Source: Clavibacter michiganensis
GTDB taxonomy: Bacteria > Actinomycetota > Actinomycetes > Actinomycetales > Microbacteriaceae
DNA length: 64,000 nucleotides
Direction: 5' to 3'
NCBI RefSeq assembly: GCF_021216655.1
Contig: NZ_CP080437.1
Span: 2,542,001 to 2,606,000, forward strand
Shown: in pieces, positions 1 through 64,000 of the stretch
How the letters are laid out: every line of letters starts with the position of its first letter
How positions within the stretch are numbered: position 1 is the first letter of the stretch
The notes under the pieces: model-generated
Databases searched by the model: none
What the model saw: the letters and a program-made list of their open reading frames with translations, nothing else
Told to the model about the DNA's origin: nothing
Position numbers and translations under genes: made by a program

Positions 1-165
1 AGCGGCCTGCGCGATGTCGTGGATGGTGGTGGCCGCCATGCCGCGCTGCTCGAAGAGCGCGAGGGCCGCCTCGCTGATCTCGGTGGTCGTCGCCATGCGC
101 CGCCGCTCGCGGAGGCCGGTCGCGCCGGTGCCGGCCGCGTCCGCCGGGTCGCTCGCTGCGCTCAT
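1..165 (-). CDS. TetR/AcrR family regulator, N-terminal part (gene runs off the window)
   Basis: The first 55 codons of a TetR-type repressor are visible and the rest lies beyond base 1. After a Thr/Ala/Gly-rich leader the sequence shows the classic TetR helix-turn-helix start (residues about 27-55: EISEAALALFEQRG, then AATTIHDIAQAA). The ATG at 165 follows a purine-rich ribosome binding site (GGAGGCGGAGGA). It diverges from the DHA2 exporter gene at 309, the usual arrangement for a repressor that controls the pump and itself. The ligand is unknown, and the family call is firm although only the DNA-binding end is seen. Confidence 0.85.
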   Translation of the reverse strand, partial: MSAASDPADAAGTGATGLRERRRMATTTEISEAALALFEQRGMAATTIHDIAQAA

Positions 166-212
166 GTCGTCCTCCGCCTCCCGCGGATCCGACCTGCCGG
201 ATCCGCCGTTCG

Positions 213-245
213 TGTCATAGACTGCCACATGGTCCGAGTCTGACA
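213..245. promoter_or_regulatory. Inverted repeat, probable TetR operator between the divergent regulator and exporter genes
   Basis: TGTCAtaGACT on the left mirrors AGTCTGACA on the right, separated by 13 bases. Apart from a two-base bulge the arms are perfect. It lies midway between the start codons at 165 (minus) and 309 (plus), where both promoters must be. Its use by the flanking TetR protein is inferred from position and symmetry. Confidence 0.5.
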
Positions 246-308
246 TCCGGATCGTCCCCGCTCCGCAGCGTCGCGTGCGCCCCGCCATCCACTCCCCGGA
301 GACACCCC

Positions 309-1847
309 ATGACCACGCCGCCCACCGCCGACACCCGGCGCGACGCCACCTCGCGCGACGAGACCCTGCCCGCCGCGGCCCGCGCCGCGTCCGACCGCGC
401 CGTCGCGCCCGAGGACGAGCGCCTGCCGCACGGCGCCCCGCTCGTCATCGGCCTGCTCGTGGTCGCGGCCTTCGTCGTGATCCTCAACGAGACGATCATG
501 AGCGTCGCGCTGCCGAGCCTCATGGCCGACCTCGACATCACCACCGCCACCGCGCAGTGGCTCACCACCGGCTTCATGCTCACGATGGCCGTCGTGATCC
601 CCGCGACCGGCTTCATCCTGCAGCGCTTCTCCACGCGCCAGGTGTTCGGCGCCGCCATGACGCTGTTCTCGATCGGCACGCTCATCGCCGCCATCGCGCC
701 CGGCTTCGGCATCCTGCTCGTGGGCCGCATCGTGCAGGCCAGCGGCACGGCGATCATGATGCCGCTGCTGTTCACGACCGTGCTCAACCTGGTGCCCGCC
801 GCGCGCCGCGGCCGCCTCATGGGCGTCATCTCCATCGTCATCGCGGTCGCCCCGGCGATCGGCCCGACGGTCTCCGGCCTCATCCTCAGCTCGCTGTCGT
901 GGCGCTGGATGTTCTGGATCGTGCTGCCCATCGCGCTCGTGGCGCTCACGCTCGGCCTCTGGAAGATCACGAACCTCACGACCCCGCGGAAGCTGCCGTT
1001 CGACATCCTCTCCGTCGTGCTCTCGACGCTCGCGTTCGGCGGCCTGATCTTCGGCCTGTCGAGCCTCGGCGAGTCGGCCGAGGGCGACGCGCCGCTGCCG
1101 CTGTGGATCCCCATCACGGTCGGCGTGCTCGCGCTCGCCGCCTTCATCACCCGCCAGATCGCGCTGCAGCGCCAGGACCGCGCCCTCATGGACCTGCGCA
1201 CCTTCCGCAGCCGCCCGTTCGTGGTCGCGATCATCATGGTGAGCGTCAGCATGATGGCGCTGTTCGGCAGCCTCATCGTCCTGCCGCTCTACCTGCAGAA
1301 CGTGCTCGAGCTCGGCACGCTCGAGACCGGCCTGCTGCTGCTCCCGGGCGGCGCGCTCATGGCGATCCTGTCGCCCATCGTCGGCCGCCTCTTCGACCGC
1401 GTCGGGCCGCGCCCGCTCGTGATCCCCGGCGCCATCATCGTGAGCATCGCCCTCTGGGGCATGACCACGATGCTGCACGAGGGCACGTCCATCGGCTGGG
1501 TCATCGCGGTGCACCTGGTGCTCAACGCCGGGCTGGCGTTCATGTTCACGCCGCTGCTCACCTCGGCGCTCGGATCCCTGCCGCCGCGCCTCTACTCGCA
1601 CGGCAGCGCGACGGTCTCCACGATGCAGCAGCTCGCGGGCGCCGCGGGCACCGCGCTCTTCGTCACGGTGCTCACGACCACGACGGTCGCGGGCCTCGCC
1701 GACGGCCAGTCGGAGGTCACGGCCACCGCGGCCGGCGTGCAGGCGGCCTTCATGATCGGCGGCTTCATCTCGCTGGCCGCGATCGTGGCGTCGTTCTTCG
1801 TGCGCCGCCCCACCGAGCCCGTCCCGGAGGGCGTCGCGGCCCACTGA
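309..1847 (+). CDS. MFS transporter, DHA2 (EmrB/QacA) family drug exporter
   Basis: A 512-residue proton-driven exporter of the major facilitator superfamily. A roughly 45-residue charged leader precedes the first membrane helix (LVIGLLVVAAFVVILNETIM), followed by many further hydrophobic segments, consistent with the 14-helix DHA2 family. Family marks include NETIMSVALPSL in helix 1, the GRIVQASG stretch, and PAIGPTVSG, which matches the antiporter motif C of drug exporters. The ATG has GGAG a few bases upstream. It is divergent from a TetR gene, so it is probably de-repressed by its own substrate. Substrate cannot be read from sequence; these pumps handle drugs, dyes or plant phenolics. Confidence 0.88.
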   Translation: MTTPPTADTRRDATSRDETLPAAARAASDRAVAPEDERLPHGAPLVIGLLVVAAFVVILNETIMSVALPSLMADLDITTATAQWLTTGFMLTMAVVIPATGFILQRFSTRQVFGAAMTLFSIGTLIAAIAPGFGILLVGRIVQASGTAIMMPLLFTTVLNLVPAARRGRLMGVISIVIAVAPAIGPTVSGLILSSLSWRWMFWIVLPIALVALTLGLWKITNLTTPRKLPFDILSVVLSTLAFGGLIFGLSSLGESAEGDAPLPLWIPITVGVLALAAFITRQIALQRQDRALMDLRTFRSRPFVVAIIMVSVSMMALFGSLIVLPLYLQNVLELGTLETGLLLLPGGALMAILSPIVGRLFDRVGPRPLVIPGAIIVSIALWGMTTMLHEGTSIGWVIAVHLVLNAGLAFMFTPLLTSALGSLPPRLYSHGSATVSTMQQLAGAAGTALFVTVLTTTTVAGLADGQSEVTATAAGVQAAFMIGGFISLAAIVASFFVRRPTEPVPEGVAAH

Positions 1848-1890
1848 GTCGGGAGTCGGGGCGGGTCCGACGACGGTCTTCCCCCGAGCG

Positions 1891-1925
1891 GCTAAGCGTG
1901 TTAGCTTGTAGCTAAGACGATTAGC
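1891..1925. promoter_or_regulatory. Two tandem GCTAA-N5-TTAGC operators ahead of the hydrolase-TetR operon
   Basis: GCTAA-N5-TTAGC occurs at 1891-1905 and again at 1911-1925. The copies start exactly 20 bp apart, about two helical turns, so two dimers would bind the same DNA face. They lie 17 bp before the hydrolase ATG. The TetR gene that is second in the operon (2789) is the likely ligand, giving autoregulation. Confidence 0.65.
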
Positions 1926-1941
1926 TGCCCGGGAGGACACG

Positions 1942-2796
1942 ATGAGCGAGACCCTGAAGATCGGCGCGGAGACCCTCGCCTACGACCTGAGCGGCGACGG
2001 CCCGCTCGTCGTGCTCGCGCACGGCATGGGCGACAGCCGCCGCTCCTACCGCTTCCTCGTGCCGGGGCTCGTGGCCGCCGGCTACCGGGTGGCGAACGTC
2101 GACGTCCGCGGCTGCGGGGAGTCGAGCACCGGCTGGACCGGCTACAGCCGCACCGACATCGCGGGCGACCTCGTCGCCCTCGTCCGGCACCTCGGCGGCC
2201 CGGCCGTCGTCGTCGGCCAGTCGATCAGCGGCGGCGCGGCGACCATCGCGGCGGCCGACGCCCCCGACGTCATCACCGGCGTCGTCGAGCTCGCGCCGTT
2301 CACCCGCGCGCAGTCGGCGGACATCGGCGGTCTCCTCCGTGCCAAGGCCCACAGGGCGGCCACCGTGCAGCTCGCCCGCGTGCTCCTCGCCGGCAGCCTC
2401 GCCGGCTGGATGAAGTACCTCGACCTCGCGTTCCCCACCAAGCCCGCCGACTGGGCCGCCGAGAGCGCCCGCATCCGCACGAGCCTCGAGCGACCAGAGC
2501 GCATGGCCGTGCTGCGGGCGATGGCGAAGACGACCCCGGCGGACGCGGGCGCGCGGCTCGCCGACGTCCGGTGCCCCGTGCTCGTGGTCGAGGGCGGCGC
2601 GGATCCCGACTGGGCCGACCCGCGGGCCGAGGGCGAGCGGATCCTCGCTGACCTGCCCGACGGCCTCGGCGAGCTCGCGGTCATCGACGGCGCCGGGCAC
2701 TACCCGCACACCGAGACGCCGGACCGGGTGCTGGCCCTGCTCCTGCCGTTCCTCGGCCGCACGCTCGCCGCGACGACCCCGGGCGCCCGTGCCTAG
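1942..2796 (+). CDS. Alpha/beta-fold hydrolase
   Basis: A 284-residue soluble serine hydrolase. Visible marks are the oxyanion strand LVVLAHGMGDS (about residues 22-32), the nucleophile elbow GQSISGG with Ser94, a likely acid in VVEGGADPDW and the terminal His in GAGHYPHTE. Length fits the family. The ATG follows GGGAGGACACG. It is the first gene of an operon whose next gene, a TetR regulator, starts inside its last codons, so the substrate or product is probably the effector of that regulator. It could be an esterase, epoxide hydrolase or lactonase; sequence alone does not decide. Confidence 0.85.
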   Translation: MSETLKIGAETLAYDLSGDGPLVVLAHGMGDSRRSYRFLVPGLVAAGYRVANVDVRGCGESSTGWTGYSRTDIAGDLVALVRHLGGPAVVVGQSISGGAATIAAADAPDVITGVVELAPFTRAQSADIGGLLRAKAHRAATVQLARVLLAGSLAGWMKYLDLAFPTKPADWAAESARIRTSLERPERMAVLRAMAKTTPADAGARLADVRCPVLVVEGGADPDWADPRAEGERILADLPDGLGELAVIDGAGHYPHTETPDRVLALLLPFLGRTLAATTPGARA

Positions 2797-3373
2797 GGCC
2801 GGGCTCGACGCCGCGACGGTCACCGAGGCGGGCGCCGCGCTCGCCGACGAGATCGGCCTCGCGGGCCTCAGCATGGGCGCGGTCGCCGAGCGGCTCGGCG
2901 TCAAGACGCCGTCGCTCTACAAGCACGTCGCCTCCCTCGCGGACCTCCAGCACCGGATCGCCGTCCTCGCCACCGCCGAGGCGGGCGACGCGATGCGTGA
3001 CGCCACGCAGGGTCGATCCGGCGAGGAGGCGCTGACCGGCGCGGCGCACGCCCTGCGCGACTACGTGACCTCGCACCCGGGGCGCTACGCCGCGACGGTC
3101 GGAGCGCGGTCGACGGGCGACGGGGATCCGCTGGACCCGGCCCGCGAGCGCGCCCTCGACGCCCTGTCCGCCGTGCTGCACGGGTACCGGCTCGACGAGG
3201 CCGACCGGATCCACGCGCTGCGGATGCTGCGGAGCGTGCTGCACGGCTTCGCGACCCTGGAGGTCGCCGACGACTTCCAGATGGCGACCGACATCGACGT
3301 GAGCTTCGGCTGGATCGTCGCGTTCCTCGACGGCGGCCTCCGGGCGACGGCCGGCGGCGGGCGCGCGTCGTGA
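2789..3373 (+). CDS. TetR/AcrR family regulator with WHG-type (TetR_C_33-like) C-terminal domain
   Basis: 194 residues, GTG start overlapping the end of the hydrolase gene by 8 bases, which suggests translational coupling. The helix-turn-helix is at about residues 24-52 (LSMGAVAERLGVKTPSLYKHV). The C-terminal half has the spaced pattern of the WHG-type ligand domain (GRYAAT near residue 100, LRMLRSVLHGFATLE near 155, FGWIVAFLDGGL near the end). It probably represses its own operon at the two GCTAA-N5-TTAGC sites upstream. The C-terminal domain name is a family inference from pattern; the TetR call is secure. Confidence 0.85.
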   Translation: MPRAGLDAATVTEAGAALADEIGLAGLSMGAVAERLGVKTPSLYKHVASLADLQHRIAVLATAEAGDAMRDATQGRSGEEALTGAAHALRDYVTSHPGRYAATVGARSTGDGDPLDPARERALDALSAVLHGYRLDEADRIHALRMLRSVLHGFATLEVADDFQMATDIDVSFGWIVAFLDGGLRATAGGGRAS

Positions 3374-3777
3374 GCGGCGTGCGACCAGGGACGCGGACGG
3401 CGGCGCGGCCCGGCACACGGCCGCCCGGGCACGACCCTCTCGCCGGCGGCCTGCGGTTCCTCGCCGAGCTGATCGCGTGGGTCGCGACCCCATGGGCGCT
3501 GTGGCCGCACTCGATCCCGCTGGCCGTCTGCGCGGTCGTCCTGCTGATCGGCCTCCCCGCGGTCTTCAGCACCCCCGGCGACCGGCCCGGCGGCGACGGC
3601 CCGGTCGCGGCGCCCGGCATCGTGACGATCCTGCTCGTGCTGCTGCAGCTGGTCGCGGCGTCGCTGGCGGCGTGGGCGATCTGGCCGACGTGGATCGCCG
3701 TGGCCGTGACGGCGCTGTGCCTCGCGGTGGTGGTCACCGAGCAGCCGCGCTGGCGGGCGCTGACGCGGCGTCGCTAG
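3370..3777 (+). CDS. Small integral membrane protein, possibly DUF2568 (YrdB-like)
   Basis: 135 residues with a GTG start overlapping the TetR stop by 4 bases, so it is the third gene of the hydrolase operon. A Pro/Arg-rich N-terminus is followed by about four hydrophobic segments (from residues near 28, 50, 80 and 105). The pattern RFLAELIAWVA, then a Pro/Gly-rich linker containing STPGDRPGG, then ILLVLLQLVAASLAAWAIW resembles DUF2568 proteins. The function of that family is not known. Its stop codon overlaps the convergent gene on the other strand. Confidence 0.6.
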   Translation: MSGVRPGTRTAARPGTRPPGHDPLAGGLRFLAELIAWVATPWALWPHSIPLAVCAVVLLIGLPAVFSTPGDRPGGDGPVAAPGIVTILLVLLQLVAASLAAWAIWPTWIAVAVTALCLAVVVTEQPRWRALTRRR

Positions 3778-4178
3778 CGCGCCGCGGCCTCCGGGCGTCG
3801 CCACCACCGGAGCAGCGTCGGCGCCGTGGTCAGCACGAGGATCGCGAACAGGGTCTGGTCCACCACGCCCCACCCCGAGAGGCCGCCGATCGTCGCGAAC
3901 ACCGTCCAGTTGACCGCGATGTCGGCGACGATCACGGCCATGCCGAGCGCGACCCCGGTGCGGCGCCGTCGGGCCAGCAGGGCGATGACGAGCGGATCCA
4001 GCACCGTGAGCGACAGCCAGAAGGCGCGGAGCGCGAGCGGGAAGCCGGCGTAGACGTCCGCCCCGCCGATCACGATGTCGAGGACGTGGGTGGTGGTGCC
4101 GATGCCGAAGCCCGCGATCCAGAGGATCCGGACGATCCGCGGCCCGCGCTCGGGATCGCGGCGGCGCACGTCGCCCAC
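3774..4178 (-). CDS. Hypothetical four-helix membrane protein
   Basis: 134 residues. I chose the GTG at 4178, one base after the stop codon of the upstream TetR gene, giving a coupled pair; longer starts would run through the TetR gene in another frame. After a basic cytoplasmic N-terminus there are about four membrane segments (VRILWIAGFGIG, ALRAFWLSLTVL, ALGMAVIVADIAVNW, LFAILVLTTAP). I do not recognise a named family. Its link to the TetR gene suggests a membrane role in the same response. Confidence 0.6.
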   Translation of the reverse strand: MGDVRRRDPERGPRIVRILWIAGFGIGTTTHVLDIVIGGADVYAGFPLALRAFWLSLTVLDPLVIALLARRRRTGVALGMAVIVADIAVNWTVFATIGGLSGWGVVDQTLFAILVLTTAPTLLRWWRRPEAAAR

Positions 4179-4179
4179 C

Positions 4180-4929
4180 TCAGCCCCAGCTCGCCGAGCC
4201 CGGCGCGACCGCGGCCCGGGTGCCCCCGCGCCAGCGCGCGATCGACTGCTCCACGTACTCGCCGACGAGGGCCGGCAGGTCGAGGCTCGGGTTGTGGATC
4301 CACTGGATCTCGAGCCCGTCGAGGATCGCCAGGAAGCACGCGGACTCGTAGGCGAGCGTCGCGTCGTCCATGGGCGGCACCTGCCCGAGGGCGACGGCCT
4401 CGCCGATGCGGCGGCGGATCTGCGCGATCGTGCGCGCATACCGGCCGCGCATGTACTCGTGCGCCGGATGCGTGGCGTCGCTGGTCTCGGTCGCGAAGGT
4501 CAGGTACAGCTCGAGGAAGCCGCGGTGCTCCACGTGGTATCGCATCAGGTCGACGAAGGCGCGGAGCGCGGGCAGGCCCGGGGCGGCCTCGGAGACGAAC
4601 GGCTGCTGCCGGTCCCACTGCCGCAGCACCTCCGTGAGGAGCTCCTCCTTGCGGAAGTAGCGGAGCACGGCCGCGGGCGAGACGCCCACCTCGTCGGCGA
4701 TCTCCTTGATGGTCGCGGCACCGTAGCCGCGGACGCCGAACACGCGGACGGCCGCCGCGACGATCTCCGCGCGCCGGCGGACGCCCGTGGAGTAGAGGCC
4801 GCGAGCCGTCGATCCCGGGGGCTCGCCCGGGCCCGGATCCGTGCCCGCATCCGCACCAGCATGCGGAAAGTTTTCCGTCGTGACCGAGGATGCGCGGCGT
4901 CGCGGGGCGGCGCTCCTCGACTCGGTCAC
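4180..4929 (-). CDS. TetR/AcrR family regulator
   Basis: 249 residues from a GTG at 4929 with GGGAGG eight to nine bases upstream. About 60 low-complexity residues precede the helix-turn-helix (RAEIVAAAVRVFGVRGYGAATIKEIADEVGVSPAAVLRYFRKEELLTEVL, given here as separate motifs: RRRAEIVAAA, GAATIKEIADE, VSPAAVLRYF). The ligand domain contains LPALRAFVDLM and HNPSLDLPALV. It is divergent from a sugar-catabolic operon and is probably its local repressor, acting at the inverted repeat at 4988-5008. The long N-terminal tail is unusual for the family, which normally starts within 10-20 residues of the helix-turn-helix, so a shorter start inside it is possible. Confidence 0.82.
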   Translation of the reverse strand: MTESRSAAPRRRASSVTTENFPHAGADAGTDPGPGEPPGSTARGLYSTGVRRRAEIVAAAVRVFGVRGYGAATIKEIADEVGVSPAAVLRYFRKEELLTEVLRQWDRQQPFVSEAAPGLPALRAFVDLMRYHVEHRGFLELYLTFATETSDATHPAHEYMRGRYARTIAQIRRRIGEAVALGQVPPMDDATLAYESACFLAILDGLEIQWIHNPSLDLPALVGEYVEQSIARWRGGTRAAVAPGSASWG

Positions 4930-4987
4930 GATGCAGATCCTCCCTCTTGTGCGTCCATGGACCCGGACGTACAGTGACTCAACCGTA

Positions 4988-5008
4988 AACGAAGCGTCAG
5001 TATTCGTT
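4988..5008. promoter_or_regulatory. Inverted repeat AACGAA-N9-TTCGTT, probable operator of the sugar operon
   Basis: A perfect six-base inverted repeat with a nine-base spacer lies in the divergent gap between the TetR gene (start 4929) and the oxidoreductase gene (start 5041). It sits where a repressor would block the rightward promoter. Binding by the neighbouring TetR protein is inferred. Confidence 0.5.
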
Positions 5009-5040
5009 CCGCGGTGATCATTGCTAGGGACGAGGGCGTC

Positions 5041-6129
5041 GTGGGCGAAGAGGTGTTCGGTGTGGGCCTTGTCGGGGCCGGGCCGGTCGGGCAGGCCATC
5101 CACCTGCCGACCCTGGCGCGCATGGCGGACCGGTTCCGGGTCGTCCACGTGATGGACGTCGACGCGGACGTCGCCGAGCGGGTCGCCGCCCGGGCCGGTG
5201 CCCGGCACTCGACCGACGCGGACGCGCTCATCCAGGATCCGGCCGTGGACGTCGTCGTCATCGGCAGCCCGAACCGCTTCCATGCCGAGCAGGTGATCGC
5301 CTCGTGCCGCGCCGGCAAGCGCGCCGTGCTCTGCGAGAAGCCGCTCGCCGTCTCCGCGGAGGAGGGCCGGGCCATCGCCCGCGCGTCCGCCGAGCACGGC
5401 GTGCCCGTGATCGTCGGCACCATGCACGCCTTCGACCCCGCGTGGATCGCCGCGGTCGACGCCTGGGACGCCTCCGGCCGCGCGCCGCACACCGTCCGCA
5501 TCTCGGCCGTCATCCCGCCGAACCCCGACTCCGAGGACTCCGCCACCGAGATCGTCGGCCGCCCCGCACCCCGCGTCGCGGGCGAGCCGGACGTCGAGGC
5601 GCAGGCGCTCGCGGTCACCGGCGGCGTGCTCGGCCTCGCGATCCACGACCTCCCGCTCGCGCGCCGCCTCCTGCCCGATGCCCGCCCGCGCGTGCTCAGC
5701 GCGCGCGCCCTCCGGCCGTGGGGCTACGAGATCGTCGCGATGGTGGGCGAGAGCGTGCTCGAGATCCACGGCATCGGCGGCGCATCGTGGGATCCCGAGT
5801 GGACGCTCGACGCCGTCGCGCGCGACCGCTCCCTCCACGTCGACTTCTCGCTCTCCTACGTGCACGCCGGATCCAGCACCGCCACCCTCACGGACACCCG
5901 CGGCACCACCGGCTGGGGCCCCTACCCGGACAACGGCTACGTCGGCGAGTGGGAGCACGTGCACGACGTGATCACGGGCCGGGCCGGGGCGGTGCCGATG
6001 GAGGCGCAGCTCGCCGACCTCGACCTGGCTACGGACATCGCGGAGCAGAGCGCGGCGATCATCCGGTCGGGCGGCGCCGTCCCCACAGCGACGGGCGTGG
6101 ACGCACCCCGGACGGAGGTCGCGGCATGA
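5041..6129 (+). CDS. Gfo/Idh/MocA family NAD(P)-dependent oxidoreductase
   Basis: About 362 residues. The N-terminal Rossmann fold has GLVGAGPVGQ and the family signature CEKPLAVS; the C-terminal half is the alpha/beta domain that binds the sugar. I chose the GTG at 5041 because AGGGACGAGG lies just upstream; an in-frame GTG at 5014 would add nine residues. The family oxidises or epimerises sugars, inositols or amino sugars with NAD(P). It heads an operon with an unknown protein, a solute-binding protein and two sugar permeases, so it probably acts on the imported sugar. The substrate is not readable. Confidence 0.85.
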   Translation: MGEEVFGVGLVGAGPVGQAIHLPTLARMADRFRVVHVMDVDADVAERVAARAGARHSTDADALIQDPAVDVVVIGSPNRFHAEQVIASCRAGKRAVLCEKPLAVSAEEGRAIARASAEHGVPVIVGTMHAFDPAWIAAVDAWDASGRAPHTVRISAVIPPNPDSEDSATEIVGRPAPRVAGEPDVEAQALAVTGGVLGLAIHDLPLARRLLPDARPRVLSARALRPWGYEIVAMVGESVLEIHGIGGASWDPEWTLDAVARDRSLHVDFSLSYVHAGSSTATLTDTRGTTGWGPYPDNGYVGEWEHVHDVITGRAGAVPMEAQLADLDLATDIAEQSAAIIRSGGAVPTATGVDAPRTEVAA

Positions 6130-6938
6130 CCGCCCTCACCCTCCGCATCGACGGCGGCGGATCGGCGACCCACGCGCACGCGGCCGTCGCGACCCTCGCC
6201 TCCCTGCCCGAGTCCTTCCGCCGCACCGACGACGCGGGAGACGTGGTCGTGGTCGCCGGCGGCGCGGGCTGGGCCGGCCGCGCGACGGCAGCCGCCCGAT
6301 CCGGCGCCCGCGCCCTCCTCGTGCTCGACCCAGGTCCCGCCTCCGACCCCGAGCTCGCCGACCTCGCCGCGGCGGGCGTCCCCGTGGTGCTCGACGTGCC
6401 GTGGCGGCACGACGAGGCCGTGCGCCGGGTCGCCCCGCGGATCCACCGCCTCGCCGCCCCCGGCGCCCTGTTCGAGGCGCGCGCGACGGTCGCGTCGACC
6501 GACGACCTCGCCGGCGCAGCCCGCGCGCTGGCCCTGACCGCGCAGGTGCTCGTCGGATCCCCGCTCACCGAGCTGGCGCCGCTCGCCCGGACCCCCGACC
6601 ACCTCATGCTCTCGGGCCAGACCGCCTCGGGCGTCCACGTGATCGTGAGCGCGGTCGTCACGGCGCACGCCCACGCGTGCGCGACCTTCCGGCTCGTCGT
6701 CGGCGACCGCGCCGCGCACGTCGCCCTCCCCGCGCCCGGCACGGCAGCACCGGGGCGCGCGAGCGTCACGGACGCCGCCGGCCGCGAGGACCTCCCGGTC
6801 GTCTTCGAGTCCGGCCACCGCACCGCGATGCGCCTCGCCCGCGACGGCGCCCACGGCCGACAGGTGCCCGACGACGTCGCCGACCTCCGCTCGCTCCTCG
6901 CCGCCGCGCCCGCGCTCGCCGCCGACGCGCGCCCCTAG
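6126..6938 (+). CDS. Unknown protein, co-transcribed with the sugar oxidoreductase
   Basis: 270 residues, ATG overlapping the previous stop (ATGA). It has no signal peptide and no membrane segment. A Rossmann-like beginning (DVVVVAGGAGWAGRA, then ALLVLDPG, VPVVLDVPWRHDEAVRRV) is followed by beta-rich sequence resembling the substrate-binding half of a sugar oxidoreductase. It reads like a degenerate partner of the Gfo/Idh/MocA enzyme encoded in front, perhaps a subunit that lost the NAD-binding glycine pattern. I cannot assign a family. Position between enzyme and transporter implies a role in handling the same compound. Confidence 0.65.
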   Translation: MTALTLRIDGGGSATHAHAAVATLASLPESFRRTDDAGDVVVVAGGAGWAGRATAAARSGARALLVLDPGPASDPELADLAAAGVPVVLDVPWRHDEAVRRVAPRIHRLAAPGALFEARATVASTDDLAGAARALALTAQVLVGSPLTELAPLARTPDHLMLSGQTASGVHVIVSAVVTAHAHACATFRLVVGDRAAHVALPAPGTAAPGRASVTDAAGREDLPVVFESGHRTAMRLARDGAHGRQVPDDVADLRSLLAAAPALAADARP

Positions 6939-6992
6939 ACCCAGCCCCTTCCCTTCCACCACACACAGCACCACCGGACAACGGAGTCAGAA

Positions 6993-8315
6993 ATGCCACA
7001 GCAGTCATCCAGCGCCTTCGGCAACGGCCTCACCCGACGATCCCTCCTGAGCGCGGGCGTCGGCGCCGCGGCGGTCGGCCTCCTCGCCGCATGCAGCGGC
7101 GGCGGCGGAGGCGCGAGCGGCGCCGCCGGCGACCTCAAGTTCTGGAACATGCCCTGGGGAGCGCCCGCCTTCCTCACGGAGGACAAGGTGATCTCCGCCG
7201 CGTACAAGCCCGCGAGCGGGTTCGGCAAGGTCAGCTACCAGCAGGTCCAGTGGGCCAACTTCACGCAGACCTTCTCGACCGCGGTCGCCGCCAACAACGG
7301 CCCGGCCGTGAGCTCGGGCGGTGGGACGACGGCGTTCCTCTTCGAGTCGCAGGGCAAGATCGCGTACGCCGACGACCTCATCGAGACGTGGAAGGGCAAC
7401 GGGATCTACGACGACTTCCTCCCCGGCCTCGTCGACACCCTGAAGACGGCCAACGGCTACGCGGCCGTCCCGTACAACCTCGACATGCGCATGTACTGGT
7501 ACCGCAAGGACCTGCTCGAGAAGGCCGGCGCCGACGTGCCGACCGACTGGGACTCCTACGAGGCCGCGTGCGCCGCCCTCAAGAAGATCGGCGTCTACGG
7601 CTACGGCACCCGCTCGGGCGCGGGCGCCTTCACCGGCTTCCACCAGATCGTCGCCCACATGATCAACAACGGCGGCGGTCTCTTCGACGGCGACCAGAAC
7701 CCGGACGTCGTGACGGACAAGAACATCGAGGCCGTCGAGTGGGTGCTCGGCATGGTGAAGAACGGCTACGTGGATCCCCGCAGCGCCACCTACACCTCCG
7801 ACAACGCGTACCAGCAGATGGACGCGGGCACGTTCGGCATGTTCTGGGACGGCGCGGGAGCCACGGCGAACGTGACGCCCGAGACGGCGGCGCAGATGGT
7901 GGTGGGCGACCCGCTCGTGGGCCCCGGCGGCGAGAAGGGCGCGCTCTACTTCCCGAACAACATCATGATGTACAAGTCGACGCCCAGCCAGGAGAACAGC
8001 GAGGCGTTCCTCACGTACTACTACCAGAACATGAAGTCGCTCTGGACGAAGCAGACGGGCATCGGCCTGCCGCCGCTGAAGTCCATCGCCGACGAGGCGT
8101 ACGCGGATGACCCGAACACCACGAAGATCCTCAACGACTGGCAGCCCATCTCGAAGACCTGGGGTGCTCCGGGCTCGAACACGGTGTTCCAGAACGTGAC
8201 CAAGGTCGACGGCACGCAGCCGACCATCTCGTTCACGCAGGCGGTCCTCGCCGGCACCGTCACGGCGAAGGCCGCCCTCGAGACGCTGCAGAAGGAGCTG
8301 GAGGCCGGCGCGTGA
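6993..8315 (+). CDS. Extracellular sugar-binding lipoprotein of an ABC importer (Tat-exported, CUT1 type)
   Basis: 440 residues. The N-terminus carries a twin-arginine signal (TRRSLLSAG, Arg15-Arg16) ending in the lipobox LLAAC with Cys34, so it is exported folded and anchored to the membrane by lipid. The mature part has group 1 solute-binding features: LKFWNMPWG at the start, YWYRKDLLEKAGADVPTDW, GTFGMFWDGAG and a periplasmic-type C-terminal helix. It captures the sugar for the two permeases that follow. Ligand unknown; the GH2 enzyme and oxidoreductases nearby favour an oligosaccharide or glycoside. Confidence 0.9.
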   Translation: MPQQSSSAFGNGLTRRSLLSAGVGAAAVGLLAACSGGGGGASGAAGDLKFWNMPWGAPAFLTEDKVISAAYKPASGFGKVSYQQVQWANFTQTFSTAVAANNGPAVSSGGGTTAFLFESQGKIAYADDLIETWKGNGIYDDFLPGLVDTLKTANGYAAVPYNLDMRMYWYRKDLLEKAGADVPTDWDSYEAACAALKKIGVYGYGTRSGAGAFTGFHQIVAHMINNGGGLFDGDQNPDVVTDKNIEAVEWVLGMVKNGYVDPRSATYTSDNAYQQMDAGTFGMFWDGAGATANVTPETAAQMVVGDPLVGPGGEKGALYFPNNIMMYKSTPSQENSEAFLTYYYQNMKSLWTKQTGIGLPPLKSIADEAYADDPNTTKILNDWQPISKTWGAPGSNTVFQNVTKVDGTQPTISFTQAVLAGTVTAKAALETLQKELEAGA

Positions 8316-8366
8316 TCCGCGTGATCCGCGTCGTCCCGGAGGCCGTGACGTGGACGGGGTGATCTG

Positions 8367-9353
8367 ATGGCGGTGGACACCCGCGTCGCCGACAAGATCG
8401 GGCTGGCGCGTCGCGGCGTCGGAGTGGCCGGCCCCGGTCGGCCGCCCGCCGCGCCGCGGAAGGGCCGCGGCAAGACGCCGCTCGGCCGGGCGGGGAAGAC
8501 GCTGGCGCTGTTCGCGCTGCCGTCCCTCATCCTGCTCGTGCTCCTCAACGTCTACCCGGTCGTGTACTCGTTCCTGCAGTCCCTGCAGCAGGGCACGCCG
8601 TCGACGTTGCCGTGGCAGACGCCGTTCGTCGGGCTCGAGAACTACGCGAACGTGCTCACCTCGGAGTCGTTCCGCAACGCGACGACGTTCACGATCGTGT
8701 TCACGGTCGTGGGCGTCTTCGGGTCGTGGATCGTGGGGCTCGCGCTCGCGCTGCTGCTGCGCACCCGGATCCCCGCCAACGGGTTCTTCAAGGTGCTGCT
8801 GCTCCTGCCGTGGATCGTCCCGGTGGTCGTCTCGGCGACCTCGTGGAACTGGCTCGTGGCGACGCCGCAGAGCCCCGTGCCGATCATCCTGGAGAGGCTC
8901 GGGTTCCCCGACGCGAACTTCCTCGGCGATCCCGTCCTCGCGCAGGTCGTGGTCTGCGTCTTCAAGGTGTGGATCAGCTTCCCGTTCATGCTGATGATGA
9001 TGTCCTCGGCGCTCGCGTCGGTGGACACCAACGTCTACGAGGCGGCGAAGATGGACGGCGCGAGCGCCTGGCAGGCGTTCCGCGGCGTGACCCTCCCGAT
9101 CATCTCCCGCACCACGTACATCAGCTGGGTGCTGATGACGATCTTCTGCGTCAACGACTTCCCGACGATCTTCCTGCTCACGCAGGGCGGTCCCGTGAAC
9201 GCGACGACGTCGCTGATCGTGCTGGCGTACCAGCAGGCGTTCCAGAACCTGCAGACCGGCCCGGCGACCGCGGTGGCCTTCATGATGACGGCCGTGCTCG
9301 TCATCGTGTCGACGCTGCTGTACCGGCAGATCAAGAAGGCGGACATCGAATGA
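8367..9353 (+). CDS. ABC sugar importer permease, MalF-like
   Basis: 328 residues with six predicted membrane helices after a basic N-terminus. The loop that docks the ATPase (EAA motif) is EAAKMDGASAWQAFRGVTLP at about residues 220-240. TPFVGLENYANVL near the first periplasmic loop is typical of the UgpA/MalF subfamily. It pairs with the next permease, with which it overlaps by 4 bases. No ATPase gene is present in the operon, as is common in actinobacteria where one shared MsiK-type ATPase serves many sugar importers (family knowledge; the ATPase itself is not in this window). Confidence 0.92.
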   Translation: MAVDTRVADKIGLARRGVGVAGPGRPPAAPRKGRGKTPLGRAGKTLALFALPSLILLVLLNVYPVVYSFLQSLQQGTPSTLPWQTPFVGLENYANVLTSESFRNATTFTIVFTVVGVFGSWIVGLALALLLRTRIPANGFFKVLLLLPWIVPVVVSATSWNWLVATPQSPVPIILERLGFPDANFLGDPVLAQVVVCVFKVWISFPFMLMMMSSALASVDTNVYEAAKMDGASAWQAFRGVTLPIISRTTYISWVLMTIFCVNDFPTIFLLTQGGPVNATTSLIVLAYQQAFQNLQTGPATAVAFMMTAVLVIVSTLLYRQIKKADIE

Positions 9354-10231
9354 GCCAGGCACTCGCCGTCGGCGGCGCCACATCGGCGACCCTCGGCGAC
9401 GTCAAGCGGACCTCCGCGAAGCAGCGCGAGCAGAAGGGCCAGTGGTGGCGCTTCCTGCTCATCGCGATCATCACGCTCGTGGTGATCACGCCCATCCTCG
9501 CGGTGCTGTTCCTCTCCACCCAGCCGGGGCAGAACTCCACGGCGACCGGTTTCACGCTGGAGAACTTCCAGCGCGTGCTCGGCGGCACCGACGTGATGAT
9601 CTGGCTCGGCAACAGCCTGATCGTCGCGCTCGTGACCGTGCTCGTCTCGGTCGTGATCGCGGCGCCGGCCGGGTACGTGCTCAGCCGCTCGCGGTCGAAG
9701 CTCGTCTCCGGGTACTCACTCGTGCTGTTCGTGGTGCAGGCCCTGCCGGTGGTGACGGCGGCGATCCCGCTGTTCATCACGTTCTCGGCGATGGGCCTCA
9801 TCAACACGCTCCAGGGCGTGGCGATCATCTACATCGGGTCGACCATGTCGGTCGCGATCTGGATGATGGCGGCCTACATCGACTCCATCCCGATCACCCT
9901 CGAGGAAGCGGCCTGGATGGACGGCGCGAGCGTGTTCAGCGGATTCATCCACGTGGTGCTGCGCAATTCACTGCCGGGCATCCTGTCGACCGCGATCTTC
10001 TCGTTCCTGCTGGCCTGGAACGACTACCTCATCGCGCTCCTGTTCCTGCAGGACTTCACGAAGTACACCCTCCCCATCGGCCTCAACACGTTCTTCCAGC
10101 AGAACGCGGCCGACTGGGGCTCGGTGATGGCGGTCGCGGTCATCATGATGCTGCCGCCCGTGCTGATCTTCGCCCTGCTGAACAAGTACTTCAGCGTCGG
10201 CGGGATCGGCGGGTCGCTCGCCGGGAGGTGA
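9350..10231 (+). CDS. ABC sugar importer permease, MalG-like
   Basis: 293 residues, ATG overlapping the MalF-like stop codon (ATGA). Six predicted membrane segments; the EAA loop reads EEAAWMDGASVFSGFIHVVL. STQPGQNSTATGFTLENFQRVL is the periplasmic loop expected of MalG-type subunits. It forms the transmembrane channel with the preceding permease. It is the last gene of the operon and is followed 16 bases later by a strong hairpin terminator. Confidence 0.92.
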   Translation: MSQALAVGGATSATLGDVKRTSAKQREQKGQWWRFLLIAIITLVVITPILAVLFLSTQPGQNSTATGFTLENFQRVLGGTDVMIWLGNSLIVALVTVLVSVVIAAPAGYVLSRSRSKLVSGYSLVLFVVQALPVVTAAIPLFITFSAMGLINTLQGVAIIYIGSTMSVAIWMMAAYIDSIPITLEEAAWMDGASVFSGFIHVVLRNSLPGILSTAIFSFLLAWNDYLIALLFLQDFTKYTLPIGLNTFFQQNAADWGSVMAVAVIMMLPPVLIFALLNKYFSVGGIGGSLAGR

Positions 10232-10246
10232 TGCGGCCTCGCCCCG

Positions 10247-10298
10247 GACGAGAGCCCGCCCTCGTGGTCCATGTGGATCGCGGGGGCGGGCTCTCGTC
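10247..10298. terminator. Strong hairpin terminator after the sugar operon
   Basis: A perfect 15-bp stem (GACGAGAGCCCGCCC with GGGCGGGCTCTCGTC) encloses a 22-base loop. There is no run of T after it, as is common for actinobacterial terminators. It lies between the convergent permease and toxin genes and can serve both strands. Confidence 0.8.
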
Positions 10299-10307
10299 GT
10301 GCGTGCG

Positions 10308-10652
10308 CTACTTCGTCTGGTTCGGGTGCCTCGTGTGGACCTGCTCGAGGAAGACCGTCTGCCCTGCGACGTAGAACCAGATGCGGGCATCGCCCCGAGC
10401 GGTCGGCTTGTGCTGCCAGCGCACGTGGCGCGTGCCCGCGCGGGTGATGATCCCGAGCTCCTCGCCCTTGAGCGGGTAGTTCGTCGGAGTGCGCTCGGTC
10501 GGCGTCCGGATGAGGAAGTCCCATGTGTCCGCCAGGGGTCCGCGGATCGTCGCGGCCAGATCCTGCCACCCCTTCCGCGCGCCCTCGGAGGCGAAGACGA
10601 TCGTGTACTCGGACTTCCTCGTCGGCCGCGGGACCTGAGGATCCTTCGCCAC
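10308..10652 (-). CDS. RelE/ParE-superfamily toxin of a type II toxin-antitoxin pair
   Basis: 114 residues from a GTG at 10652, two bases after the stop of the antitoxin gene. The pattern WQDLAATIRGPLADTWDFL, YPLKGEELGII, HVRWQHKPTARGDARIWFYVAG matches small RelE/ParE-fold proteins common in actinobacteria (SEYT.vF....A..GW, WdfL...P, LkG, RWqy, riWy.v). Family members are mRNA interferases or gyrase poisons; which one cannot be told. Gene order antitoxin then toxin and the tight spacing support the pair. The toxin call rests on pattern, not on identified catalytic residues. Confidence 0.72.
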   Translation of the reverse strand: MAKDPQVPRPTRKSEYTIVFASEGARKGWQDLAATIRGPLADTWDFLIRTPTERTPTNYPLKGEELGIITRAGTRHVRWQHKPTARGDARIWFYVAGQTVFLEQVHTRHPNQTK

Positions 10653-10654
10653 GG

Positions 10655-11113
10655 TCAGGGGCGCTCGACCGGCGCCGGGTGGGCGAGCCACTCGACCGGC
10701 GAGGACGCGAGCCCTGCGGCGATGGCCGTCGCGGTCTCGCGCCAGGAGGTGAGCTCGGCGATCGCGAGGTGGGGCTGGCCGGTGGAGAAGGAGGCGCGCG
10801 CGGCGTCGACGAGCTCGCGCGAGCAGGTCTCGCGATCCTTGGGCGAAAGGGCGAGCATCCACGGGAACCGCTGGGTCATGCGCGAGGACAGGGAGCCCGC
10901 GTCGTCCAGCGTGACGGTGATGAGGTCGGCCGCGAACTGGAGGAGCTGCGAATTCGCATCCGCTGCGCTCTGTGACATCAGCACCAGGGTCTCCCCGTCC
11001 CGACGCGTGACCTGGACCGGGTGCTGCTCCGCCTCCGCGAACACGTCCGCCGAGTGCTTGCTCAGATCCGATGAGCGGCGGGTCGTGGTGCGGGCGCCGT
11101 GGAGGAGGGACAT
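10655..11113 (-). CDS. Phd/YefM-like antitoxin with a long C-terminal extension
   Basis: 152 residues. Residues about 8-55 (TTRRSSDLSKHSADVFAEAEQHPVQVTRRDGETLVLMSQ, shown here by its motifs SSDLSKHSADVF and PVQVTRRDGETLVLM) match the Phd/YefM DNA-binding fold. The remaining 100 residues (FPWMLALSPKDRETCSREL and so on) are helical and should wrap the toxin. The gene lies directly before the toxin. The ATG is preceded by a -10 box six bases away, so the mRNA is probably leaderless, and a palindrome sits in the promoter spacer, consistent with autorepression. Confidence 0.75.
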   Translation of the reverse strand: MSLLHGARTTTRRSSDLSKHSADVFAEAEQHPVQVTRRDGETLVLMSQSAADANSQLLQFAADLITVTLDDAGSLSSRMTQRFPWMLALSPKDRETCSRELVDAARASFSTGQPHLAIAELTSWRETATAIAAGLASSPVEWLAHPAPVERP

Positions 11114-11119
11114 GCCGTC

Positions 11120-11148
11120 ATGTTATTCGGAACGTGTTCGGAAGTCCA
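11120..11148 (-). promoter_or_regulatory. Leaderless promoter of the toxin-antitoxin operon with an operator in the spacer
   Basis: Read on the minus strand, a -35 box TGGACT (11148-11143), a 17-base spacer and a -10 box TAACAT (11125-11120) are followed after 6 bases by the antitoxin ATG at 11113. The spacer contains the palindrome GAACacGTTC (11139-11130). Box quality is four of six matches each, but the geometry is exact. Confidence 0.65.
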
Positions 11149-11157
11149 GGTGCAGCG

Positions 11158-13014
11158 TCAGGCGTCGTCCCGCACCTCGTACGCCGCCCGCTGCTCCTGC
11201 ACCGCGCGGATCCGGGCGATGTCGAACTTCGGGCGGCGGTGGAAGTCGTAGATGCCGTTCTGCTCCTGGAACGTGTCGGTCAGCTGCGTGAAGCAGTAGC
11301 CGAACATGAGCGGATCCTCGAGCAGGACCTCGGTGAGGCCGCGGAACCGGGCGTGCCACTCCTCGACGCTGGCGACGCGCTCGCCGTAGCCCCACGAGAC
11401 CGCGCGTGCCGGGTCGCTGGCGTCGGCCTGCGGGCGGTCGATCTCGTCGGGGTTCCACCAGATGCCGCCGTACTCGGAGACGAAGAAGGGCTGGCCGGCG
11501 TAGGGCACGGAGATCGCGCGGCCGTCAAGGTCGTTGACGAACGGCCGGCCGTCGGCGAGGCCCGCCTGTTCGCGGCGGAAGGCGTCCGGATCCTGCTCGT
11601 AGGAGTGCGAGTCGTAGACGTCGGAGGAGCGCACGCGGTGCGAGTAGCCGGACGCGTCGAGGACGGGACGGCTCGGATCCGCCGCCTTCGTCGCGTGGTA
11701 CATGCCGGCGGTCACGTCGTCGAGCTGAGTGATGCGGTCGTGGATCGCCTGGTACGTCTCGTTCAGCGGGCACCAGCCGACGATCGACGGGTGCGAGCGG
11801 TCTCGCCTGACCGCCTCGATCCACTGGGTGATGAACGACGCCGTCGGCTGCTGCGCGTCCTTGCCGAGGCCGCCGCCCGCGCCCCAGTCGCCGAACTCGC
11901 CCCACACGAGGTAGCCGAGGCGGTCGGCGTGGAACAGGAACCGCTCCTCGAACACCTTCTGGTGCAGGCGCGCGCCGTTGAAGCCCGCGGCCATCGACAG
12001 CTCGATGTCGCGCACGAGGGCGGCGTCGTCGGGCGAGGTCATGAGCGTGTCGGGCCAGTAGCCCTGGTCGAGCACGAGGCGCTGGAAGACGCGGCGGCCG
12101 TTGAGGAGCACGTCGCGGCCGTCGATTGCGATGGAACGGAGGCCGCCATAGGAGGCGACCTCGTCGACCACGCGGTCGTCATCGCCCGAGGCGTCGACCA
12201 GGCGCAGCGTGATGTCGTAGAGATGCGGGTCCTCGGGTGACCACTCGCGTACGCGGACCGCGGGGATGCGGAGGGTGACGCGCGCGCCCATGTCGCCCGC
12301 GGGGATCCGCGACCTCGTGATCTCCCCGGCGGCGTCCGCGAGCACGGCCTCGAACACGAGGCCGGCCGTGCGGTGCGAGAGCTCGGGGGTGACGGTGAAG
12401 GAGGAGTCCGCGCGCTGCGGCTCGATGTGCGCCGAGCGGATGTGGGCCTCGGGCACGGGCTCAAGCCACACCGTCTGCCAGATCCCGGTGGTGCGCGTGT
12501 AGAAGCAGGACGTGTTCTCGAACCAGGTCGCCTGCTTGCCGCGGGCCTGCGGCTCGTCGCGGGTGTCGCGGGCGCGGACCACGACGGTCAGCTCCTCCTC
12601 GTCGGCGCGCACGCCGAGATCCGCCGTGAACGACGTGAAGCCGCCGCGGTGCCGGGCGACCTCCTCGCCGCCCACCCACACGGTCGCGTCGTGGTCGACC
12701 GCGCCGAAGTGGAGGAGGACGCGGCGGCCGCTCCAGCCCGCGGGGATCCGCACCGTGCGGCGGTACCAGACGGCCGTGAGGAAGTCGACGTCGCCGATGC
12801 CCGACGCGGTGGACTCCGGGGCGAACGGCACGAGGATCTCCTCCGCGAGGTCCCGCTCGAGCAGCCCGCGCTCGAGCCCGCTGTCGCCGCGGTCGCGCTC
12901 GAACTGCCACGGGCCGTTGAGGTTCAGCCAGTCGGGGCGCGTGGACTGCGGGCGCGGGTGCTCGGGCTTGGGGACGGCGGGAGTGGCGGTCGCGGTCGCG
13001 GTGCTGTCGGTCAT
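11158..13014 (-). CDS. Glycoside hydrolase family 2 enzyme (beta-galactosidase/beta-glucuronidase-like)
   Basis: 618 residues, no signal peptide, so it acts in the cytoplasm on an imported glycoside. The sugar-binding jelly-roll domain comes first (LNLNGPWQFERD; WYRRTVRIP), then the immunoglobulin-like domain, then the TIM barrel. The acid/base is Glu419 in the WCPLNETY motif and the nucleophile Glu514 in FFVSEYGG. The ATG at 13014 follows AGAAGGAAG. It lies about 98 bp downstream of an oxidoreductase gene on the same strand, probably as one operon. Which beta-glycoside it cuts cannot be decided. Confidence 0.9.
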   Translation of the reverse strand: MTDSTATATATPAVPKPEHPRPQSTRPDWLNLNGPWQFERDRGDSGLERGLLERDLAEEILVPFAPESTASGIGDVDFLTAVWYRRTVRIPAGWSGRRVLLHFGAVDHDATVWVGGEEVARHRGGFTSFTADLGVRADEEELTVVVRARDTRDEPQARGKQATWFENTSCFYTRTTGIWQTVWLEPVPEAHIRSAHIEPQRADSSFTVTPELSHRTAGLVFEAVLADAAGEITRSRIPAGDMGARVTLRIPAVRVREWSPEDPHLYDITLRLVDASGDDDRVVDEVASYGGLRSIAIDGRDVLLNGRRVFQRLVLDQGYWPDTLMTSPDDAALVRDIELSMAAGFNGARLHQKVFEERFLFHADRLGYLVWGEFGDWGAGGGLGKDAQQPTASFITQWIEAVRRDRSHPSIVGWCPLNETYQAIHDRITQLDDVTAGMYHATKAADPSRPVLDASGYSHRVRSSDVYDSHSYEQDPDAFRREQAGLADGRPFVNDLDGRAISVPYAGQPFFVSEYGGIWWNPDEIDRPQADASDPARAVSWGYGERVASVEEWHARFRGLTEVLLEDPLMFGYCFTQLTDTFQEQNGIYDFHRRPKFDIARIRAVQEQRAAYEVRDDA

Positions 13015-13112
13015 GATCGGGCTTCCTTCTGTCGAGACGGAGGGGAGGTGCGGTCGATGCCAGCCTGCCGCGGCGGGATGGGACGGCGCCGCACGGGAGG
13101 CGGGCGCGTCGG

Positions 13113-14300
13113 TCAGCGGGCGTCGCGCGCGGCTGTGGCGGGCGGGGTGGCGGCGGGTGCGGATCCCCAGGCCGGGGTGCGGATGCCGTCGGCCGCGCTC
13201 GTCCACGAGCGCAGCAGGTCGGCGACGTCCGCGCTCCGCTCGTCGGCGATCGCCTGGGCGAGCGCGTCCTCGAGCAGGTCGGCGATGACGACGCGCTCGC
13301 CTCCCCGCTCGCTGCTGCGGATCGCGCCCTCCACCATCGCGAGGCTGAGCACGTTGTGCCGCACCTCCGTCGGCGGGGTGGTGCCGGCGCGGAGGGATCC
13401 GACGAACTCCTCGAGCGACGCGGCGATGCCCTCAGGGTGCTCGGGCACGTCGAACCGGCCGCCCTCTACGTCGAGGCCGACGACGTCGTCGCCGTCCCAG
13501 TGCGCGGCGCCGCGCTCGCCGTACGCACACCAGTCGGCGTTCCACGAGGTGGGCATGCCCGGCGTGCAGCGGCTGCCGACGTACGCGAAGCGCGCGCCGG
13601 ACGCGAGCTCGAAGTCGGCGGTCGCGGCGGCGTCGCCCGCGAACCAGCTCCACGGCGGGTTCCACGAGCTGCAGCGCACGGCCATGGGCTCCTCGCCCGT
13701 CGCGTACCGGAGCTGGTCGAAGTGGTGGATGGACATGTCGACGAGCAGCGGGTGCGCCATCTGCTCGCGGAAGCCCGGCTCGTGGTCCTCGTGCAGGAAC
13801 TGCGCGTGCACGACCGCGAGCGGCCCGACCTGCGCGACCGCCTCGCGGAACGCCGTGAGGTGCGTGAAGTAGCGGCGCGACTGGCTGACCATGAGGAGCC
13901 CGCCGGTGATGTCGGCGAGGGCGACCTGGCGGAGCGCCTCGGCGACGGTGGGTGCGAGCGGCTTCTCGCACAGGACGGGCAGGCCCGCGCGGAGCGCCTG
14001 CTCGTTCACGACGCGGTGCGCCTGCGGCACGGTCACGTTCACCACGGCCCGCGCGCCGGAGCGTGCGGCGACCTCGGCGACGGACGCGCCCACGGCGATC
14101 CCGTCGAGCCCCGCGGCGCGCACGGCGGATTCCGCGAGCGGCACGTCGAGGTCGACGACCCCCACGAGCGCGGCGTGCGGGGAGCCGGCGAGCATGCGGA
14201 TCCACAGCGCGCCCATGACGCCGGCGCCCACCACGACGACGGGCAGGCGGTCGGATGCGGGTGCGTCAGCGGCTCCCGGTCGGCGATCGGACGTGGTCAT
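13113..14300 (-). CDS. Gfo/Idh/MocA family oxidoreductase
   Basis: 395 residues. The Rossmann motif is VVVGAGVMGALWIRML (about residues 23-38) and the signature is CEKPLAPT. The substrate domain contains HEDHEPGFREQM, SIHHFDQLRYATGEEP with the family's conserved His region, and a Trp-rich stretch (SSWNPPWSWFAG). The ATG at 14300 follows GGGAGGCG. It precedes the GH2 gene in the same direction, suggesting glycoside cleavage coupled to sugar oxidation. It is a paralogue of the enzymes at 5041 and 54423. Confidence 0.87.
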   Translation of the reverse strand: MTTSDRRPGAADAPASDRLPVVVVGAGVMGALWIRMLAGSPHAALVGVVDLDVPLAESAVRAAGLDGIAVGASVAEVAARSGARAVVNVTVPQAHRVVNEQALRAGLPVLCEKPLAPTVAEALRQVALADITGGLLMVSQSRRYFTHLTAFREAVAQVGPLAVVHAQFLHEDHEPGFREQMAHPLLVDMSIHHFDQLRYATGEEPMAVRCSSWNPPWSWFAGDAAATADFELASGARFAYVGSRCTPGMPTSWNADWCAYGERGAAHWDGDDVVGLDVEGGRFDVPEHPEGIAASLEEFVGSLRAGTTPPTEVRHNVLSLAMVEGAIRSSERGGERVVIADLLEDALAQAIADERSADVADLLRSWTSAADGIRTPAWGSAPAATPPATAARDAR

Positions 14301-14356
14301 GGTGCTCGCCTCCCGGGCACGACGGCGAGCCCGCTCCGACGATACCGGGCGCCGGG

Positions 14357-16978
14357 TCAGTCGCGCGGGGCCGCCGCCGTCTCCGCCTGGATGGTGGACG
14401 CGGTGGGCGGGGCCGCGTGCGCGCCGTGCCCGCCGTCCGCGGGGAGGCCGGCAGGGAGGTCCGCCGCCGGTGCCGACGCGTGCGGGTGCGTGCGCTCGAG
14501 CGCGGCGCCCTCGATGTCGACGTCCGGCAGGATCCGGTCGAGCCAGCGCGGCAGCCACCAGGCCGAGCGCCCGAGCAGGTGCATGAGCGCGGGCATCAGC
14601 AGCATCCGCACCACGAACGCATCCAGTAGCACGCCGAACGCGAGGCCGAAGCCGATGGACCGGATGATGGTCGACTCCGAGAAGACGAACCCGCCGAACA
14701 CCGACACCATGATGAGCGCCGCCGCGGTGACGACCGCGCGCCCGGCCCGGAAGCCCTGCACCACCGCGAGCCGCGCCTCGGCGCCGTGCACGTACGCCTC
14801 TCGCATCCCGCTCGCGAGGAACAGCTGGTAGTCCATGGCGAGGCCGAACAGGATGCCGACGAGGATCACCGGCAGGAAGCTGAGGATCGGTCCGCTGCTC
14901 TCCAGCCCGATGAGGCTCGCGCCCCAGCCGAACTGGAACACCGCGACGATGAGGCCGTAGGTCGCGAACAGCGACAGCACGAACCCGCCGGTCGCGATGA
15001 GCGGCAGGAGGATCGAGCGGAACACCACGATCAGGATCAGCAGCGACAGGCCCACGACCACGAGCAGGTAGAGCGGCAGCACCGCGGCCAGCGCCTCGGA
15101 GATGTCGATGTTGGTGGCGGCCTGCCCGGCGACGCCGAGCGTGATGCCGCCGTCGAGCTCGGGCAGCGCGCGGATGTCCTGCACGAGCTCCTCGGTGGAT
15201 GCGCTGTTCGGGCCCTCCTGCGGGAGCACCTGGAATGCGAGCACGGTGCCGTCGTCGGTGTTCGCGACCGGGGCGACGGCGACCACGTCGTCGAGGTCGT
15301 GCAGCGCCTGCGCGACCTCGACCTGGGTCGCGAGGAGGTCGCCGTCGGCGACGCCCGCGGGCACGTCGGCGACCACGAGCAGCGGGCCGTTGGCGCCCTC
15401 GCCGAACTCGTCGGCGACCGTCGTGAACGCGCGCTCGCTGGTGGATCCGGCGGGCTCGCTGGATCCGTCGGGCAGGCCGAGCCGCATGGAGAGGCTGGGG
15501 ATCGCGATCACGAGCAGGGCGACGACCGTGCCGAGCACCGTGAGCACGGCGCGCGCGTTCGACATGGGCTTCAGCGTCGTCGCGGCCTCCTGCGGCCGGG
15601 CCGGGTCGGCGGCCGACGCGCGGGCGCGATCGCGCTTCCGCAGCACGCGCGTCCCGGCGAGGCCGAGCACCGCGGGCGTGAGCGTGATGGCGACGAGCAC
15701 CGCGACGAGCACGCACACCGCGCCGACCGTGCCCATCAACGCGAGGAACGGCACGCCCGTGATGTTGAGGGCGAGGAGCGCGACGATCACGGTGGATCCC
15801 GCGAACACGACCGCAGTGCCCGAGGTGCCGTTGGCGAGCCCGATCGACTCGCGCACGCCCGTGCCGGCGAGCATCTGCTTCCGGTGCCGGTTGACGATGA
15901 AGAGGGAGTAGTCGATCCCGACCGCGAGGCCGAGCATCACGCCCAGCACCGGGGTCACCGACGCCATGTCGACGATCCCGGAGAACGCGAGCGATGCCGT
16001 GACGCCGACGCCCACGCCGACCACCGCGGTGACGATGGGGAGCGACGCGGCGATGACCGTGCCGAGCATCACGATGAGCACGATGGCCGCGAAGACGAGG
16101 CCGACGACCTCGCCGATGCCGAAGATCTCGGGGACGCCCTGCGCCAGGTCGGTCGCGAAGTCGACGCTCGTGCCGTCCACGGGGGAGTCCTGGAAGTGGG
16201 CGATGGTGTCCTGCTTGGTCTCCTCGGAGAGCTCGAGGCGCGGATCCGTGAAGGAGACGTTGACGATGGCCGTCGACCCGTCCGCCGAGACGACGCCGAT
16301 GCCGTCCGTGAGGCCGAGGAGCGTGCGGCCGAGCTCGGCCTGCTCGACGCCCGACTCGAGCTGCGTGCGATTGGCGTCGACGGTCGCCTGCTGCTCCTGG
16401 AGGGTCTGCGTCTGCGCATCCAGCTGGGCCTGCTGCGCGTCGAGCGCGGCGATCTGCGCGGCCGGCGCACCTGCGGCCTCGGCCTGCTGCCGCGCGGCGG
16501 CGAGCTGCTGCTGGCCTGCGTCGAGCTGCGCCTTCCCTGCGTCGAGCTGCTGCTGCGCGGCGTCGAGCTGGCTGCGGCCCGCGGTGATCTGCGCGTCGCC
16601 GCTGGTGAGCTGCGCGGCCTGGTCGGCGCGCTGCTGGGTGACGGCGAAGGGATCCACGACGCGCGCGACGCCCGGGAGGTCGCCCGCGCTCGTGGCGAGG
16701 GCGGAGATCGCCTGCTCCTGCGCCGCGGTGAAGGCGGAGCCGTCGGTGGTCCGGTAGACGACCGTGCCGGTGCCGCCGGCGGTGTCGGGCAGCGTCTGCG
16801 CGAGCTCGTCGGTGACGGCGCCGGACGCCGTGCCGGGGATGTCGAAGCTGTTGCCGAGGGTGCCGGCGAACGCGAGGAACGAGCCCACGCCGATCCCGAG
16901 GATCACCACCCACGAGACGATCACGAGCCACGCGCGACGCGCGGCCATCGAACCGAGCCGGTACAGCACTGACGCCAT
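14357..16978 (-). CDS. MMPL-family (RND superfamily) membrane transporter
   Basis: 873 residues, about the usual size of short MMPL proteins. One N-terminal helix (AWLVIVSWVVILGIG) is followed by a large extracellular loop, a five-helix block, a second loop and a second helix block ending in a roughly 70-residue cytoplasmic tail. The first loop holds a long coiled coil (about residues 125-205) of repeated LDAAQQQLDAG / LDAGQQQLAA units, typical of YdgH/MmpL relatives. IDYSLFIVNRH and MDYQLFLASGMRE are the paired RND core motifs with the proton-relay Asp-Tyr. The ribosome binding site GAAGGAG is ideal. A TetR gene is divergent. The cargo, probably a lipid or amphiphile, is unknown. Confidence 0.9.
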   Translation of the reverse strand: MASVLYRLGSMAARRAWLVIVSWVVILGIGVGSFLAFAGTLGNSFDIPGTASGAVTDELAQTLPDTAGGTGTVVYRTTDGSAFTAAQEQAISALATSAGDLPGVARVVDPFAVTQQRADQAAQLTSGDAQITAGRSQLDAAQQQLDAGKAQLDAGQQQLAAARQQAEAAGAPAAQIAALDAQQAQLDAQTQTLQEQQATVDANRTQLESGVEQAELGRTLLGLTDGIGVVSADGSTAIVNVSFTDPRLELSEETKQDTIAHFQDSPVDGTSVDFATDLAQGVPEIFGIGEVVGLVFAAIVLIVMLGTVIAASLPIVTAVVGVGVGVTASLAFSGIVDMASVTPVLGVMLGLAVGIDYSLFIVNRHRKQMLAGTGVRESIGLANGTSGTAVVFAGSTVIVALLALNITGVPFLALMGTVGAVCVLVAVLVAITLTPAVLGLAGTRVLRKRDRARASAADPARPQEAATTLKPMSNARAVLTVLGTVVALLVIAIPSLSMRLGLPDGSSEPAGSTSERAFTTVADEFGEGANGPLLVVADVPAGVADGDLLATQVEVAQALHDLDDVVAVAPVANTDDGTVLAFQVLPQEGPNSASTEELVQDIRALPELDGGITLGVAGQAATNIDISEALAAVLPLYLLVVVGLSLLILIVVFRSILLPLIATGGFVLSLFATYGLIVAVFQFGWGASLIGLESSGPILSFLPVILVGILFGLAMDYQLFLASGMREAYVHGAEARLAVVQGFRAGRAVVTAAALIMVSVFGGFVFSESTIIRSIGFGLAFGVLLDAFVVRMLLMPALMHLLGRSAWWLPRWLDRILPDVDIEGAALERTHPHASAPAADLPAGLPADGGHGAHAAPPTASTIQAETAAAPRD

Positions 16979-17000
16979 GTCATCTCCTTCGGACGCTTCG

Positions 17001-17039
17001 ACGATACGCTACGTCTCGTCTAGTTTCTGGAGCTACCCT
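17001..17039. promoter_or_regulatory. TetR operator and promoter between the MMPL and TetR genes
   Basis: ACGATACG-CTA-CGTCTCGT (17001-17019) is a 19-bp palindrome with one mismatched pair. Further right, the -10 box TACCCT (17034-17039) is followed after six bases by the GTG at 17046, predicting a leaderless TetR mRNA. The palindrome is 22 bp from the MMPL start and would block both promoters. Binding is inferred. Confidence 0.6.
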
Positions 17040-17045
17040 GTGCAG

Positions 17046-17630
17046 GTGAACGAGCACCGAACCGGACGGGTCCGCAGCGAAGCGGCCCGCGAGGCGATCC
17101 TCGGCGCGACCGTGCGCCTCATCCACGCCGTCGGCTACGACCACCTCACGATCGAGGGCGTCGCCAAGGAGGCCGGCGTCGGCAAGCAGACGATCTACCG
17201 GTGGTGGCCGTCGCGCGGCGCGCTCATCGCCGAGTGCATGACCGAGGGGCGCCTGATCCCGGTGGAGTTCGCCGTGCCCGACACGGGCGACCTCCTCGCC
17301 GACATCGAGGGCTGGCTCACCCACGTGCTCGCCGAGATCGACGCGCCCACCGGCGGTCCGCTCGTGCGCTCGCTCGTGGCCGCCGCCGCCGAGGACGCGG
17401 CCGTCGGCGACAGCCTGAGCGCGAGCCTCGGCGTCGACCGCGACCTCTCGGAGCGCCTGGCCTCGGGGATCCGCGCGGGCCAGCTCCCCGCCGACGCGCC
17501 CGTCGACGAGCTCGGCCAGGCGATCCTCGGCGTCATCGTGCTCCGCGTGCTCGGCCGCAAGGGCGACCACGCGGAGAGCGTGACGCGGCTGGTGCGGTTC
17601 GTGCTGGGTGGCGGCGCGGCGGGGGCCTGA
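17046..17630 (+). CDS. TetR/AcrR family regulator of the MMPL exporter
   Basis: 194 residues from GTG 17046. I preferred this over the in-frame GTG at 17040 because it lies six bases after the -10 box TACCCT. The helix-turn-helix reads LTIEGVAKEAGVGKQTIYRWWPSRGAL (motifs AKEAGVGKQT and IYRWW), the TetR_C_11-like subgroup with YRWW. The C-terminus has the pattern RDLSERLASGIRAGQLP, then a helix VLRVLGRKGDH. It is divergent from the MMPL gene and most likely represses it. Its stop lies 17 bases from the convergent hydrolase stop. Confidence 0.85.
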   Translation: MNEHRTGRVRSEAAREAILGATVRLIHAVGYDHLTIEGVAKEAGVGKQTIYRWWPSRGALIAECMTEGRLIPVEFAVPDTGDLLADIEGWLTHVLAEIDAPTGGPLVRSLVAAAAEDAAVGDSLSASLGVDRDLSERLASGIRAGQLPADAPVDELGQAILGVIVLRVLGRKGDHAESVTRLVRFVLGGGAAGA

Positions 17631-17646
17631 GCGCAGCCAGGGGGGC

Positions 17647-19452
17647 TCAGTCTCTGTCGCCGTCCGGGTACTCCGAGATCTCGGGCTCCATCCCGTTGTC
17701 GGCCAGGTACTCCAGCGCGCGCTCGATGGTGACGATCTTGCGCTTCAGCTCCTTGAGGGCGGGCGAGGTCTCGTCGCTGAACTCGTCGAGCCGCTCATGC
17801 TCGCGCCGGACGGCGATCTCCGTCTGGACGAGGAGATCCCAGACGGCCCGGTCCGGCTCGAGTCCCTGTCGGTTGCGGAGGATGGTCGCGGCGAGCCGGG
17901 TCTGGACGACCGACTCGAGCGTCTCGGCGGCCGTGCCCGAGTTCGCGAGGCCGAACGCGATCCCACCTCCGCCCGCGGATACGAGCGTTCCCGCGGTCAG
18001 CAGCCCGCCGATCATCCCGCCTGGCCCGAAAGCAGCGAGGGCGCTGGTGAGGGCGGCGGCTCCGGCGAGGCCGGCCCCCGCAGCGAGAGCGAGCCCGCCA
18101 GTCGCGACGACGATCGCCGCTGCACCGGCTCCGACAGCTCCCCACTTGAGCCAGTTGACGTTGCGGCTGGCGGTCAGGACGTCCTGTGCTTCCTTGGCCG
18201 CCTCGAACACGTCGGTGCCGTAGCGGCTCGACAGCCCCATCTCGGCCGTCAGATCCTCCATCGCGCGCTGCCGCTTGTCCCTCGCGACGGAGATCTCGAA
18301 TGGTCGGATGACGTTCTCGGTGGCCAGCACCGTCATCACCACGACCGCGTCCTCTTTCGAGAGGTGCCGGCTCGGGGTTGGCTCGGGAGCGACGGCCTCA
18401 GCGTCTGCGACGTCGAAGTCCAGCTCCGCGATGCGGGAGGCCAAGGGGCGGCCGTCGGTCTCATTCCGTCTCTTCATCTGGTCGACGGCTGCTGCCTGCA
18501 CGAGGCGCAGGGCCCCGACGAAGCGGTCGCGATCGGAGCCTTCGAGCTGGTGTGCCGTCAAGTGGCCGTATCGGAGGGCGAGGAGAGTGAGCCCCTCACT
18601 GGCGTCCAGAGGCACATCCACACCGCGCTCCACGCGGGCCACCTCGCGAGATAGCGAGCCGAAGAGGGCGTAGCCGATCGCGGTGGCGACTCTCTCATGG
18701 GCCAGGTAGGCCGCGGCCGCATGTGCTGGGATGCCGACCTGCCGCGTGTTGATCCGGAAGTCGATCATCCAGGGGAAGACGGACGACAAGCCCCGATGGG
18801 AGGACACCGGGTCCCCGAAGTTCCAGAAGTTGACCCACCAGCCGAGGTTCGCCGGCGGCTCCTGCAGGACATCGCGCAGCTTGTCGACGTTGACGCTCCC
18901 GTGCGCGAGCGGACTGCCGATGGTGATGAAGCCCGTCACGCGCACCTCGGCAGGGAGCCGACGGAGGAGGTCTGCGGCGATCACGGAGCCGAGGCTGTGT
19001 CCGACGAGCACGATGTCCCCGTTCGAAGGGACCCGGGCGAGGATCAGGTTCAGCACCTGCGCGCGGATCTGGGCGTCGGTCGCGTAGTTGTGCGCTTGCG
19101 CGAATCTGCTGTTCCTCGAGACGACGTCGAAAGCCGCCTCAGCGAATGGCACTCCCGAGCCCGCGTCCTCGCGTCCCAGGCGGAACTCGATGGCCCCCAT
19201 GCGCTGCTCGAACTCACGGCGATTCGTGCGTGCCGCCTCGCGGACCGGTTGCTTGGCGGTGAGGCCGGGCACGCTCTGCTTCTCGTCCCACCCGCGCAGT
19301 GCGTGCGCGTACTTGGGGGCGACGACTTCCGCACCGTCGAGGTCCGGATATCCGAGTTCCCGGAGTCCGCGCTCGAGGTGCGCCCGCCAGGTGTTCTCCA
19401 TGTCGCCATCTCCGACGCCGTGCAGGAAGAGCAGGACAGGTGCGTTCGCCAT
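17647..19452 (-). CDS. Lipase-like alpha/beta hydrolase with C-terminal membrane region, unknown role
   Basis: 601 residues in three parts. Residues 1-250 are an alpha/beta hydrolase: LLFLHGVGDGD near the start, then GHSLGSV with the nucleophile Ser153, and FITIGSPLAHG. Residues about 260-430 are helical linker. Residues about 433-505 are almost all Gly, Ala, Val and Leu and would form two or three membrane helices or a glycine-rich hairpin. A charged tail follows. No signal peptide. It is a lone gene, and I find no GGATCC in it although this hexamer occurs about every 400 bases nearby, suggesting acquisition. A membrane-targeted lipase could remodel or damage membranes; a defence effector is a speculation. 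Confidence 0.7.
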   Translation of the reverse strand: MANAPVLLFLHGVGDGDMENTWRAHLERGLRELGYPDLDGAEVVAPKYAHALRGWDEKQSVPGLTAKQPVREAARTNRREFEQRMGAIEFRLGREDAGSGVPFAEAAFDVVSRNSRFAQAHNYATDAQIRAQVLNLILARVPSNGDIVLVGHSLGSVIAADLLRRLPAEVRVTGFITIGSPLAHGSVNVDKLRDVLQEPPANLGWWVNFWNFGDPVSSHRGLSSVFPWMIDFRINTRQVGIPAHAAAAYLAHERVATAIGYALFGSLSREVARVERGVDVPLDASEGLTLLALRYGHLTAHQLEGSDRDRFVGALRLVQAAAVDQMKRRNETDGRPLASRIAELDFDVADAEAVAPEPTPSRHLSKEDAVVVMTVLATENVIRPFEISVARDKRQRAMEDLTAEMGLSSRYGTDVFEAAKEAQDVLTASRNVNWLKWGAVGAGAAAIVVATGGLALAAGAGLAGAAALTSALAAFGPGGMIGGLLTAGTLVSAGGGGIAFGLANSGTAAETLESVVQTRLAATILRNRQGLEPDRAVWDLLVQTEIAVRREHERLDEFSDETSPALKELKRKIVTIERALEYLADNGMEPEISEYPDGDRD

Positions 19453-19566
19453 GGGAGCGACTCCATTCGTCTACGTCCCAGACGGCCGAGTGCTCGGGGA
19501 TGCCTTTCGAACCTATCCAGCTGATCGGGGCGACGGGCTCAGCGCGTTGTTCCCTTTCGGGGGTGA

Positions 19567-20424
19567 TCACCGGTACGCATAGAACCCCTCGCCCGACTCC
19601 CTGCCGAGCTTGCCCTTGTCGAGGTACTCGCTCTTGAGGTGGGCCGCCCACGCCTGCGCGCCCGGGTCATCGCTCGCCGCGGAGATCGCGTAGGCCGTGC
19701 GGAGGCCGATGAGGTCGAAGATCTGGAACGGGCCGAGGGGCGCGCCGGTCGCGATGCGCCAGGTGGTGTCGACCGTCTTCGGATCCGCGACGCCGGTCAG
19801 CACGAGGCCCGAGGCCGCCCCGAGCAGCGGCACGAGCAGCGAGTTGAGCACGTAGCCCGGCTGCTCCTTCTTCAGCGGGATCGGCACCATGCCGATCTCC
19901 TCCGCGAACGCGACGACCCGGTCGAACACCTCGGGCGACGTGCGCTCGGTGCCCATGATCTCGGCCGTGTTCTGCCGCCACACGTGGTTCGCGAAGTGCA
20001 GCGCGAGGAAGCGGTCGGGGCGGCCGGTGGAGTCGGCGATGTCGCTGGGCAGCAGCGTCGACGAGTTGGTGGCGAAGACCGTGCGCTCGGGCGCCGCCTC
20101 GGCGATGCGGCGGTAGACGTCCTGCTTGAGCTCGAGGCGCTCGGGGACCGCCTCGATCACGAGGTCGGCGTCGGCGACGGAGGCCGCGAGATCGCTCGTC
20201 AATGTGATCCCGGCGGCCGCGGCGGTCGCGGACTCCCGCGTCTCCTCGCCGGACTCGGACACGAACTGCGCGACGATCGCGTCGAGCCGTCCGCGCGCGG
20301 CCTCGAGCGCCGCGTCGTCCACGTCGTAGCTCGTCACGGTCTTCCCGTGGTTCGCGGCCTGGAACGCGATCTGCGCGCCGAGCACCCCCGCTCCGAGCAC
20401 GGTGACGTTCGCGGATGCGGGCAT
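19567..20424 (-). CDS. 3-hydroxyacyl-CoA dehydrogenase family protein
   Basis: 285 residues, the length of monofunctional 3-hydroxybutyryl-CoA dehydrogenases. NAD-binding motif VTVLGAGVLGAQIAFQAA (about residues 7-24), then DLVIEAVPERLELK and TNSSTLLPSDIA, the typical first-domain segments. The catalytic His is likely in LALHFANHVW. The second domain contains PGYVLNSLLVPLL and ends in GEGFYAYR. I start at ATG 20424, eight bases after AAGGAG, rather than at the longer frame. It oxidises 3-hydroxyacyl-CoA with NAD in beta-oxidation or short-chain acyl metabolism. Confidence 0.88.
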   Translation of the reverse strand: MPASANVTVLGAGVLGAQIAFQAANHGKTVTSYDVDDAALEAARGRLDAIVAQFVSESGEETRESATAAAAGITLTSDLAASVADADLVIEAVPERLELKQDVYRRIAEAAPERTVFATNSSTLLPSDIADSTGRPDRFLALHFANHVWRQNTAEIMGTERTSPEVFDRVVAFAEEIGMVPIPLKKEQPGYVLNSLLVPLLGAASGLVLTGVADPKTVDTTWRIATGAPLGPFQIFDLIGLRTAYAISAASDDPGAQAWAAHLKSEYLDKGKLGRESGEGFYAYR

Positions 20425-20527
20425 GGGGGACTCCTTCGTCGGCGGTTCGCGGCGGCGGGTGGATCCCCGGCGACGCCCCTCCAGCGAAGCACCGGCCGAC
20501 GGCACCCGACCGGCGCGTGCGGCCAGA

Positions 20528-20564
20528 CGCGTCCCCCTGCCCCGATGCGGAGCGGGGGGACGCG
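20528..20564 (-). terminator. Hairpin downstream of the flavodoxin-like gene
   Basis: A 10-bp perfect stem (CGCGTCCCCC with GGGGGACGCG) with a 17-base loop lies just after the stop of the minus-strand gene ending at 20569 and before the dehydrogenase start. There is no T run. It is a plausible transcription terminator. Confidence 0.6.
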
Positions 20565-20568
20565 GGTC

Positions 20569-21180
20569 TCACTCGGCGGGCGCCGCCGGGTAGTCGTGCT
20601 GCGACAGGAACTCCGCGAGGTGCGCCGCGTTGCGGGCGGCCGTCGCGGTGACGGACGCGACGCGCTCGGGCACCTCGTCGAGGTCGTTGTAGTCGACGCT
20701 GTTCATCGCCTCGCCGTTCCAGTAGACGCCGCCCTGCGCGGGGACCGAGAAGCCGACGTCGTTGAGGCCCTGGAGGAAGTCGGCCGTGATCTTGTGGGCG
20801 CCGTCCTCGTTGCCGACCACGACCGCGAGCGCGACCTTGCCGAACAGGATCGGGTTGCCGTCCTCGCGGGTCTCGGACAGCTCGGCGTCGAGGCGCTCGA
20901 GCACGCGGGAGGCGACGGACGACATGTGGCCCATCCAGGTGGGCGTGGCGAGGATCAGGATGTCGGCGGCGAGCACGGCCTCGCGGACGGTGGGCCAGGC
21001 GTCGCCGTCGCCCATGTCCTTCTCGACGCCGGGCTTGATGTCGTGGTCGACGAGGCGGATCTCGCGGCCGGTCACTCCGTGCGTTGCGAGCTCAGCGAGC
21101 ACCTCGCCGGCGAGCTTGCTGGTGCTCGAGGGAGCGGGGGAGGGCTTGAGGGTGCAGTTGAGGACGATCGCGGTGGTCAT
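20569..21180 (-). CDS. NAD(P)H-dependent FMN reductase / flavodoxin-like protein
   Basis: 203 residues with a flavodoxin fold: AIVLNCTLKPSPAPSST near the start holds the FMN phosphate loop, LILATPTWMGHMSSV the second FMN contact, and VVVGNEDGAHKI the third. Such proteins reduce FMN or quinones with NAD(P)H in the cytoplasm. It is transcribed alone, ending at a hairpin. The physiological substrate is not known. Confidence 0.85.
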   Translation of the reverse strand: MTTAIVLNCTLKPSPAPSSTSKLAGEVLAELATHGVTGREIRLVDHDIKPGVEKDMGDGDAWPTVREAVLAADILILATPTWMGHMSSVASRVLERLDAELSETREDGNPILFGKVALAVVVGNEDGAHKITADFLQGLNDVGFSVPAQGGVYWNGEAMNSVDYNDLDEVPERVASVTATAARNAAHLAEFLSQHDYPAAPAE

Positions 21181-21341
21181 GGTGTTCCCTTCGGTGGATC
21201 CCCTGGAACGTAGGCCGGTCGGGGCGGCGGCTGACGAGGAGCTGCGCGGATCGGCCAGGGCTCGGAGGCGGCGGTCATCTCCCGGCCCGCCGTCGGTAGG
21301 TTCGACGGGCGGGACTCCCCGCCGGACGTGGAGGATCCCCG

Positions 21342-22199
21342 ATGAGCGACACCCCCGGGCGCAGGCCCCTCGCCCCCCTCGACCCCGCCGACCAGGGCGT
21401 CGAGGGCGAGCTCCGCCGCGACCGCTTCCTCGGCGACCGCGACCTCACGCGCTGGGTGACGCCCGTCGGCCGGATCCTCGCCCGCGTCGTGCAGCGGATC
21501 ATGCGGGCGCTCGGCCCGTACGCCGCCCTCGTGATCACGCTGCTGGTGGGCCTCGCGCTCGCGTTCGGCCTCTCCGCGATCGCCGCGCAGGTCTACGACA
21601 ACGTGACCGACGCCGACGGGGTCGCCGGCCTCGACAAGCCGCTCCTCGCTTTCATGATCGGCATCCGCACGCCGTGGCTGAACGACGTGGCGACCGCGTA
21701 CACGGACGTCGCGGGCGTCGTGGTCATGCCGATCATCGCGGTGGCGACGATGCTGTTCCTCGCGGTGCGGCGCCGCTCGTGGACGCCGATCATCCTGGTC
21801 GTCGCGGCCGGCGGCGGATCCCTGCTGCTCACCATCGCGGGCAAGGACCTCATCGGACGCGCCCGCCCCGCCCTCGCCGACGCGGTGCCGCCGTACGAGA
21901 CCTCGCCGTCGTTCCCGAGCGGCCACACGCTGAACGCGGTCGCGATCGCCGGGATCCTCGCCTACCTGCTGCTCCTCCGCCAGCACCGCCGGGTGACGCG
22001 CGTGCTCTCGATCACGGTCGCCGTGATCTTCGCGCTCACCATCGGCGCCTCCCGCGTGTACCTCGGCCACCACTGGTTCACGGACGTGCTCGCGGCCTTC
22101 TTCCTCAGCGGCGCGTGGCTCGCGGTGGTGATCACGGCACACCGGCTGTACCTGACGGCGCGGCGGCCGGGGGCGGTGGAGGCGGGGGTGCAGCGCTGA
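21342..22199 (+). CDS. PAP2-superfamily membrane phosphatase
   Basis: 285 residues with five to six membrane helices. All three phosphatase motifs are intact: KDLIGRARP (residues about 168-176), PSFPSGHTLNAV (about 187-198) and SRVYLGHHWFTDV (about 230-243), whose two His residues perform catalysis. The active site faces outward. Typical substrates are phosphatidic acid, phosphatidylglycerol phosphate or undecaprenyl diphosphate. GGAGG precedes the ATG. It stands alone, so the substrate cannot be inferred from neighbours. Confidence 0.9.
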   Translation: MSDTPGRRPLAPLDPADQGVEGELRRDRFLGDRDLTRWVTPVGRILARVVQRIMRALGPYAALVITLLVGLALAFGLSAIAAQVYDNVTDADGVAGLDKPLLAFMIGIRTPWLNDVATAYTDVAGVVVMPIIAVATMLFLAVRRRSWTPIILVVAAGGGSLLLTIAGKDLIGRARPALADAVPPYETSPSFPSGHTLNAVAIAGILAYLLLLRQHRRVTRVLSITVAVIFALTIGASRVYLGHHWFTDVLAAFFLSGAWLAVVITAHRLYLTARRPGAVEAGVQR

Positions 22200-22254
22200 C
22201 CCGCAAGGGCCACAGCTCGCACGAGCACGTCCCGCTCCGTGCGACCCTTGCCGC

Positions 22255-22677
22255 ATGGATCTCGAGGTCGGCCCCGCGCTGACCATCCCCGCGGCCGAGC
22301 TGCGCTGGCGGTTCTCCCGGTCGTCGGGGCCCGGCGGGCAGCACGTCAACACCTCGGACAGCCGGGTGCAGCTCACGTGGAGCCCGGTGGAGTCCCTGGT
22401 GCTGACCGATCCGCAGCGGGCGCGGATCCTCGAGCGGCTCGGCCGGCGCCTGGTCGGGGGCGCAATCACGGTGACGGTCTCCGAGCAGCGGTCGCAGCTC
22501 CGCAACCGGGTGGCCGCGCTCGACGCGCTCCGCGAGATCGTGGCGGATGCGCTCGCGCCGGACGCGGCGCCGCGTCGGCCGACCCGACCGACGAAGGGCT
22601 CGCAGCACCGTCGCCTCGCGGCCAAGACGCAGCGCTCCGCGACGAAGCAGCAGCGCAAGCGGCCGACCGGCGACTGA
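22255..22677 (+). CDS. arfB: Alternative ribosome-rescue factor ArfB (peptidyl-tRNA hydrolase)
   Basis: 140 residues. The catalytic GGQ is in SSGPGGQHVN (residues about 23-32), and LERLGRRLV and a long Lys/Arg/Gln-rich C-terminal tail (KGSQHRRLAAKTQRSATK) are the part that inserts in the empty mRNA channel. Length and tail separate ArfB from class I release factors. It frees ribosomes stalled without a stop codon. No Shine-Dalgarno sequence is seen before the ATG; a GACCCT six bases upstream may be a weak leaderless -10 box. Confidence 0.92.
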   Translation: MDLEVGPALTIPAAELRWRFSRSSGPGGQHVNTSDSRVQLTWSPVESLVLTDPQRARILERLGRRLVGGAITVTVSEQRSQLRNRVAALDALREIVADALAPDAAPRRPTRPTKGSQHRRLAAKTQRSATKQQRKRPTGD

Positions 22678-22703
22678 GCGGTCGGCGGGCAGGCGTCAGC
22701 GGA

Positions 22704-23753
22704 TCAGGCCGACGCGCCCACAGCCACGTCAGCCCGGTCCCACCCCAGCGCCTCGCCGATCTGCTTGATCGCGGCGAGCGAGCGGAGGTTGAAGTCCACG
22801 CCGAGCTGGTTGGGGATCGTGACGAGGAGGGTGTCGGCCGCGGCGATCGCCTGGTCGGCGCCGAGCTCCTCGATGAGGCGCTCCGGGCTGCCGATGTAGG
22901 AGCGGCCGAAGCGCCACTTCTCGCCGCCGACCTGTCCCACCTGGTCCTTGCCCTCGATCTGCGAGCGGATGCCGAAGAAAGCTTCCGACTCGTCGTCGAC
23001 GATCGGGATGATGCTGCGGCTGACGCTCACGCGCGGCTCCCACGCGTGCCCGGCGGCGGCCCAGCCGTCGCGGAACAGCTGGATCTGCTCGGCCTGCAGC
23101 ACGTCGAGCGGAACGCCGGTGTCCTCGGAGAGGAGCGTCGACGACATGAGGTTCATGCCCTGCTCGGCCGCCCACTGGCCGGTCGCGCGCGTGCCGGCGC
23201 CCCACCAGATCCGCTCGCGGAGGCCGGGCGACTGCGGCGTGATCGCGACGCCTCCGGCGATGATGCCGCGCTGAGGTGTCGCCGTCGCGAGCTCCTCGCC
23301 CTCGAGCCCGCGGAGGAAGAGGCCCGTGTGGCGTCGGGCCATGTCGGCGTCGGTCTCGCCGTCGAGCGGCACGTAGCCGAACGACTCGTAGCCGGCCTCG
23401 ACCTGCTCGGGCGATCCGCGGCTGATGCCGAGCTGCACCCGGCGGTTGGAGATGAGGTCGGTCATGGCCGCCTCCTCCGCCATGTAGAGGGGGTTCTCGT
23501 AGCGCATGTCGACGACGCCGGTGCCGATCTCGATCCGGCTGGTGCGGCTCGCGATGGCGGCCAGCAGCGGGAACGGCGACGCCTGCTGCGGCGCGAAGTG
23601 GTGCACGCGGAAGTACGCGCCGTCGATGCCGATCTCCTCGGCCGCGACCGCGAGGTCGATCGACTGCAGGAGCGAATCCTGGGCGGTGCGCACGCGGGAT
23701 CCGCGCACGTCCTGCCAGTGGTTGAACGACAGGAAGCCGATCTTGGTGGCCAT
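22704..23753 (-). CDS. Luciferase-like (LLM class) flavin-dependent monooxygenase
   Basis: 349 residues, TIM-barrel flavin enzyme. The start KIGFLSFNHWQDVRGS, then GAYFRVHHFAPQQASPFPLLAAIA and IEIGTGVVDMRYENPL are the usual LLM stretches, with RVQLGISRGSP binding FMN phosphate. I start at ATG 23753 (GAGGAGC upstream) rather than the longer frame. It uses FMN or F420; the substrate cannot be told. It is convergent with arfB and transcribed alone. Confidence 0.87.
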   Translation of the reverse strand: MATKIGFLSFNHWQDVRGSRVRTAQDSLLQSIDLAVAAEEIGIDGAYFRVHHFAPQQASPFPLLAAIASRTSRIEIGTGVVDMRYENPLYMAEEAAMTDLISNRRVQLGISRGSPEQVEAGYESFGYVPLDGETDADMARRHTGLFLRGLEGEELATATPQRGIIAGGVAITPQSPGLRERIWWGAGTRATGQWAAEQGMNLMSSTLLSEDTGVPLDVLQAEQIQLFRDGWAAAGHAWEPRVSVSRSIIPIVDDESEAFFGIRSQIEGKDQVGQVGGEKWRFGRSYIGSPERLIEELGADQAIAAADTLLVTIPNQLGVDFNLRSLAAIKQIGEALGWDRADVAVGASA

Positions 23754-23832
23754 GGGACGCTCCTCGTGCTCGACGGCGGCGGCATCCGGGTGGATGCGTC
23801 TGCATGGACTCGAACCGCGGCGGGGCGCTCGC

Positions 23833-23988
23833 CTATTCCCGCGGGTCGTACGGCTCCGCGTCATCCGACGGCTCGATCAGCTCGCGCTCGATGGACTCCC
23901 CGTGACGCGCTCGTTCGAGCGCCTCCAGCAGCGTCTTCGCGCCAGCGGGGTTTCGGAGCAGGTAGGAGGTCTCGTCGTCCTCGGACAT
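23833..23988 (-). CDS. Small protein resembling the C-terminal, toxin-binding half of YefM antitoxins
   Basis: 51 residues. The core ETSYLLRNPAGAKTLLEALE followed by RARHGESIERELIE parallels the C-terminal half of YefM (ETLYLL.s.aNakhL.e.i.qar.G...e..Li). The N-terminal DNA-binding half is missing: the ATG at 23988 is preceded by an AAAGG ribosome binding site and no Phd-like sequence lies upstream. No YoeB-type toxin follows; the next gene is the monooxygenase. It may be a solitary antidote, a decaying remnant, or an unrelated short protein. Confidence 0.55.
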   Translation of the reverse strand: MSEDDETSYLLRNPAGAKTLLEALERARHGESIERELIEPSDDAEPYDPRE

Positions 23989-24021
23989 GGGAGCCTTTCG
24001 TCGGGAGCGACGCGACGGTAC

Positions 24022-24051
24022 CTGGCACCCCCGACCGCACGGGCCTACGCT
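24022..24051 (+). promoter_or_regulatory. Leaderless promoter of the DUF2200 gene
   Basis: The -35 box CTGGCA (24022-24027) and the -10 box TACGCT (24046-24051) are 18 bases apart. The ATG at 24058 begins seven bases after the last T, so transcription should start at or next to the start codon. Confidence 0.5.
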
Positions 24052-24057
24052 CCGACC

Positions 24058-24402
24058 ATGCACCGCATCTTCACGACGCCGTTCGCCGCGGTCTACCCGC
24101 TCTACGTGAAGAAGGTCGAGCGCAAGGGGCACACGCAGGCGGAGGTCGACCAGGTGATCACCTGGCTCACCGGCTTCGATGCCGCGGAGCTCCAGCACCA
24201 CCTCGACGCCGAGACCACCTTCGAGGACTTCTTCGCCGCCGCCCGCCTCAACCCGCTCGCCGATGCGGTGCGCGGCGTGATCTGCGGCGTCCGCATCGAG
24301 GAGCTCGACGACCCGCTGATGAAGGAGATCCGGATCCTCGACAAGCTCGTCGACGAGGTCGCCCGCGGTCGCGCCATGACCAAGGTGCTGCGCGGCAGCT
24401 AG
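24058..24402 (+). CDS. DUF2200 family protein
   Basis: 114 residues, the whole length of the DUF2200 family. Typical segments are IFTTPFAAVYPLYVKKVERKGHT near the start (RI..M.fa.vYPlYv.KaErKgrt in the family), VITWLTGF, FEDFFAAA, NP, and VRIEELDDPLMKEIRILDKLVDEVARG at the end. The function is unknown. No ribosome binding site is present; it has a leaderless promoter. Its stop overlaps the convergent DUF2283 stop. Confidence 0.85.
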   Translation: MHRIFTTPFAAVYPLYVKKVERKGHTQAEVDQVITWLTGFDAAELQHHLDAETTFEDFFAAARLNPLADAVRGVICGVRIEELDDPLMKEIRILDKLVDEVARGRAMTKVLRGS

Positions 24403-24626
24403 CCGACCCGCACCGCATCCGCCAGCACCGACGCCCGCAGCACTGCGCTCGCGCGAAGCACCTCGATCCCGAGGAGGCGCCCGTCGGCGTCGAAGTCGAG
24501 CGCGACCTCGCCGCGGTCGCCGGGCGTCGCGATCGAGTGGATCGTCGTGGCCGCCTCAGACTCGCCGAGCGGACCTGCGAGCTCGACGTACGCGGCATCG
24601 GCGACCGCGTCGTACGTGACCCGCAT
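24399..24626 (-). CDS. DUF2283 family small protein
   Basis: 75 residues. The pattern MRVTYDAVADAAYVELAG, then VALDFDADGRLLGIEVLRA matches DUF2283 (Y....DaaYi.l.....  v..D.d..G.lvGiEil.a). The role is unknown. The ATG overlaps the stop of the upstream TetR gene by one base (TGATG), so it is translated by re-initiation; a GTG three bases earlier would add one residue. Confidence 0.8.
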   Translation of the reverse strand: MRVTYDAVADAAYVELAGPLGESEAATTIHSIATPGDRGEVALDFDADGRLLGIEVLRASAVLRASVLADAVRVG

Positions 24627-25201
24627 CACGCGCCCGCCCCCATCAGCGCCCGGAACGCGGCGAGCGTCTCGCGCAGCACCTCGGCGAGGTCGGTCGTGCC
24701 GCCGCCGTCGGAGAGCCAGCGGCCGATGGAGACGCCGAACACGGTCGCGGTGGCGTGGGCGACGAGCACGGCGGTGAGCGGATCCGACCCGCGCTCGACG
24801 AAGCCCGCGCGCACGGCCTCCTGCATCGCCTCGACCTTGCGCATCTCCCGCTCCTGCAGCCCCGGATCGGCGCCGATGATCCGCTTGCGGGCGAGCAGGG
24901 TGTCGCGCCCCTCCGCGAACTGCGACGCGACGACCTCCGGGAAGCCGTCCTCGACGACCTGGAGCGGGGATCGGTCGGGCGACGCCTCGCGGATGATGCG
25001 CGTGACGAGCGCGGGTAGCTCGTCCTCCTCCGCGAAGAGCACCTCGCGCTTGTCCGCGAAGTGGCGGAAGAAGGTGCGGGTGGTGAGCCCGGCCCGGGCG
25101 GTGATCTCGGGCACGGTCGTCTCCGCGAAGCCCCGCTCGCGGAACAGCTCGAGGGCGGCGGCGGCCAGGCGCTCACGCGTGTCCGGCTGCCATCTGCTCA
25201 T
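24626..25201 (-). CDS. TetR/AcrR family regulator controlling the adjacent dehydrogenase
   Basis: 191 residues. Helix-turn-helix at about residues 8-52: RLAAAALELFRERGFAETTV, then ITARAGLTTRTFFRHFADKREVLF. The C-terminal domain follows the MftR/AcrR pattern with ending ATATVFGVSIGRWL. It is divergent from a medium-chain dehydrogenase gene, and two near-identical palindromes lie between them. The ATG lies six bases after a TAGGAT -10 box (leaderless). Together this is a textbook local switch; the inducer is unknown. Confidence 0.88.
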   Translation of the reverse strand: MSRWQPDTRERLAAAALELFRERGFAETTVPEITARAGLTTRTFFRHFADKREVLFAEEDELPALVTRIIREASPDRSPLQVVEDGFPEVVASQFAEGRDTLLARKRIIGADPGLQEREMRKVEAMQEAVRAGFVERGSDPLTAVLVAHATATVFGVSIGRWLSDGGGTTDLAEVLRETLAAFRALMGAGA

Positions 25202-25207
25202 GCGTCG

Positions 25208-25265
25208 ATCCTAGTGATGACATTCCGTGTCATGGGTGTGTATGGTGATGACACGCGATGTCATC
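25208..25265. promoter_or_regulatory. Divergent promoters with two TGACA/TGTCA operators
   Basis: Operator 1 is ATGACA-N5-TGTCAT (25217-25233) and operator 2 is GATGACA-N5-TGTCATC (25247-25265). Both are perfect and their centres are 31 bp (three turns) apart. Operator 1 covers the spacer of the leftward leaderless promoter (-10 TAGGAT, 25213-25208). The rightward promoter has -35 ATGACA (25217-25222) and -10 TATGGT (25241-25246), so operator 2 covers its start site. TetR binding is inferred. Confidence 0.75.
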
Positions 25266-25296
25266 GGGCAGCGCGATCCGCAGATCGGAGAACCGC

Positions 25297-26418
25297 ATGC
25301 CCACCGAGACCGCCGCCTGGCTCGCCTCGTCCGCCGCCGACCTCACCGTCGGACCCGCGCCGCGGACCGCTCCCCGGGAGGGCGAGGTCGCGATCCGCGT
25401 GCGCGCCGTCGCGATCAACCCGCTCGACACGATGAAGCAGCACATGGGCGACCTCATGTACCGCTGGCTCCCGCACCCCGCGGTGCTCGGCGAGGACGTC
25501 GCGGGCGAGGTCGAGGAGGTCGGCCCCGGGGTCACGCGCTTCGCCGTCGGCGACCGGGTCGTCGCGTACGCGGTCGGCATGGAGAAGGGGCGGCGACACG
25601 CGCCGGAGGGCGGGTTCCAGTCGCGCGTCGTCGTGCGCACCGATCTCGCGTCGCCGATCCCGGATGCGATGCGCTTCGAGGACGCCGCCGTCCTCCCGCT
25701 CGGGATCTCCACTGCCGCGTCCGGCCTCTTCGGCGCCGGCCAGCTCGGCCTCCGCATGCCCGACGCGACCACCCCGTCGACGGGCGAGACCGTCGTGGTG
25801 TGGGGCGGATCCACGAGCGTCGGCATGAACGCGATCCAGCTCGCGGTCGCCGCCGGGTACGACGTCGTGACCACCGCGTCCCCGCGCAACCATGAGCTCG
25901 TGACGGGTCTCGGCGCGACCGGTGCGTTCGACTACCGGAGCCCGACGGTCGTCCGCCACATCACGGCGCACCTCGCGGCGAGCGACCGGAAGGTGGCGGG
26001 CGTGCTCGCCATCGGCACAGGATCCGGCGGCCCGGCCGTCGACATCGCCATCGCGACGGGCGCGACGCGGGTCAGCATGGCGAGCCCGCCCGTGTCGTTC
26101 GAGACCCTCCCGCGCGGTGGCCGCGTCGGGCTTCCGCTCGTGCGCCTCGGCATCCGCATGGGCACCGCGACCCCGGCCCTGATGATCCGCGCGCGCGCCA
26201 GGGGCATCCGCGCGACCTTCATATGGGGCAGCGCCCTCATGCACGACGAGGTCGGCCCGATGCTCTGGGAGCGCTTCCTGCCGGCCGCGCTCGCGGAGGG
26301 CCGCTACGTCGCGGCGCCGGCGGCCGAGGTGGTCGGCACCGGGCTCGAGGCGATCCAGCCGGCGATGGACCGCCTGCGCGCGGGCGTCTCGGCGCGAAAG
26401 CTGGTGGTCGCGCTCTAG
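25297..26418 (+). CDS. Medium-chain (zinc-type) alcohol dehydrogenase/quinone reductase family protein
   Basis: 373 residues. GEVAIRVRAVAINPLD and HPAVLGEDVAGEVEEVGPGVTRFAVGDRVVAY are the N-terminal GroES-like fold; VVVWGGSTSVGMNAIQLA is the NAD(P)-binding motif. Zinc-ligand cysteines are missing, so it is more like the zinc-free quinone or enoyl reductases. I start at ATG 25297 (GGAG six bases upstream). It is induced, presumably, when the divergent TetR protein releases the two operators. The last codons (KLVVAL then TAG) are the sequence duplicated at 27938. Confidence 0.87.
   Translation: MPTETAAWLASSAADLTVGPAPRTAPREGEVAIRVRAVAINPLDTMKQHMGDLMYRWLPHPAVLGEDVAGEVEEVGPGVTRFAVGDRVVAYAVGMEKGRRHAPEGGFQSRVVVRTDLASPIPDAMRFEDAAVLPLGISTAASGLFGAGQLGLRMPDATTPSTGETVVVWGGSTSVGMNAIQLAVAAGYDVVTTASPRNHELVTGLGATGAFDYRSPTVVRHITAHLAASDRKVAGVLAIGTGSGGPAVDIAIATGATRVSMASPPVSFETLPRGGRVGLPLVRLGIRMGTATPALMIRARARGIRATFIWGSALMHDEVGPMLWERFLPAALAEGRYVAAPAAEVVGTGLEAIQPAMDRLRAGVSARKLVVAL
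26398..26414 (+). repeat. Left copy of a 17-bp direct repeat flanking the AbiE-like cassette
   Basis: AAGCTGGTGGTCGCGCT encodes the end of the dehydrogenase (KLVVA). A copy with one mismatch lies at 27938-27954, 1,540 bp away, on the other side of the helix-turn-helix/nucleotidyltransferase cassette. It looks like a target duplication or recombination scar. See the second copy. Confidence 0.5.
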
Positions 26419-26421
26419 CGA

Positions 26422-27219
26422 CCGCGATCTGCCGGATGACCGGGATCTGCGCGCCGGATGCGCCCGCCTGTCCGAGGTGCGGGGTGCAGCGAGCGGAGGC
26501 TCGGTGAAGGCCAGGCGCAGCCGCTCGGAGACCGAAGGGTCCACGCCCGCCAGGCGCGCATACGTGGCGTCGCGCCGGATCAGGGCCGCCGCAGTCAGCG
26601 CACGACGGCGTTCGGTCGCGGTGATGTTCGCGCCCGCATCGTCTCGTCGCGTCACGAGCGCTCCGAGGGTGGCGATGTCGACGAGGTGCCGCGTGGTGTC
26701 GTCTCCCGTGATCTCGAGAGCTGCGGCTTTCGAGAGGATCGCGCCCTGCAGCGTCGGGCGGCGGATGGTCCCGACCTGGCCTTCGACGCGGAAGAGGACA
26801 TCGGCCGATCGGTCGAGTGCGCCCTGCGCCCCGGGAGCGGAGACCGTGGTCCCACCACCGGCGCCGCGGCGGCCGTCGGCCCGTTCGCCGAGGAACCTCG
26901 GGATCAGCACGTCGATGAGTGCCTCCCCGCGGACCCATCGATGCTGATGTCCTTCGAAGCTCGTGCCGTCCGGCTCGAAGCCGATGTCGCGCAGCGCCGT
27001 CGTGAACGTCATGAGCATCCGCGGATGAGCGCGGACGTCGAGGGCGGTGTCCGCATCCACCGTCGGGCGATTGGCGTGGGCGCCGCGTTCCCAGCACAGT
27101 GCCTGGATCATCTGGCCACCGACGAGCGCCCACCCGGTCGGGATCCGCTCATGGACCTCGAAGAGCGCATGCCATGCCTCTGCCTGGGCGCGCCGGAGAG
27201 GGGGTGCCTCGACGATCAT
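26422..27219 (-). CDS. Nucleotidyltransferase of AbiEii/MenT-like type, own stop codon missing
   Basis: About 240 recognisable residues. ALVGGQMIQ near residue 35 and VDADTALDV near residue 60 give the GG and DxD motifs of minimal nucleotidyltransferases; ALIDVLIPRFLGER and a C-terminal helical region follow. The ATG at 27219 overlaps the stop of the helix-turn-helix gene (ATGA). Similarity to a normal protein ends near 26480, but no stop follows in frame; the frame runs on to 25261 antisense to the dehydrogenase. I give 26422 as the boundary of the unshared part. Either the 3' end was lost during insertion or the product has a nonsense tail. Family members modify tRNA or act as type IV toxins. 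Confidence 0.65.
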
Positions 27220-27869
27220 GCGACCTCCCCGAGGAGATGCGCGGCCGCCGCGCGTTCGCGCGGCCCCCGGTGCTGGGACAGGTCGGCGATCAGCTCCCCG
27301 AGCGGCAGGGGCCGCTGGACGGGACGCTCCTGCACGTGCAGGAGGACGTTCGGACGATCGCCCGAGACGAGCAGGTACTCGTGGATGATCGGGTCGAGAT
27401 CGTCGACGTGCACGTGCGCCTCGAGCTCCCGCGCGTCCGACAGGCCCGATCGGAGGTCGCTGATCCCCCCGGCCACGAGTCGAGGATCCGCACGCAGGTC
27501 CTCCAAGTCCTCGTCCGCCACGAGGAAGGACCGGGCCGCGGGCCGAGCGCTGCGCATCCAGGCTGCCAGCACCTCCGCTGCGTTCGGGGCGTCTCGGAGC
27601 TTCGTGAGACGCCCGATCACGCGACTCGCTTCGCTCGCGGACAATCCGGCGCGCCATGCGTCGTCCCCGGAGAGGCGCGCGAGCAGCGCGCGCACCGAGC
27701 GCGACGACAGCGGCCGCCCGACTTGATCGTGCCGAGCCTCGGCGGCGTCGATGACCCACCTGCCCGCGATCTTGCGGGCAGGTAGCACGCCGGCCGCGGC
27801 CGCCGCCTGGACCCTGCGAGCGGAGATGCTCTGCCCCTTCGCGTATTCGGCCGCGCTGATCTCCGCCAT
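27216..27869 (-). CDS. Helix-turn-helix protein, probable antitoxin partner of the nucleotidyltransferase
   Basis: 217 residues. The N-terminus (ISAAEYAKGQSISARRVQAAAA, then VLPARKIAGRWVID) is an excisionase/MerR-like helix-turn-helix of the DNA-reading type. The C-terminal half (LVADEDLEDLRADPRLVAGG; DPIIHEYLLVSGDRPNVLLHV; LPLGELIADLSQHRGPRERAAA) is a separate domain that I do not recognise by name. It overlaps the nucleotidyltransferase by 4 bases, as in AbiEi/AbiEii and MenA/MenT operons. A 34-bp palindrome covers its promoter, fitting autorepression. RBS AGAGGAGG precedes the ATG. Confidence 0.68.
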   Translation of the reverse strand: MAEISAAEYAKGQSISARRVQAAAAAGVLPARKIAGRWVIDAAEARHDQVGRPLSSRSVRALLARLSGDDAWRAGLSASEASRVIGRLTKLRDAPNAAEVLAAWMRSARPAARSFLVADEDLEDLRADPRLVAGGISDLRSGLSDARELEAHVHVDDLDPIIHEYLLVSGDRPNVLLHVQERPVQRPLPLGELIADLSQHRGPRERAAAAHLLGEVA

Positions 27870-27886
27870 GTCGCCTCCTCTGTGTG

Positions 27887-27920
27887 ACCAGAATCATACG
27901 GTAGCGCGAATGAATCTGGT
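27887..27920. promoter_or_regulatory. Operator/promoter of the AbiE-like cassette
   Basis: ACCAGAATCAT and ATGAATCTGGT form an 11-base inverted repeat with one mismatch around a 12-base centre. On the minus strand a good -10 box, TATGAT (27898-27893), lies inside it, about 24 bases before the ATG at 27869. Binding by the cassette's own helix-turn-helix protein is inferred. Confidence 0.65.
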
Positions 27921-27937
27921 AGGCATCGGGTTCGGAG

Positions 27938-27954
27938 AAGCTCGTGGTCGCGCT
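27938..27954 (+). repeat. Right copy of the 17-bp direct repeat flanking the AbiE-like cassette
   Basis: AAGCTCGTGGTCGCGCT matches 16 of 17 bases of the dehydrogenase 3' end at 26398-26414, and both copies are followed within 4 bases by CGACC. It is not part of any gene here. The pair brackets the whole cassette and its operator. Confidence 0.5.
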
Positions 27955-28016
27955 GGGCGACCCAGCGTGACCTCCGCGGCTAGCGTGGGGAGCACCGACA
28001 CCCGAGGAGCATCCGC

Positions 28017-28316
28017 ATGAGCCGCATCACCGTCGACCAGCTCGCCGCCCTGGATTCGCCCGTCCTCATCGACGTCCGCGAGCCCGACGAGTACGCCGCG
28101 GGCCACGCGCCGGGCGCCGTGAACCTGCCCATGTCGCAGCTCGACGCGCGCGTCGACGAGGTGCCGACCGACGCCCCCGTGCACGTGATCTGCCAGTCCG
28201 GCGGCCGCAGCGCGCGGGCGACCGAGGCCCTCGCGGCCCGTGGCGTCGACGCGGTCGACGTCGAGGGCGGCACGAGCGCGTGGATCTCGGCCGGCCTCTC
28301 CGTCGACCGCGCCTGA
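28017..28316 (+). CDS. Rhodanese-like domain protein
   Basis: 99 residues, a single rhodanese domain. LIDVREPDEYAAGHAPGAVNLPMSQL and the active-site loop CQSGGRSARA with the persulfide-carrying Cys are intact. It transfers sulfur from thiosulfate or a persulfide in the cytoplasm. The ATG has GAGGAGC upstream and a TAGCGT box farther back. It is followed by a YdeI/OmdA-like gene with its own promoter. Confidence 0.92.
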   Translation: MSRITVDQLAALDSPVLIDVREPDEYAAGHAPGAVNLPMSQLDARVDEVPTDAPVHVICQSGGRSARATEALAARGVDAVDVEGGTSAWISAGLSVDRA

Positions 28317-28357
28317 CCGGGGCCGCGTCGTCGGCGGCGCTCCGTAGCATCGGATCC

Positions 28358-28942
28358 ATGCCCGCCGCCGCGCACGAGCTCCTGACCGTCCCCGACCGCG
28401 CCGCGTGGCGCGCCTGGCTCGACGCGCACGAGGAGTCGTCCGACGGCGTGTGGCTGGTGCTCGCGAAGAAGGGCACCACGGATCCGACCTCGCTCACCTA
28501 CGCCGAGGCCCTCGACGAGGCGCTGTGCAGCGGATGGATCGACGGGCAGACCGCGAGCATCGACGAGCGGATCTTCCGCCGCCGCTTCACCCCCAGGCGG
28601 AAGGCGTCGCTGTGGTCGGAGCGCAACATCGGCCTGGTCGCGACGCTCACCGCGGAGGGCCGGATGCGGCCGGCCGGGATCCGCGAGGTCGAGCGCGCGC
28701 AGGCCGACGGCCGCTGGGATCGTGCCTACGCGGGCCAGGCGTCGGCGGCGGAGCCCGAGGATCTGACGGCCGCGCTCGCCGCGTCGCCCGCTGTCGCCGC
28801 GACGTTCGCCGCCCTCACCAAGGTCAATCGATATGCCGTGATCCACCGGGTGACGACCGCGCCGAACGCGACCGTCCGCGCGAACCGGCTCGCGAAGCTC
28901 GTCGCGATGCTCGAGCGCGGGGAGACGCCGCATCCGCAGTGA
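28358..28942 (+). CDS. YdeI/OmpD-associated family protein
   Basis: 194 residues. Typical segments are RAAWRAWLDAHEESSDGVWLVLAKKGT, LTYAEALDEALCSGWIDGQ, DERIFRRRFTPRRKASLWSERNI and the C-terminal helix near VNRYAVIHRV, as in the OmdA family. Reported roles of the family include protection against peptides in Bacillus, but the biochemical function is not known. No ribosome binding site; the ATG lies seven bases after TAGCAT, so leaderless. Confidence 0.85.
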   Translation: MPAAAHELLTVPDRAAWRAWLDAHEESSDGVWLVLAKKGTTDPTSLTYAEALDEALCSGWIDGQTASIDERIFRRRFTPRRKASLWSERNIGLVATLTAEGRMRPAGIREVERAQADGRWDRAYAGQASAAEPEDLTAALAASPAVAATFAALTKVNRYAVIHRVTTAPNATVRANRLAKLVAMLERGETPHPQ

Positions 28943-28967
28943 CGTGGCGGCGGATCAGGAGCGGACG

Positions 28968-29282
28968 TCAGTGCCCGAGCTCGATGAGCAGCACGCCGCC
29001 GATGATGAGGGCGATGCCGGCCAGCATCGTGCGCGTCAGCGGGTCCCGGAAGAGGACGCGGCCGAGTATCGCGGTGAGGGCCACGCCCGTCGCCGCCCAG
29101 ATGCCGTACGCGACGCCGATGGGGAGGCCGAGCGAGAGAGCGCCCGCGAGCATCGAGAAGGCGGTCACGTAGCCGACCGCGACCACCGCGTACCAGCGCT
29201 TCCGGCCGTCGGTCGCGAGCTTCAAGGAGATGGTCGCGGCGACCTCGGTGACGATGGCGATCGCGAGCAGCAGCCAGGCCAT
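28968..29282 (-). CDS. Small multidrug resistance (SMR) transporter subunit
   Basis: 104 residues and four membrane helices, the SMR size. Helix 1 carries the essential acid (ITEVAATISLKLA-like: IVTEVAATISLKLATDG, Glu14). It begins within the stop codon of the upstream SMR gene, so the two are made together and probably form a heterodimer. They export cations, guanidinium-type compounds or drugs against protons. Confidence 0.9.
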   Translation of the reverse strand: MAWLLLAIAIVTEVAATISLKLATDGRKRWYAVVAVGYVTAFSMLAGALSLGLPIGVAYGIWAATGVALTAILGRVLFRDPLTRTMLAGIALIIGGVLLIELGH

Positions 29283-29677
29283 CAGCGGGCCTCGCCGGTC
29301 GGGGTGGCGCGGATGGGCGCGGCGGTCGCGGCGGATGCGGCGGCCGCGCGGGCGGCGTGCGCGCGCTGCGAGCCGAGCTCGACGAGCAGGACGCCCGCGA
29401 CGATGAGCACGAGGCCGAGGATCATGAGGCCCGTCAGCGGCTGCCCGAACAGCACCGTCGCGCCGACCGCGGTGAGCGCGACGCCGGACGCGCCCCAGAT
29501 CCCGTAGGCGACGCCGACGGCCATGCCCGCCTTCAGCACGCGGGTGAGGAACCAGAACGCGGTGAGGTATCCGGCGACGACGAGCGCGTACCAGCCGGGC
29601 ACGTCGACGGCGGCCTGCAGGGCGAGCGCGGCGGCCACCTCGGAGACGATGGCGGCGCCGAGGAGGAGCCACCTCAC
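29282..29677 (-). CDS. Small multidrug resistance (SMR) transporter subunit, longer partner
   Basis: 131 residues from a GTG at 29677. Four membrane helices with SEVAAALALQAA in helix 1 containing the conserved Glu13. A roughly 25-residue Ala/Arg-rich tail extends beyond the last helix, unlike its partner. The stop overlaps the next start by one base (TGATG). Paired SMR proteins of unequal length, as here, usually work only as heterodimers such as EbrAB or YkkCD. Confidence 0.88.
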   Translation of the reverse strand: MRWLLLGAAIVSEVAAALALQAAVDVPGWYALVVAGYLTAFWFLTRVLKAGMAVGVAYGIWGASGVALTAVGATVLFGQPLTGLMILGLVLIVAGVLLVELGSQRAHAARAAAASAATAAPIRATPTGEAR

Positions 29678-29738
29678 GATGCGGCCCTGCGGCAGGGGAA
29701 GCGGGAGCGGGAGGTCATGGGAAGACCGTATCGCTGGA

Positions 29739-29756
29739 TTAGGCCAGGTGGCCCAA
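29739..29756. promoter_or_regulatory. Inverted repeat upstream of the SMR pair
   Basis: TTAGGCCA-GG-TGGCCCAA is an 18-bp palindrome with one mismatch, and TACGGT (on the minus strand, 29730-29725) may be the -10 box. The palindrome would overlap the -35 region. No adjacent regulator gene is present, so the binding protein is unknown. Confidence 0.4.
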
Positions 29757-29809
29757 TCACGGGTGCCGCGCAGGTCGCTCCGAGCCGATGCGCAGGGGCG
29801 CGGTCGGCG

Positions 29810-30469
29810 TCAGACGCCGGGCAGCGTGAGCGTGATGATCCCATCGCGCACCTCGACCGTCGTGCCCCGGTGGTCGCGCACGCGGGGGAGGCCGACGGTC
29901 GCGTCGCTCGCGTGGTCGCCCACGACGACGACGCGCATGCCCGCGGCGAGGCCCGCCTGGATCCCCGCCTCGGCGTCCTCGTAGACGATCGCGTCCGCGG
30001 GGTCGACGCCCAGGCGCGAGGCCGCGAGCAGGTAGCCGTCCGGGTGCGGCTTGCCGTTCGCCACGTCCTCGGCGGTGACGAGCAGGTCGGGCACGCGGAC
30101 GCCGGCGCCGGTGAGGCGGGCGCGCGCGAGCTCGCGGCCGGCGCTCGTGACGAGGGCGTGGGATCCGGCGGGCAGCGCGGCCACGAGGTCGCGGGCGCCG
30201 GGGATCTCCACCGTCGCGGGGCTGCCGTCGAGCTCGAGCCGGTCGAGCTCGGCGAGGAGGGCGGGCACGTCGCTGTCGGCGGGGGCGAACCGGGCGACGC
30301 TGTCGGCGGCGCGCACGCCATGGATCCGCCGCAGGAGGTCGGCCGGGTCGTGGCCGAAGCGCACGGCGAGCATCGTCCAGATCTCCTCCACGAGCGCGGT
30401 CGAGTCGACGAGCGTCCCGTCCATGTCGAGGAGGAGCGCGCGGGCGGTGAGCGTGACGGGGGAGGACAT
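29810..30469 (-). CDS. HAD-superfamily hydrolase (phosphatase, PGP/beta-PGM-like)
   Basis: 219 residues. Motif I is LLLDMDGTLVDST with the nucleophile Asp, motif II is VTSAGRE, the Lys of motif III is in NGKPHPDGYL, and motif IV is IVYEDAEAGIQAG. The cap is helical (class I). I use the ATG at 30469; the frame extends farther upstream without a better start. Likely a sugar-phosphate phosphatase or phosphomutase. It is divergent from the glycosyltransferase gene 86 bp away. Confidence 0.9.
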   Translation of the reverse strand: MSSPVTLTARALLLDMDGTLVDSTALVEEIWTMLAVRFGHDPADLLRRIHGVRAADSVARFAPADSDVPALLAELDRLELDGSPATVEIPGARDLVAALPAGSHALVTSAGRELARARLTGAGVRVPDLLVTAEDVANGKPHPDGYLLAASRLGVDPADAIVYEDAEAGIQAGLAAGMRVVVVGDHASDATVGLPRVRDHRGTTVEVRDGIITLTLPGV

Positions 30470-30554
30470 GCGTCCAGTCTCCCGGACGGCGCGGGTGGCG
30501 AGCGGGTGTGGAAAGGGCCTCCTCGTGCCTGCGGGGACCGGCGATCGTGGTCCC

Positions 30555-31739
30555 ATGCCCCTTCCGCTCCGGATCCTGTTCTCCTTCGCGCGCGGTCAGG
30601 GCCACCTGAACCCCCTGCTGCCGTTCGCCCGCGCCGCACGCGCGCGGGGCCACGAGACGGCCCTCGCCGGACCGCGCGAGCTCGTGGCGGGTCGGGCGGA
30701 CTTCGCGCCCCTGTTCCCGAGCGACACCGGGGCGGCGCGCACCGAAGGCGGCACCGGCCGCCTCGTCGTCGCGGATCCCCGGCGGCCGTACGCGCAGGTG
30801 GAGGAGGTGTTCCTGGGCGAGGCGGCGCGGACGGCCGCTCGGAGCGTGGATGAGGCCATCGCCGGCTGGACCCCGTCCCTCGTCGTCTGCGACGAGTTCG
30901 ACTTCGGCGCGATGGTGGCCGCGGAGCGCGCGGGGGTGCCGGTCGTCGTGGTCGAGGTGACCGCCTCGGCGTATTCGGGCTGGCGGCCGTCGGTGGCGCA
31001 CGCGCTGGACGCGCTGCGGACCGAGGCGGGGCTCGCGCCGGATCCCGGGCTCGCCATGCTCGCGGGCGACCTCCTCGTCGTGCCGTTCCCGGAGTCCGTG
31101 GCCGGTGCCGGGCCGGGCGCGGCCTCCGGCGCGGAGCCGGCGCCGCGGTCCGTGCTGCGGGTGCGACCTGAGGCGCCCGAGACGGCAGACGACCACCCGG
31201 CCGTGCGGTGGCTCGCCGCCGGCGACGAGCCCTGGCGCGTCTACGCGACCCTCGGCACGCAGTTCAACACGCGCTCAGGGGATCTGCTGCACCGCATCCT
31301 CGACGGCCTCGCGACCACGGACGCGCGGGTGCTGGCGACGATCGGGCCGTGCGTGGATCCCGCTGCCTTCCCGGGCGCGACGCCGCGCCGCCGCCTCGAG
31401 GGGTACGTGCCGCAGGGCGCGGTGCTGGAGCGCGTCGACGTCGTGATCACGCACGGCGGATCCGGGACGGTCGCCGGCGCGCTCGCGGCCGGCGTCCCGC
31501 TCCTCGTGCTGCCCATGGGCGCCGACCAGCGGCTCAACGGCGAGCGGATCGCGCAGCTCGGGGTCGGCCGCATGCTGGACGCGGCCACCGCGACGCCCGA
31601 GGAGATCGCCGAGGCGGTCCGCGAGATCCGGGGCGTGCCGTCCTTCGCGGATGCGGCCGGTCGGATCCGCGACCAGATCGCGGCCCTGCCCCCGGCGGCC
31701 GACGCGCTCCCGGCCTTCGAGGCCCTCGCGCGCCGCTGA
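30555..31739 (+). CDS. GT-B glycosyltransferase, MGT/UDP-glucuronosyltransferase-like
   Basis: 394 residues. The N-terminus ILFSFARGQGHLNPLLPFARAARARGHE and the donor-binding motif ITHGGSGTVAGALAAGVPLLVLPMGADQRLNGERI (core HGGSGTVAGAL) are diagnostic of the family 1 type that glycosylates antibiotics, flavonoids, sterols or other small acceptors. No signal or membrane region. No Shine-Dalgarno sequence is visible. It is followed by a tiny membrane protein. In a plant-associated bacterium, plant phenolics are plausible acceptors (inference). Confidence 0.87.
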   Translation: MPLPLRILFSFARGQGHLNPLLPFARAARARGHETALAGPRELVAGRADFAPLFPSDTGAARTEGGTGRLVVADPRRPYAQVEEVFLGEAARTAARSVDEAIAGWTPSLVVCDEFDFGAMVAAERAGVPVVVVEVTASAYSGWRPSVAHALDALRTEAGLAPDPGLAMLAGDLLVVPFPESVAGAGPGAASGAEPAPRSVLRVRPEAPETADDHPAVRWLAAGDEPWRVYATLGTQFNTRSGDLLHRILDGLATTDARVLATIGPCVDPAAFPGATPRRRLEGYVPQGAVLERVDVVITHGGSGTVAGALAAGVPLLVLPMGADQRLNGERIAQLGVGRMLDAATATPEEIAEAVREIRGVPSFADAAGRIRDQIAALPPAADALPAFEALARR

Positions 31740-31740
31740 C

Positions 31741-31926
31741 GTGGTCGAGAGGGCGCTCCTCGTGCTGTCGGTCGTGGGACTCGTCGGCCTGATGGCCTGC
31801 TTCGTCTGGATGACGGCACGCGGGATGGTCGACGACCGTCGGCCGACGCGGCCCATGCTCGTGACGGGCTTCGCGTGCGCCCTCGCGGGCTGGGGCTCGA
31901 TGCTCATCCGCCTCTTCCTCTTCTGA
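31741..31926 (+). CDS. Hypothetical 61-residue membrane protein
   Basis: A GTG one base after the stop of the glycosyltransferase gene opens a 61-residue frame with two membrane helices (ALLVLSVVGLVGLMACFVW and LVTGFACALAGWGSMLIRLFLF) joined by a charged loop. It probably is translated by coupling. I do not recognise the family. Confidence 0.6.
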   Translation: MVERALLVLSVVGLVGLMACFVWMTARGMVDDRRPTRPMLVTGFACALAGWGSMLIRLFLF

Positions 31927-32017
31927 GGCCGCCTGCCGCTGTCCCCTCCCCGCCCGCACCGGTTACGGCTCCCGCCGGGCCCGGCCGGCCGCTGCGGGCC
32001 GCCCGTAGCCTGGGGGC

Positions 32018-33178
32018 ATGGCGGGATCCACCGGGCGCGGGCGCGCATCGCACCATGTCGTCATCGGCGCGGGGCTCGCGGGGGCGGCCACCGCCTGGCA
32101 GCTCGCGAGCCGCGGGCACGAGGTCACGGTGCTGGAGCGCGACCGGCCGGCGAGCATGCTCGGCAGCTCTCACGGATCCGCGCGCATCCTCCGCTACGCC
32201 TACGACGACCCCTTCTACGTGCGCCTGATGCGCGACGCCCGCGTGCTCTGGGACCGGCTCGAGCGCACCACGGGCTCGCGGCTCGTGACCCCGACCGGAT
32301 CCGTCGACTCCGGCCTCGTGCGCCGCCCCGCCGAGCTCGCGCGGGTGCTCGAGCGCGTCGGCATCGAGCACGAGCTGATGACCGCGCGCGAGGCCGAGGG
32401 GCGCTGGCCCGAGATGTCCTTCGACTCCGACGTGCTGTTCCACCCGGCCGCGGGCGTCGTCGACGCCGAGACCGCGGTGCGCACGATGCTCGACCTCGCC
32501 GTCGTGCACGGCGCCGTCGTGCACGAGGGGTGGGAGGCCGTGTCCGTCGAGCGGGTCGGCGCGGGCTTCGCCGTGAGATCCGTCGACGGCCGCCGGGTCG
32601 AGGGCGACAGCGTGATCGTGGGCGCCGGGGCGTGGCTGCCCGAGCTGCTCGGCGGCGCGCTGCCTCTGCCGCGCGCCGCGCTCGACCGCATCCCACCGCT
32701 GCGCGTGCGGCAGGAGCAGGTGTTCCACTTCCCGTACCGGCAGGGTGCGTACATGGACGGCCCGCCCGCCCGGTCCGTGCCGACCTCCATCCACATGGAC
32801 GAGCGCATGCAGGTCTACGCGCTGCCCGGCGGCCGCGACGCCGACCACCGCGGCCACAAGGTCGCGGAGTTCGACGGCGGGCGCGTGATCCCGTCGGCCG
32901 CGCACCAGGACGGCGTCGTGGATCCGGTCAACCGCGCCCGCGTCGTCGACTGGGTGCGCCGCAACCTGCCGGGCGTCGAGCCCGTGCCGTACGCGGAGGC
33001 GACGTGCCTCTTCACGAGCACGCCCACGGAGGACTTCGTGATCGACCGGGTCGAGGGGATCACGATCGTCTCGCCCTGCTCCGGCCACGGCGCCAAGTTC
33101 GCGCCGCTCATCGGCAGCCTCGCGGCGGATGCGGCGACCGGCGAGCGCGTCGGGCCCCGGTTCGCGCTCGCGCCCTGA
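32018..33178 (+). CDS. FAD-dependent oxidase of the sarcosine / N-methyltryptophan oxidase (SolA-like) family
   Basis: 386 residues. FAD-binding motif VVIGAGLAGAATAWQLASRGHEV at residues 13-35, GSSHGSARILRYAY after it, the likely covalent-flavin cysteine in EATCLFTSTPTEDFVIDR and the C-terminal SGHGAKFAPLIG. These are the hallmarks of monomeric sarcosine oxidases and SolA, which demethylate N-methyl amino acids with release of formaldehyde and hydrogen peroxide. No ribosome binding site; TAGCCT lies six bases before the ATG, so the mRNA is leaderless. Confidence 0.88.
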   Translation: MAGSTGRGRASHHVVIGAGLAGAATAWQLASRGHEVTVLERDRPASMLGSSHGSARILRYAYDDPFYVRLMRDARVLWDRLERTTGSRLVTPTGSVDSGLVRRPAELARVLERVGIEHELMTAREAEGRWPEMSFDSDVLFHPAAGVVDAETAVRTMLDLAVVHGAVVHEGWEAVSVERVGAGFAVRSVDGRRVEGDSVIVGAGAWLPELLGGALPLPRAALDRIPPLRVRQEQVFHFPYRQGAYMDGPPARSVPTSIHMDERMQVYALPGGRDADHRGHKVAEFDGGRVIPSAAHQDGVVDPVNRARVVDWVRRNLPGVEPVPYAEATCLFTSTPTEDFVIDRVEGITIVSPCSGHGAKFAPLIGSLAADAATGERVGPRFALAP

Positions 33179-33208
33179 GCGGCCGGGTCGCCGCTCGCGC
33201 GGTGAGCG

Positions 33209-33886
33209 TCAGACCTTCTGCGGCCGCCCGCGGCCGCCGGTGCGCACGCGGGTCCGGCCGGGAGCCCTCTCCTCGGCGCGCTCGGCCGCCCGCTCCCGAT
33301 CCGCCGCCAGCCGCGCCAGCTCGGCGCGCAGCTCGTCGACGCGGTCGTCGCGCCCCTCCGCGGGGAACGCGCCCGGCAGCAGCTGCGGGCTGAGCCGCGC
33401 GCGCACGATCTGCTCCAGCGCCGAGTCGCGCGCGATGACCAGCACCTCGCGGAGCGCCTCCGGGTCGCGCGAGAGGGCGCCCAACCGCTCGACGATCTCC
33501 TCCGCGATCTCGGCCCGCAGCCGGAGCCCGGGCACGTCGCCCTCGCGGTAGTCGTCGGGCCGGCGTCCCTTGCCGTCGCGCAGCGCCGCGCGGTCGCGGG
33601 CCATGCGCAGCCGCTCGGCCTCGCCGCGCTTCTCGCCGATGAGCTCGGCCAGCTCGCCGCGGAGCGCCTCGATGAGCGATTCCTCGTCGTAGGGGCGGCG
33701 CTCCCGGAGCGTGCGCAGGATGATCAGGTTGACCATCTGGATCCGGAGCGCGACGCCCACGAGGAGCAGCGCCTCCTCGACGAGCACCTCCTTCTGCGCC
33801 GGATCCGCGGCGACGCGGGCGGCCACGGACGGCGGCGGGGCGCCGGGCTTGGAGGGCTTCGCGGGGCGGATGCGGGGCCGGGGCAT
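33209..33886 (-). CDS. Hypothetical cytoplasmic helical protein
   Basis: 225 residues. A Pro/Arg/Lys-rich N-terminus (RPRIRPAKPSKPG) is followed by two long helical stretches full of Arg, Glu, Ala and Leu (near residues 60-110 and 175-205) that could form coiled coils, and by a basic Gly/Arg tail. The ATG at 33886 follows GGGAGG. I recognise no catalytic motif. Basic tails at both ends would fit nucleic-acid binding, but that is a guess. Confidence 0.6.
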   Translation of the reverse strand: MPRPRIRPAKPSKPGAPPPSVAARVAADPAQKEVLVEEALLLVGVALRIQMVNLIILRTLRERRPYDEESLIEALRGELAELIGEKRGEAERLRMARDRAALRDGKGRRPDDYREGDVPGLRLRAEIAEEIVERLGALSRDPEALREVLVIARDSALEQIVRARLSPQLLPGAFPAEGRDDRVDELRAELARLAADRERAAERAEERAPGRTRVRTGGRGRPQKV

Positions 33887-34019
33887 GACGTCCTCCCGGT
33901 CCGCTCGCTCCACCGGCGAGGTGCTCCCAGATTACGCGCAACGGCCGACGTCGGGGCGGGCCGTGCCCCCATCCCGGTGCCGATCCGCGGGCGTCACCGG
34001 TGGTCGTCGCCCGGCCGCG

Positions 34020-34979
34020 TCAGCCCATCCGCCGCCGCAGGAACGCGAGCGTGCCGAGCTCGTCGTCGATGCCGCCGCCGTCGTGGCCGTTGTACTCCCA
34101 CTCGACGATCTCCTTCTCGCCCGCGTAGGAGTTGAAGGCGCCGTAGACGGTGGAGGGCGGGCAGGTCGCGTCCATGAGACCGACCGAGAAGCGTGCGGGC
34201 GCGGTCGCGCGGCGAGAGAAGGCGACGCCGTCGAAGTACCGCAGCACCGCGTGCACGTCCTCGCCGCGACCCCGGTGCGTCTTCAGGTAGTCGACGACCT
34301 CGTGGTACGGGTACGCGTCGGTGATGTGGGTGGCCCGCTCGATGTCGCAGAGGAACGGCACGTACGCGGAGACCGCGGCGACGTCGTCGCGGAGGCCGGC
34401 GACGGCGAGGGCCATGCCGCCGCCCTGGCTGCCGCCCTGCACGGCGATGCGCGCGGGATCCACGACGTCGAGCGACCGGGCGACGTCGACCGCGCGCACG
34501 GCGTCGGTGAAGAGGCGGCGGTAGTAGTAGGTCTCAGGGGACGCGATGCCGCGGGTCATGAAGCCGGGGATCGCGGGTCCGGCCTCGCCGTGGTCGGCGG
34601 TGTCGCCGGCGCTCCAGTACGAGCCCTGGCCGCGCGTGTCCATCTGGAGGTGCGCGAAGCCGGCGGCCGCGTAGATCAGCGTCTCCTCGGCGCGTCCACG
34701 ACCGCCGCCGTAGCCGACGTAGGAGACGACGGTGGGCAGCGGGCCGGTCGCGCCCGCGGGGGTACGGAGCCAGGCGCGCACGTCGGTGCCGCCGGATCCT
34801 GCGAAGGTCACGTCCTGCACGTCGACGAGCGCGAGGTCGGTCTCCACCGGCGCGAGCCGCACGTCGAGGTCGTGGCGCGCGGCCTCGGCGAGGGTGTCGG
34901 CCCAGAACGCGTCGAAGTCGTCCGGGTCGACGTGGCTGCTGACGTGCGCGCGGGCGGCGTCGACGGGTTCGATGAGCAT
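34020..34979 (-). CDS. Carbohydrate esterase family 7 (acetyl xylan esterase / cephalosporin-C deacetylase)
   Basis: 319 residues, the CE7 length. The family signature RGQGSYW is present (MDTRGQGSYW), the nucleophile elbow is GGSQGGGMAL, the acid Asp is in LMDATCPPSTVYGAFN and the catalytic His in NGHDGGG. These enzymes remove acetyl groups from xylo-oligosaccharides and from cephalosporins in the cytoplasm. It follows the peptide-transport/TetR operon on the same strand after 81 bp. The role is likely use of acetylated plant sugars. Confidence 0.9.
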   Translation of the reverse strand: MLIEPVDAARAHVSSHVDPDDFDAFWADTLAEAARHDLDVRLAPVETDLALVDVQDVTFAGSGGTDVRAWLRTPAGATGPLPTVVSYVGYGGGRGRAEETLIYAAAGFAHLQMDTRGQGSYWSAGDTADHGEAGPAIPGFMTRGIASPETYYYRRLFTDAVRAVDVARSLDVVDPARIAVQGGSQGGGMALAVAGLRDDVAAVSAYVPFLCDIERATHITDAYPYHEVVDYLKTHRGRGEDVHAVLRYFDGVAFSRRATAPARFSVGLMDATCPPSTVYGAFNSYAGEKEIVEWEYNGHDGGGIDDELGTLAFLRRRMG

Positions 34980-35059
34980 GGGTCCTCCGGGCGTTCGGCG
35001 GTGGGCGGGTCGGCGTCCGCGTGCCGTCGGGCCGCGTCGCCTCGCTCATCATGCCCCGG

Positions 35060-35746
35060 TCAGCGGAAGAGCGGCGTCCCCTCGGCGGGATCGGCGAGCT
35101 CGGCGTCGAGGAAGGTCCAGATCCACTCGAGCGCCCGTGCGTGGTCGAGGCCCGGCGCCTTCTGGGACAGCTGCGTCGCGATCCCGTCGCTGTAGGCCGC
35201 GAGCTTGAGCGCGACCTCGGGCGCGTCCACCGTCCGGAACGCGCCGCCCTCGACGCCGCGGCGGATGGTGCGGACGAGGCATGCCTCCCACACGCGGATG
35301 CGCTCCAGGCGGTCGGCGGACAGCCCGGGCTGGCGGGCGACGGCGGTCCAGTAGTCCGACCAGAGGCGCCAGTGCGCCTCGGCCTCCTCGGCGCCTGTGA
35401 AGAGCGGCTCGACCAGCAGGCGGATGCCGTGGACGGGATCCGGATCCGCGTCCACCTCCTCGACGATCGACGCGTAGAACCGGTCGGTCTCGAGCACGAC
35501 GACCTCGTCGAGGATCTCCGCCACGCTCGCGAAGTGGTACGTCACGGTGCCGACGGAGACGCCGCCCTCGGCCGCGATGTCGCGGAGGCCGGTGGCGGTG
35601 AGGCCCTGGCGGAGGATCACCGCGCGCGCCGCCTCGACGATCATCGCGCGCCGCACCTCGGGCTTCTCGCGCTTGCCGCCGCGGCGGGCGGCGGTCGCGG
35701 TCGCCGTCGTGCCCGCGGTCGCGGTCGTGCCCGTCCCCGCGCTCAC
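35060..35746 (-). CDS. TetR/AcrR family regulator, last gene of the peptide-uptake operon
   Basis: 228 residues from a GTG at 35746 overlapping the upstream stop by 4 bases (GTGA). A low-complexity Gly/Thr/Ala leader (about 24 residues) precedes the helix-turn-helix: RRAMIVEAARAVILRQG, then LRDIAAEGGVSVGTVTYHFAS. The C-terminal half has the TetR_C_6-like pattern with AYSDGIATQL. As the operon's only regulator it is the likely ligand of the perfect palindrome at 43099-43118, 7.3 kb upstream. The inducer may be the imported peptide. Confidence 0.84.
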   Translation of the reverse strand: MSAGTGTTATAGTTATATAARRGGKREKPEVRRAMIVEAARAVILRQGLTATGLRDIAAEGGVSVGTVTYHFASVAEILDEVVVLETDRFYASIVEEVDADPDPVHGIRLLVEPLFTGAEEAEAHWRLWSDYWTAVARQPGLSADRLERIRVWEACLVRTIRRGVEGGAFRTVDAPEVALKLAAYSDGIATQLSQKAPGLDHARALEWIWTFLDAELADPAEGTPLFR

Positions 35747-37797
35747 GCGGAGGTCCGCGGCACGAGGTCGTCGAACACGCGATCGGCGACGAGCACCTCG
35801 GGCGCGCCAGGGCCGCCGTCGCGCGCCCACGCCCGGAGCGTGTTGACGACGCGGAAGGCGTCGGCGTCGGCGGTCACGCGCGAGGTGGTCTCGAGGCGCG
35901 CGCGCCAGGTCGGCTGCTCGAGGCCGATCGCCCAGCGCGACTCGGCGACGGCCGACGTCGGGTCGCCGTCGGTGATCCGGTACGTCTCGCGGCTCGACTC
36001 GGTGAAGACCAGGCCGTCGGGGTAGATCCGGGATCCGCCGTAGCCGGGGTCGACGTCGAGGGTCCACTCGCCGGTCGCGACGTCGTGGGTGACGCTGCGC
36101 TCGGGCAGGCCGGAGTCGTCGGGGATCCGCTGGATCGCGATGGGCGTCGACCGCTCGGGCTCCTCGAAGCGCACGCCGTCGTCCTCGGTGCGCGTCCAGA
36201 CGGGCAGGGTCACGGCGCTACGGGAGGGCGCGACGACGAGCGTCGCCTCGCGGGCGTGCGGCCAGATCCACGGCCAGTACGCCGACGACACCGCGAGGCG
36301 CAGCCGGTGCCCGGCCGGGAACGCGTGGCCCGTGGAGACGAGCGGCACGCGCACGGTCTCCTCCTCGCCCGGCACCATCGGGTCGATCCGGGCGCGGTCG
36401 ATCCGCGTGTTCAGGTTGAGCGCGCCGCGCGTCACGAGGGTGGACGACCCGTCGGGCGCGACGTCGCAGAGCCGCACCACGAGGTTCGCGTCCGGCAGGT
36501 CGCTCGTGACCGCGAGGTCGACGAGCACGTTGCCGAGCACGTCGAGCGGCTCGTCGAGCAGTAGGTCGAAGCAGACGGAGAGGCCGTCCTCCGCGCGCTG
36601 GTCCGGTGGCAGGTCGGTCGGGTTGCCGAACGGGAAGAAGCGGCCCGCGTCGAGCCCGGTGCGCTGGGGCGAGCGGACCACGACGGCGTCGCCCGCGGCG
36701 GCCGGCCCGTGGAACGCGGCGAGCGGCAGCACGGGCTGCGCGGCGACGGACTCGGGCGGCGGCCACGACTCCGCGGCGACCCAGCGCCCGGTGCGCTCGG
36801 GGTAGCTCGTGGCGGGCGGCTCGGAGTCGCTGAGGAAGGCGCGGAGCGCGGGATCCGACTCCACGCCGGTGTCGACGCCCTTCAGCCAGCGGTCCCACCA
36901 GCGCAGCGTCTCCTGCAGGAAGCCGATCGACGGGCCGGGCGCGAGACCGCGGTCCGGGTACTGGTGCGACCAGGGGCCGACGATGCCCTTCGCGGGCCCG
37001 GGCAGGTTCTCCACGAGGCGCAGCACGGCGTCGCGGTACGGATCCGCCCAGCCGCCGACCGCGAGCACCGCCGCGTCGATCGACGAGTAGTCCTCGCACA
37101 CGCTGCCATGCCGCCAGTAGTCGTCGCGTTCCTGGTGCGCGAGCCAGGTGGGCGTCATCGGCCGGTTGGACTCGAGCCGCTCGCGCCAGCGCCCCACCCA
37201 GCAGTCGCCCACGACCTCGGGCCGCGGGGGCCGCGAGTTGAACGCGAACATCGTCGCGCCCCATGCGGCCATGTCGATGCCGAGCACCGCGCCGCCCATG
37301 TAGTGCACGTCGTTGTCGAACCGGTCGTCGGTGGAGCACACCGTGACGACCGCCTTCAGGGCCTCCGGCGCGCGGGCCGCGAGCTGCAGGCCGTTGAAGC
37401 CGCCCCACGAGATCCCGAAGACGCCGACGGCGCCCGTGCACCAGTCCTGCGCGGCGATCCACTCGATCACCGCGACGCCGTCGTCGAGCTCCTGCGCGGA
37501 GTACTCGTCGACGAACAGGCCGTCGGAGGATCCGGTGCCGCGGATGTCGACGCGGATGGACGCGTAGCCGTGCGCCGCGTACCAGGGGTGCCGCTCGCTG
37601 TCGCGCGGGGCCGTCCAGTCGTCGAGCCGGTAGGGCAGGTACTCGAGGAGCGCGGGGACGGGCTCGTCGGTCGCGGGAGCCCAGACGCGGGCGTGGAGGG
37701 GGGTGCCGTCGGGCATCGGGATCCAGACGTCGCGATGCGTCACGGCGTCGCCGGTCTCGGTCGCGTTCGCGGTCGTCTCGTGCGCGGCGTCGGTCAT
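35743..37797 (-). CDS. CocE/NonD-type hydrolase (X-Pro dipeptidyl-peptidase / cocaine esterase family)
   Basis: 684 residues. The N-terminal alpha/beta domain has RDVWIPMPDGTPLHARVW, RVDIRGTGSSDG and the serine elbow GVFGISWGGFNG; the catalytic Asp is in GGWADPYRDA and the His in PWSHQYPDRG. The C-terminal jelly roll of the family follows (RLCDVAPDGSS; STGHAFPAGHRLRLAVSS). No signal peptide, so it works in the cytoplasm, on a compound delivered by the ABC transporter encoded directly upstream (4-base overlap). It hydrolyses peptide amides or acyl esters; the substrate is unknown. Confidence 0.9.
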   Translation of the reverse strand: MTDAAHETTANATETGDAVTHRDVWIPMPDGTPLHARVWAPATDEPVPALLEYLPYRLDDWTAPRDSERHPWYAAHGYASIRVDIRGTGSSDGLFVDEYSAQELDDGVAVIEWIAAQDWCTGAVGVFGISWGGFNGLQLAARAPEALKAVVTVCSTDDRFDNDVHYMGGAVLGIDMAAWGATMFAFNSRPPRPEVVGDCWVGRWRERLESNRPMTPTWLAHQERDDYWRHGSVCEDYSSIDAAVLAVGGWADPYRDAVLRLVENLPGPAKGIVGPWSHQYPDRGLAPGPSIGFLQETLRWWDRWLKGVDTGVESDPALRAFLSDSEPPATSYPERTGRWVAAESWPPPESVAAQPVLPLAAFHGPAAAGDAVVVRSPQRTGLDAGRFFPFGNPTDLPPDQRAEDGLSVCFDLLLDEPLDVLGNVLVDLAVTSDLPDANLVVRLCDVAPDGSSTLVTRGALNLNTRIDRARIDPMVPGEEETVRVPLVSTGHAFPAGHRLRLAVSSAYWPWIWPHAREATLVVAPSRSAVTLPVWTRTEDDGVRFEEPERSTPIAIQRIPDDSGLPERSVTHDVATGEWTLDVDPGYGGSRIYPDGLVFTESSRETYRITDGDPTSAVAESRWAIGLEQPTWRARLETTSRVTADADAFRVVNTLRAWARDGGPGAPEVLVADRVFDDLVPRTSA

Positions 37798-39533
37798 CGT
37801 GCGTCCTCCCAGTCCCGGATCCGGTGCCCGTCGCCGAGCTCCCTCCACCCGCCACCGGCGGCGTCGCGCCAGGTGGCCGTCACGTCCTCCACCCGCGGCA
37901 GCTCGGTGGCGCCCGGCTCGAGCGTCGCGGCGAGCAGCTGCCGCGTGTACGGGTGGTTCGGCCCCTGGAACACGCGCTCGGTCGGGCCGATCTCCACGAT
38001 CCGCCCGCCGGTCATCACGGCCACGCGGTCCGCGACGCCGCGGACGACCGCGAGGTCGTGGCTGATGAAGAGGCAGCTGAGGCCCTTGTCGCGCTGCAGG
38101 CGGGCGAGGAGATCCAGGATCTCGGCCTGCACGCGCACGTCGAGCGCGGTCGTGATCTCGTCCGCGATCACGAGCTGCGGACCCGCGGCCAGCGCCCGGG
38201 CGATCCCCACGCGCTGGCGCTGCCCGCCCGAGAGCTGGTTCGGGAGCCGTGCAGCGAAGTCCGGCGACAGCCCCACCTCGGTGAGGATCTCGCCCACGCG
38301 CTCGGCCGATGCCCGGCCCGTGAAGAGCTTGAGCGGCCGCGCGATCGCCGCGCCGACGGTCCGCCGCGGGTTGAGCGAGGTGTCCGCGTTCTGGAACACG
38401 AGCTGCACCGCGCGCCGGAGCGCGGGCGACCGGCCCGCGACCGCGGAGGTCAGGTCGCCCTCGACCCCGTCGCCCTGGAAGCGGAACGTGCCCGACTCGG
38501 TGGGCACCAGCCCCGCGAGGGCGGTCGCGAGCGTGGTCTTGCCGCTGCCGGACTCGCCGACCACCGCGAGGGTCTCGCGCGGCGCGATGGTGAACGACAC
38601 GTCGGACACCGCGGGCGGCAGACCGCGCGCGTACCGGACGACGAGGCCGTCGGCGACGACCATCGGGGTCACCTGGTCGTCAGCCGAGGCCGGGGCCGGG
38701 CCCGCGGCGCCGGGGCCGCCCGGGATCGCGGCCAGCAGCTCCCGCGTGTACGGGTGCTCGGGCGACGCGAACAGCTCGGCGGTCGGCCGGTGCTCCACGA
38801 TGACGCCGTCGCGCATCACGGCGATCTCGTCCACCATCGTCGAGACGACGCCGAGGTCGTGGCTGACGAGCAGCACCGCCATGCCGAGCTCGCGGGCGAG
38901 GTCGCGGATCAGGGTCAGCACCGCCGCCTGCGTCACCACGTCGAGCGCGGTCGTCGGCTCGTCGAGCACGAGCACGCGGGGGCGCGCGGCGACGGCCATC
39001 GCGATCGCGATGCGCTGCTGCTGCCCGCCGGACAGCTGGTGCGGGTAGCGCCGCACGATGGTCGCGGGGTCGGGCAGGCGCACGAGCCGGATCAGCTCCT
39101 CGACCCGCTCGTCCTCGCTCGGCAGCCCGTGGCTCTCGAGCGCCTCGCGGAGCTGGCGGCCCACGCGCATCGACGGCGTGAGCGCCTGGCCGGCGTTCTG
39201 CGCGACGACCGCCGCGGTGCCGCCGCGCAGCTCGCGCGTCGCGGCGGGCGAGAGGGCGAACACGTCGTCGCCGGCGACCTCGACGGCTCCGCCCACGATG
39301 CGGGATCCCCGGCGCAGGTGCGCGAGCAGCGTCCGCGCGACCGTGGACTTGCCGCTGCCCGACTCCCCGACGAGCCCGAGCGCGCGCCCGGCGCGGATCT
39401 CGAAGCTCACGCCGCGGACGACGGGCACGTCGGTGCGACCGGCCGCGTACGAGATGGCGAGGTCGGCGACGCGGACGACGGTGCCGAGCCGCACCTGGCC
39501 GGTGAGGGTGTCCTCGACGTTGCCGGGCATCAT
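37794..39533 (-). CDS. Fused dual ATPase of an oligopeptide ABC importer (DppD-DppF type)
   Basis: 579 residues with two complete ATPase domains. The first has GESGSGKST near residue 55, the signature LSGGQQQRIAIA and Walker B VLVLDEPTTALD. The second has GESGSGKTT near residue 335, LSGGQRQRVGIA and LVIADEITTALD. Both end in the oligopeptide-family C-terminal segment (HPYTRELLAAIPG; HPYTRQLLAATLEP). It drives the permeases encoded next door. Overlaps its neighbours by 4 bases on both sides. Confidence 0.93.
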   Translation of the reverse strand: MMPGNVEDTLTGQVRLGTVVRVADLAISYAAGRTDVPVVRGVSFEIRAGRALGLVGESGSGKSTVARTLLAHLRRGSRIVGGAVEVAGDDVFALSPAATRELRGGTAAVVAQNAGQALTPSMRVGRQLREALESHGLPSEDERVEELIRLVRLPDPATIVRRYPHQLSGGQQQRIAIAMAVAARPRVLVLDEPTTALDVVTQAAVLTLIRDLARELGMAVLLVSHDLGVVSTMVDEIAVMRDGVIVEHRPTAELFASPEHPYTRELLAAIPGGPGAAGPAPASADDQVTPMVVADGLVVRYARGLPPAVSDVSFTIAPRETLAVVGESGSGKTTLATALAGLVPTESGTFRFQGDGVEGDLTSAVAGRSPALRRAVQLVFQNADTSLNPRRTVGAAIARPLKLFTGRASAERVGEILTEVGLSPDFAARLPNQLSGGQRQRVGIARALAAGPQLVIADEITTALDVRVQAEILDLLARLQRDKGLSCLFISHDLAVVRGVADRVAVMTGGRIVEIGPTERVFQGPNHPYTRQLLAATLEPGATELPRVEDVTATWRDAAGGGWRELGDGHRIRDWEDAR

Positions 39534-40411
39534 GCGATCCCCCTCTGCGCGCGGTCGACGCCGAGCGACTTGCTGAGCCCGTCGGCGCTGAGGTTGAGGC
39601 CGACCACGAGGGTCGCGAGCGCCACGATCGGGGCGAGCGTGCCGAGCGGCACGACCGTGAGGGCGGTGCGGTTCTCCTGCACCATGAGCCCCCAGTCGGG
39701 CGTCGGCGGGTTCGCGCCGAAGCCGAGGAAGGAGAGCGAGGAGATCAGCAGCACGATCCACGAGGCGCGCATCGCGTACTCCACGAGCACGACGTCGAGC
39801 ACGTTCGGGAGGATCTCGCGGAACACGATGCTCAGCGGGCGCTCGCCGCGGGCGCGCGCGGCCGTGACGTAGTCCTGCGTGATCACGGTCCGCGCGGCGC
39901 CGCGCACCACCCGCGTGACGGCGGGCGCGTAGACGACGGTCACCGCGAGCACGATCACCCAGAGGCCGGATCCGAAGACCGTCACCACCACGAGGAGCGC
40001 CAGGATCGACGGCACGCTCAGCAGCGCGTCCACGATCCGCATCACGACCTCGTCGAGCCAGCCCTCCGCGTATGCGGTGACGCAGCCGACGACCGTGCCG
40101 ACCGCGACCGCGATGGTGGTCGCGAGGAAGGTGACGACGAGCGCGTACCGGCCGCCGTTGAGGACGCGGGAGAGCACGTCGCGCCCGTACTGGTCGGTGC
40201 CGAGCCAGTGCGCCCACGTCGTGCCGGAGAGCACGTCGGTCGAGTCGGTCGCGACGGGGTCGTGCCCGGCGATCCACGGCGCGAGCACCGCGAGCACGAC
40301 GTGGATCGAGATGATCGCGAGCCCGACGGAGAGCGCCGTCGACGCCCGGAGCGGTGTCGTCCAGCCGCGCAGGCGGCCGCCTCGGCGGGTGGGCAGGGGC
40401 GTCGCGGTCAT
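39530..40411 (-). CDS. Oligopeptide ABC importer permease (DppC-like)
   Basis: 293 residues with six membrane helices. HWLGTDQYGRDVLSRVLNGGRYAL is the DppC/OppC N-terminal signature. The EAA loop is ARARGERPLSIVFREILPNVL. I use ATG 40411, which overlaps the preceding stop (ATGA), rather than the much longer open frame. It pairs with the DppB-like subunit. Confidence 0.92.
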   Translation of the reverse strand: MTATPLPTRRGGRLRGWTTPLRASTALSVGLAIISIHVVLAVLAPWIAGHDPVATDSTDVLSGTTWAHWLGTDQYGRDVLSRVLNGGRYALVVTFLATTIAVAVGTVVGCVTAYAEGWLDEVVMRIVDALLSVPSILALLVVVTVFGSGLWVIVLAVTVVYAPAVTRVVRGAARTVITQDYVTAARARGERPLSIVFREILPNVLDVVLVEYAMRASWIVLLISSLSFLGFGANPPTPDWGLMVQENRTALTVVPLGTLAPIVALATLVVGLNLSADGLSKSLGVDRAQRGIA

Positions 40412-41427
40412 GCGCGGGCCTTCCGTCGAGGGCTGGGTCGGGCGGCGGAGCGGGCGGGCCGGGTGCGGCGCGCGCTCTGCCTCGTGCGGAGCCGCGGATC
40501 CAGCGCGAGGGCGATGAGGTCGGCCGCCAGGTTGCAGACCACGTAGACGGCGGCGCTCAGCAGCGCGATGGCCTGGATCGTCGGCAGGTCGCGCGTGAAG
40601 ACCGACTCGAGCATGAGCTTGCCCATGCCCGGGTAGTTGAAGACGTTCTCGACCACGACCACGCCGCCGAGCAGCCAGGCGACGTTGAGCGCGACGACGT
40701 TGAGCGTCGGCAGCAGCGCGCTCGGCACCGCGTGCCGCCACACCACCTGCCGGGTCGTGAGGCCCTTGAGCTCGGCCGTGGTGACGAACTCCGAGGCCAT
40801 CACGTCGATGGTCGAGGAGCGCATGGTGCGCACGATGTAGGCGGCCATGGCGAGCGTCAGCACGATCACCGGCAGCGCCACCGAGGGCAGCAGCTCGGCG
40901 ACCGTCGCGTCGCTCCCACGGAGCACCACGGCGGGGAACACGGGGATCGTGATGGCGAACAGCAGCACGAGCACGGTGGCGACCATGAACTCGGGCACGC
41001 TCATCACGACGAGGCTCACGATGCTGATGACCGAGTCGCTCGCACGGCCCCGGCGCACTCCAGCGACGACGCCGAGCACGAGCGACAGCGTCACGCCGAC
41101 GAGCATCGCCGGCACCGCGATGAGCATGCTGTTGCGGAAGGCGACGACGAGGGCCGGCGCGACCGGATCCCCGCTCACGAGCGAGGTGCCGAAGTCGCCG
41201 CGCGCGGCGCCGAGCAGCCAGTCGCCGTACCGCAGCCACACGTTGCGGTCGAGGCCGAGCGACTCGCGAAGGGTCGCGACGGCCTCGGGCGTCGCGTCCT
41301 GGCCGAGGAGCTGCTGGGCCACGTCGCCGGGCAGCAGCTGGATCGCGAGGAACACGAACAGCGACGCGAGCACGATCGTGAGGATCGCGGTGCCGAGGCG
41401 GCGGGCGACCTGCGCGGAGGCGTTCAT
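40408..41427 (-). CDS. Oligopeptide ABC importer permease (DppB-like)
   Basis: 339 residues, six membrane helices. The N-terminus QVARRLGTAILTIVLASLFVFLAIQLLPGDVA and the segment LGLDRNVWLRYGDWLLGAARGDFGTSL are DppB/OppB hallmarks; the EAA loop is TAELKGLTTRQVVWRHAVPSALLP. The tail is Arg/Ala-rich and longer than usual. The ATG overlaps the binding-protein stop by 4 bases. Confidence 0.92.
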   Translation of the reverse strand: MNASAQVARRLGTAILTIVLASLFVFLAIQLLPGDVAQQLLGQDATPEAVATLRESLGLDRNVWLRYGDWLLGAARGDFGTSLVSGDPVAPALVVAFRNSMLIAVPAMLVGVTLSLVLGVVAGVRRGRASDSVISIVSLVVMSVPEFMVATVLVLLFAITIPVFPAVVLRGSDATVAELLPSVALPVIVLTLAMAAYIVRTMRSSTIDVMASEFVTTAELKGLTTRQVVWRHAVPSALLPTLNVVALNVAWLLGGVVVVENVFNYPGMGKLMLESVFTRDLPTIQAIALLSAAVYVVCNLAADLIALALDPRLRTRQSARRTRPARSAARPSPRRKARA

Positions 41428-43079
41428 CGACGGAATCCGATCGTGAGGTGGTCGAACTCGAAGCCGAACTCGCGGTAGTTCACGACGTCGCGGGAGATGC
41501 CCACGAGCCGGTCGCCGAACATGGGCGTCATGTCCGCGCTGTCCTCCACGACGATCCGCTGGGCGTCCTGGTAGAGCGTCAGCCGCTTCGCGTCGTCCAT
41601 CGTGGCGCGGGCGTCGTCGAGGAGCGCGTCGAAGGTCGGGTTCGACCACGCGCTCTCGTTGTAGGAGGAGCCGGTGCGGAAGATCTGGTTGAGCAGCTGG
41701 TCGATGGGCCGGCCGGTGAACCAGTAGCTCACCATGAGCGGCTTCTGCATCCAGATCTCCGTGTAATAGGAGTCGGAGGACGCGTTCGTGACCGTGAGGT
41801 CGATGCCCGCGGCCTTCACCTGGTCGCGGTAGGCGACCGCCATGGGCGTGAACACCGACTCGTAGCTGGAGGTGTGGATCGTCGTCTTGAGCCCCGGCAC
41901 GCCCGCCTTCGCGAGGAGCGCCTTGGCCTGGTCGGGGTCGTAGGCGCGGTCGACGTCGACGAACGCGGCGAGCGACGGCGGCACCGGGTTGTCCCAGCCG
42001 GCCGTGCCCGTGCCCTGCAGCGCGGTCGCGAGGATCTGCTCGGGGTCGTACGCGAGCTTCATGGCCTGGCGCACGAGCGGATCCTGGAACTCGGCGCTCG
42101 TGGCGAGCATCGGGATCGTGTACCACTGCGCGTTCTCGACGCGCGCGACCGTGGCGCGGCTCGACGCGGAGACGACGCGCGCGGTCGCGAAGTCGAGGTT
42201 GGTCTGCGAGATGAGGTCGATCTGCCCGGCGAGCAGCGCGTTCACGCGGGCCGTAGTGTCCTGGATGGAGGAGAAGTCGATGCCGTCGAGCACCGGCCGG
42301 CCGGCGAAGTGGTCGTCGAAGGCCTCGACGCTGCCGGATCCCGCGGGGTGGAAGGACGAGAGGCGGAACGGCCCCGTGCCGATGCCCGTGCTGCCGATGG
42401 TCGCGATCGCGTCGGCCGGCACGATGTAGCACTGGTAGGCCGTGAGCAGCGACGGGAACTCCGCGTTGGGGGTCTTCAGCTGGAAGACGAGGGTGTGCGC
42501 ATCCGGCGCCGACATGCTGCCCGGATCGAGCATGTCGCCGAGCACGCCGCCCTGCGGGGAGGCCGTCGCGGGATCGATGACGTGCTGGATGGAGGCGATC
42601 GCGTCGGCGGCCGTGAAGCGCGTGCCGTCGTGGAAGCGCACGTCGCGGCGCAGGCGGAAGGTCCAGGTGATGCCGTCAGCGGATGCGGACCACTCCTCGG
42701 CGAGGTCCGGGATCGTCTCGCCCTGCTCGTCGAGCTTGACGAGCCGGTTGTAGAGGGCACCGAGGTACTCGTACGCGGAGAGCGAGCTGGCGGAGTCGAG
42801 GGTCTCGGCGGCGGATGCGGCCGGGCGCGCGACGCGGAGGCGGCCGCCCTGCACGGGCGTGCCGGTCGCGGCGGCCTCGGGGATGGTCGTGCTGCTCGCG
42901 CCGGTGGCGCACCCGGTGAGGGCGAGCAGGCCGAGGCCGGCGATCCCGGCGGTGCCCGCGAGGATGGCGCGACGGCTCGGCGTGCCCGGCCGGTCGGGTC
43001 GCGCTGCACGGTCGGCGATGCGGATGGTGCGCGAGCTCGCGTCCGCGAATGCGGTGCGGGTGGTGACGATCGATGGCAT
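41424..43079 (-). CDS. Oligopeptide-binding lipoprotein of the ABC importer (family 5)
   Basis: 551 residues. The signal peptide is twin-arginine (PSRRAILAGTAG, Arg35-Arg36) with lipobox LTGC at about residue 57, preceded by an unusually long 34-residue n-region. The mature part has family 5 features: DSASSLSAYEYLGALYNRL, LAEEWSASADGITWTFRLRRDVRFHDGT and DPATASPQGG. First gene of a six-gene operon; RBS GAGGAGG. It captures a peptide or a peptide-like compound outside the membrane. Confidence 0.92.
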   Translation of the reverse strand: MPSIVTTRTAFADASSRTIRIADRAARPDRPGTPSRRAILAGTAGIAGLGLLALTGCATGASSTTIPEAAATGTPVQGGRLRVARPAASAAETLDSASSLSAYEYLGALYNRLVKLDEQGETIPDLAEEWSASADGITWTFRLRRDVRFHDGTRFTAADAIASIQHVIDPATASPQGGVLGDMLDPGSMSAPDAHTLVFQLKTPNAEFPSLLTAYQCYIVPADAIATIGSTGIGTGPFRLSSFHPAGSGSVEAFDDHFAGRPVLDGIDFSSIQDTTARVNALLAGQIDLISQTNLDFATARVVSASSRATVARVENAQWYTIPMLATSAEFQDPLVRQAMKLAYDPEQILATALQGTGTAGWDNPVPPSLAAFVDVDRAYDPDQAKALLAKAGVPGLKTTIHTSSYESVFTPMAVAYRDQVKAAGIDLTVTNASSDSYYTEIWMQKPLMVSYWFTGRPIDQLLNQIFRTGSSYNESAWSNPTFDALLDDARATMDDAKRLTLYQDAQRIVVEDSADMTPMFGDRLVGISRDVVNYREFGFEFDHLTIGFRR

Positions 43080-43098
43080 CGGGACGGGCCCTCCTCGT

Positions 43099-43118
43099 TA
43101 TCGTTCAGGTGAACGATA
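43099..43118. promoter_or_regulatory. Perfect 20-bp palindrome upstream of the peptide-uptake operon
   Basis: TATCGTTCA-GG-TGAACGATA is symmetric in all nine arm positions. It lies 20 bases before the binding-protein ATG, right where the ribosome-binding leader begins, so a bound dimer would block transcription. The TetR protein encoded at the operon's far end (35060) is the obvious candidate. Confidence 0.75.
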
Positions 43119-43179
43119 GGCGAGATGCGGGCCCGTGGCGAATGCGGGGGCGCGGCGTGAGCCCCGCGCTCCGCTCCTG

Positions 43180-43779
43180 TCAGCCCTCGCCGACGCCCGC
43201 GCCCGTGCCCGTCGTCGCGAGGCGGTGCCGTCGATCACGGATCACGAGCGCTGTCAGGAGGAGCAGCGCAGCGAACCCTCCGCTGGCCGCCGCCGTGACC
43301 GCACCGGGGTCGTCGGGGATGCTGACGCAGAGACCTCCCATCGCCATGAGGAATACGGCCGCGAGGACGAGGGGGGATCGCCGGGCATGGCGGAAGCCGT
43401 CGAGGTGCCGCTCTCGTCCATGACATCGCGCTCCCGCCGACGCGCGTCCTTCGAGCATGTCGAGGACGGTCGACAGGCCCGCTGCGATCCCCGTGGTGAT
43501 CAGCACCACTGCCACGTCGTCGCGTCGCACGAAGGCGATCACACCCGCGGCGGCGAGCATCAGCGGGTGCAGCTCGAGGTAGACGGTGGACCTTCCCGAC
43601 CCTGACGTCGTGGCGCCCTGCCCTCGTCGGCGTTCTCGCGCGTCGAGGAGGAAGGACGCGAGAGCCCAGCACGCACCGAGCGCCATGACCCGGGACACCC
43701 TCTCGGACATGACGAGGCCCAGCGTCGCCGTCGTCGCGAGCGTCAGGTGGTAGAGGATCCGGGATGGCTTCGCCCTCAT
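43180..43779 (-). CDS. Hypothetical membrane protein with about six helices, partner of the secreted protein
   Basis: 199 residues from ATG 43779, overlapping the stop of the secreted-protein gene (ATGA). Six hydrophobic segments (YHLTLATTATLGLVM, MALGACWALASFLL, LMLAAAGVIAFV, VAVVLITTGIAAGL, LVLAAVFLMAMGGL, GFAALLLLTALVI) separated by short charged loops. No named family recognised. A polytopic protein translated together with a secreted protein could be its immunity partner or its exporter; this is inference from arrangement. Confidence 0.6.
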   Translation of the reverse strand: MRAKPSRILYHLTLATTATLGLVMSERVSRVMALGACWALASFLLDARERRRGQGATTSGSGRSTVYLELHPLMLAAAGVIAFVRRDDVAVVLITTGIAAGLSTVLDMLEGRASAGARCHGRERHLDGFRHARRSPLVLAAVFLMAMGGLCVSIPDDPGAVTAAASGGFAALLLLTALVIRDRRHRLATTGTGAGVGEG

Positions 43780-44675
43780 GCGCAATTCGCGTGCTCCGTC
43801 CACACGAACGCGCGACCGCTGCCGATCCGCGTCTGGTAGCAGGCGTAGAAGCCGAACCTGTTCGACTGGTAGATGCGGTGGACGAGGTCGACGATCGAGA
43901 ACACGTTGGGAGATCCGATGGCCGCGCAGAGCCACCCGATGAGCTTCGCCGCGGGAGCTGCGAGACGACCGGCGGCCTTGCAGATGCCGAAGTATCCCGC
44001 GCTCAGGAGGAGGGCCGCCACGGCGGTGACCTCCCGCATCTGGGAGCCGAGCAGGTTCACGTAGAACCCGACTCCCTGGGGTGCGTTGGCCAGGCCGAAG
44101 GTGACGAGCGGATCCACGACGACAGGGTATGCGGCGCCTTCCGCGTCGATGGTCTGGACCAGGGTGTCGCCTTCGAGGGCGAAGCGCGTCGGGATCGAGC
44201 GCCCCGCCGCGTCCACCGCCCACGGGTCCGCGATGTGCCCCGCGCTGATGCTGCCCGAGCCGGATCCGAGCGCGGCGACGATGTCGTAGCCCGCCCCGCG
44301 GGGCACGGCCCGGAAGCCATCCGGGAGGTCGAGGGCGAACGACGTGACGTCGGCTCCGTCCCGGAGGACGGTGACCGCCTGCGTCTCTCCCGGTGCGACC
44401 CGGACGAGGGAGTCGTCGGTGTCCGAGGGTGTCACGCCGACGTCGCCGCCGGCCGTGTGCGGGAGCGCGGATGGATCCACCGCGTCGGGTGCCGTCCAGT
44501 CGGCGGTCGATTCCGCGCCCTGGCCGACGGCGTCGAGCGCGCGGGCGACGAGCGCCTGGGTCGAGGTGTCCCCTGCGGTGTCCGCCGCCGAGGCGGCCTC
44601 CGCGGTGAGGCCGTTCGCGGCGACCGCGATCGTGAGGGCGAGGAGCGCGATGGCGCTCCGCGGGCGGATGGGCAT
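43776..44675 (-). CDS. Secreted protein of unknown function with cysteine-containing C-terminal domain
   Basis: 299 residues. A signal peptide (AIALLALTIAVAANGLTAEAASA, cleavage near residue 30) is followed by an acidic segment, then beta-rich sequence ending in AAYPVVVDPLVTFG, a linker often seen in secreted actinobacterial multidomain proteins. The last 100 residues change character: a Gly/Ala-rich helical stretch containing two Cys, then FYACYQTRIGSGRAFVWTEHANCA with two more. A toxin-like tip is possible but no known motif is visible. A TAGCAT box at 44722-44717 is a plausible -10. Confidence 0.6.
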   Translation of the reverse strand: MPIRPRSAIALLALTIAVAANGLTAEAASAADTAGDTSTQALVARALDAVGQGAESTADWTAPDAVDPSALPHTAGGDVGVTPSDTDDSLVRVAPGETQAVTVLRDGADVTSFALDLPDGFRAVPRGAGYDIVAALGSGSGSISAGHIADPWAVDAAGRSIPTRFALEGDTLVQTIDAEGAAYPVVVDPLVTFGLANAPQGVGFYVNLLGSQMREVTAVAALLLSAGYFGICKAAGRLAAPAAKLIGWLCAAIGSPNVFSIVDLVHRIYQSNRFGFYACYQTRIGSGRAFVWTEHANCA

Positions 44676-44750
44676 GAGGTGTCCGTTCGTCGGGGATGCA
44701 GATCGGCATCGCCCGCATGCTAGGACACGGAAGATCGGGTCACGGAGGAT

Positions 44751-44766
44751 CGCTCCACAGGGAGCG
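44751..44766 (-). terminator. Short hairpin after the APC permease gene
   Basis: CGCTCC-ACAG-GGAGCG is a perfect 6-bp stem with a four-base loop seven bases after the end of the permease gene. It is short and without a T run, so only a weak candidate. Confidence 0.35.
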
Positions 44767-44772
44767 CGTGCC

Positions 44773-46761
44773 TCAGCTCACGTGCACATCCGGCCGTCGG
44801 GCCCGAACAGGCTCCGCCCGCCGCAGCACCTCGCGCGTGACCGGGGCGACCTCGCCCGTGCCCGTCACGAGGAAGCGGAGGAGGTTGCCGACGGGGGATC
44901 CCTCCGTCCACTCGAAGTAGACGCCGGGCTTCACGCCCGTGAGGTCGCGCACGGCGAGGAGCACCGCGGCGATGGTGTTGGGGACGTTGCCGCTCGTGAC
45001 CTGGAGCACGCGGAAGCCGCAGCGCACGATGCCGCGCACCACGAGGTCCTCCTCGAACTCCGACGAGTCGCCCGGGGTCACCTCGAGGAAGATCACGGGC
45101 GCGCGCGCCGGGATCCCGCTGTCGCGTCGCTCGTCGCTCGCCTTGCGGCGGTACTCGGCGATGCGCTCCTCCTCCGTCAGCGCCTCGTCGGGCTCGTCCG
45201 GCTCGTGGGCGATGATGCTCACCGCGCCGTAGTCCTCCGCGTCCTCGATGACGAAGGCACGCGCCCGCTCGTCCATCGTGAGCGAGGTCGCGCGCAGCTG
45301 GAACGAGCGCTGGATCCGGCTGACGATCGACACCGCGAGGATCCCGAGGATGAACAGCGCCGCGATGCGCACGCCGTCCGGCCGCTCGATCACGTTGACG
45401 ACGGTCGTGTACGCGAACACCGCCGCGATGACCGCGAAGCCGACGGTGCGCTTCCGCTGTCCCGCCTTCCTCGCCGACAGCGTCACCGCGACCGAAGCCG
45501 AGGTGATGAGCATGAGCACGCCGGTCGCGTAGGCGCCGGCCTGCGCGTCCACGTCGGCCTGGAAGACGAGGGTCACGATCACGGCGATGGCCGTGAAGAC
45601 CAGCACGAGTGGGCGGACGGCCGCGGCCCAGTGCGGCGCCATGCCGTAGCGCGGCAGGTAGCGCGGCACGATGTTGAGGAGCCCGGCCATCGCGGAGGCG
45701 CCCGCGAACCAGAGGATGCAGATCGTGCTGATGTCGTAGAGCGTGCCGAAGCCGTCGCCGAGGAACTGGTGCGCGAGGTAGGCGAGCGCGCGGCCGCTGG
45801 CCTTGCCGCCGTCCTGGAACTCGGCCTGGGGGATCAGCAGGGTCGTCACGAAGCTCGACGTGATGAGGAACGCGCTCATGATGAGCGCCGCCACCGTGAG
45901 CAGGCGCTTCGTGCCGTGGATCCGGGCGCGCGGCACCCCGTCGGCGTCGTCCTCGCCGCGCACCTGCGGCATCACCGCGACGCCCGTCTCGAAGCCGGAG
46001 AGGCCGAGCGCGAGCTTCGGGAAGACGATGAGCGCGATGCCCACCATCACGAGCGGGTTGCCGTGCTGAGCCGTGAGGGCGAGCCACCAGTCGTCGATGA
46101 CCTGCAGGTGCCCGGCGACGTGGAAGAGGGAGACGACGATCACGATCGCGTTGAGCAGCAGGAACGCGCCCACGAGCACGACCGCGATGGAGATGGCTTC
46201 CTTGAACCCGCGCAGGAACACGAACGCGAGCGCGGCCAGCAGCACGAGGGTCAGCAGCACCTCGTTGCCCTCGAACCACGCGGGGGCGAACGGGTTCTCG
46301 ACGGCGTGCGCGGTCGCGTCCGCCGCCGACAGCGTGATGGTGATGAGGAAGTCGGTCGCTGCGAACCCGAGCAGCACGAGCACGAAGAGCTTGCCGCCCC
46401 ACCACGGGAGGAGGCGCTCGAGCATCGCGATGGATCCCTCGCCGCGCGGGCTCTCGCGCGCCACGCGCCGGTAGACGGGCAGGGCGCCGAGCAGCGTCAG
46501 GAGGATGAGGACGAGCGTCGCGAGCGGCGACAGCAGCCCGGCCGCGACCGCCGCGATGGCGGGCTGGTAGCCGAGCGTGGAGAAGTAGTCGACGCCCGTG
46601 AGGCACATGACGCGCCACCACGAGTGCGTCTTCTCGACTGTCTCGGCGTGCGGGCCGGGGTGCGCGCCGGATGCGCCGGGCAGGCCGTCGAGGAGCCACG
46701 CGGTGATCCCGTCGCGGGCGCGCCGCTGCTCGGGCGCGCGCAGCAGCTTCGGCGCGCTCAC
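44773..46761 (-). CDS. APC-superfamily permease with cytoplasmic C-terminal domain
   Basis: 662 residues from a GTG. About twelve membrane helices start at residue 48 ([28 protein letters not shown]), with the unwound helix 1 typical of APC transporters and [16 protein letters not shown] for helix 6. Residues about 515-662 are a soluble alpha/beta domain ([46 protein letters not shown]). This layout is that of large actinobacterial APC permeases and loosely of KimA-type potassium importers. Amino acid or potassium uptake cannot be separated here. I see no c-di-AMP riboswitch motif upstream. Confidence 0.82.
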
Positions 46762-46973
46762 GACCGGGCCGCCGGGGTGGCGGAGCGGGGCGGGGACGTC
46801 ATCTGACCGTGATCCGGGCAGTGCACGGAGATCCTCCTGAGGCGGCGCCGGGACCCCGTCTCGCGGATGCGACGGTCGGGCCCGGCATCATCGTCGGCCC
46901 ATGGTGCCACTTCCGGGCGGGAGGCGGGTGGGCGTGCAGGGTGCGGTCATGCGGGGGGACGGTTCGCGGATGG

Positions 46974-47375
46974 TCAGGGGCTCGCGGGAGCGGAGCGCGG
47001 CGGCACCCGATCGAACCGGCCGTCGACGAGCACGTACCGGCGCTCCTCGTCGGAGTCCGGATCCGTGTCGGGCACGCTGATCCACTCCTCCATGTGGATG
47101 GAGAGCAGGCGGAAGGCGGTGGTCCGCGGGCTGGCGTGCCGCCAGATGCCGCGGCCGTCGCGGCCGAGGACCGCGATGGCGCGGGTGACGGATCCGCGCG
47201 GGAGGTCCCAGCGCACGGCGGGCCGGCCGTCGGCGCGGCCCTCCAGGACGACCGAGGAGATGGTGAAGCGGGCATCGGCGAACGGCAGGTCCTCCTGCCG
47301 CAGGTGCTCGAGGAACAGGCGGCGGTCGTCGTCGGTGTCCAGGGGTCGATCCTCGCGGGTACGCGCCCGCCGCAT
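46974..47375 (-). CDS. Hypothetical soluble protein
   Basis: 133 residues. No signal, no membrane helix. A beta-rich stretch (FADARFTISSVVLEGRADGRPAVRWDLPRGSV, then AFRLLSIHMEEWISVPDTD) suggests a small sheet domain. The ATG is 49 bases downstream of the Bcr/CflA stop on the same strand. The 212 bases after it, before the permease start, hold nothing I can name. Family not recognised. Confidence 0.5.
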   Translation of the reverse strand: MRRARTREDRPLDTDDDRRLFLEHLRQEDLPFADARFTISSVVLEGRADGRPAVRWDLPRGSVTRAIAVLGRDGRGIWRHASPRTTAFRLLSIHMEEWISVPDTDPDSDEERRYVLVDGRFDRVPPRSAPASP

Positions 47376-47424
47376 CAGCGTGAGGCGCCCGCGCGCTCGA
47401 CCGGGGATCCGCCCGTCGCGGTCG

Positions 47425-48648
47425 TCACCCGCCGCTGCGAGCCTGGGACGCCCACAGCTGCGCGGCGAGCCCGACCGCGATGAAGCCGGACATCAGCGCG
47501 CCCATGGCGGTCGCGGTGCCGCCGAGGGCGCCCGCGAGCGGCGTCGCGAGCCCACCGAGGCCGAACTGCAGGCCGCCGACGAGGGCTGAGGCAGTACCCG
47601 GGTGGCGATGGCCGAGCGCCTGCGTGAGGGTGATCGAGCCCGGGATCACCCACCCCCAGCCGGCCGTGACGAGGGCGAGGGCCGGCCAGACCAGCGCCGG
47701 GCCGATCCCCCCGACGGCCCCGACGAGCACGAGGGCCGAGCCGACCGCGCAGGTGAGCAGGCCGATCGTGAAGAGGCGGTCCTCGTCGAAGCGCCCGATG
47801 AGGCGGCGGAAGACGAGGGTCGACGCGATCATGCAGGACGCGTTGGAGGCGAACACCAGCGTGTAGAGGCCCTCGCCGAAGCCGTACTGCTCCTGGAACA
47901 CGAAGGACGAGGTGGCGATGTAGGAGAAGAAGCCGATGGTCGCGGCACATCCGGTGATCAGGTACCAGCGGAAGCGGGGGATCCGCAGCAGCTCGGCCAT
48001 GCGGCCGAGGACAGCGCGTGGAGAGGTGCCGCCCGCGCCGGTGCGCACGAGGGTCTCGGGGAGCAGGCGCGCCGCGGCGATCGTGAGGGCCAGGCCGAGC
48101 GCGGCCAGCACGACGAAGGCGGCGCGCCACGACCAGACCGTCAGCACGACGCCGCCGACGAGCGGCGCGACGACCGGGCCGACCGAGTTGACGACGGCGA
48201 GCGTCGCGAAGAGGCGGCTGCGGAGCGCGCCGGTGGAGGCGTCGCCGACCATGGCGCGGGCCGAGACCGCGGCGGCAGCACCGCCCAGGCCCTGCACGAC
48301 GCGGGCGAGGATCAGCGTCGTCGCGTCGGGCGAGATCGCGCAGACGATGCTGGCGAGGGTGAAGAGGGCGGTCCCGGCGAGGAGGATGCGGCGGCGGCCC
48401 GCACCGTCGCTGATCGGCCCGATGACCAGCTGCCCGACGGCGAACGCGACGAGGAAGGCGGTCAACGTCAGCTGCACGGATGCGGTCGAGGCGTCGAGGT
48501 CGGCGGCGATGGCCGGCAGGCCGGGGATGTAGAGGTCGGTCGCGAAGGGCGAGATGCCGACGATGAGGGCGACGGTGAGGAGAGGGCCGCGGCGCGCGGT
48601 CCACGACGTGCGCGGGTCGGGTTCGGGGTGCCGGGCGTCGTCGCTCAT
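47425..48648 (-). CDS. MFS exporter of the Bcr/CflA (DHA1) family
   Basis: 407 residues and twelve helices. ISPFATDLYIPGLPAIAADL in helix 1 is the Bcr/CflA signature (the Asp-x-Tyr-x-Pro), and LARVVQGLGGAAAAVSARAMVGD carries motif C-like features. Family members export bicyclomycin, chloramphenicol, or amino acids such as cysteine. I start at ATG 48648; the longer frame is an antisense artefact. A TACTGT box eight bases upstream may give a leaderless mRNA. Confidence 0.88.
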   Translation of the reverse strand: MSDDARHPEPDPRTSWTARRGPLLTVALIVGISPFATDLYIPGLPAIAADLDASTASVQLTLTAFLVAFAVGQLVIGPISDGAGRRRILLAGTALFTLASIVCAISPDATTLILARVVQGLGGAAAAVSARAMVGDASTGALRSRLFATLAVVNSVGPVVAPLVGGVVLTVWSWRAAFVVLAALGLALTIAAARLLPETLVRTGAGGTSPRAVLGRMAELLRIPRFRWYLITGCAATIGFFSYIATSSFVFQEQYGFGEGLYTLVFASNASCMIASTLVFRRLIGRFDEDRLFTIGLLTCAVGSALVLVGAVGGIGPALVWPALALVTAGWGWVIPGSITLTQALGHRHPGTASALVGGLQFGLGGLATPLAGALGGTATAMGALMSGFIAVGLAAQLWASQARSGG

Positions 48649-48846
48649 CCGTCCCGACAGTAGACCGGTCGCCGCCGAGCGGCTCCTCCACGGGCGTCCC
48701 TGTCGTGCTGTGCAGCGGGAGCATGGCGGGCCGAGGCGGGCCCTAGATTCCACGGACATCCTTCCGCGTCCGCGACTCGGTGGCGGATCCGTCCTCGGGT
48801 ACCCGCGTGACCCGGACGACCACCTCCTCGAGAAAGCAGGATCACC

Positions 48847-49068
48847 ATGCCCATCCGCCGTACCCGCTCCATCACTGCGCGCTCCGCGCTGGCAGTCGGC
48901 GCCCTCGCCGGTGCGCTCGCGCTCACCCCGCTGGCCGCGACCGCTGTGCAGGCAGCACCCGTCGTGCAGGGCGCGGCTGCGTACGTCTTCCACCCCAAGG
49001 GCGCGGACGTCTGCGTGCCCAAGAACGACCTGAGCAAGTACTTCTTCTGCCACGACATCCACCACTGA
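48847..49068 (+). CDS. Very small secreted peptide with two cysteines
   Basis: 73 residues. An Arg-rich start and a hydrophobic core (ALAVGALAGALALTPLAATA) form a Sec signal peptide with AVQA before a likely cleavage at 36/37. The mature 37-residue peptide contains two Cys twelve residues apart (DVCVPKND and FFCHDIHH) and a His-rich end, and so could form one disulfide or bind metal. No family recognised. It is a single gene with its own promoter region. Secreted bacteriocin-like or host-directed peptide are both possible. Confidence 0.6.
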   Translation: MPIRRTRSITARSALAVGALAGALALTPLAATAVQAAPVVQGAAAYVFHPKGADVCVPKNDLSKYFFCHDIHH

Positions 49069-49250
49069 TCGGTCAGGGCTGCCGCCTGCGCGCCCCTGAG
49101 GTGGGCACGGGCGGCATCCCGGTCCCGGGTACCGTGCCCGGCGACGGCCGCCCGCAGCTCGCGATGCCGCCGCCGCGCGATGCGCCTAGCCTCGATGGGG
49201 GCACGCCGCACCGGCCGCCCCCACCGCATCCACGAGGAAGAGGAACGCGC

Positions 49251-50081
49251 ATGACGACCTGGCTGATCACGGGATGCTCCACCGGACTCGGGCGCGCCTT
49301 CGCGGTCGAGGCGCTGGAGCGCGGGCACGACGTCGTCGTCACGGCGCGCGACGCCGCGAACGCGCAGGACCTCGCCGACACCTACCCCGAGCACGCCCTC
49401 GCGCTCGACCTCGACGTGACCGACCCGGCGCAGGTGTCCCTCGCGGTCGACGAGGCGACGGCCCGCTTCGGCGGCGTCGACGTGCTCGTCAACAACGCGG
49501 GCTACGGCTACCGCGCGGCGGTCGAGGAGGGCGACGACGAGGACGTCGCGCGCCTGTTCGACACCCAGTTCCACGGCAGCGTCCGCATGATCAAGGCCGT
49601 GCTGCCCGGCATGCGCGAGCGCCGCAGCGGCACGATCGTGAACCTCTCGTCCATCGGCGCCGCACGCACGGGCGCCGGATCCGGCTACTACGGCGCCGTG
49701 AAGGCCGCGATCGAGCAGATGACCATGGCGCTGCGCACCGAGCTCGAGCCGCTCGGGATCGTCGCGACGGTGGTGGCGCCCGGATCCTTCCGCACCGACT
49801 TCTCGGGCCGCTCGCTCACGCAGTCGTCCACCGTGATCGACGACTACGCCGAGACCGCCGGCAAGCGCCGCAAGGAGAACGACACCACCGACGGCACGCA
49901 GCCCAACGACCCCGCGCTCGGCGCGAAGGTGCTCGTGGACGCGGTCGAGCAGGGCGCTCCCTTCTACCTGCTGCTCGGCGGCGATGCGGTCGAGATCGTC
50001 ACGGGCGCGCTCGACGACCTGCGCACCGACGTCGACGCGTGGGCCGAGCGCAGCCGGTCGACGGCGTACGACGCGAGCTGA
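49251..50081 (+). CDS. Short-chain dehydrogenase/reductase (SDR)
   Basis: 276 residues. The NAD(P)-binding motif is TGCSTGLG (residues 7-14), NNAGYG follows, and the catalytic triad is Ser in LSSIGA, YxxxK in GYYGAVKAA. It belongs to the classical SDRs that are often annotated as ketoreductases or oxidoreductases. AAGAGGAA precedes the ATG. Substrate unknown. Its stop is followed by a hairpin terminator. Confidence 0.9.
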   Translation: MTTWLITGCSTGLGRAFAVEALERGHDVVVTARDAANAQDLADTYPEHALALDLDVTDPAQVSLAVDEATARFGGVDVLVNNAGYGYRAAVEEGDDEDVARLFDTQFHGSVRMIKAVLPGMRERRSGTIVNLSSIGAARTGAGSGYYGAVKAAIEQMTMALRTELEPLGIVATVVAPGSFRTDFSGRSLTQSSTVIDDYAETAGKRRKENDTTDGTQPNDPALGAKVLVDAVEQGAPFYLLLGGDAVEIVTGALDDLRTDVDAWAERSRSTAYDAS

Positions 50082-50095
50082 TCGTCTCGACGGTC

Positions 50096-50119
50096 GAGCC
50101 GCACGGCGCGGTGCGGCTC
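50096..50119. terminator. Hairpin between convergent SDR and membrane-protein genes
   Basis: GAGCCGCAC-GGCGCG-GTGCGGCTC is a perfect 9-bp stem with a six-base loop. It sits 15 bases after the SDR stop and touches the stop of the convergent gene, so it can end both transcripts. Confidence 0.65.
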
Positions 50120-50391
50120 TAGCGGTCGTCGGCCTCCGGGGGCTGCGACGGGGCGTCCGAGCCGGTCGCAGCGGGTCGCGTCCTCGCCCTCTTCGGGCGC
50201 ACGCTCATCACGAAGAACGTGATGCCGAGGATGATGAACGGCAGCCCGGCAACGCGGGTGTCGTCGAGCGTCAGCATGAGGACGAGGCCGAGCATCGCGA
50301 ACGTGATGCCCAGCGAGGCGTTCGTGCTCGAGGAGTCCTCCTCCTCGGCGGGCGGGGCGGCGGGATCCGCGGGTGTCGTCGGTTCGCTCAT
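50119..50391 (-). CDS. Hypothetical two-helix membrane protein
   Basis: 90 residues. Acidic, Pro-rich N-terminus, two membrane helices (LGITFAMLGLVLMLTL and FIILGITFFVMSV), then a basic RPKRARTRP segment that should stay in the cytoplasm, and a Pro/acid tail. Its ATG lies six bases after TAGCGT, so the mRNA is predicted to be leaderless. Function unknown. Confidence 0.65.
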   Translation of the reverse strand: MSEPTTPADPAAPPAEEEDSSSTNASLGITFAMLGLVLMLTLDDTRVAGLPFIILGITFFVMSVRPKRARTRPAATGSDAPSQPPEADDR

Positions 50392-50461
50392 GCGTCCACG
50401 CTAGGGAGCCGGGCGTCGCGCCCGCGTCCGCCGGACGGGGGACGCGCGCGGCGGAGCCCGG

Positions 50462-51088
50462 TCAGAACCGCCCCTCCAGCTCCAGCAGCGTCGTCTTCGC
50501 CGCGAGCCCGCCGATGTAGCCGCCGAGCGTGCCGTCGGAGCGGAGGACGCGGTGGCAGGGGATCACGACGGGCAGCGGGTTGGTCGAGCACGCCGTGCCG
50601 ACCGCGCGCGTGGCGGCCGGGCTGCCGGCGGTCTCGGCGACCTCGCGGTAGGTGCGCGTGGATCCGTACGGGATCTCCGGGAGCAGCCGCTGCACCCGGT
50701 CGCGGAAGCCGGTCGACAGGCGTCGGTCGAGCGGGAGGTCGAACGCGCGGCGGCGGCCGGCGAAGTACTCGTCGAGCTGGCGGGCGGCCTGGTCGAGGCG
50801 CTTGGGGGCGCGCAGGATCCGCGGGCCGAGCCGCCGGGCGAGGTCGCCGAGCACGGTGTCGTGGTCCTCGCGGGAGTAGGCGACGCGGATCAGGCCGCGG
50901 TCGGTGGCGGCGAGGAGCAGCGGGCCGACGGGGGAGTCGATCGTGGTGAAGCCGACGTCGAGGGCGCCGTCGGCCTCGGCACGGTCGGCGAGCCGGAGGC
51001 GGAGGGCGTCGAGGGCGGGCGCGGTCGGGTCGGCTCGCTCGAGCGCGGCGGCGTCGAGGAAGGGGATGGTGTCGTCGGGATCGGTCAC
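50462..51088 (-). CDS. ogt: Methylated-DNA-protein-cysteine S-methyltransferase (Ogt-like)
   Basis: 208 residues from a GTG. The active-site motif VIPCHRVL carries the acceptor Cys, and YGSTRTYREVAE and the final GGYIGGLAAKTTLLELE are the DNA-binding and C-terminal family segments. It removes alkyl groups from O6-alkylguanine in a suicide reaction. The gene overlaps the sigma factor gene upstream by 4 bases (GTGA), suggesting that the two are induced together. Confidence 0.92.
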   Translation of the reverse strand: MTDPDDTIPFLDAAALERADPTAPALDALRLRLADRAEADGALDVGFTTIDSPVGPLLLAATDRGLIRVAYSREDHDTVLGDLARRLGPRILRAPKRLDQAARQLDEYFAGRRRAFDLPLDRRLSTGFRDRVQRLLPEIPYGSTRTYREVAETAGSPAATRAVGTACSTNPLPVVIPCHRVLRSDGTLGGYIGGLAAKTTLLELEGRF

Positions 51089-51618
51089 GGTCGTCCTCCT
51101 CGGGTTGATGCGGATGCGGGTGATGGCTCGCGCGGGGACGGGGGCGGATCCGCCCCCATCGTCCGCCGGAGGCTCGCCACCCCGTCCGCCGCCGCGCGCC
51201 GCACGGCCTCCGGAGTGCCGCCGACGATCGCCGCGACCTCCGCGTGCGGGAGCCCGCCCAGGTACCGGTACGCGACCGCGAGCCGCTGCCGCTCGGGCAG
51301 GGCGGCGACCGCGCGCCAGAGGTCGGGGTCGCCGGAGTCGGGCACGCCGAGGTCCGAGACCCGCTCTGGCACGTCGTCGACGGGGATGGCGCGGCGGCCG
51401 CGGGCGCGGATCGCGTCGAGGGCCTTCCGGTGCGCGATGGTGACGAGCCAGGCGCGCACGTCGGCGCGGGGGCCGAGCCGCGGGTACGCGACCAGCGCCG
51501 ACAGGAACGTCTCCGACCACGCGTCCTCTGCGTCCGCGTGCCCGCCGAGCACCGCACGGCACACGCGGAGCACCACGGCGCCGTGCTCGGTCACGACCCT
51601 GTCGAACGGCTGCATCAT
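51085..51618 (-). CDS. ECF-type RNA polymerase sigma factor
   Basis: 177 residues. Region 2 is AEDAWSETFLSALVAYPRLGPRADVRAWLVTIAHRKALDAIRARGR (motif core AWLVTIAHRKALD) and region 4 is LPERQRLAVAYRYLGGLPHAEVAAIVGGTPEAVRRAA (core YRYLGGLPHAEVA). I use the ATG at 51618; ATG 51615 is possible. No anti-sigma gene adjoins. It overlaps ogt by 4 bases, so it may direct an alkylation or DNA-damage response; the pairing is observed, the role inferred. Confidence 0.88.
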   Translation of the reverse strand: MMQPFDRVVTEHGAVVLRVCRAVLGGHADAEDAWSETFLSALVAYPRLGPRADVRAWLVTIAHRKALDAIRARGRRAIPVDDVPERVSDLGVPDSGDPDLWRAVAALPERQRLAVAYRYLGGLPHAEVAAIVGGTPEAVRRAAADGVASLRRTMGADPPPSPREPSPASASTRGGRP

Positions 51619-51940
51619 CTCCACACCGGGTAGACGCCGGGGCGGGGTGATCCGTGAGGTCGGCGTGCGGATCAGTCTCGCGGATCCCGCGGGCGGCGCG
51701 ACAGCCCACGGCGTCGCACCGTCCGCCTGCGGACGCGCCGTGCGCCTCCTCGACGTGTCCGATGCTCCGCCCGTGCGCGCCGTAGGGACTACCCGTGACG
51801 GTCCCCGGGGATGACGACCTCGAGGCCGCCGGTCGCGAGGATGGATGCGCGGCCCACCCCCGGCCGCGCGCTCCGCGAGGAGCATCCGCCGCCGGCCCGT
51901 CCCCCCGGGCCGGCGGCGCACACGACGGAAGAGGATCCGC
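51619..51940. other. 322-bp intergenic region with divergent promoters and a GC-rich leader hairpin
   Basis: The region separates the divergent sigma-factor and response-regulator genes and holds no convincing gene. At 51887-51918 a perfect 13-bp stem (CGCCGCCGGCCCG with CGGGCCGGCGGCG, loop of six) ends 22 bases before the response-regulator ATG, so it is in its mRNA leader. GTAGGGACTACCC at 51782-51794 includes the short palindrome GTAG-GGA-CTAC, a possible activator site. No -10/-35 pair is clear. Confidence 0.5.
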
Positions 51941-52678
51941 ATGGGCAGCACGCTGAGCTCGGCCGCACGCGACGACGAGCAGGCGGTGCCCGGCGACGCA
52001 CCCCGCGTGCTCCGCGTCTTCGTGGTCGACGAGGAGGCGCCCATCACGCAGCTGCTGTCGCTCGCGCTGCGGATGGAGGGCTGGGACGTGCGCGTCTTCG
52101 CCACCGGCCGAGCCGCGATCGACGCCGCCGTCGAGGACGCGCCCGACGCGATCCTGCTCGACATGACGCTGCCCGACGTCTCGGGCGTGGAGGTCGTCGG
52201 CGAGCTGCGGCGCGCGGGTGTCGCCAGCCCCGTCCTGTTCCTCACCGGCCGCGACTCGCTCGAGGACCGGCTCGCGGCCTTCGGCGCGGGCGCCGACGAC
52301 TACGTCACCAAGCCGTTCGGCCTCGAGGAGGTCGTCGAGACGCTGCGCGTGCTCTTCCGCCGTCGCGGCCTGGCCCCGGCGATGATCACCGCGGGCGACC
52401 TCGTGCTCGACCCGACCACGGGCGAGGCGTGGCTCGCGGGCGTGCCGCTGGAGCTGGATCCGATGGACCTCGTCGTCGTGCAGGCGCTCGCCGAGGAGCC
52501 GACGCGTCGGCTCTCCCGCCGCGAGCTCGTGCACCGGCTGACGGACGCCGGCTGGGACCTCGTCGCCCCGCGCGCGCTCCTCGACCTGCCGTCCGTGACC
52601 GGCAGCCGGGCGGGCCGCGATCAGGTCGCGCTGATCGCCGTCGCGGGCGACGACCTCGTGCTCGCGCCCGCCGTCTGA
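51941..52678 (+). CDS. Orphan response regulator with OmpR-like receiver and divergent output domain
   Basis: 245 residues. The receiver domain (residues about 24-140) has the acidic pair Asp30-Glu31, the phosphoacceptor Asp74 in ILLDMTLPD, the Thr in LFLTGRDS and Lys in DYVTKPFGL. The output half keeps only a loose winged-helix pattern (LELDPMDLVVVQALAEEP, LSRRELVHRLTDAGWD) and is poor in basic residues, so DNA binding is uncertain. No histidine kinase gene is nearby. RBS GAAGAGGA. It precedes the LPVTG surface-protein gene. Confidence 0.82.
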   Translation: MGSTLSSAARDDEQAVPGDAPRVLRVFVVDEEAPITQLLSLALRMEGWDVRVFATGRAAIDAAVEDAPDAILLDMTLPDVSGVEVVGELRRAGVASPVLFLTGRDSLEDRLAAFGAGADDYVTKPFGLEEVVETLRVLFRRRGLAPAMITAGDLVLDPTTGEAWLAGVPLELDPMDLVVVQALAEEPTRRLSRRELVHRLTDAGWDLVAPRALLDLPSVTGSRAGRDQVALIAVAGDDLVLAPAV

Positions 52679-52956
52679 CGCGCGGGCCCGCGCCGCGGTG
52701 CCCGAATGGCCGGCCAGCGGCCACCCCAATCCGGGGGCCGACGCGGCGAGTCACCCCCGCAACTCCGGGGATCAGGAGTCACACGCGTCACACTGCTCGA
52801 ATAATTTCCCCAGGTGGGTAGCAGATATCCCTACAGTCGGGAGCGGGGAGCCGAACCTCCCCGACGCGTCCTCGAGACCCCGAGCGCGTCCCCTCCACCG
52901 CACGATCGCGGCACAGCAATGGCGCGCCCGGGCGGTCCTGCACCACTGGAGCTGTC

Positions 52957-54246
52957 ATGACCCGTCCCACCCCCGCCGCAGGTCGCGGCAGGTCGTTCCG
53001 TCGCGCGGCCGCCGGCGCCTGCCTCTCGGCGTCGCTCGTGATCCTGCCCCTCGCGATGGCGCCCGCCGCCCACGCCGAGACCGCCCCCGTCGGATCCGCG
53101 CCCGTCGCCGTCGAGACGCCGGCCGTCGAGGCCTCCGCGGTCGAGACCCCGGCCGCGACGCCGACGCCCGCCGTCGAGACGCCCGCCGCCGACGCGACGC
53201 CGACCCCCGCGCCCACCGAGACCGCAGACGAGACGGCCCCCGTCGCCGACGCCCCCGTCGAGACCACGCCGACCCCGGCCGTCCCGACCGTCCCCGGCGC
53301 GCCCACGACCGGCCTCCCGACGCTCGAGCCGACCGTCCCCGTCGTCGAGCTGCCCTTCACCTGGACCACGCCCGACCGCGGCGTCGCCCTTCCGATCAAC
53401 GAAGCCGTGCCGTTCGCCGGCACCGGCACGGCGGGCAGCATCGTCACCGCGAGCTACTTCAACGCCGTGGGCGTCAAGTCGATCGCCGGCATCGGCATCG
53501 TCGGCGAGGACGGCACGTACGCGTTCCCCGCGAGCTTCACCGAGCTGCTCCAGGACTCGAAGACCGCGAGCGTCACGCTGACGCAGGTCGGCCTGGACCT
53601 CACCGTCAAGGGCGAGATCCGCGGCCTGGTGCGCTTCGCCGAGGCGCCCGTCGGCCCGTTCGTGCGCGCCGAGGCGTCGTTCTCGACCATCTCGCCGATC
53701 TCCGTGGCGCAGGCCACGAGCATCCTCGGCGGCCTCAAGGTCAACGCCACCGGCTACCTCCGCTACGAGGCCGTCGAGGTCACGGTCACGGCGCCCGACG
53801 GCCGCGTGATCCAGATCAGCGACGAGAACGGCGGCGTCGGCGTCGGCACGCGCTCGCTCAAGGACCTCGTGCGCGCCGACGTCGACGGCACCTTCGCGCA
53901 GCCGATCATCCTGTTCGGCGACATCCAGCCGGGCACCTACCAGGTGTCCGTCGCGGGCCTCGAGTCGGGCCTCACGCAGGGCGGCACGGTCGAGCTGACC
54001 GGCGAGGACGCGGGCGGACCGGTCATCCCGGGCGTGCCCACCCCGACGCCCACCGTGCCCTCGATCGACCCCGCGGGCACCGCCCCGAAGCCGATCACCA
54101 AGCCGGCCGCGCACCACGACGACACCCTGCCCGTCACGGGCACTGACGGCGCCGCGGCCCTCGGCCTCGGCGGCCTCGGCGCGCTCCTGGCGCTGGCCGG
54201 CGCGGGCACGCTCGTCGCCCGCCGCCGCATGCGCTCCGCGGAGTAG
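52957..54246 (+). CDS. LPXTG-anchored cell-surface protein
   Basis: 429 residues. Signal peptide (SFRRAAAGACLSASLVILPLAMAPAAHA, cut near residue 44), then an Ala/Pro/Thr/Val/Glu-rich stalk with VETPA-type repeats to about residue 125, then two beta-sandwich-like regions (residues about 130-350), a second Pro/Thr stalk, and a sorting signal: LPVTG at 391-395, a 25-residue hydrophobic segment and RRRMR. Sortase would link it to the wall. The middle portion may bind ligand or host. It stands alone and ends at a hairpin terminator. Confidence 0.9.
   Translation: MTRPTPAAGRGRSFRRAAAGACLSASLVILPLAMAPAAHAETAPVGSAPVAVETPAVEASAVETPAATPTPAVETPAADATPTPAPTETADETAPVADAPVETTPTPAVPTVPGAPTTGLPTLEPTVPVVELPFTWTTPDRGVALPINEAVPFAGTGTAGSIVTASYFNAVGVKSIAGIGIVGEDGTYAFPASFTELLQDSKTASVTLTQVGLDLTVKGEIRGLVRFAEAPVGPFVRAEASFSTISPISVAQATSILGGLKVNATGYLRYEAVEVTVTAPDGRVIQISDENGGVGVGTRSLKDLVRADVDGTFAQPIILFGDIQPGTYQVSVAGLESGLTQGGTVELTGEDAGGPVIPGVPTPTPTVPSIDPAGTAPKPITKPAAHHDDTLPVTGTDGAAALGLGGLGALLALAGAGTLVARRRMRSAE
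53104..53285 (+). repeat. Degenerate VETPA-type repeat in the surface-protein stalk
   Basis: The DNA codes for repeated ValGluThrProAla and ThrProThrPro units (VETPAVEA, VETPAATPTPAVETPAADATPTP), each about 12-30 bases and imperfect at the DNA level. Such repeats can expand or shrink by recombination and change stalk length. Confidence 0.6.
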
Positions 54247-54279
54247 CGGCACGGCACGACCCGCATCACGCACGACCGG

Positions 54280-54305
54280 CGGCCGGATCCCTAGGGGTCC
54301 GGCCG
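54280..54305 (+). terminator. Hairpin after the LPVTG protein gene
   Basis: CGGCCGGATCCC-TA-GGGGTCCGGCCG pairs at eleven of twelve positions with a two-base loop. It begins 34 bases after the stop codon and is followed by no T run. Confidence 0.6.
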
Positions 54306-54422
54306 TCGTCGCGTCCGCGCCGCCGCCTTGTCCCGCCCCGCGGCCTCCCCGTAGGTTTGACGCGACCCGCAACGAATCACCCGCGCGCGGATCCGCACCC
54401 CCGTATGAGACGAAGGAGTCCC

Positions 54423-55637
54423 ATGTCCGACACGCAGCCCGCAGCGACGCCCACGGAGACCGGAGGCGCCCTCGGCGTCGCGATGATCGGCCACGGGTTC
54501 ATGGGCGCCGCCCACTCGCAGGCCTGGCGCGTCGCCCCCGCGTTCTTCGACCTGCCGCTCGCGCCGCGCATGGTGTCCGCCGTCGGCCGCGACCGGGCGC
54601 GCACGCAGGAGTCCGCGGACCGCTGGGGCTGGGATCGCGCGGAGACCGACTGGCGCGCGGCCATCGAGCGCGACGACATCGACGTCGTCGACATCTGCTC
54701 GCCCGGGAGCACGCACGTCGAGATCGCGGTCGCCGCCCTCGAGGCCGGCAAGCACGTGCTGTGCGAGAAGCCGCTCGCCAACACCGTCGAGGAGGCCGAG
54801 ATCATGGCGGCCGCCGCGGAGAAGGCGGCGGCCAAGGGGATCCGCGCGATGGTCGGCTTCAGCTACCGCCGCGTGCCCGCCATCACGTTCGCGCGCGACC
54901 TCGTCGCCCAGGGCGCGATCGGCGAGCTCCGCCAGGTGCGCGCGCTCTACCTGCAGGACTGGCTGACCGACGCCGAGGGCCCGATGACGTGGCGCCTCGA
55001 CAAGGAGGCGGCGGGATCCGGCGCGCTCGGCGACATCGGCGCGCACATCGTCGACGCGGTGCAGTTCATCACGGGCGAGCAGCTCGACGCGGTCAGCGGC
55101 CTGCTCCGCACGTTCGTCGAGGAGCGCCCGCTGCTCGCCGAGACGCGCGGCCTCGGCGGCGTCGCGTCGAGCGAGCGCGGCCAGGTCACCGTCGACGACG
55201 CGGCCTACTTCACCGGCAAGCTCGCCGGCGGCGCGCTCGCCAGCTTCGAGGCGACGCGCATGGCCACCGGCCGCAAGAACGCGCTGCGGCTGGAGTTCAG
55301 CGGATCCGACGGCGCCATCTCCTTCGACCTCGAGCGCCTCAACGAGATCGAGCTGTACGACGCGACCGCGCCCGCCGACCGGCTGGGCTTCCGGCGGATC
55401 CTCGTGACCGAGCCCGAGCACCCCTACACGGCCGCGTGGTGGCCCACCGGCCACGGCCTCGGCTACGAGCACGCGTTCACCCACCAGGTGCGCGACCTCG
55501 TGCACGACATCGCCGCGGGCCAGGAGCCCCAGCCGTCGTTCGCCGACGGCCTCCGGGTGCAGCGCGTGCTCGACGCCGTGGAGCGCAGCTCGGCCGACGG
55601 CAGCGCGTGGAAGACGGTGGATCCGACCGCGAGCTGA
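54423..55637 (+). CDS. Gfo/Idh/MocA family oxidoreductase
   Basis: 404 residues. VAMIGHGFMGAAHSQAWR is the NAD-binding region, CEKPLANTVEEAE the family signature, and GDIGAHIVDAVQFITGEQ holds the catalytic Asp/His region of the substrate domain. WWPTGHGLGYEHAFTHQ near the end is typical of the inositol-2-dehydrogenase-like subgroup. AAGGAG precedes the ATG. No transporter or regulator adjoins. Third paralogue in the window. Confidence 0.87.
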   Translation: MSDTQPAATPTETGGALGVAMIGHGFMGAAHSQAWRVAPAFFDLPLAPRMVSAVGRDRARTQESADRWGWDRAETDWRAAIERDDIDVVDICSPGSTHVEIAVAALEAGKHVLCEKPLANTVEEAEIMAAAAEKAAAKGIRAMVGFSYRRVPAITFARDLVAQGAIGELRQVRALYLQDWLTDAEGPMTWRLDKEAAGSGALGDIGAHIVDAVQFITGEQLDAVSGLLRTFVEERPLLAETRGLGGVASSERGQVTVDDAAYFTGKLAGGALASFEATRMATGRKNALRLEFSGSDGAISFDLERLNEIELYDATAPADRLGFRRILVTEPEHPYTAAWWPTGHGLGYEHAFTHQVRDLVHDIAAGQEPQPSFADGLRVQRVLDAVERSSADGSAWKTVDPTAS

Positions 55638-55655
55638 CGCCCCCGGGCGCTCGCG
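55628..55655 (+). terminator. Terminator-like hairpin overlapping the oxidoreductase stop
   Basis: CGCGAGC and GCTCGCG form a 7-bp stem with an inner GCCC/GGGC stem. It overlaps the last codons and ends one base before the TACCCT box that may start the next transcript. Confidence 0.4.
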
Positions 55656-55687
55656 TACCCTGGACCGGACGACCGGGAGGCGGACGG

Positions 55688-56398
55688 GTGCAGGCACGGC
55701 AGGAGCGGACGCTGCGCGCCGCGCTGTCCGCCTTCGTCTGCACGCTCGTCACGGCGACGCTGCACGCGGCGGCCGGCGGCGGGATCCCGCATCCGCTCGT
55801 GCTGGCGCTCGCCCTCGTGCTCGGCGTCGCGCTGTGCTTCGGGCTCGGCGGCCGCCGGGTGACGCTCGCGCACCTCGTGCTCGCGATCGGCGCGACCCAG
55901 GGCGTGCTGCACGCGGCGTTCACGTTCGGGGGATCCGCGATCGGGTCCGGCCCCGGATCCGGCATGGACATGGGCGGCGCGGCCTCAGGTGCCGCGTCCG
56001 CGTCCGTCGGGCACTCCCACGCGCACGCCGCGGCCGACGCCGCGCGCGCCCTCGCCGGTCCCTCCGCGATGGCCGGGATGCCCGCCGACCACGACGGCGC
56101 CATGCTGCTCGCCCACGTGATCGCCGGCCTCGTCAGCGTCTGCTCGCTCCGCGCCGGCGCCGACGCGATCCGCCGGGTCGTGCGCGCCCTCGCCCTGCGG
56201 GTCGGCGCGGCCGTGGGCGGTGCCGTCGGGATGCTCGTCGGAGCCGCGGTGGCCCTGGCCGCCGCGCTCGCCGAGCCGGCCGCCGCACCCCGGCCGCGCC
56301 GGCTGGCGACCGACCTCCGTCCCGTGCGGCTCGAGTCGCTGCTCGCCGCGCGGATCCGCGGACGCCGCGGCCCGCCGCTCGCCGCGCTCGCCGCCTGA
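55688..56398 (+). CDS. Membrane protein with His/Met-rich loop, probable copper-related
   Basis: 236 residues from GTG 55688 (GGGAGG upstream). Four to five membrane helices; between helices 3 and 4 lies a loop rich in Met and His (GSGMDMGG, VGHSHAHAA, MAGMPADHDGAM), the kind of residues that hold copper. It precedes YcnI-like and PepSY genes. I know no family name. A role in copper handling is inferred from the loop and neighbours. Confidence 0.7.
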   Translation: MQARQERTLRAALSAFVCTLVTATLHAAAGGGIPHPLVLALALVLGVALCFGLGGRRVTLAHLVLAIGATQGVLHAAFTFGGSAIGSGPGSGMDMGGAASGAASASVGHSHAHAAADAARALAGPSAMAGMPADHDGAMLLAHVIAGLVSVCSLRAGADAIRRVVRALALRVGAAVGGAVGMLVGAAVALAAALAEPAAAPRPRRLATDLRPVRLESLLAARIRGRRGPPLAALAA

Positions 56399-56576
56399 TC
56401 CGCGCCCGCCGCTCCCCCGGAGCCCGGGCGCGGTCCCGCGCCGTCGCGCCGACCCGTCCCTCCCGCATGCCGCGCACCCCGCGGCGGTGGCCGCGGGGGT
56501 CCGTCGTCGTGCCGCCGCGCGCCTCCCGCACGCCCGGATCCCGCACGGACACCCGTGCCTCCACCGAAGGACAGCC

Positions 56577-57281
56577 ATGCCCTCCCGCACCACCCGCACC
56601 CCCTCCGCCTCGCGCCGCGTCATCGCGGGCGCCGCGGTCGGCCTCGCGCTCGCCCTGTCGGCTCCGCTCGCCGCCTCCGCGCACGTCGAGCTCGACGCCT
56701 CGTCCACCGCCCCCGCCACGCTCAGCGTCCTGACCTTCGCGGTCGGCCACGGCTGCGAGGGATCCGCCACCACGTCGCTCGCGATCCGCTTCCCCACCGA
56801 CGTGCAGGCCGTGAAGCCGACCCTCGCGCCCGGTTGGTCGGTCGCCGAGCAGGAGGCGGCCGACGCCACGACCGTCACCTACACGGCCGACACCCCGCTG
56901 CCCGACGCCCTGCGCGCGACCGTGCAGGTCGAGGCGCTGCTGCCCGTCGACGGCGCGGCCGGGGACGTCGTGACGTTCCCGACGCTGCAGACCTGCGTCG
57001 CCGGATCCACCGACTGGGCCGAGACGCCCGCCGCGGGCACCGAGCCCGACCACCCGGCGCCGGCGATCACGCTGACCGACGCCGCGAGCGGGACGGGCGG
57101 CGGCATGGCCGGCATGGGCTCCTCGGCGACGGGCACGGAGGCCGCCGCGGGCTCCACCGCCGTCACGCCCGTCGACCCGGTCGCCCGCCTCCTCGGCCTC
57201 GGCGCCCTCGTGGTGGGCGTCGTCGCCGTGATGCTCCTCACCATCGGCATGCGCCGCCCGCAGCAGGGCGGCCGTCGATGA
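56577..57281 (+). CDS. YcnI-like copper-binding protein (DUF1775), membrane anchored
   Basis: 234 residues. The signal peptide ends SAPLAASA-HVELD; cutting there exposes an N-terminal His, the first copper ligand in YcnI. The Cys-containing YcnI fold follows (TFAVGHGCEGSATTSLAIRFP, Trp in LAPGWSVAEQE, FPTLQTC). A Met/Gly linker leads to a single C-terminal helix (LLGLGALVVGVVAVMLLTIGM). It binds copper outside the membrane and is co-transcribed with the PepSY protein (4-base overlap). Confidence 0.88.
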   Translation: MPSRTTRTPSASRRVIAGAAVGLALALSAPLAASAHVELDASSTAPATLSVLTFAVGHGCEGSATTSLAIRFPTDVQAVKPTLAPGWSVAEQEAADATTVTYTADTPLPDALRATVQVEALLPVDGAAGDVVTFPTLQTCVAGSTDWAETPAAGTEPDHPAPAITLTDAASGTGGGMAGMGSSATGTEAAAGSTAVTPVDPVARLLGLGALVVGVVAVMLLTIGMRRPQQGGRR

Positions 57282-58762
57282 CCGCCGTGGACGACCGCGC
57301 GGCCGCCGCCGGTCACGCCCGGTCCGCCGACGCGCCCATCTCGACGGACGCCTCCGCCGCGACCCCCGCGGTCACCCGCCCGCAGCGCGGCTGGTTCATC
57401 CCGCTGCTGCTGCGCCTGCACTTCCTCGCGGGGATCCTCGTGGGCCCGTTCATCCTCACCGCGGCCCTGAGCGGCGCGGCCTACGCCCTCGCGCCGACGG
57501 CCGAGCAGATCGTCTACGCCGACGAGCTGCACGCGCCCGCGACCGGATCCACCGTGCCGCTCGCCCAGCAGGTCGAGGCCGCGGAGGCCGTGGTCGGCGG
57601 ATCCGGCACCCTCGTCGCCGTCCGCCCCGCCCCCGCGCCGGGCGACACGACGCGCGTCATGTTCACGGGCGACGGCCTCATCCCGAGCCAGACCCGGGCG
57701 ATCTTCGTGGATCCGGCGGACGCGTCCATCCGCGGCGACCTGCCCGTCTACGGCACGAGCGGCGCCCTGCCGCTGCGCACCGCGATCAGCCACTTCCACC
57801 GCACGCTCGGCCTCGGCGACCCCGGCCGCCTCTACAGCGAGCTCGCCGCGAGCTGGCTCGGCATCGTGACCCTCGCGGGCCTCGGCCTGTGGGCCGCGCG
57901 CTGGCGTCGGTCCCCGCGGAAGCGCGACCTCGTGCGGCCGGACGCGAAGGCCACCGGCTACCGGCGGATCCTCTCCTGGCACGCGTCGACGGGCGTGTGG
58001 CTGGTCGCGGGCGCGCTGTTCCTGTCGGCCACGGGCATCACGTGGTCGCAGTTCGGCGGGCAGAACGTGACCGACCTGCGCGCCGCGCTCAGCTGGCAGA
58101 CGCCGACGCTCACGACCGCGCTCCCGGGCGCGGGTGCCGGCGCGGCCTCGGCGGCGGATCCGCACGTCGGCCATCATGCGTCCGCCGCGCCCACGACGAC
58201 GCCCGCCGTGGATCCCGCGACCTTCGACGACGTCCTCCGCGTCGCGCGCGGCGTCAACGTCAACACGGGCCTCGTGGAGATCACGCCGCCGAAGGACGCG
58301 AGCACGGCGTGGACCGTGAGCGAGATCCAGCGCAGCTTCCCGACCGAGGTCGACCAGGTTGCCGTCGACGGCAGCACGCTCCAGGTCGTGGGCCGCACCG
58401 ACTTCGCCGACTACCCGCTGCCCGCGAAGCTCGCGCGCTGGGGGATCGACACGCACCAGGGATCCATGTTCGGGCTCCCGAACCAGCTGCTCCTCGCGGT
58501 GACCGCGCTCGGCATCGCCGCGATGGTCGTGTTCGGCTACCTCATGTGGTGGAAGCGCCGGCCGGGCGTCGCGCGCCCGGGTCGTCCGGCTCCGGCGGGC
58601 GCGCTCGTGCGGGCGCCGTGGTGGGGGATCGCGGCGGTCGTCGCGGTCGGCGTCGGCGTGGGGCTGTCCCTGCCGCTGGTCGGGATCCCGCTGGTCGGCT
58701 TCGTGCTGCTCGACGCGCTGATCACCGCGGCACGCGTGCACCGGGCGGGCGCTCCCGCCTGA
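57278..58762 (+). CDS. PepSY-domain membrane protein (PepSY_TM), iron/copper reductase-like
   Basis: 494 residues. Four membrane helices: LHFLAGILVGPFILTAALSG begins the family, WLGIVTLAGLGLWAARW, then HASTGVWLVAGALFLSATGITW and the last pair near residues 430-480. PepSY-type extracellular parts lie between. His residues at HFL, SHFHR and WHAS may bind haem or metal as in the FoxB/PiuB relatives. It completes the copper-type cluster. Confidence 0.86.
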   Translation: MTAVDDRAAAAGHARSADAPISTDASAATPAVTRPQRGWFIPLLLRLHFLAGILVGPFILTAALSGAAYALAPTAEQIVYADELHAPATGSTVPLAQQVEAAEAVVGGSGTLVAVRPAPAPGDTTRVMFTGDGLIPSQTRAIFVDPADASIRGDLPVYGTSGALPLRTAISHFHRTLGLGDPGRLYSELAASWLGIVTLAGLGLWAARWRRSPRKRDLVRPDAKATGYRRILSWHASTGVWLVAGALFLSATGITWSQFGGQNVTDLRAALSWQTPTLTTALPGAGAGAASAADPHVGHHASAAPTTTPAVDPATFDDVLRVARGVNVNTGLVEITPPKDASTAWTVSEIQRSFPTEVDQVAVDGSTLQVVGRTDFADYPLPAKLARWGIDTHQGSMFGLPNQLLLAVTALGIAAMVVFGYLMWWKRRPGVARPGRPAPAGALVRAPWWGIAAVVAVGVGVGLSLPLVGIPLVGFVLLDALITAARVHRAGAPA

Positions 58763-58811
58763 CCCGCCACGTCGGCCGGCGTCGGCCGGCGCCGGTCCGG
58801 TCCCCAGCGAC

Positions 58812-59825
58812 TCAGCGGCCGGCCGGCGCCGGCCCGGTCGACGCGGCCACGTGCAGGAGGCACGGCAGGAGCGCGTGCGGCAGCTCCGTGGCCGTGCCGT
58901 CGAGCCGCGCGAGCAGCATCTCGACGGCGAGCCGGCCGAGCTCCGGGCCCGGCGCGTCCATGGTGCTGAGGGCGGGCTCGACGAGCGCGCCCACCTCGGT
59001 GGACGACGCGAGCGACAGGATCGACACGTCCTCCGGCACGCGCCGCCCCGCCGCGTCGAGCCCCGAGATGAGGCCGCGCGCCGCCTGGTCGTTGAGCAGC
59101 ATGACCGCCGTGATCCCCGGATCCGCCGCCAGCAGCTCGCCTGCCGCCGCGCGTCCTCCCACCGGCGTCGGCGCGCATCGGGCCACGGCGCCGCCGAGAC
59201 CGCGCGCCGCCGTCTCCTGCAGGAACGCCCGCTCGGTGCGCGTCGTCGGCCCGTATCCGCGCAGCGGCCCGCGCTCGAGGTCCTCCACCATGAGCCCGAA
59301 CCGGCGGTGCCCGAGGGCCTGCAGATGGTCGATCCCGTCGGCGACGGTCCGCTCGAAGTCCATGTCGACGAAGGGCAGGTCGTGCGTGTCCGCCGTGCGC
59401 CCGATGGAGACGAACGGCACCTCGAGCGCCGCGAGCTCCCGGATGCGCGAGTCGTCCATGCGCACCTCCATCACGATGACGCCGTCGACCAGACGACCGC
59501 TCACCAGGTCGGACACGTCGTCGGGCGACGTGCCCGTGGGCCAGAGCACGAGGTGGTACCCGAGCTCGGACGCGCGCGTGGCGGCGCTCATGAAGATCTC
59601 GAGGGCGATGCGGCTGAGGCGCTGCACGTCGGCGGGGAACAGCAGCGCGACGATCCGCGTGCGCTTGCTGGCGAGCGCGCGGGCCACGACGTTGTTGCGG
59701 TAGCCGAGCTCCTGCATCGCCTCGGTGACGGCCCGCCTGGTCGGCTCGGACACGGCCTTGGTGCCGTTGACGACGAAGGAGACCGTGGCGATCGAGACCC
59801 CCGCGCGCGCGGCGACCTCTCGCAT
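58812..59825 (-). CDS. LacI family transcriptional regulator
   Basis: 337 residues. The helix-turn-helix starts at once (MREVAARAGVSIATVSFVVNGTKAVSEPTRRAV) with the hinge helix ARALASKRT at about residue 48, then the sugar-binding core (VDGVIVMEVRMDD; PFVSIGRTADTHDLPFVDMDFE; AVMLLNDQAARGLISGL). It senses a sugar. No sugar operon lies beside it, so its targets are elsewhere. The ATG at 59825 is at the helix-turn-helix itself; family members usually have a few more residues. Confidence 0.9.
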   Translation of the reverse strand: MREVAARAGVSIATVSFVVNGTKAVSEPTRRAVTEAMQELGYRNNVVARALASKRTRIVALLFPADVQRLSRIALEIFMSAATRASELGYHLVLWPTGTSPDDVSDLVSGRLVDGVIVMEVRMDDSRIRELAALEVPFVSIGRTADTHDLPFVDMDFERTVADGIDHLQALGHRRFGLMVEDLERGPLRGYGPTTRTERAFLQETAARGLGGAVARCAPTPVGGRAAAGELLAADPGITAVMLLNDQAARGLISGLDAAGRRVPEDVSILSLASSTEVGALVEPALSTMDAPGPELGRLAVEMLLARLDGTATELPHALLPCLLHVAASTGPAPAGR

Positions 59826-59887
59826 GGTCGGGATGGCGGCTCCTCGGGTTCGGGCGGCGACGGGCGGGCGATCGGCCGGTCGCGTGC

Positions 59888-60610
59888 TCAGCGTATAGCG
59901 GGCGTCGCGCGGCGGTGCGGGTCGGTCGGGGCGCGGAACCGCGAGACGAGGATGAGCGCGCCCGTGATCGCGCAGACGGCGAGCGTGAGGCCCACCACGT
60001 ACGCGGCGACCATGCCGTACCCGCCGGGAGACGAGTCCGGGTTCAGGAACCCGTACGGGTAGTAGGTGGCGGTGCGGAAGACCTCGTCGCCGGTGAACGG
60101 GCCGCGGGCGAGCGTGACGAGGATCCACGCGAGCGGGAACGCGATGACGCGGCCGATGGCGCCCGCGCGGAGCGGACGGCGGTCGGGCGCGAGGATCCAG
60201 TCGAGCAGCACGATCAGGGGCACGGCGACGTGCACGATCTGATCCGCCCAGTCGAGCTTCAGCGGCTCCGGCTGGGGCTGGCCGCGCAGCAGCGCGTTCC
60301 AGACGATGCCCGTGATGACGAGGTAGACGGTGGAGGCGAGCCGCAGCGTGACCCAGCCGGCCCCCGGATCCGCCACGCGGCCCCGTGCCAGCCGCACGCC
60401 GCCGACGATCAGCACGACCGCGCCGAGCAGGTTCGCGTCGACGGTGAAGAACAGGGCGAAGTCGAGCGACTTCCCGGCGATGCCGGTGACGCCGAGGTCC
60501 TGCCAGTAGGCGTAGTTGACGTGGTACTGGGCGATGACGCCGATGACGGCGGCGATCGCGGTGGCGATGCGGACGACGGAGAAGAGGATGCGCACGGATG
60601 AGGTTCCCAC
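59888..60610 (-). CDS. Pr6Pr family membrane protein
   Basis: 240 residues with six helices. FALFFTVDANLLGAVVL, VYLVITGIVWNALLRG, DWADQIVHVAVPLIVLLDWILAPDRRPL, and FPLAWILVTLARG then YPYGFLNP match the Pr6Pr pattern (N-L in helix 2, H-P and D-W in helix 4, YPY-FL after helix 5). Function not known. I use the GTG at 60610; GTG 60595 is possible. It lies 50 bases after the glycosyltransferase on the same strand. Confidence 0.82.
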   Translation of the reverse strand: MGTSSVRILFSVVRIATAIAAVIGVIAQYHVNYAYWQDLGVTGIAGKSLDFALFFTVDANLLGAVVLIVGGVRLARGRVADPGAGWVTLRLASTVYLVITGIVWNALLRGQPQPEPLKLDWADQIVHVAVPLIVLLDWILAPDRRPLRAGAIGRVIAFPLAWILVTLARGPFTGDEVFRTATYYPYGFLNPDSSPGGYGMVAAYVVGLTLAVCAITGALILVSRFRAPTDPHRRATPAIR

Positions 60611-60660
60611 GATCTCGCCCCCGCCACCGCCGGGCGTCCCCGGTCGCGTGGTCGGGCCGC

Positions 60661-61860
60661 TCACGCCGGGGCCGATCCGCGTCGGGCGCCGGCCACGCGA
60701 CGGCAGGCCTCCTCGACGCCGCGGGCGTGCGCGGCGGGGGCGACCTCGGCCGCGAGGTGCCTGGCGTCGCGGGCGGGGCCCTCGAGCAGGCGCCGGTCGG
60801 CGGCCAGCCGGAGGATCGACGCGGCCAGCCCCTCCGCGTCCGTGTCGTCGGCGAGCAGCGTCGCCCCGCCGAACTCCGTGGCGAGGACGGGGTCGCTGAC
60901 GAGCGCCGGGCGTCCCTCCGCGAAGGCCTCCATGGCGATCATCGGCTGGTTGTCGAAGCCGAGCGAGGTGATCACGGCCGCGTGCGCCCCGCGGAGGAGC
61001 GCGGTCACCGTGGCGGTCGACACGCGGCCGTGCACCGTGACGCCGGGTGGGACGGCGCCGCGCGGCCGGCCGCCGGCGAGGTCGAGGTGCACGGCGTCCG
61101 GCCCGGACAGCTCGGCGACCAGCCCCGTCGCCTCGAGCATCACGTCGAGCCGCTTCTCGGGCGCGAACCGCGCCGCCCAGACGAGCCGCAGCGCGCCGCT
61201 CGCGGGGAGCTCGGCGGACGCCCCGCGCGCGGTGCAGCTCGTGTTCGAGAGCACCTCGACGGCGGGCAGGCCCGCGCGGCGCAGCGCGACGGCCTGGTGC
61301 GCGGAGGGCGACAGCACGAGGTCGGCCTCGCGGCAGACGGCGAGGGTCATGCCGCGGAGGGCGCTGTCGAGGCGGCGCGGGGCGAGCTGCACCCGGGGAT
61401 CCGGCAGCCCGGTCATCGCGCGGTGGACGGCCGTGACGGCGGGTGCGAGGAACCCGCCCCACGCCGGGCCGCGCAGGAAGAAGGTGTGGACGGTGTGCAG
61501 CGTCGGGATCCCCCGCTCGCGCCCGAGCCGCAGGGCGGTCGCCGCGAGCCCGTGCTCGGAGTGCGTGAGGACGAGGTCGGTGCCGGACCGGTCCATCAGC
61601 GCGCCGAGGTCGCGGCGGGTGGCGGCGTCGGCGCGGATCACCGGCAGGCCGAGGAGGGGCACGGGCAGGGTGGGCGCGACGTCGTAGAGGGCGACGCCCG
61701 TCCCGTGCAGCTCGCGGACGGAGGTCGCGTCGGGTGCCGCGACGGTGACCGCGTGGCCCGCGCGCGCGAGCGCGAGCGCCTGCTGGACGACGGCCGTCTG
61801 GGCCCCACCGAGGTAGGAGAAGGCGTAGTCCATCACGAGGAGGGGTCGGAGGGTGTTCAT
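60661..61860 (-). CDS. GT4-type glycosyltransferase
   Basis: 399 residues. GT-B fold: YLGGAQTAVVQQALALARAGHAVTV near the start, LRLVWAARFAPEKRLDVMLEA for the donor domain, and the E-x7-E motif region FDNQPMIAMEAFAEGRPALVSD near residue 320. It transfers sugar from a nucleotide donor, likely for wall or capsule polymers. The ATG lies eight bases after TAGCGT, so it may be leaderless. Confidence 0.88.
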   Translation of the reverse strand: MNTLRPLLVMDYAFSYLGGAQTAVVQQALALARAGHAVTVAAPDATSVRELHGTGVALYDVAPTLPVPLLGLPVIRADAATRRDLGALMDRSGTDLVLTHSEHGLAATALRLGRERGIPTLHTVHTFFLRGPAWGGFLAPAVTAVHRAMTGLPDPRVQLAPRRLDSALRGMTLAVCREADLVLSPSAHQAVALRRAGLPAVEVLSNTSCTARGASAELPASGALRLVWAARFAPEKRLDVMLEATGLVAELSGPDAVHLDLAGGRPRGAVPPGVTVHGRVSTATVTALLRGAHAAVITSLGFDNQPMIAMEAFAEGRPALVSDPVLATEFGGATLLADDTDAEGLAASILRLAADRRLLEGPARDARHLAAEVAPAAHARGVEEACRRVAGARRGSAPA

Positions 61861-62012
61861 CGCGGCTGACGCTAACCGCCCGCGAGGAGAAGCGGCGGAC
61901 GCCTGGGGAGACCCGGCCGGGTCGGGATGATCCGCGCGCGGGTGCGGCGGATCTGGTACCGGAGCGCGCCGGCACGCGCGCCAGCGGGATCCCGCGTCGA
62001 CGGCCGGCGGGC

Positions 62013-62264
62013 CTAGGCGGAACGCGCCGCCTTGACGAACGCGACGACCGCGTTGGCGTGCCCGTGCCCGAGGCCGTGCTCGGCCTTCAGCCAGGCGACC
62101 ACCTGCATGTGCGGCTCGGCGTCGAGGCGCGCGTCGGCGAGGTCGATCCAGTGCTGGACAGGCTGCCCGTACGTCGTCTCGATGCTCGGGAAGTAGGAGG
62201 CCGGCCCCTTCGCCTTCTGGCGGTCGGGCGGCGGGGGCGGGGCGACGATGCCGTGCGGGCTCAT
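62013..62264 (-). CDS. DUF4287 domain protein
   Basis: 83 residues, one DUF4287 domain: KGPASYFPSIETTYGQPVQHWIDL and VAWLKAEHGLGHGHANAVVAFVK are the conserved stretches. The function of the domain is not known; related proteins also carry a DUF5655 domain, absent here. No ribosome binding site; the ATG lies six bases after TACCGT (leaderless). Confidence 0.85.
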   Translation of the reverse strand: MSPHGIVAPPPPPDRQKAKGPASYFPSIETTYGQPVQHWIDLADARLDAEPHMQVVAWLKAEHGLGHGHANAVVAFVKAARSA

Positions 62265-62399
62265 GCTGCGACGGTACCGGCGGCGCGCGGTCGCGGCCAG
62301 GGCGGGTGCCCGGTCCTGCGCGTGATCCGACCCTGTCGGCCTTCACTAGGAAGTGCTACTATCCAGCTGTTCATCCACCACGTCATCGATGGGAAACCG

Positions 62400-63869
62400 A
62401 TGTCTCGCGACCTTGCAGAGCGACCGCCCCGCGGAGTGGTCCTCGCCGTCACCGCCGCCTCCCTGCCGATGTTCATGGCAGCCCTCGACAGCCTCGTCAT
62501 GACGTTCGCGCTGCCGATCATCAAGCAGGACCTCGACGCGACCGTCGAGCAGCTTCAGTGGTTCGTCAACTCGTACAGCGTGGTGTTCACCGCGTTCATG
62601 CTCCCCGTCGCGGCGCTCGGCGACCGGATCGGCCGCCGCCGGGTGTTCCTCGCCGGCGTCGCGCTCTTCACGCTCGCGTCCATGGGCGCGGCGCTCTCCA
62701 CGAGCTCCGACATGCTCATCGCGATGCGCGCGCTGCAGGGCCTCGGGGCCGCGGGCATCGTCCCGCTCTCCCTCGCGCTCGTCTCCGCATCCACCACGCC
62801 GAAGGTCAGGCCCATCGCGATCGGCGTGTGGGGCGGCGTCAACGGACTCGGCATCGCGGCGGGGCCCATCATCGGCGGCGCCGTCGTGGAGGGCTTCACC
62901 TGGCCGGGCATCTTCTGGCTCAACGTGCCCATCGGCGTCGTGACCATCGCGCTCGTGGCGCTCGCGCTGCGGGAGTCGAAGGGCACCGGCCTCGGGTTCG
63001 ACGGCGCCGGATCCGTCCTCGGCATCGTGTTCACCCTCCCGCTCATCTGGGCGGTCGTCGAGGGGGAGGAGCGCGGCTGGTCGGCTCCGGAGATCATCGG
63101 CGCCTTCGCCGTCTCGGCCGCGGGCCTCGCCGCCTTCATCTGGCACGAGCACCGGAGCCCGCGCGCGTTCCTGCCGCTGCGCTTCTTCCGCGAGCGGGCG
63201 TTCGCGCTCGCCAACGTGGGCGGGCTCCTGTTCAGCGCCGGCGTCTTCGGCGCGATCTTCCTGCTCAGCCAGTTCCTGCAGGTGTCGATGGGCTACGGCG
63301 CGCTCGAGGCCGGCCTCCGGGCGGCGCCGTGGACGCTCGCGCCCATGGTCGTCGCGCCGCTCAGCGGGTTCATCGTGCAGCGGTTTGGCGTGAAGCCCGT
63401 GCTCATCACGGGGCTCGCTCTCCAGGCGGGCGCGATCCTCGTCATCGCCTCCGTGGTGGAGGCGCAGACCGAGTACGGCACCGTCGTGGTCCCGATGGTC
63501 GTCGCGGGCATCGGCATGGGGCTCACCCTCGCGCCGCTCGCCAACGCGGTGCTCACGGGGCGCCGGGACTCGGAGCACGGGATCGCGTCGAGCGTGAACA
63601 GCACGCTCCGCCAGCTCGGCATGGCCGTCGGCATCGCCCTGGCCACCGCGATCTTCGTCGGCAACGGCGACTACCTGCCCGGCCAGCCCTTCGTGGACGG
63701 GATGCGCCCCGCGCTCATCACGTGCGGGATCATCACCGGCGTGGGCGCCATCGCGATGTCCGCCCTGCCGCGCACCGCCAGGTCCGCGGCCGCACCGACC
63801 CCGAGCAGCACCGGAGGCGACGCCGTCGCCGACCCGGCCCGGCCCGCGCGCGCGGGCGCCACCGTGTGA
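62400..63869 (+). CDS. MFS transporter, DHA2 family drug exporter
   Basis: 489 residues. MAALDSLVMTFALPIIKQDLDAT is helix 1 with the family's LDxxxxxxALP pattern; LGDRIGRRRVFL is motif A; MRALQGLGAAGIVPLSLAL and GLGIAAGPIIGGAVVEGFTW are motifs B and C of drug exporters. About fourteen helices. A TACTAT box at 62357-62362 is a likely -10, close to CACT-AGGA-AGTG, a small palindrome. No adjacent regulator in the window. The next gene starts 13 bases later and is probably co-transcribed. Confidence 0.88.
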   Translation: MSRDLAERPPRGVVLAVTAASLPMFMAALDSLVMTFALPIIKQDLDATVEQLQWFVNSYSVVFTAFMLPVAALGDRIGRRRVFLAGVALFTLASMGAALSTSSDMLIAMRALQGLGAAGIVPLSLALVSASTTPKVRPIAIGVWGGVNGLGIAAGPIIGGAVVEGFTWPGIFWLNVPIGVVTIALVALALRESKGTGLGFDGAGSVLGIVFTLPLIWAVVEGEERGWSAPEIIGAFAVSAAGLAAFIWHEHRSPRAFLPLRFFRERAFALANVGGLLFSAGVFGAIFLLSQFLQVSMGYGALEAGLRAAPWTLAPMVVAPLSGFIVQRFGVKPVLITGLALQAGAILVIASVVEAQTEYGTVVVPMVVAGIGMGLTLAPLANAVLTGRRDSEHGIASSVNSTLRQLGMAVGIALATAIFVGNGDYLPGQPFVDGMRPALITCGIITGVGAIAMSALPRTARSAAAPTPSSTGGDAVADPARPARAGATV

Positions 63870-63882
63870 TGGAGGAACGACC

Positions 63883-64000
63883 ATGCCGATGATCCCCTGG
63901 ACCTCCGGGCCCGCATCCCGGACCGCGTCCGCGTCCGCGTCCGCCTCCGCCGAGGTCGTGATCATGGCCTCGCGGTTCGAGCTGACGACCGTGCGCGCGG
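63883..64000 (+). CDS. Start of an unidentified gene, possibly monooxygenase-like (runs off the window)
   Basis: The ATG at 63883 with GGAGG upstream opens a frame to the window end. The visible 39 residues contain a run of Ala-Ser repeats coded by four GCGTCC/GCCTCC hexamers (63925-63948), then VVIMASRFELTTVRA, a start seen in small monooxygenase-like proteins. Too little is present to be sure. Coupled to the DHA2 exporter. Confidence 0.5.
   Translation, partial: MPMIPWTSGPASRTASASASASAEVVIMASRFELTTVRA

What the first reader, a model, noticed from the sequence alone, without database searches (positions are those of the whole stretch)
26422..27920. AbiE/Men-like helix-turn-helix plus nucleotidyltransferase cassette with its own operator
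Two genes overlap by ATGA: a 217-residue protein with an excisionase/MerR-like N-terminus, then a nucleotidyltransferase with GG and DxD motifs. A 34-bp palindrome covers a TATGAT promoter. The layout is that of type IV toxin-antitoxin or abortive-infection operons, but the first protein's C-terminal domain is not the usual AbiEi one. This is the best candidate in the window for an unusual defence or stress module.
Basis: partly seen in the sequence, partly recalled or inferred. Interest (0 to 1): 0.75.

Follow-up and report, generated by a model that had tools for sequence, protein, structure and literature searches.

The report
Unrecognised nucleotidyltransferase toxin-antitoxin-like gene pair
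A small two-gene insert in a plant-associated bacterium looks like an unlabelled relative of the AbiE/Men toxin-antitoxin systems: a nucleotide-adding enzyme of the toxin type plus a DNA-binding partner that probably switches the pair off through its own palindromic operator.

The parts
26398..26414 (+). left 17-bp direct repeat, at the 3' end of the dehydrogenase-like gene
   Evidence: 16 of 17 identical to 27938-27954; single copy found by pattern in 4 of 6 empty-site loci (L066, L067, L071, L072)
26415..27937 (.). accessory cassette (about 1.5 kb) absent from the empty site of relatives
   Evidence: sequence up to about 26424 continues at 27937 in G002, G004, G010, G011, G014, G015
27938..27954 (+). 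right 17-bp direct repeat
27887..27920 (-). 34-bp palindromic operator (15+4+15) covering the -10 element
27893..27898 (-). TATGAT, -10-like element inside the right operator arm
   Evidence: read
27216..27869 (-). P1: HTH protein, 217 aa, proposed antitoxin and autorepressor
27711..27869 (-). P1 residues 1-53: BldC/excisionase/MerR-type winged HTH
27219..27521 (-). P1 residues 117-217: C-terminal domain, weak AbiEi/nucleotidyltransferase-like fold
26500..27219 (-). P2 residues 1-240: nucleotidyltransferase core, proposed toxin
27115..27120 (-). P2 motif I, GG (residues 34-35)
   Evidence: invariant in 42 sequences
27049..27069 (-). P2 motif II, R51-P-T53-V-D55-A-D57; T53 is at the spacing of the MenT1 phospho-acceptor
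   Evidence: R51, D55, D57 invariant; T53 at least 90%; for the family motif
26911..26913 (-). P2 D103, third invariant aspartate
26728..26730 (-). P2 motif III, K164
26677..26691 (-). P2 motif IV variant, R177-H178-L-V-D181
25261..26499 (-). run-on of the P2 frame past the usual end of the protein, antisense to the + strand gene
   Evidence: model confidence is low after residue 240

Best explanation
The pair is a toxin-antitoxin-like module of the AbiE/Men kind. P1 binds the 34-bp palindrome over the -10 element and represses its own operon (inferred from the operator). P2 is a nucleotidyltransferase of DUF1814/MenT-like type that would transfer nucleotides to a cellular acceptor, most likely tRNA 3' ends as MenT toxins do, and so stop translation (inferred from fold and motifs). 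P1 also neutralises P2, probably through its C-terminal domain (inferred from AbiEi). Shown by computation: gene layout, fold and catalytic residues of P2, HTH type of P1, recurring and covarying operator, accessory distribution, one-sided loss of P2. In the window, P2 has lost its usual stop, so this copy may be decaying.
Confidence: 0.72

Rival explanations
1. P2 is a small-molecule nucleotidyltransferase, for example an antibiotic-modifying enzyme, kept under a local HTH repressor; the pair is a regulated detoxification operon.
Confidence: 0.12
2. P2 is the antitoxin and P1 the toxin, as in HEPN/MNT modules where the nucleotidyltransferase neutralises its partner.
For: Nucleotidyltransferase antitoxins exist (MntA, start of abstract seen).
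Against: P1 has an HTH and no HEPN match. P1 remains whole in nine loci where P2 is broken or gone, which a toxin without its antitoxin should not.
Confidence: 0.05
3. The pair is a functional but non-toxic regulatory or metabolic unit, and the loss pattern is ordinary decay of an accessory gene.
For: No experiment exists; orphan P1 genes could be plain regulators.
Against: Loss was seen on the P2 side only (9 against 0), although P2 was the bait in the first surveys; the fold is near to known toxins.
Confidence: 0.11

Closest known systems
MenT toxins (MenT1 Rv0078A, MenT3 Rv1045, MenT4 Rv2826c) of MenAT modules
   Same: Nucleotidyltransferase fold; GG, arginine and S/T before D-x-D, motif III K; toxin of a two-gene module
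   Different: 15% identity over 176 residues to MenT1; motif IV is R-H-x-x-D; no family profile searched recognises the window protein
AbiEi/AbiEii (COG5340-DUF1814) type IV toxin-antitoxin system
   Same: Two-gene operon, HTH protein first, nucleotidyltransferase second, inverted repeat over the promoter
   Different: HTH is BldC/excisionase-type; two 15-bp arms 4 bp apart rather than two 23-bp inverted repeats 3 bp apart (passage). The same genome holds two AbiEii genes over the Pfam cut-off, one with an annotated AbiEi in identical plasmid records
PADLOC candidate PDC-M21B
   Same: 5 of 42 members of the P2 alignment match it (best E 2.6e-6)
   Different: The window P2 does not match; none of the ten papers listed held the term PDC-M21
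ANT(2'')/LnuA antibiotic nucleotidyltransferases
   Same: Minimal nucleotidyltransferase fold
   Different: Lower Z in the re-alignment; gene context here is an HTH gene with overlapping stop and start

Membership tests
AbiEii/DUF1814 (MenT) nucleotidyltransferase toxins | nucleotidyltransferase (DNA polymerase beta-type) fold | tested here: met
AbiEii/DUF1814 (MenT) nucleotidyltransferase toxins | motifs I-II, hG[G/S]-x-DhD with an arginine in motif II | tested here: met
   the spacer is 19 residues, longer than the 15 reported
AbiEii/DUF1814 (MenT) nucleotidyltransferase toxins | motif III lysine | tested here: met
   K164 invariant in 42 sequences
AbiEii/DUF1814 (MenT) nucleotidyltransferase toxins | motif IV +DxxD | tested here: not met
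   R-H-x-x-D: first D replaced by an invariant H; hence 'DUF1814/MenT-like', not filed as a member
AbiEii/DUF1814 (MenT) nucleotidyltransferase toxins | Pfam PF08843 match | tested here: not met
   window P2: none at E 1; 6 of 42 aligned members match, best E 2.1e-4
AbiEii/DUF1814 (MenT) nucleotidyltransferase toxins | toxicity, nucleotide transfer to a cellular acceptor | not testable with these tools
   needs experiment
AbiEi/COG5340 antitoxin | AbiEi-type N-terminal winged HTH by sequence | tested here: not met
   window P1: only HTH_17 at E 0.038, below its cut-off; AbiEi_4 in 3 of 20 relatives, best E 0.0049; structure nearest BldC and Xis
AbiEi/COG5340 antitoxin | C-terminal antitoxin domain of AbiEi fold | tested here: inconclusive
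AbiEi/COG5340 antitoxin | inverted repeats over its own promoter | tested here: met
   binding itself untested
Toxin-antitoxin module in general | overlapping two-gene operon, accessory distribution | tested here: met
Toxin-antitoxin module in general | toxin neutralised by antitoxin | not testable with these tools
   needs experiment
HEPN/MNT | HEPN partner protein | tested here: inconclusive
   no HEPN model matched P1 or the 20 members of A2 in Pfam; P1 is an HTH protein

The most novel reading that the evidence does not exclude
This is a separate, widespread actinobacterial lineage of nucleotidyltransferase toxin-antitoxin modules whose antitoxin joins a BldC/excisionase-type HTH to a catalytically dead nucleotidyltransferase-like domain. 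Toxin and antitoxin would then be an active and an inactive version of one fold, with neutralisation acting at the toxin's T53, the position where Men toxins are phosphorylated.
Probability: 0.3. Interest if true: 0.65.

Novelty: new variant of a known kind. Interest (0 to 1): 0.5.

Why it matters
About one in six sampled genomes of the family matches the P2 profile (44 of 249), yet the Pfam, NCBIfam and PADLOC copies searched do not name the window pair, and in one plasmid relative the two genes are annotated 'helix-turn-helix domain-containing protein' and 'hypothetical protein'. If it is a toxin-antitoxin module, it adds another antitoxin architecture for a toxin fold whose published MenA antitoxins are already described as diverse (passage). 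It would also give a natural set of operator and HTH pairs that have changed together, in which DNA recognition and neutralisation can be tested separately.

Tried and rejected
Sequence homology between P1's C-terminal domain and P2 was sought with profile comparison and not found, so the shared-fold idea rests on weak structural matches only. Matches of P1 to a RiPP peptide model, to phage excisionase and terminase families and to 'mad1' were set aside: the first is far below its cut-off, the others lie in the HTH region. Arp2/3 and other low-Z fold rows were ignored. A phage origin was not supported: one weak match in 50,697 phage records. Plasmid relatives were seen only at about 28-30% identity (30 of 72,556 records, 20 listed).

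Rows dropped before the loss count: distant P2-like genes without a P1 match (L093-L095, L098), fragments (L096, L097, L099), and contig ends (L006, L092). L090, L091 and L141 look truncated in P2 but were not counted because the case was less clear. Partial P1 matches without a listed P2 (G025, G080) and weaker P1-like hits were not counted. G105 and G130 may share one event.

Literature searches for the pair listed no description of it; only the held open-access library was searched, and the cited papers were seen as passages.

Full report
What is there. The window is G000:C1:2542001-2606000 of a 3.38-Mb genome in three contigs. A 3.7-kb stretch of contig C3 is 100% identical to Clavibacter michiganensis plasmid records, so the organism is that species or very near it (inference). 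On the minus strand P1 (27216-27869, 217 aa) is followed by P2 (start 27219), overlapping by ATGA. Both starts follow a purine-rich ribosome-site-like sequence (by eye). P2's frame has no stop near residue 240, where most relatives of other genera end (238-248 aa in the close ones). It stays open to 25261, 652 aa, antisense to the + strand gene at 25258-26418, a dehydrogenase by eye. In G009 and G012 of the same genus it is 267 aa. So the window copy is atypical at its end, although its core shows purifying selection (dN/dS about 0.2 against G009 and G012).

Distribution. With P2 as query, 4 of 17 same-genus relatives match, and 10 of 60 genomes in all, own included. With a P1 profile, 6 of 18 genus genomes, own included, have a full-length P1 (G000, G008, G009, G012, G016, G017); the other four hits there are weak and cover the N-terminal half at most. 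Six genomes (G002, G004, G010, G011, G014, G015) show the empty site: sequence left of about 26424 continues at 27937. A 17-bp sequence lies at both ends of the cassette in the window (26398-26414 and 27938-27954, 16 of 17 identical) and in G017; by the same pattern it is single in four of the six empty sites, found only on the left in G009, and not found in G008, G012, G014 or G015. G009 and G017 share both neighbours with the window, G008 the dehydrogenase-like gene and a later right-hand gene, G012 the right neighbour only. G017 keeps P1 but lacks P2, with a junction between 26453 and 27220. G016 has a more distant pair at another place. In the wider family 44 of 249 genomes match P2 at E 1e-6 and 42 of 249 match P1 at E 1e-12; in a phylum sample 16 of 296 match P2, own included each time. 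Named carriers include Curtobacterium, Frigoribacterium, Pseudoclavibacter and Arthrobacter. Strong flank similarity is limited to loci of one genus, and the three Clavibacter neighbours tested are not in the other genera's loci. This is an accessory pattern.

Operator. A best 34-bp dyad with a 4-bp centre was sought in the 80 nt before P1, first in 27 loci, later in 21 further ones, mostly of divergent subgroups. It reached p of 0.05 or less against 300 shuffles in 19 of 27 and 10 of 21; related copies are counted singly, so these are not independent. In the 27 it lies 0-20 nt before the start codon, and in 23 of them the right arm holds a -10-like TAYnnT (read). In the window and its close relatives the half-site is ACCAGAATCATTCGC or one change from it; G008 has ACCACAATCATTCGC with the matching change in the other arm. 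Other groups have TACACATCCCTACCG, CACACAAG..., GACACAAGTATTTCC and TGAACTTCTATTGTC, each with its own HTH sequence. For 14 representatives, own-arm complementarity averages 11.1 of 15 against 7.6 for arms of different loci, and none of 20,000 permutations reached it; the stretches had been chosen for symmetry, which inflates that figure. A control with the same choice made on 1,650 random stretches gives a combined p of 4e-6. Against: 12 of the first 27 loci score only 9-11 of 17, and several subgroups (for example L053, L054, L057, L060, L062, L063, L064) show no significant dyad.

Which gene is lost. In nine loci P2 is broken or missing while P1 is whole: in-frame stop (G008, G220), frame changes or deletions (G018, G021, G096, Frigoribacterium Leaf186), and gene absent (G017, G105, G130). 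Among the 91 loci, 77 distinct places, I saw no broken P1 beside a whole P2; G183 and G240 look damaged in both, as their P1 match begins only at profile position 34 and 47. Four distant P2-like loci had no P1 match and were not counted. The first surveys used P2 as bait, which works against finding this pattern. Some genomes are drafts, so single frame changes could be errors, but G008, G018 and G021 are in 2-4 contigs. The pattern is what a toxin with its antitoxin would leave, and it argues against P1 being the toxin.

Mechanism and limits. Most likely P1 represses the operon at the palindrome and neutralises P2, and free P2 adds nucleotides to an acceptor, by analogy tRNA ends (PMC10435456, passages). 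Repression, neutralisation, substrate, toxicity and any defence role are inferred. The pair works like AbiE/MenAT but is not filed as a member, because the motif IV and Pfam tests for P2 and the HTH test for P1 were not met. On checking, the Foldseek order was added as evidence for the small-molecule rival, and the confidence was lowered from 0.74 to 0.72 for that reason.

Noticed in passing
25261-26499: The P2 frame has no stop at its usual end and runs on for about 400 codons antisense to the + strand gene. Of the five genus copies that share at least one flank with the window (own included), none has the standard P2 end: 267 aa in G009 and G012, in-frame stop in G008, gene absent in G017.
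   Followed up: partly
26398-26418: Where the cassette is inserted, the last codons of the dehydrogenase-like gene differ from those of empty-site relatives.
   Followed up: partly
G000:C3:13080-13778 and G000:C1:2370967-2371665 (L114, L145): The same genome holds two AbiEii genes over the Pfam cut-off, one on a plasmid-like contig and one on the chromosome, about 95% identical over 800 nt.
   Followed up: partly
L040 (G161): In this copy the gene order is reversed: P2 first, then P1 with a palindrome in the gap between them; a second pair in the same genome (L085) has the usual order.
   Followed up: partly
L152 (G105) and L155 (G130): Whole P1-like genes without P2 beside them; a Fic-like gene (L152) and an ATPase-like gene (L155), named by eye, lie next to them.
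   Followed up: partly
L100 (G016): A member of the same genus carries a pair of the Pseudoclavibacter operator and HTH class at another place, pointing to a separate acquisition.
   Followed up: partly
L147 (Bifidobacterium longum plasmid): A distant relative of the pair, with 4-base overlap, lies on a plasmid from a faecal strain and is annotated only as HTH and hypothetical protein.
   Followed up: no
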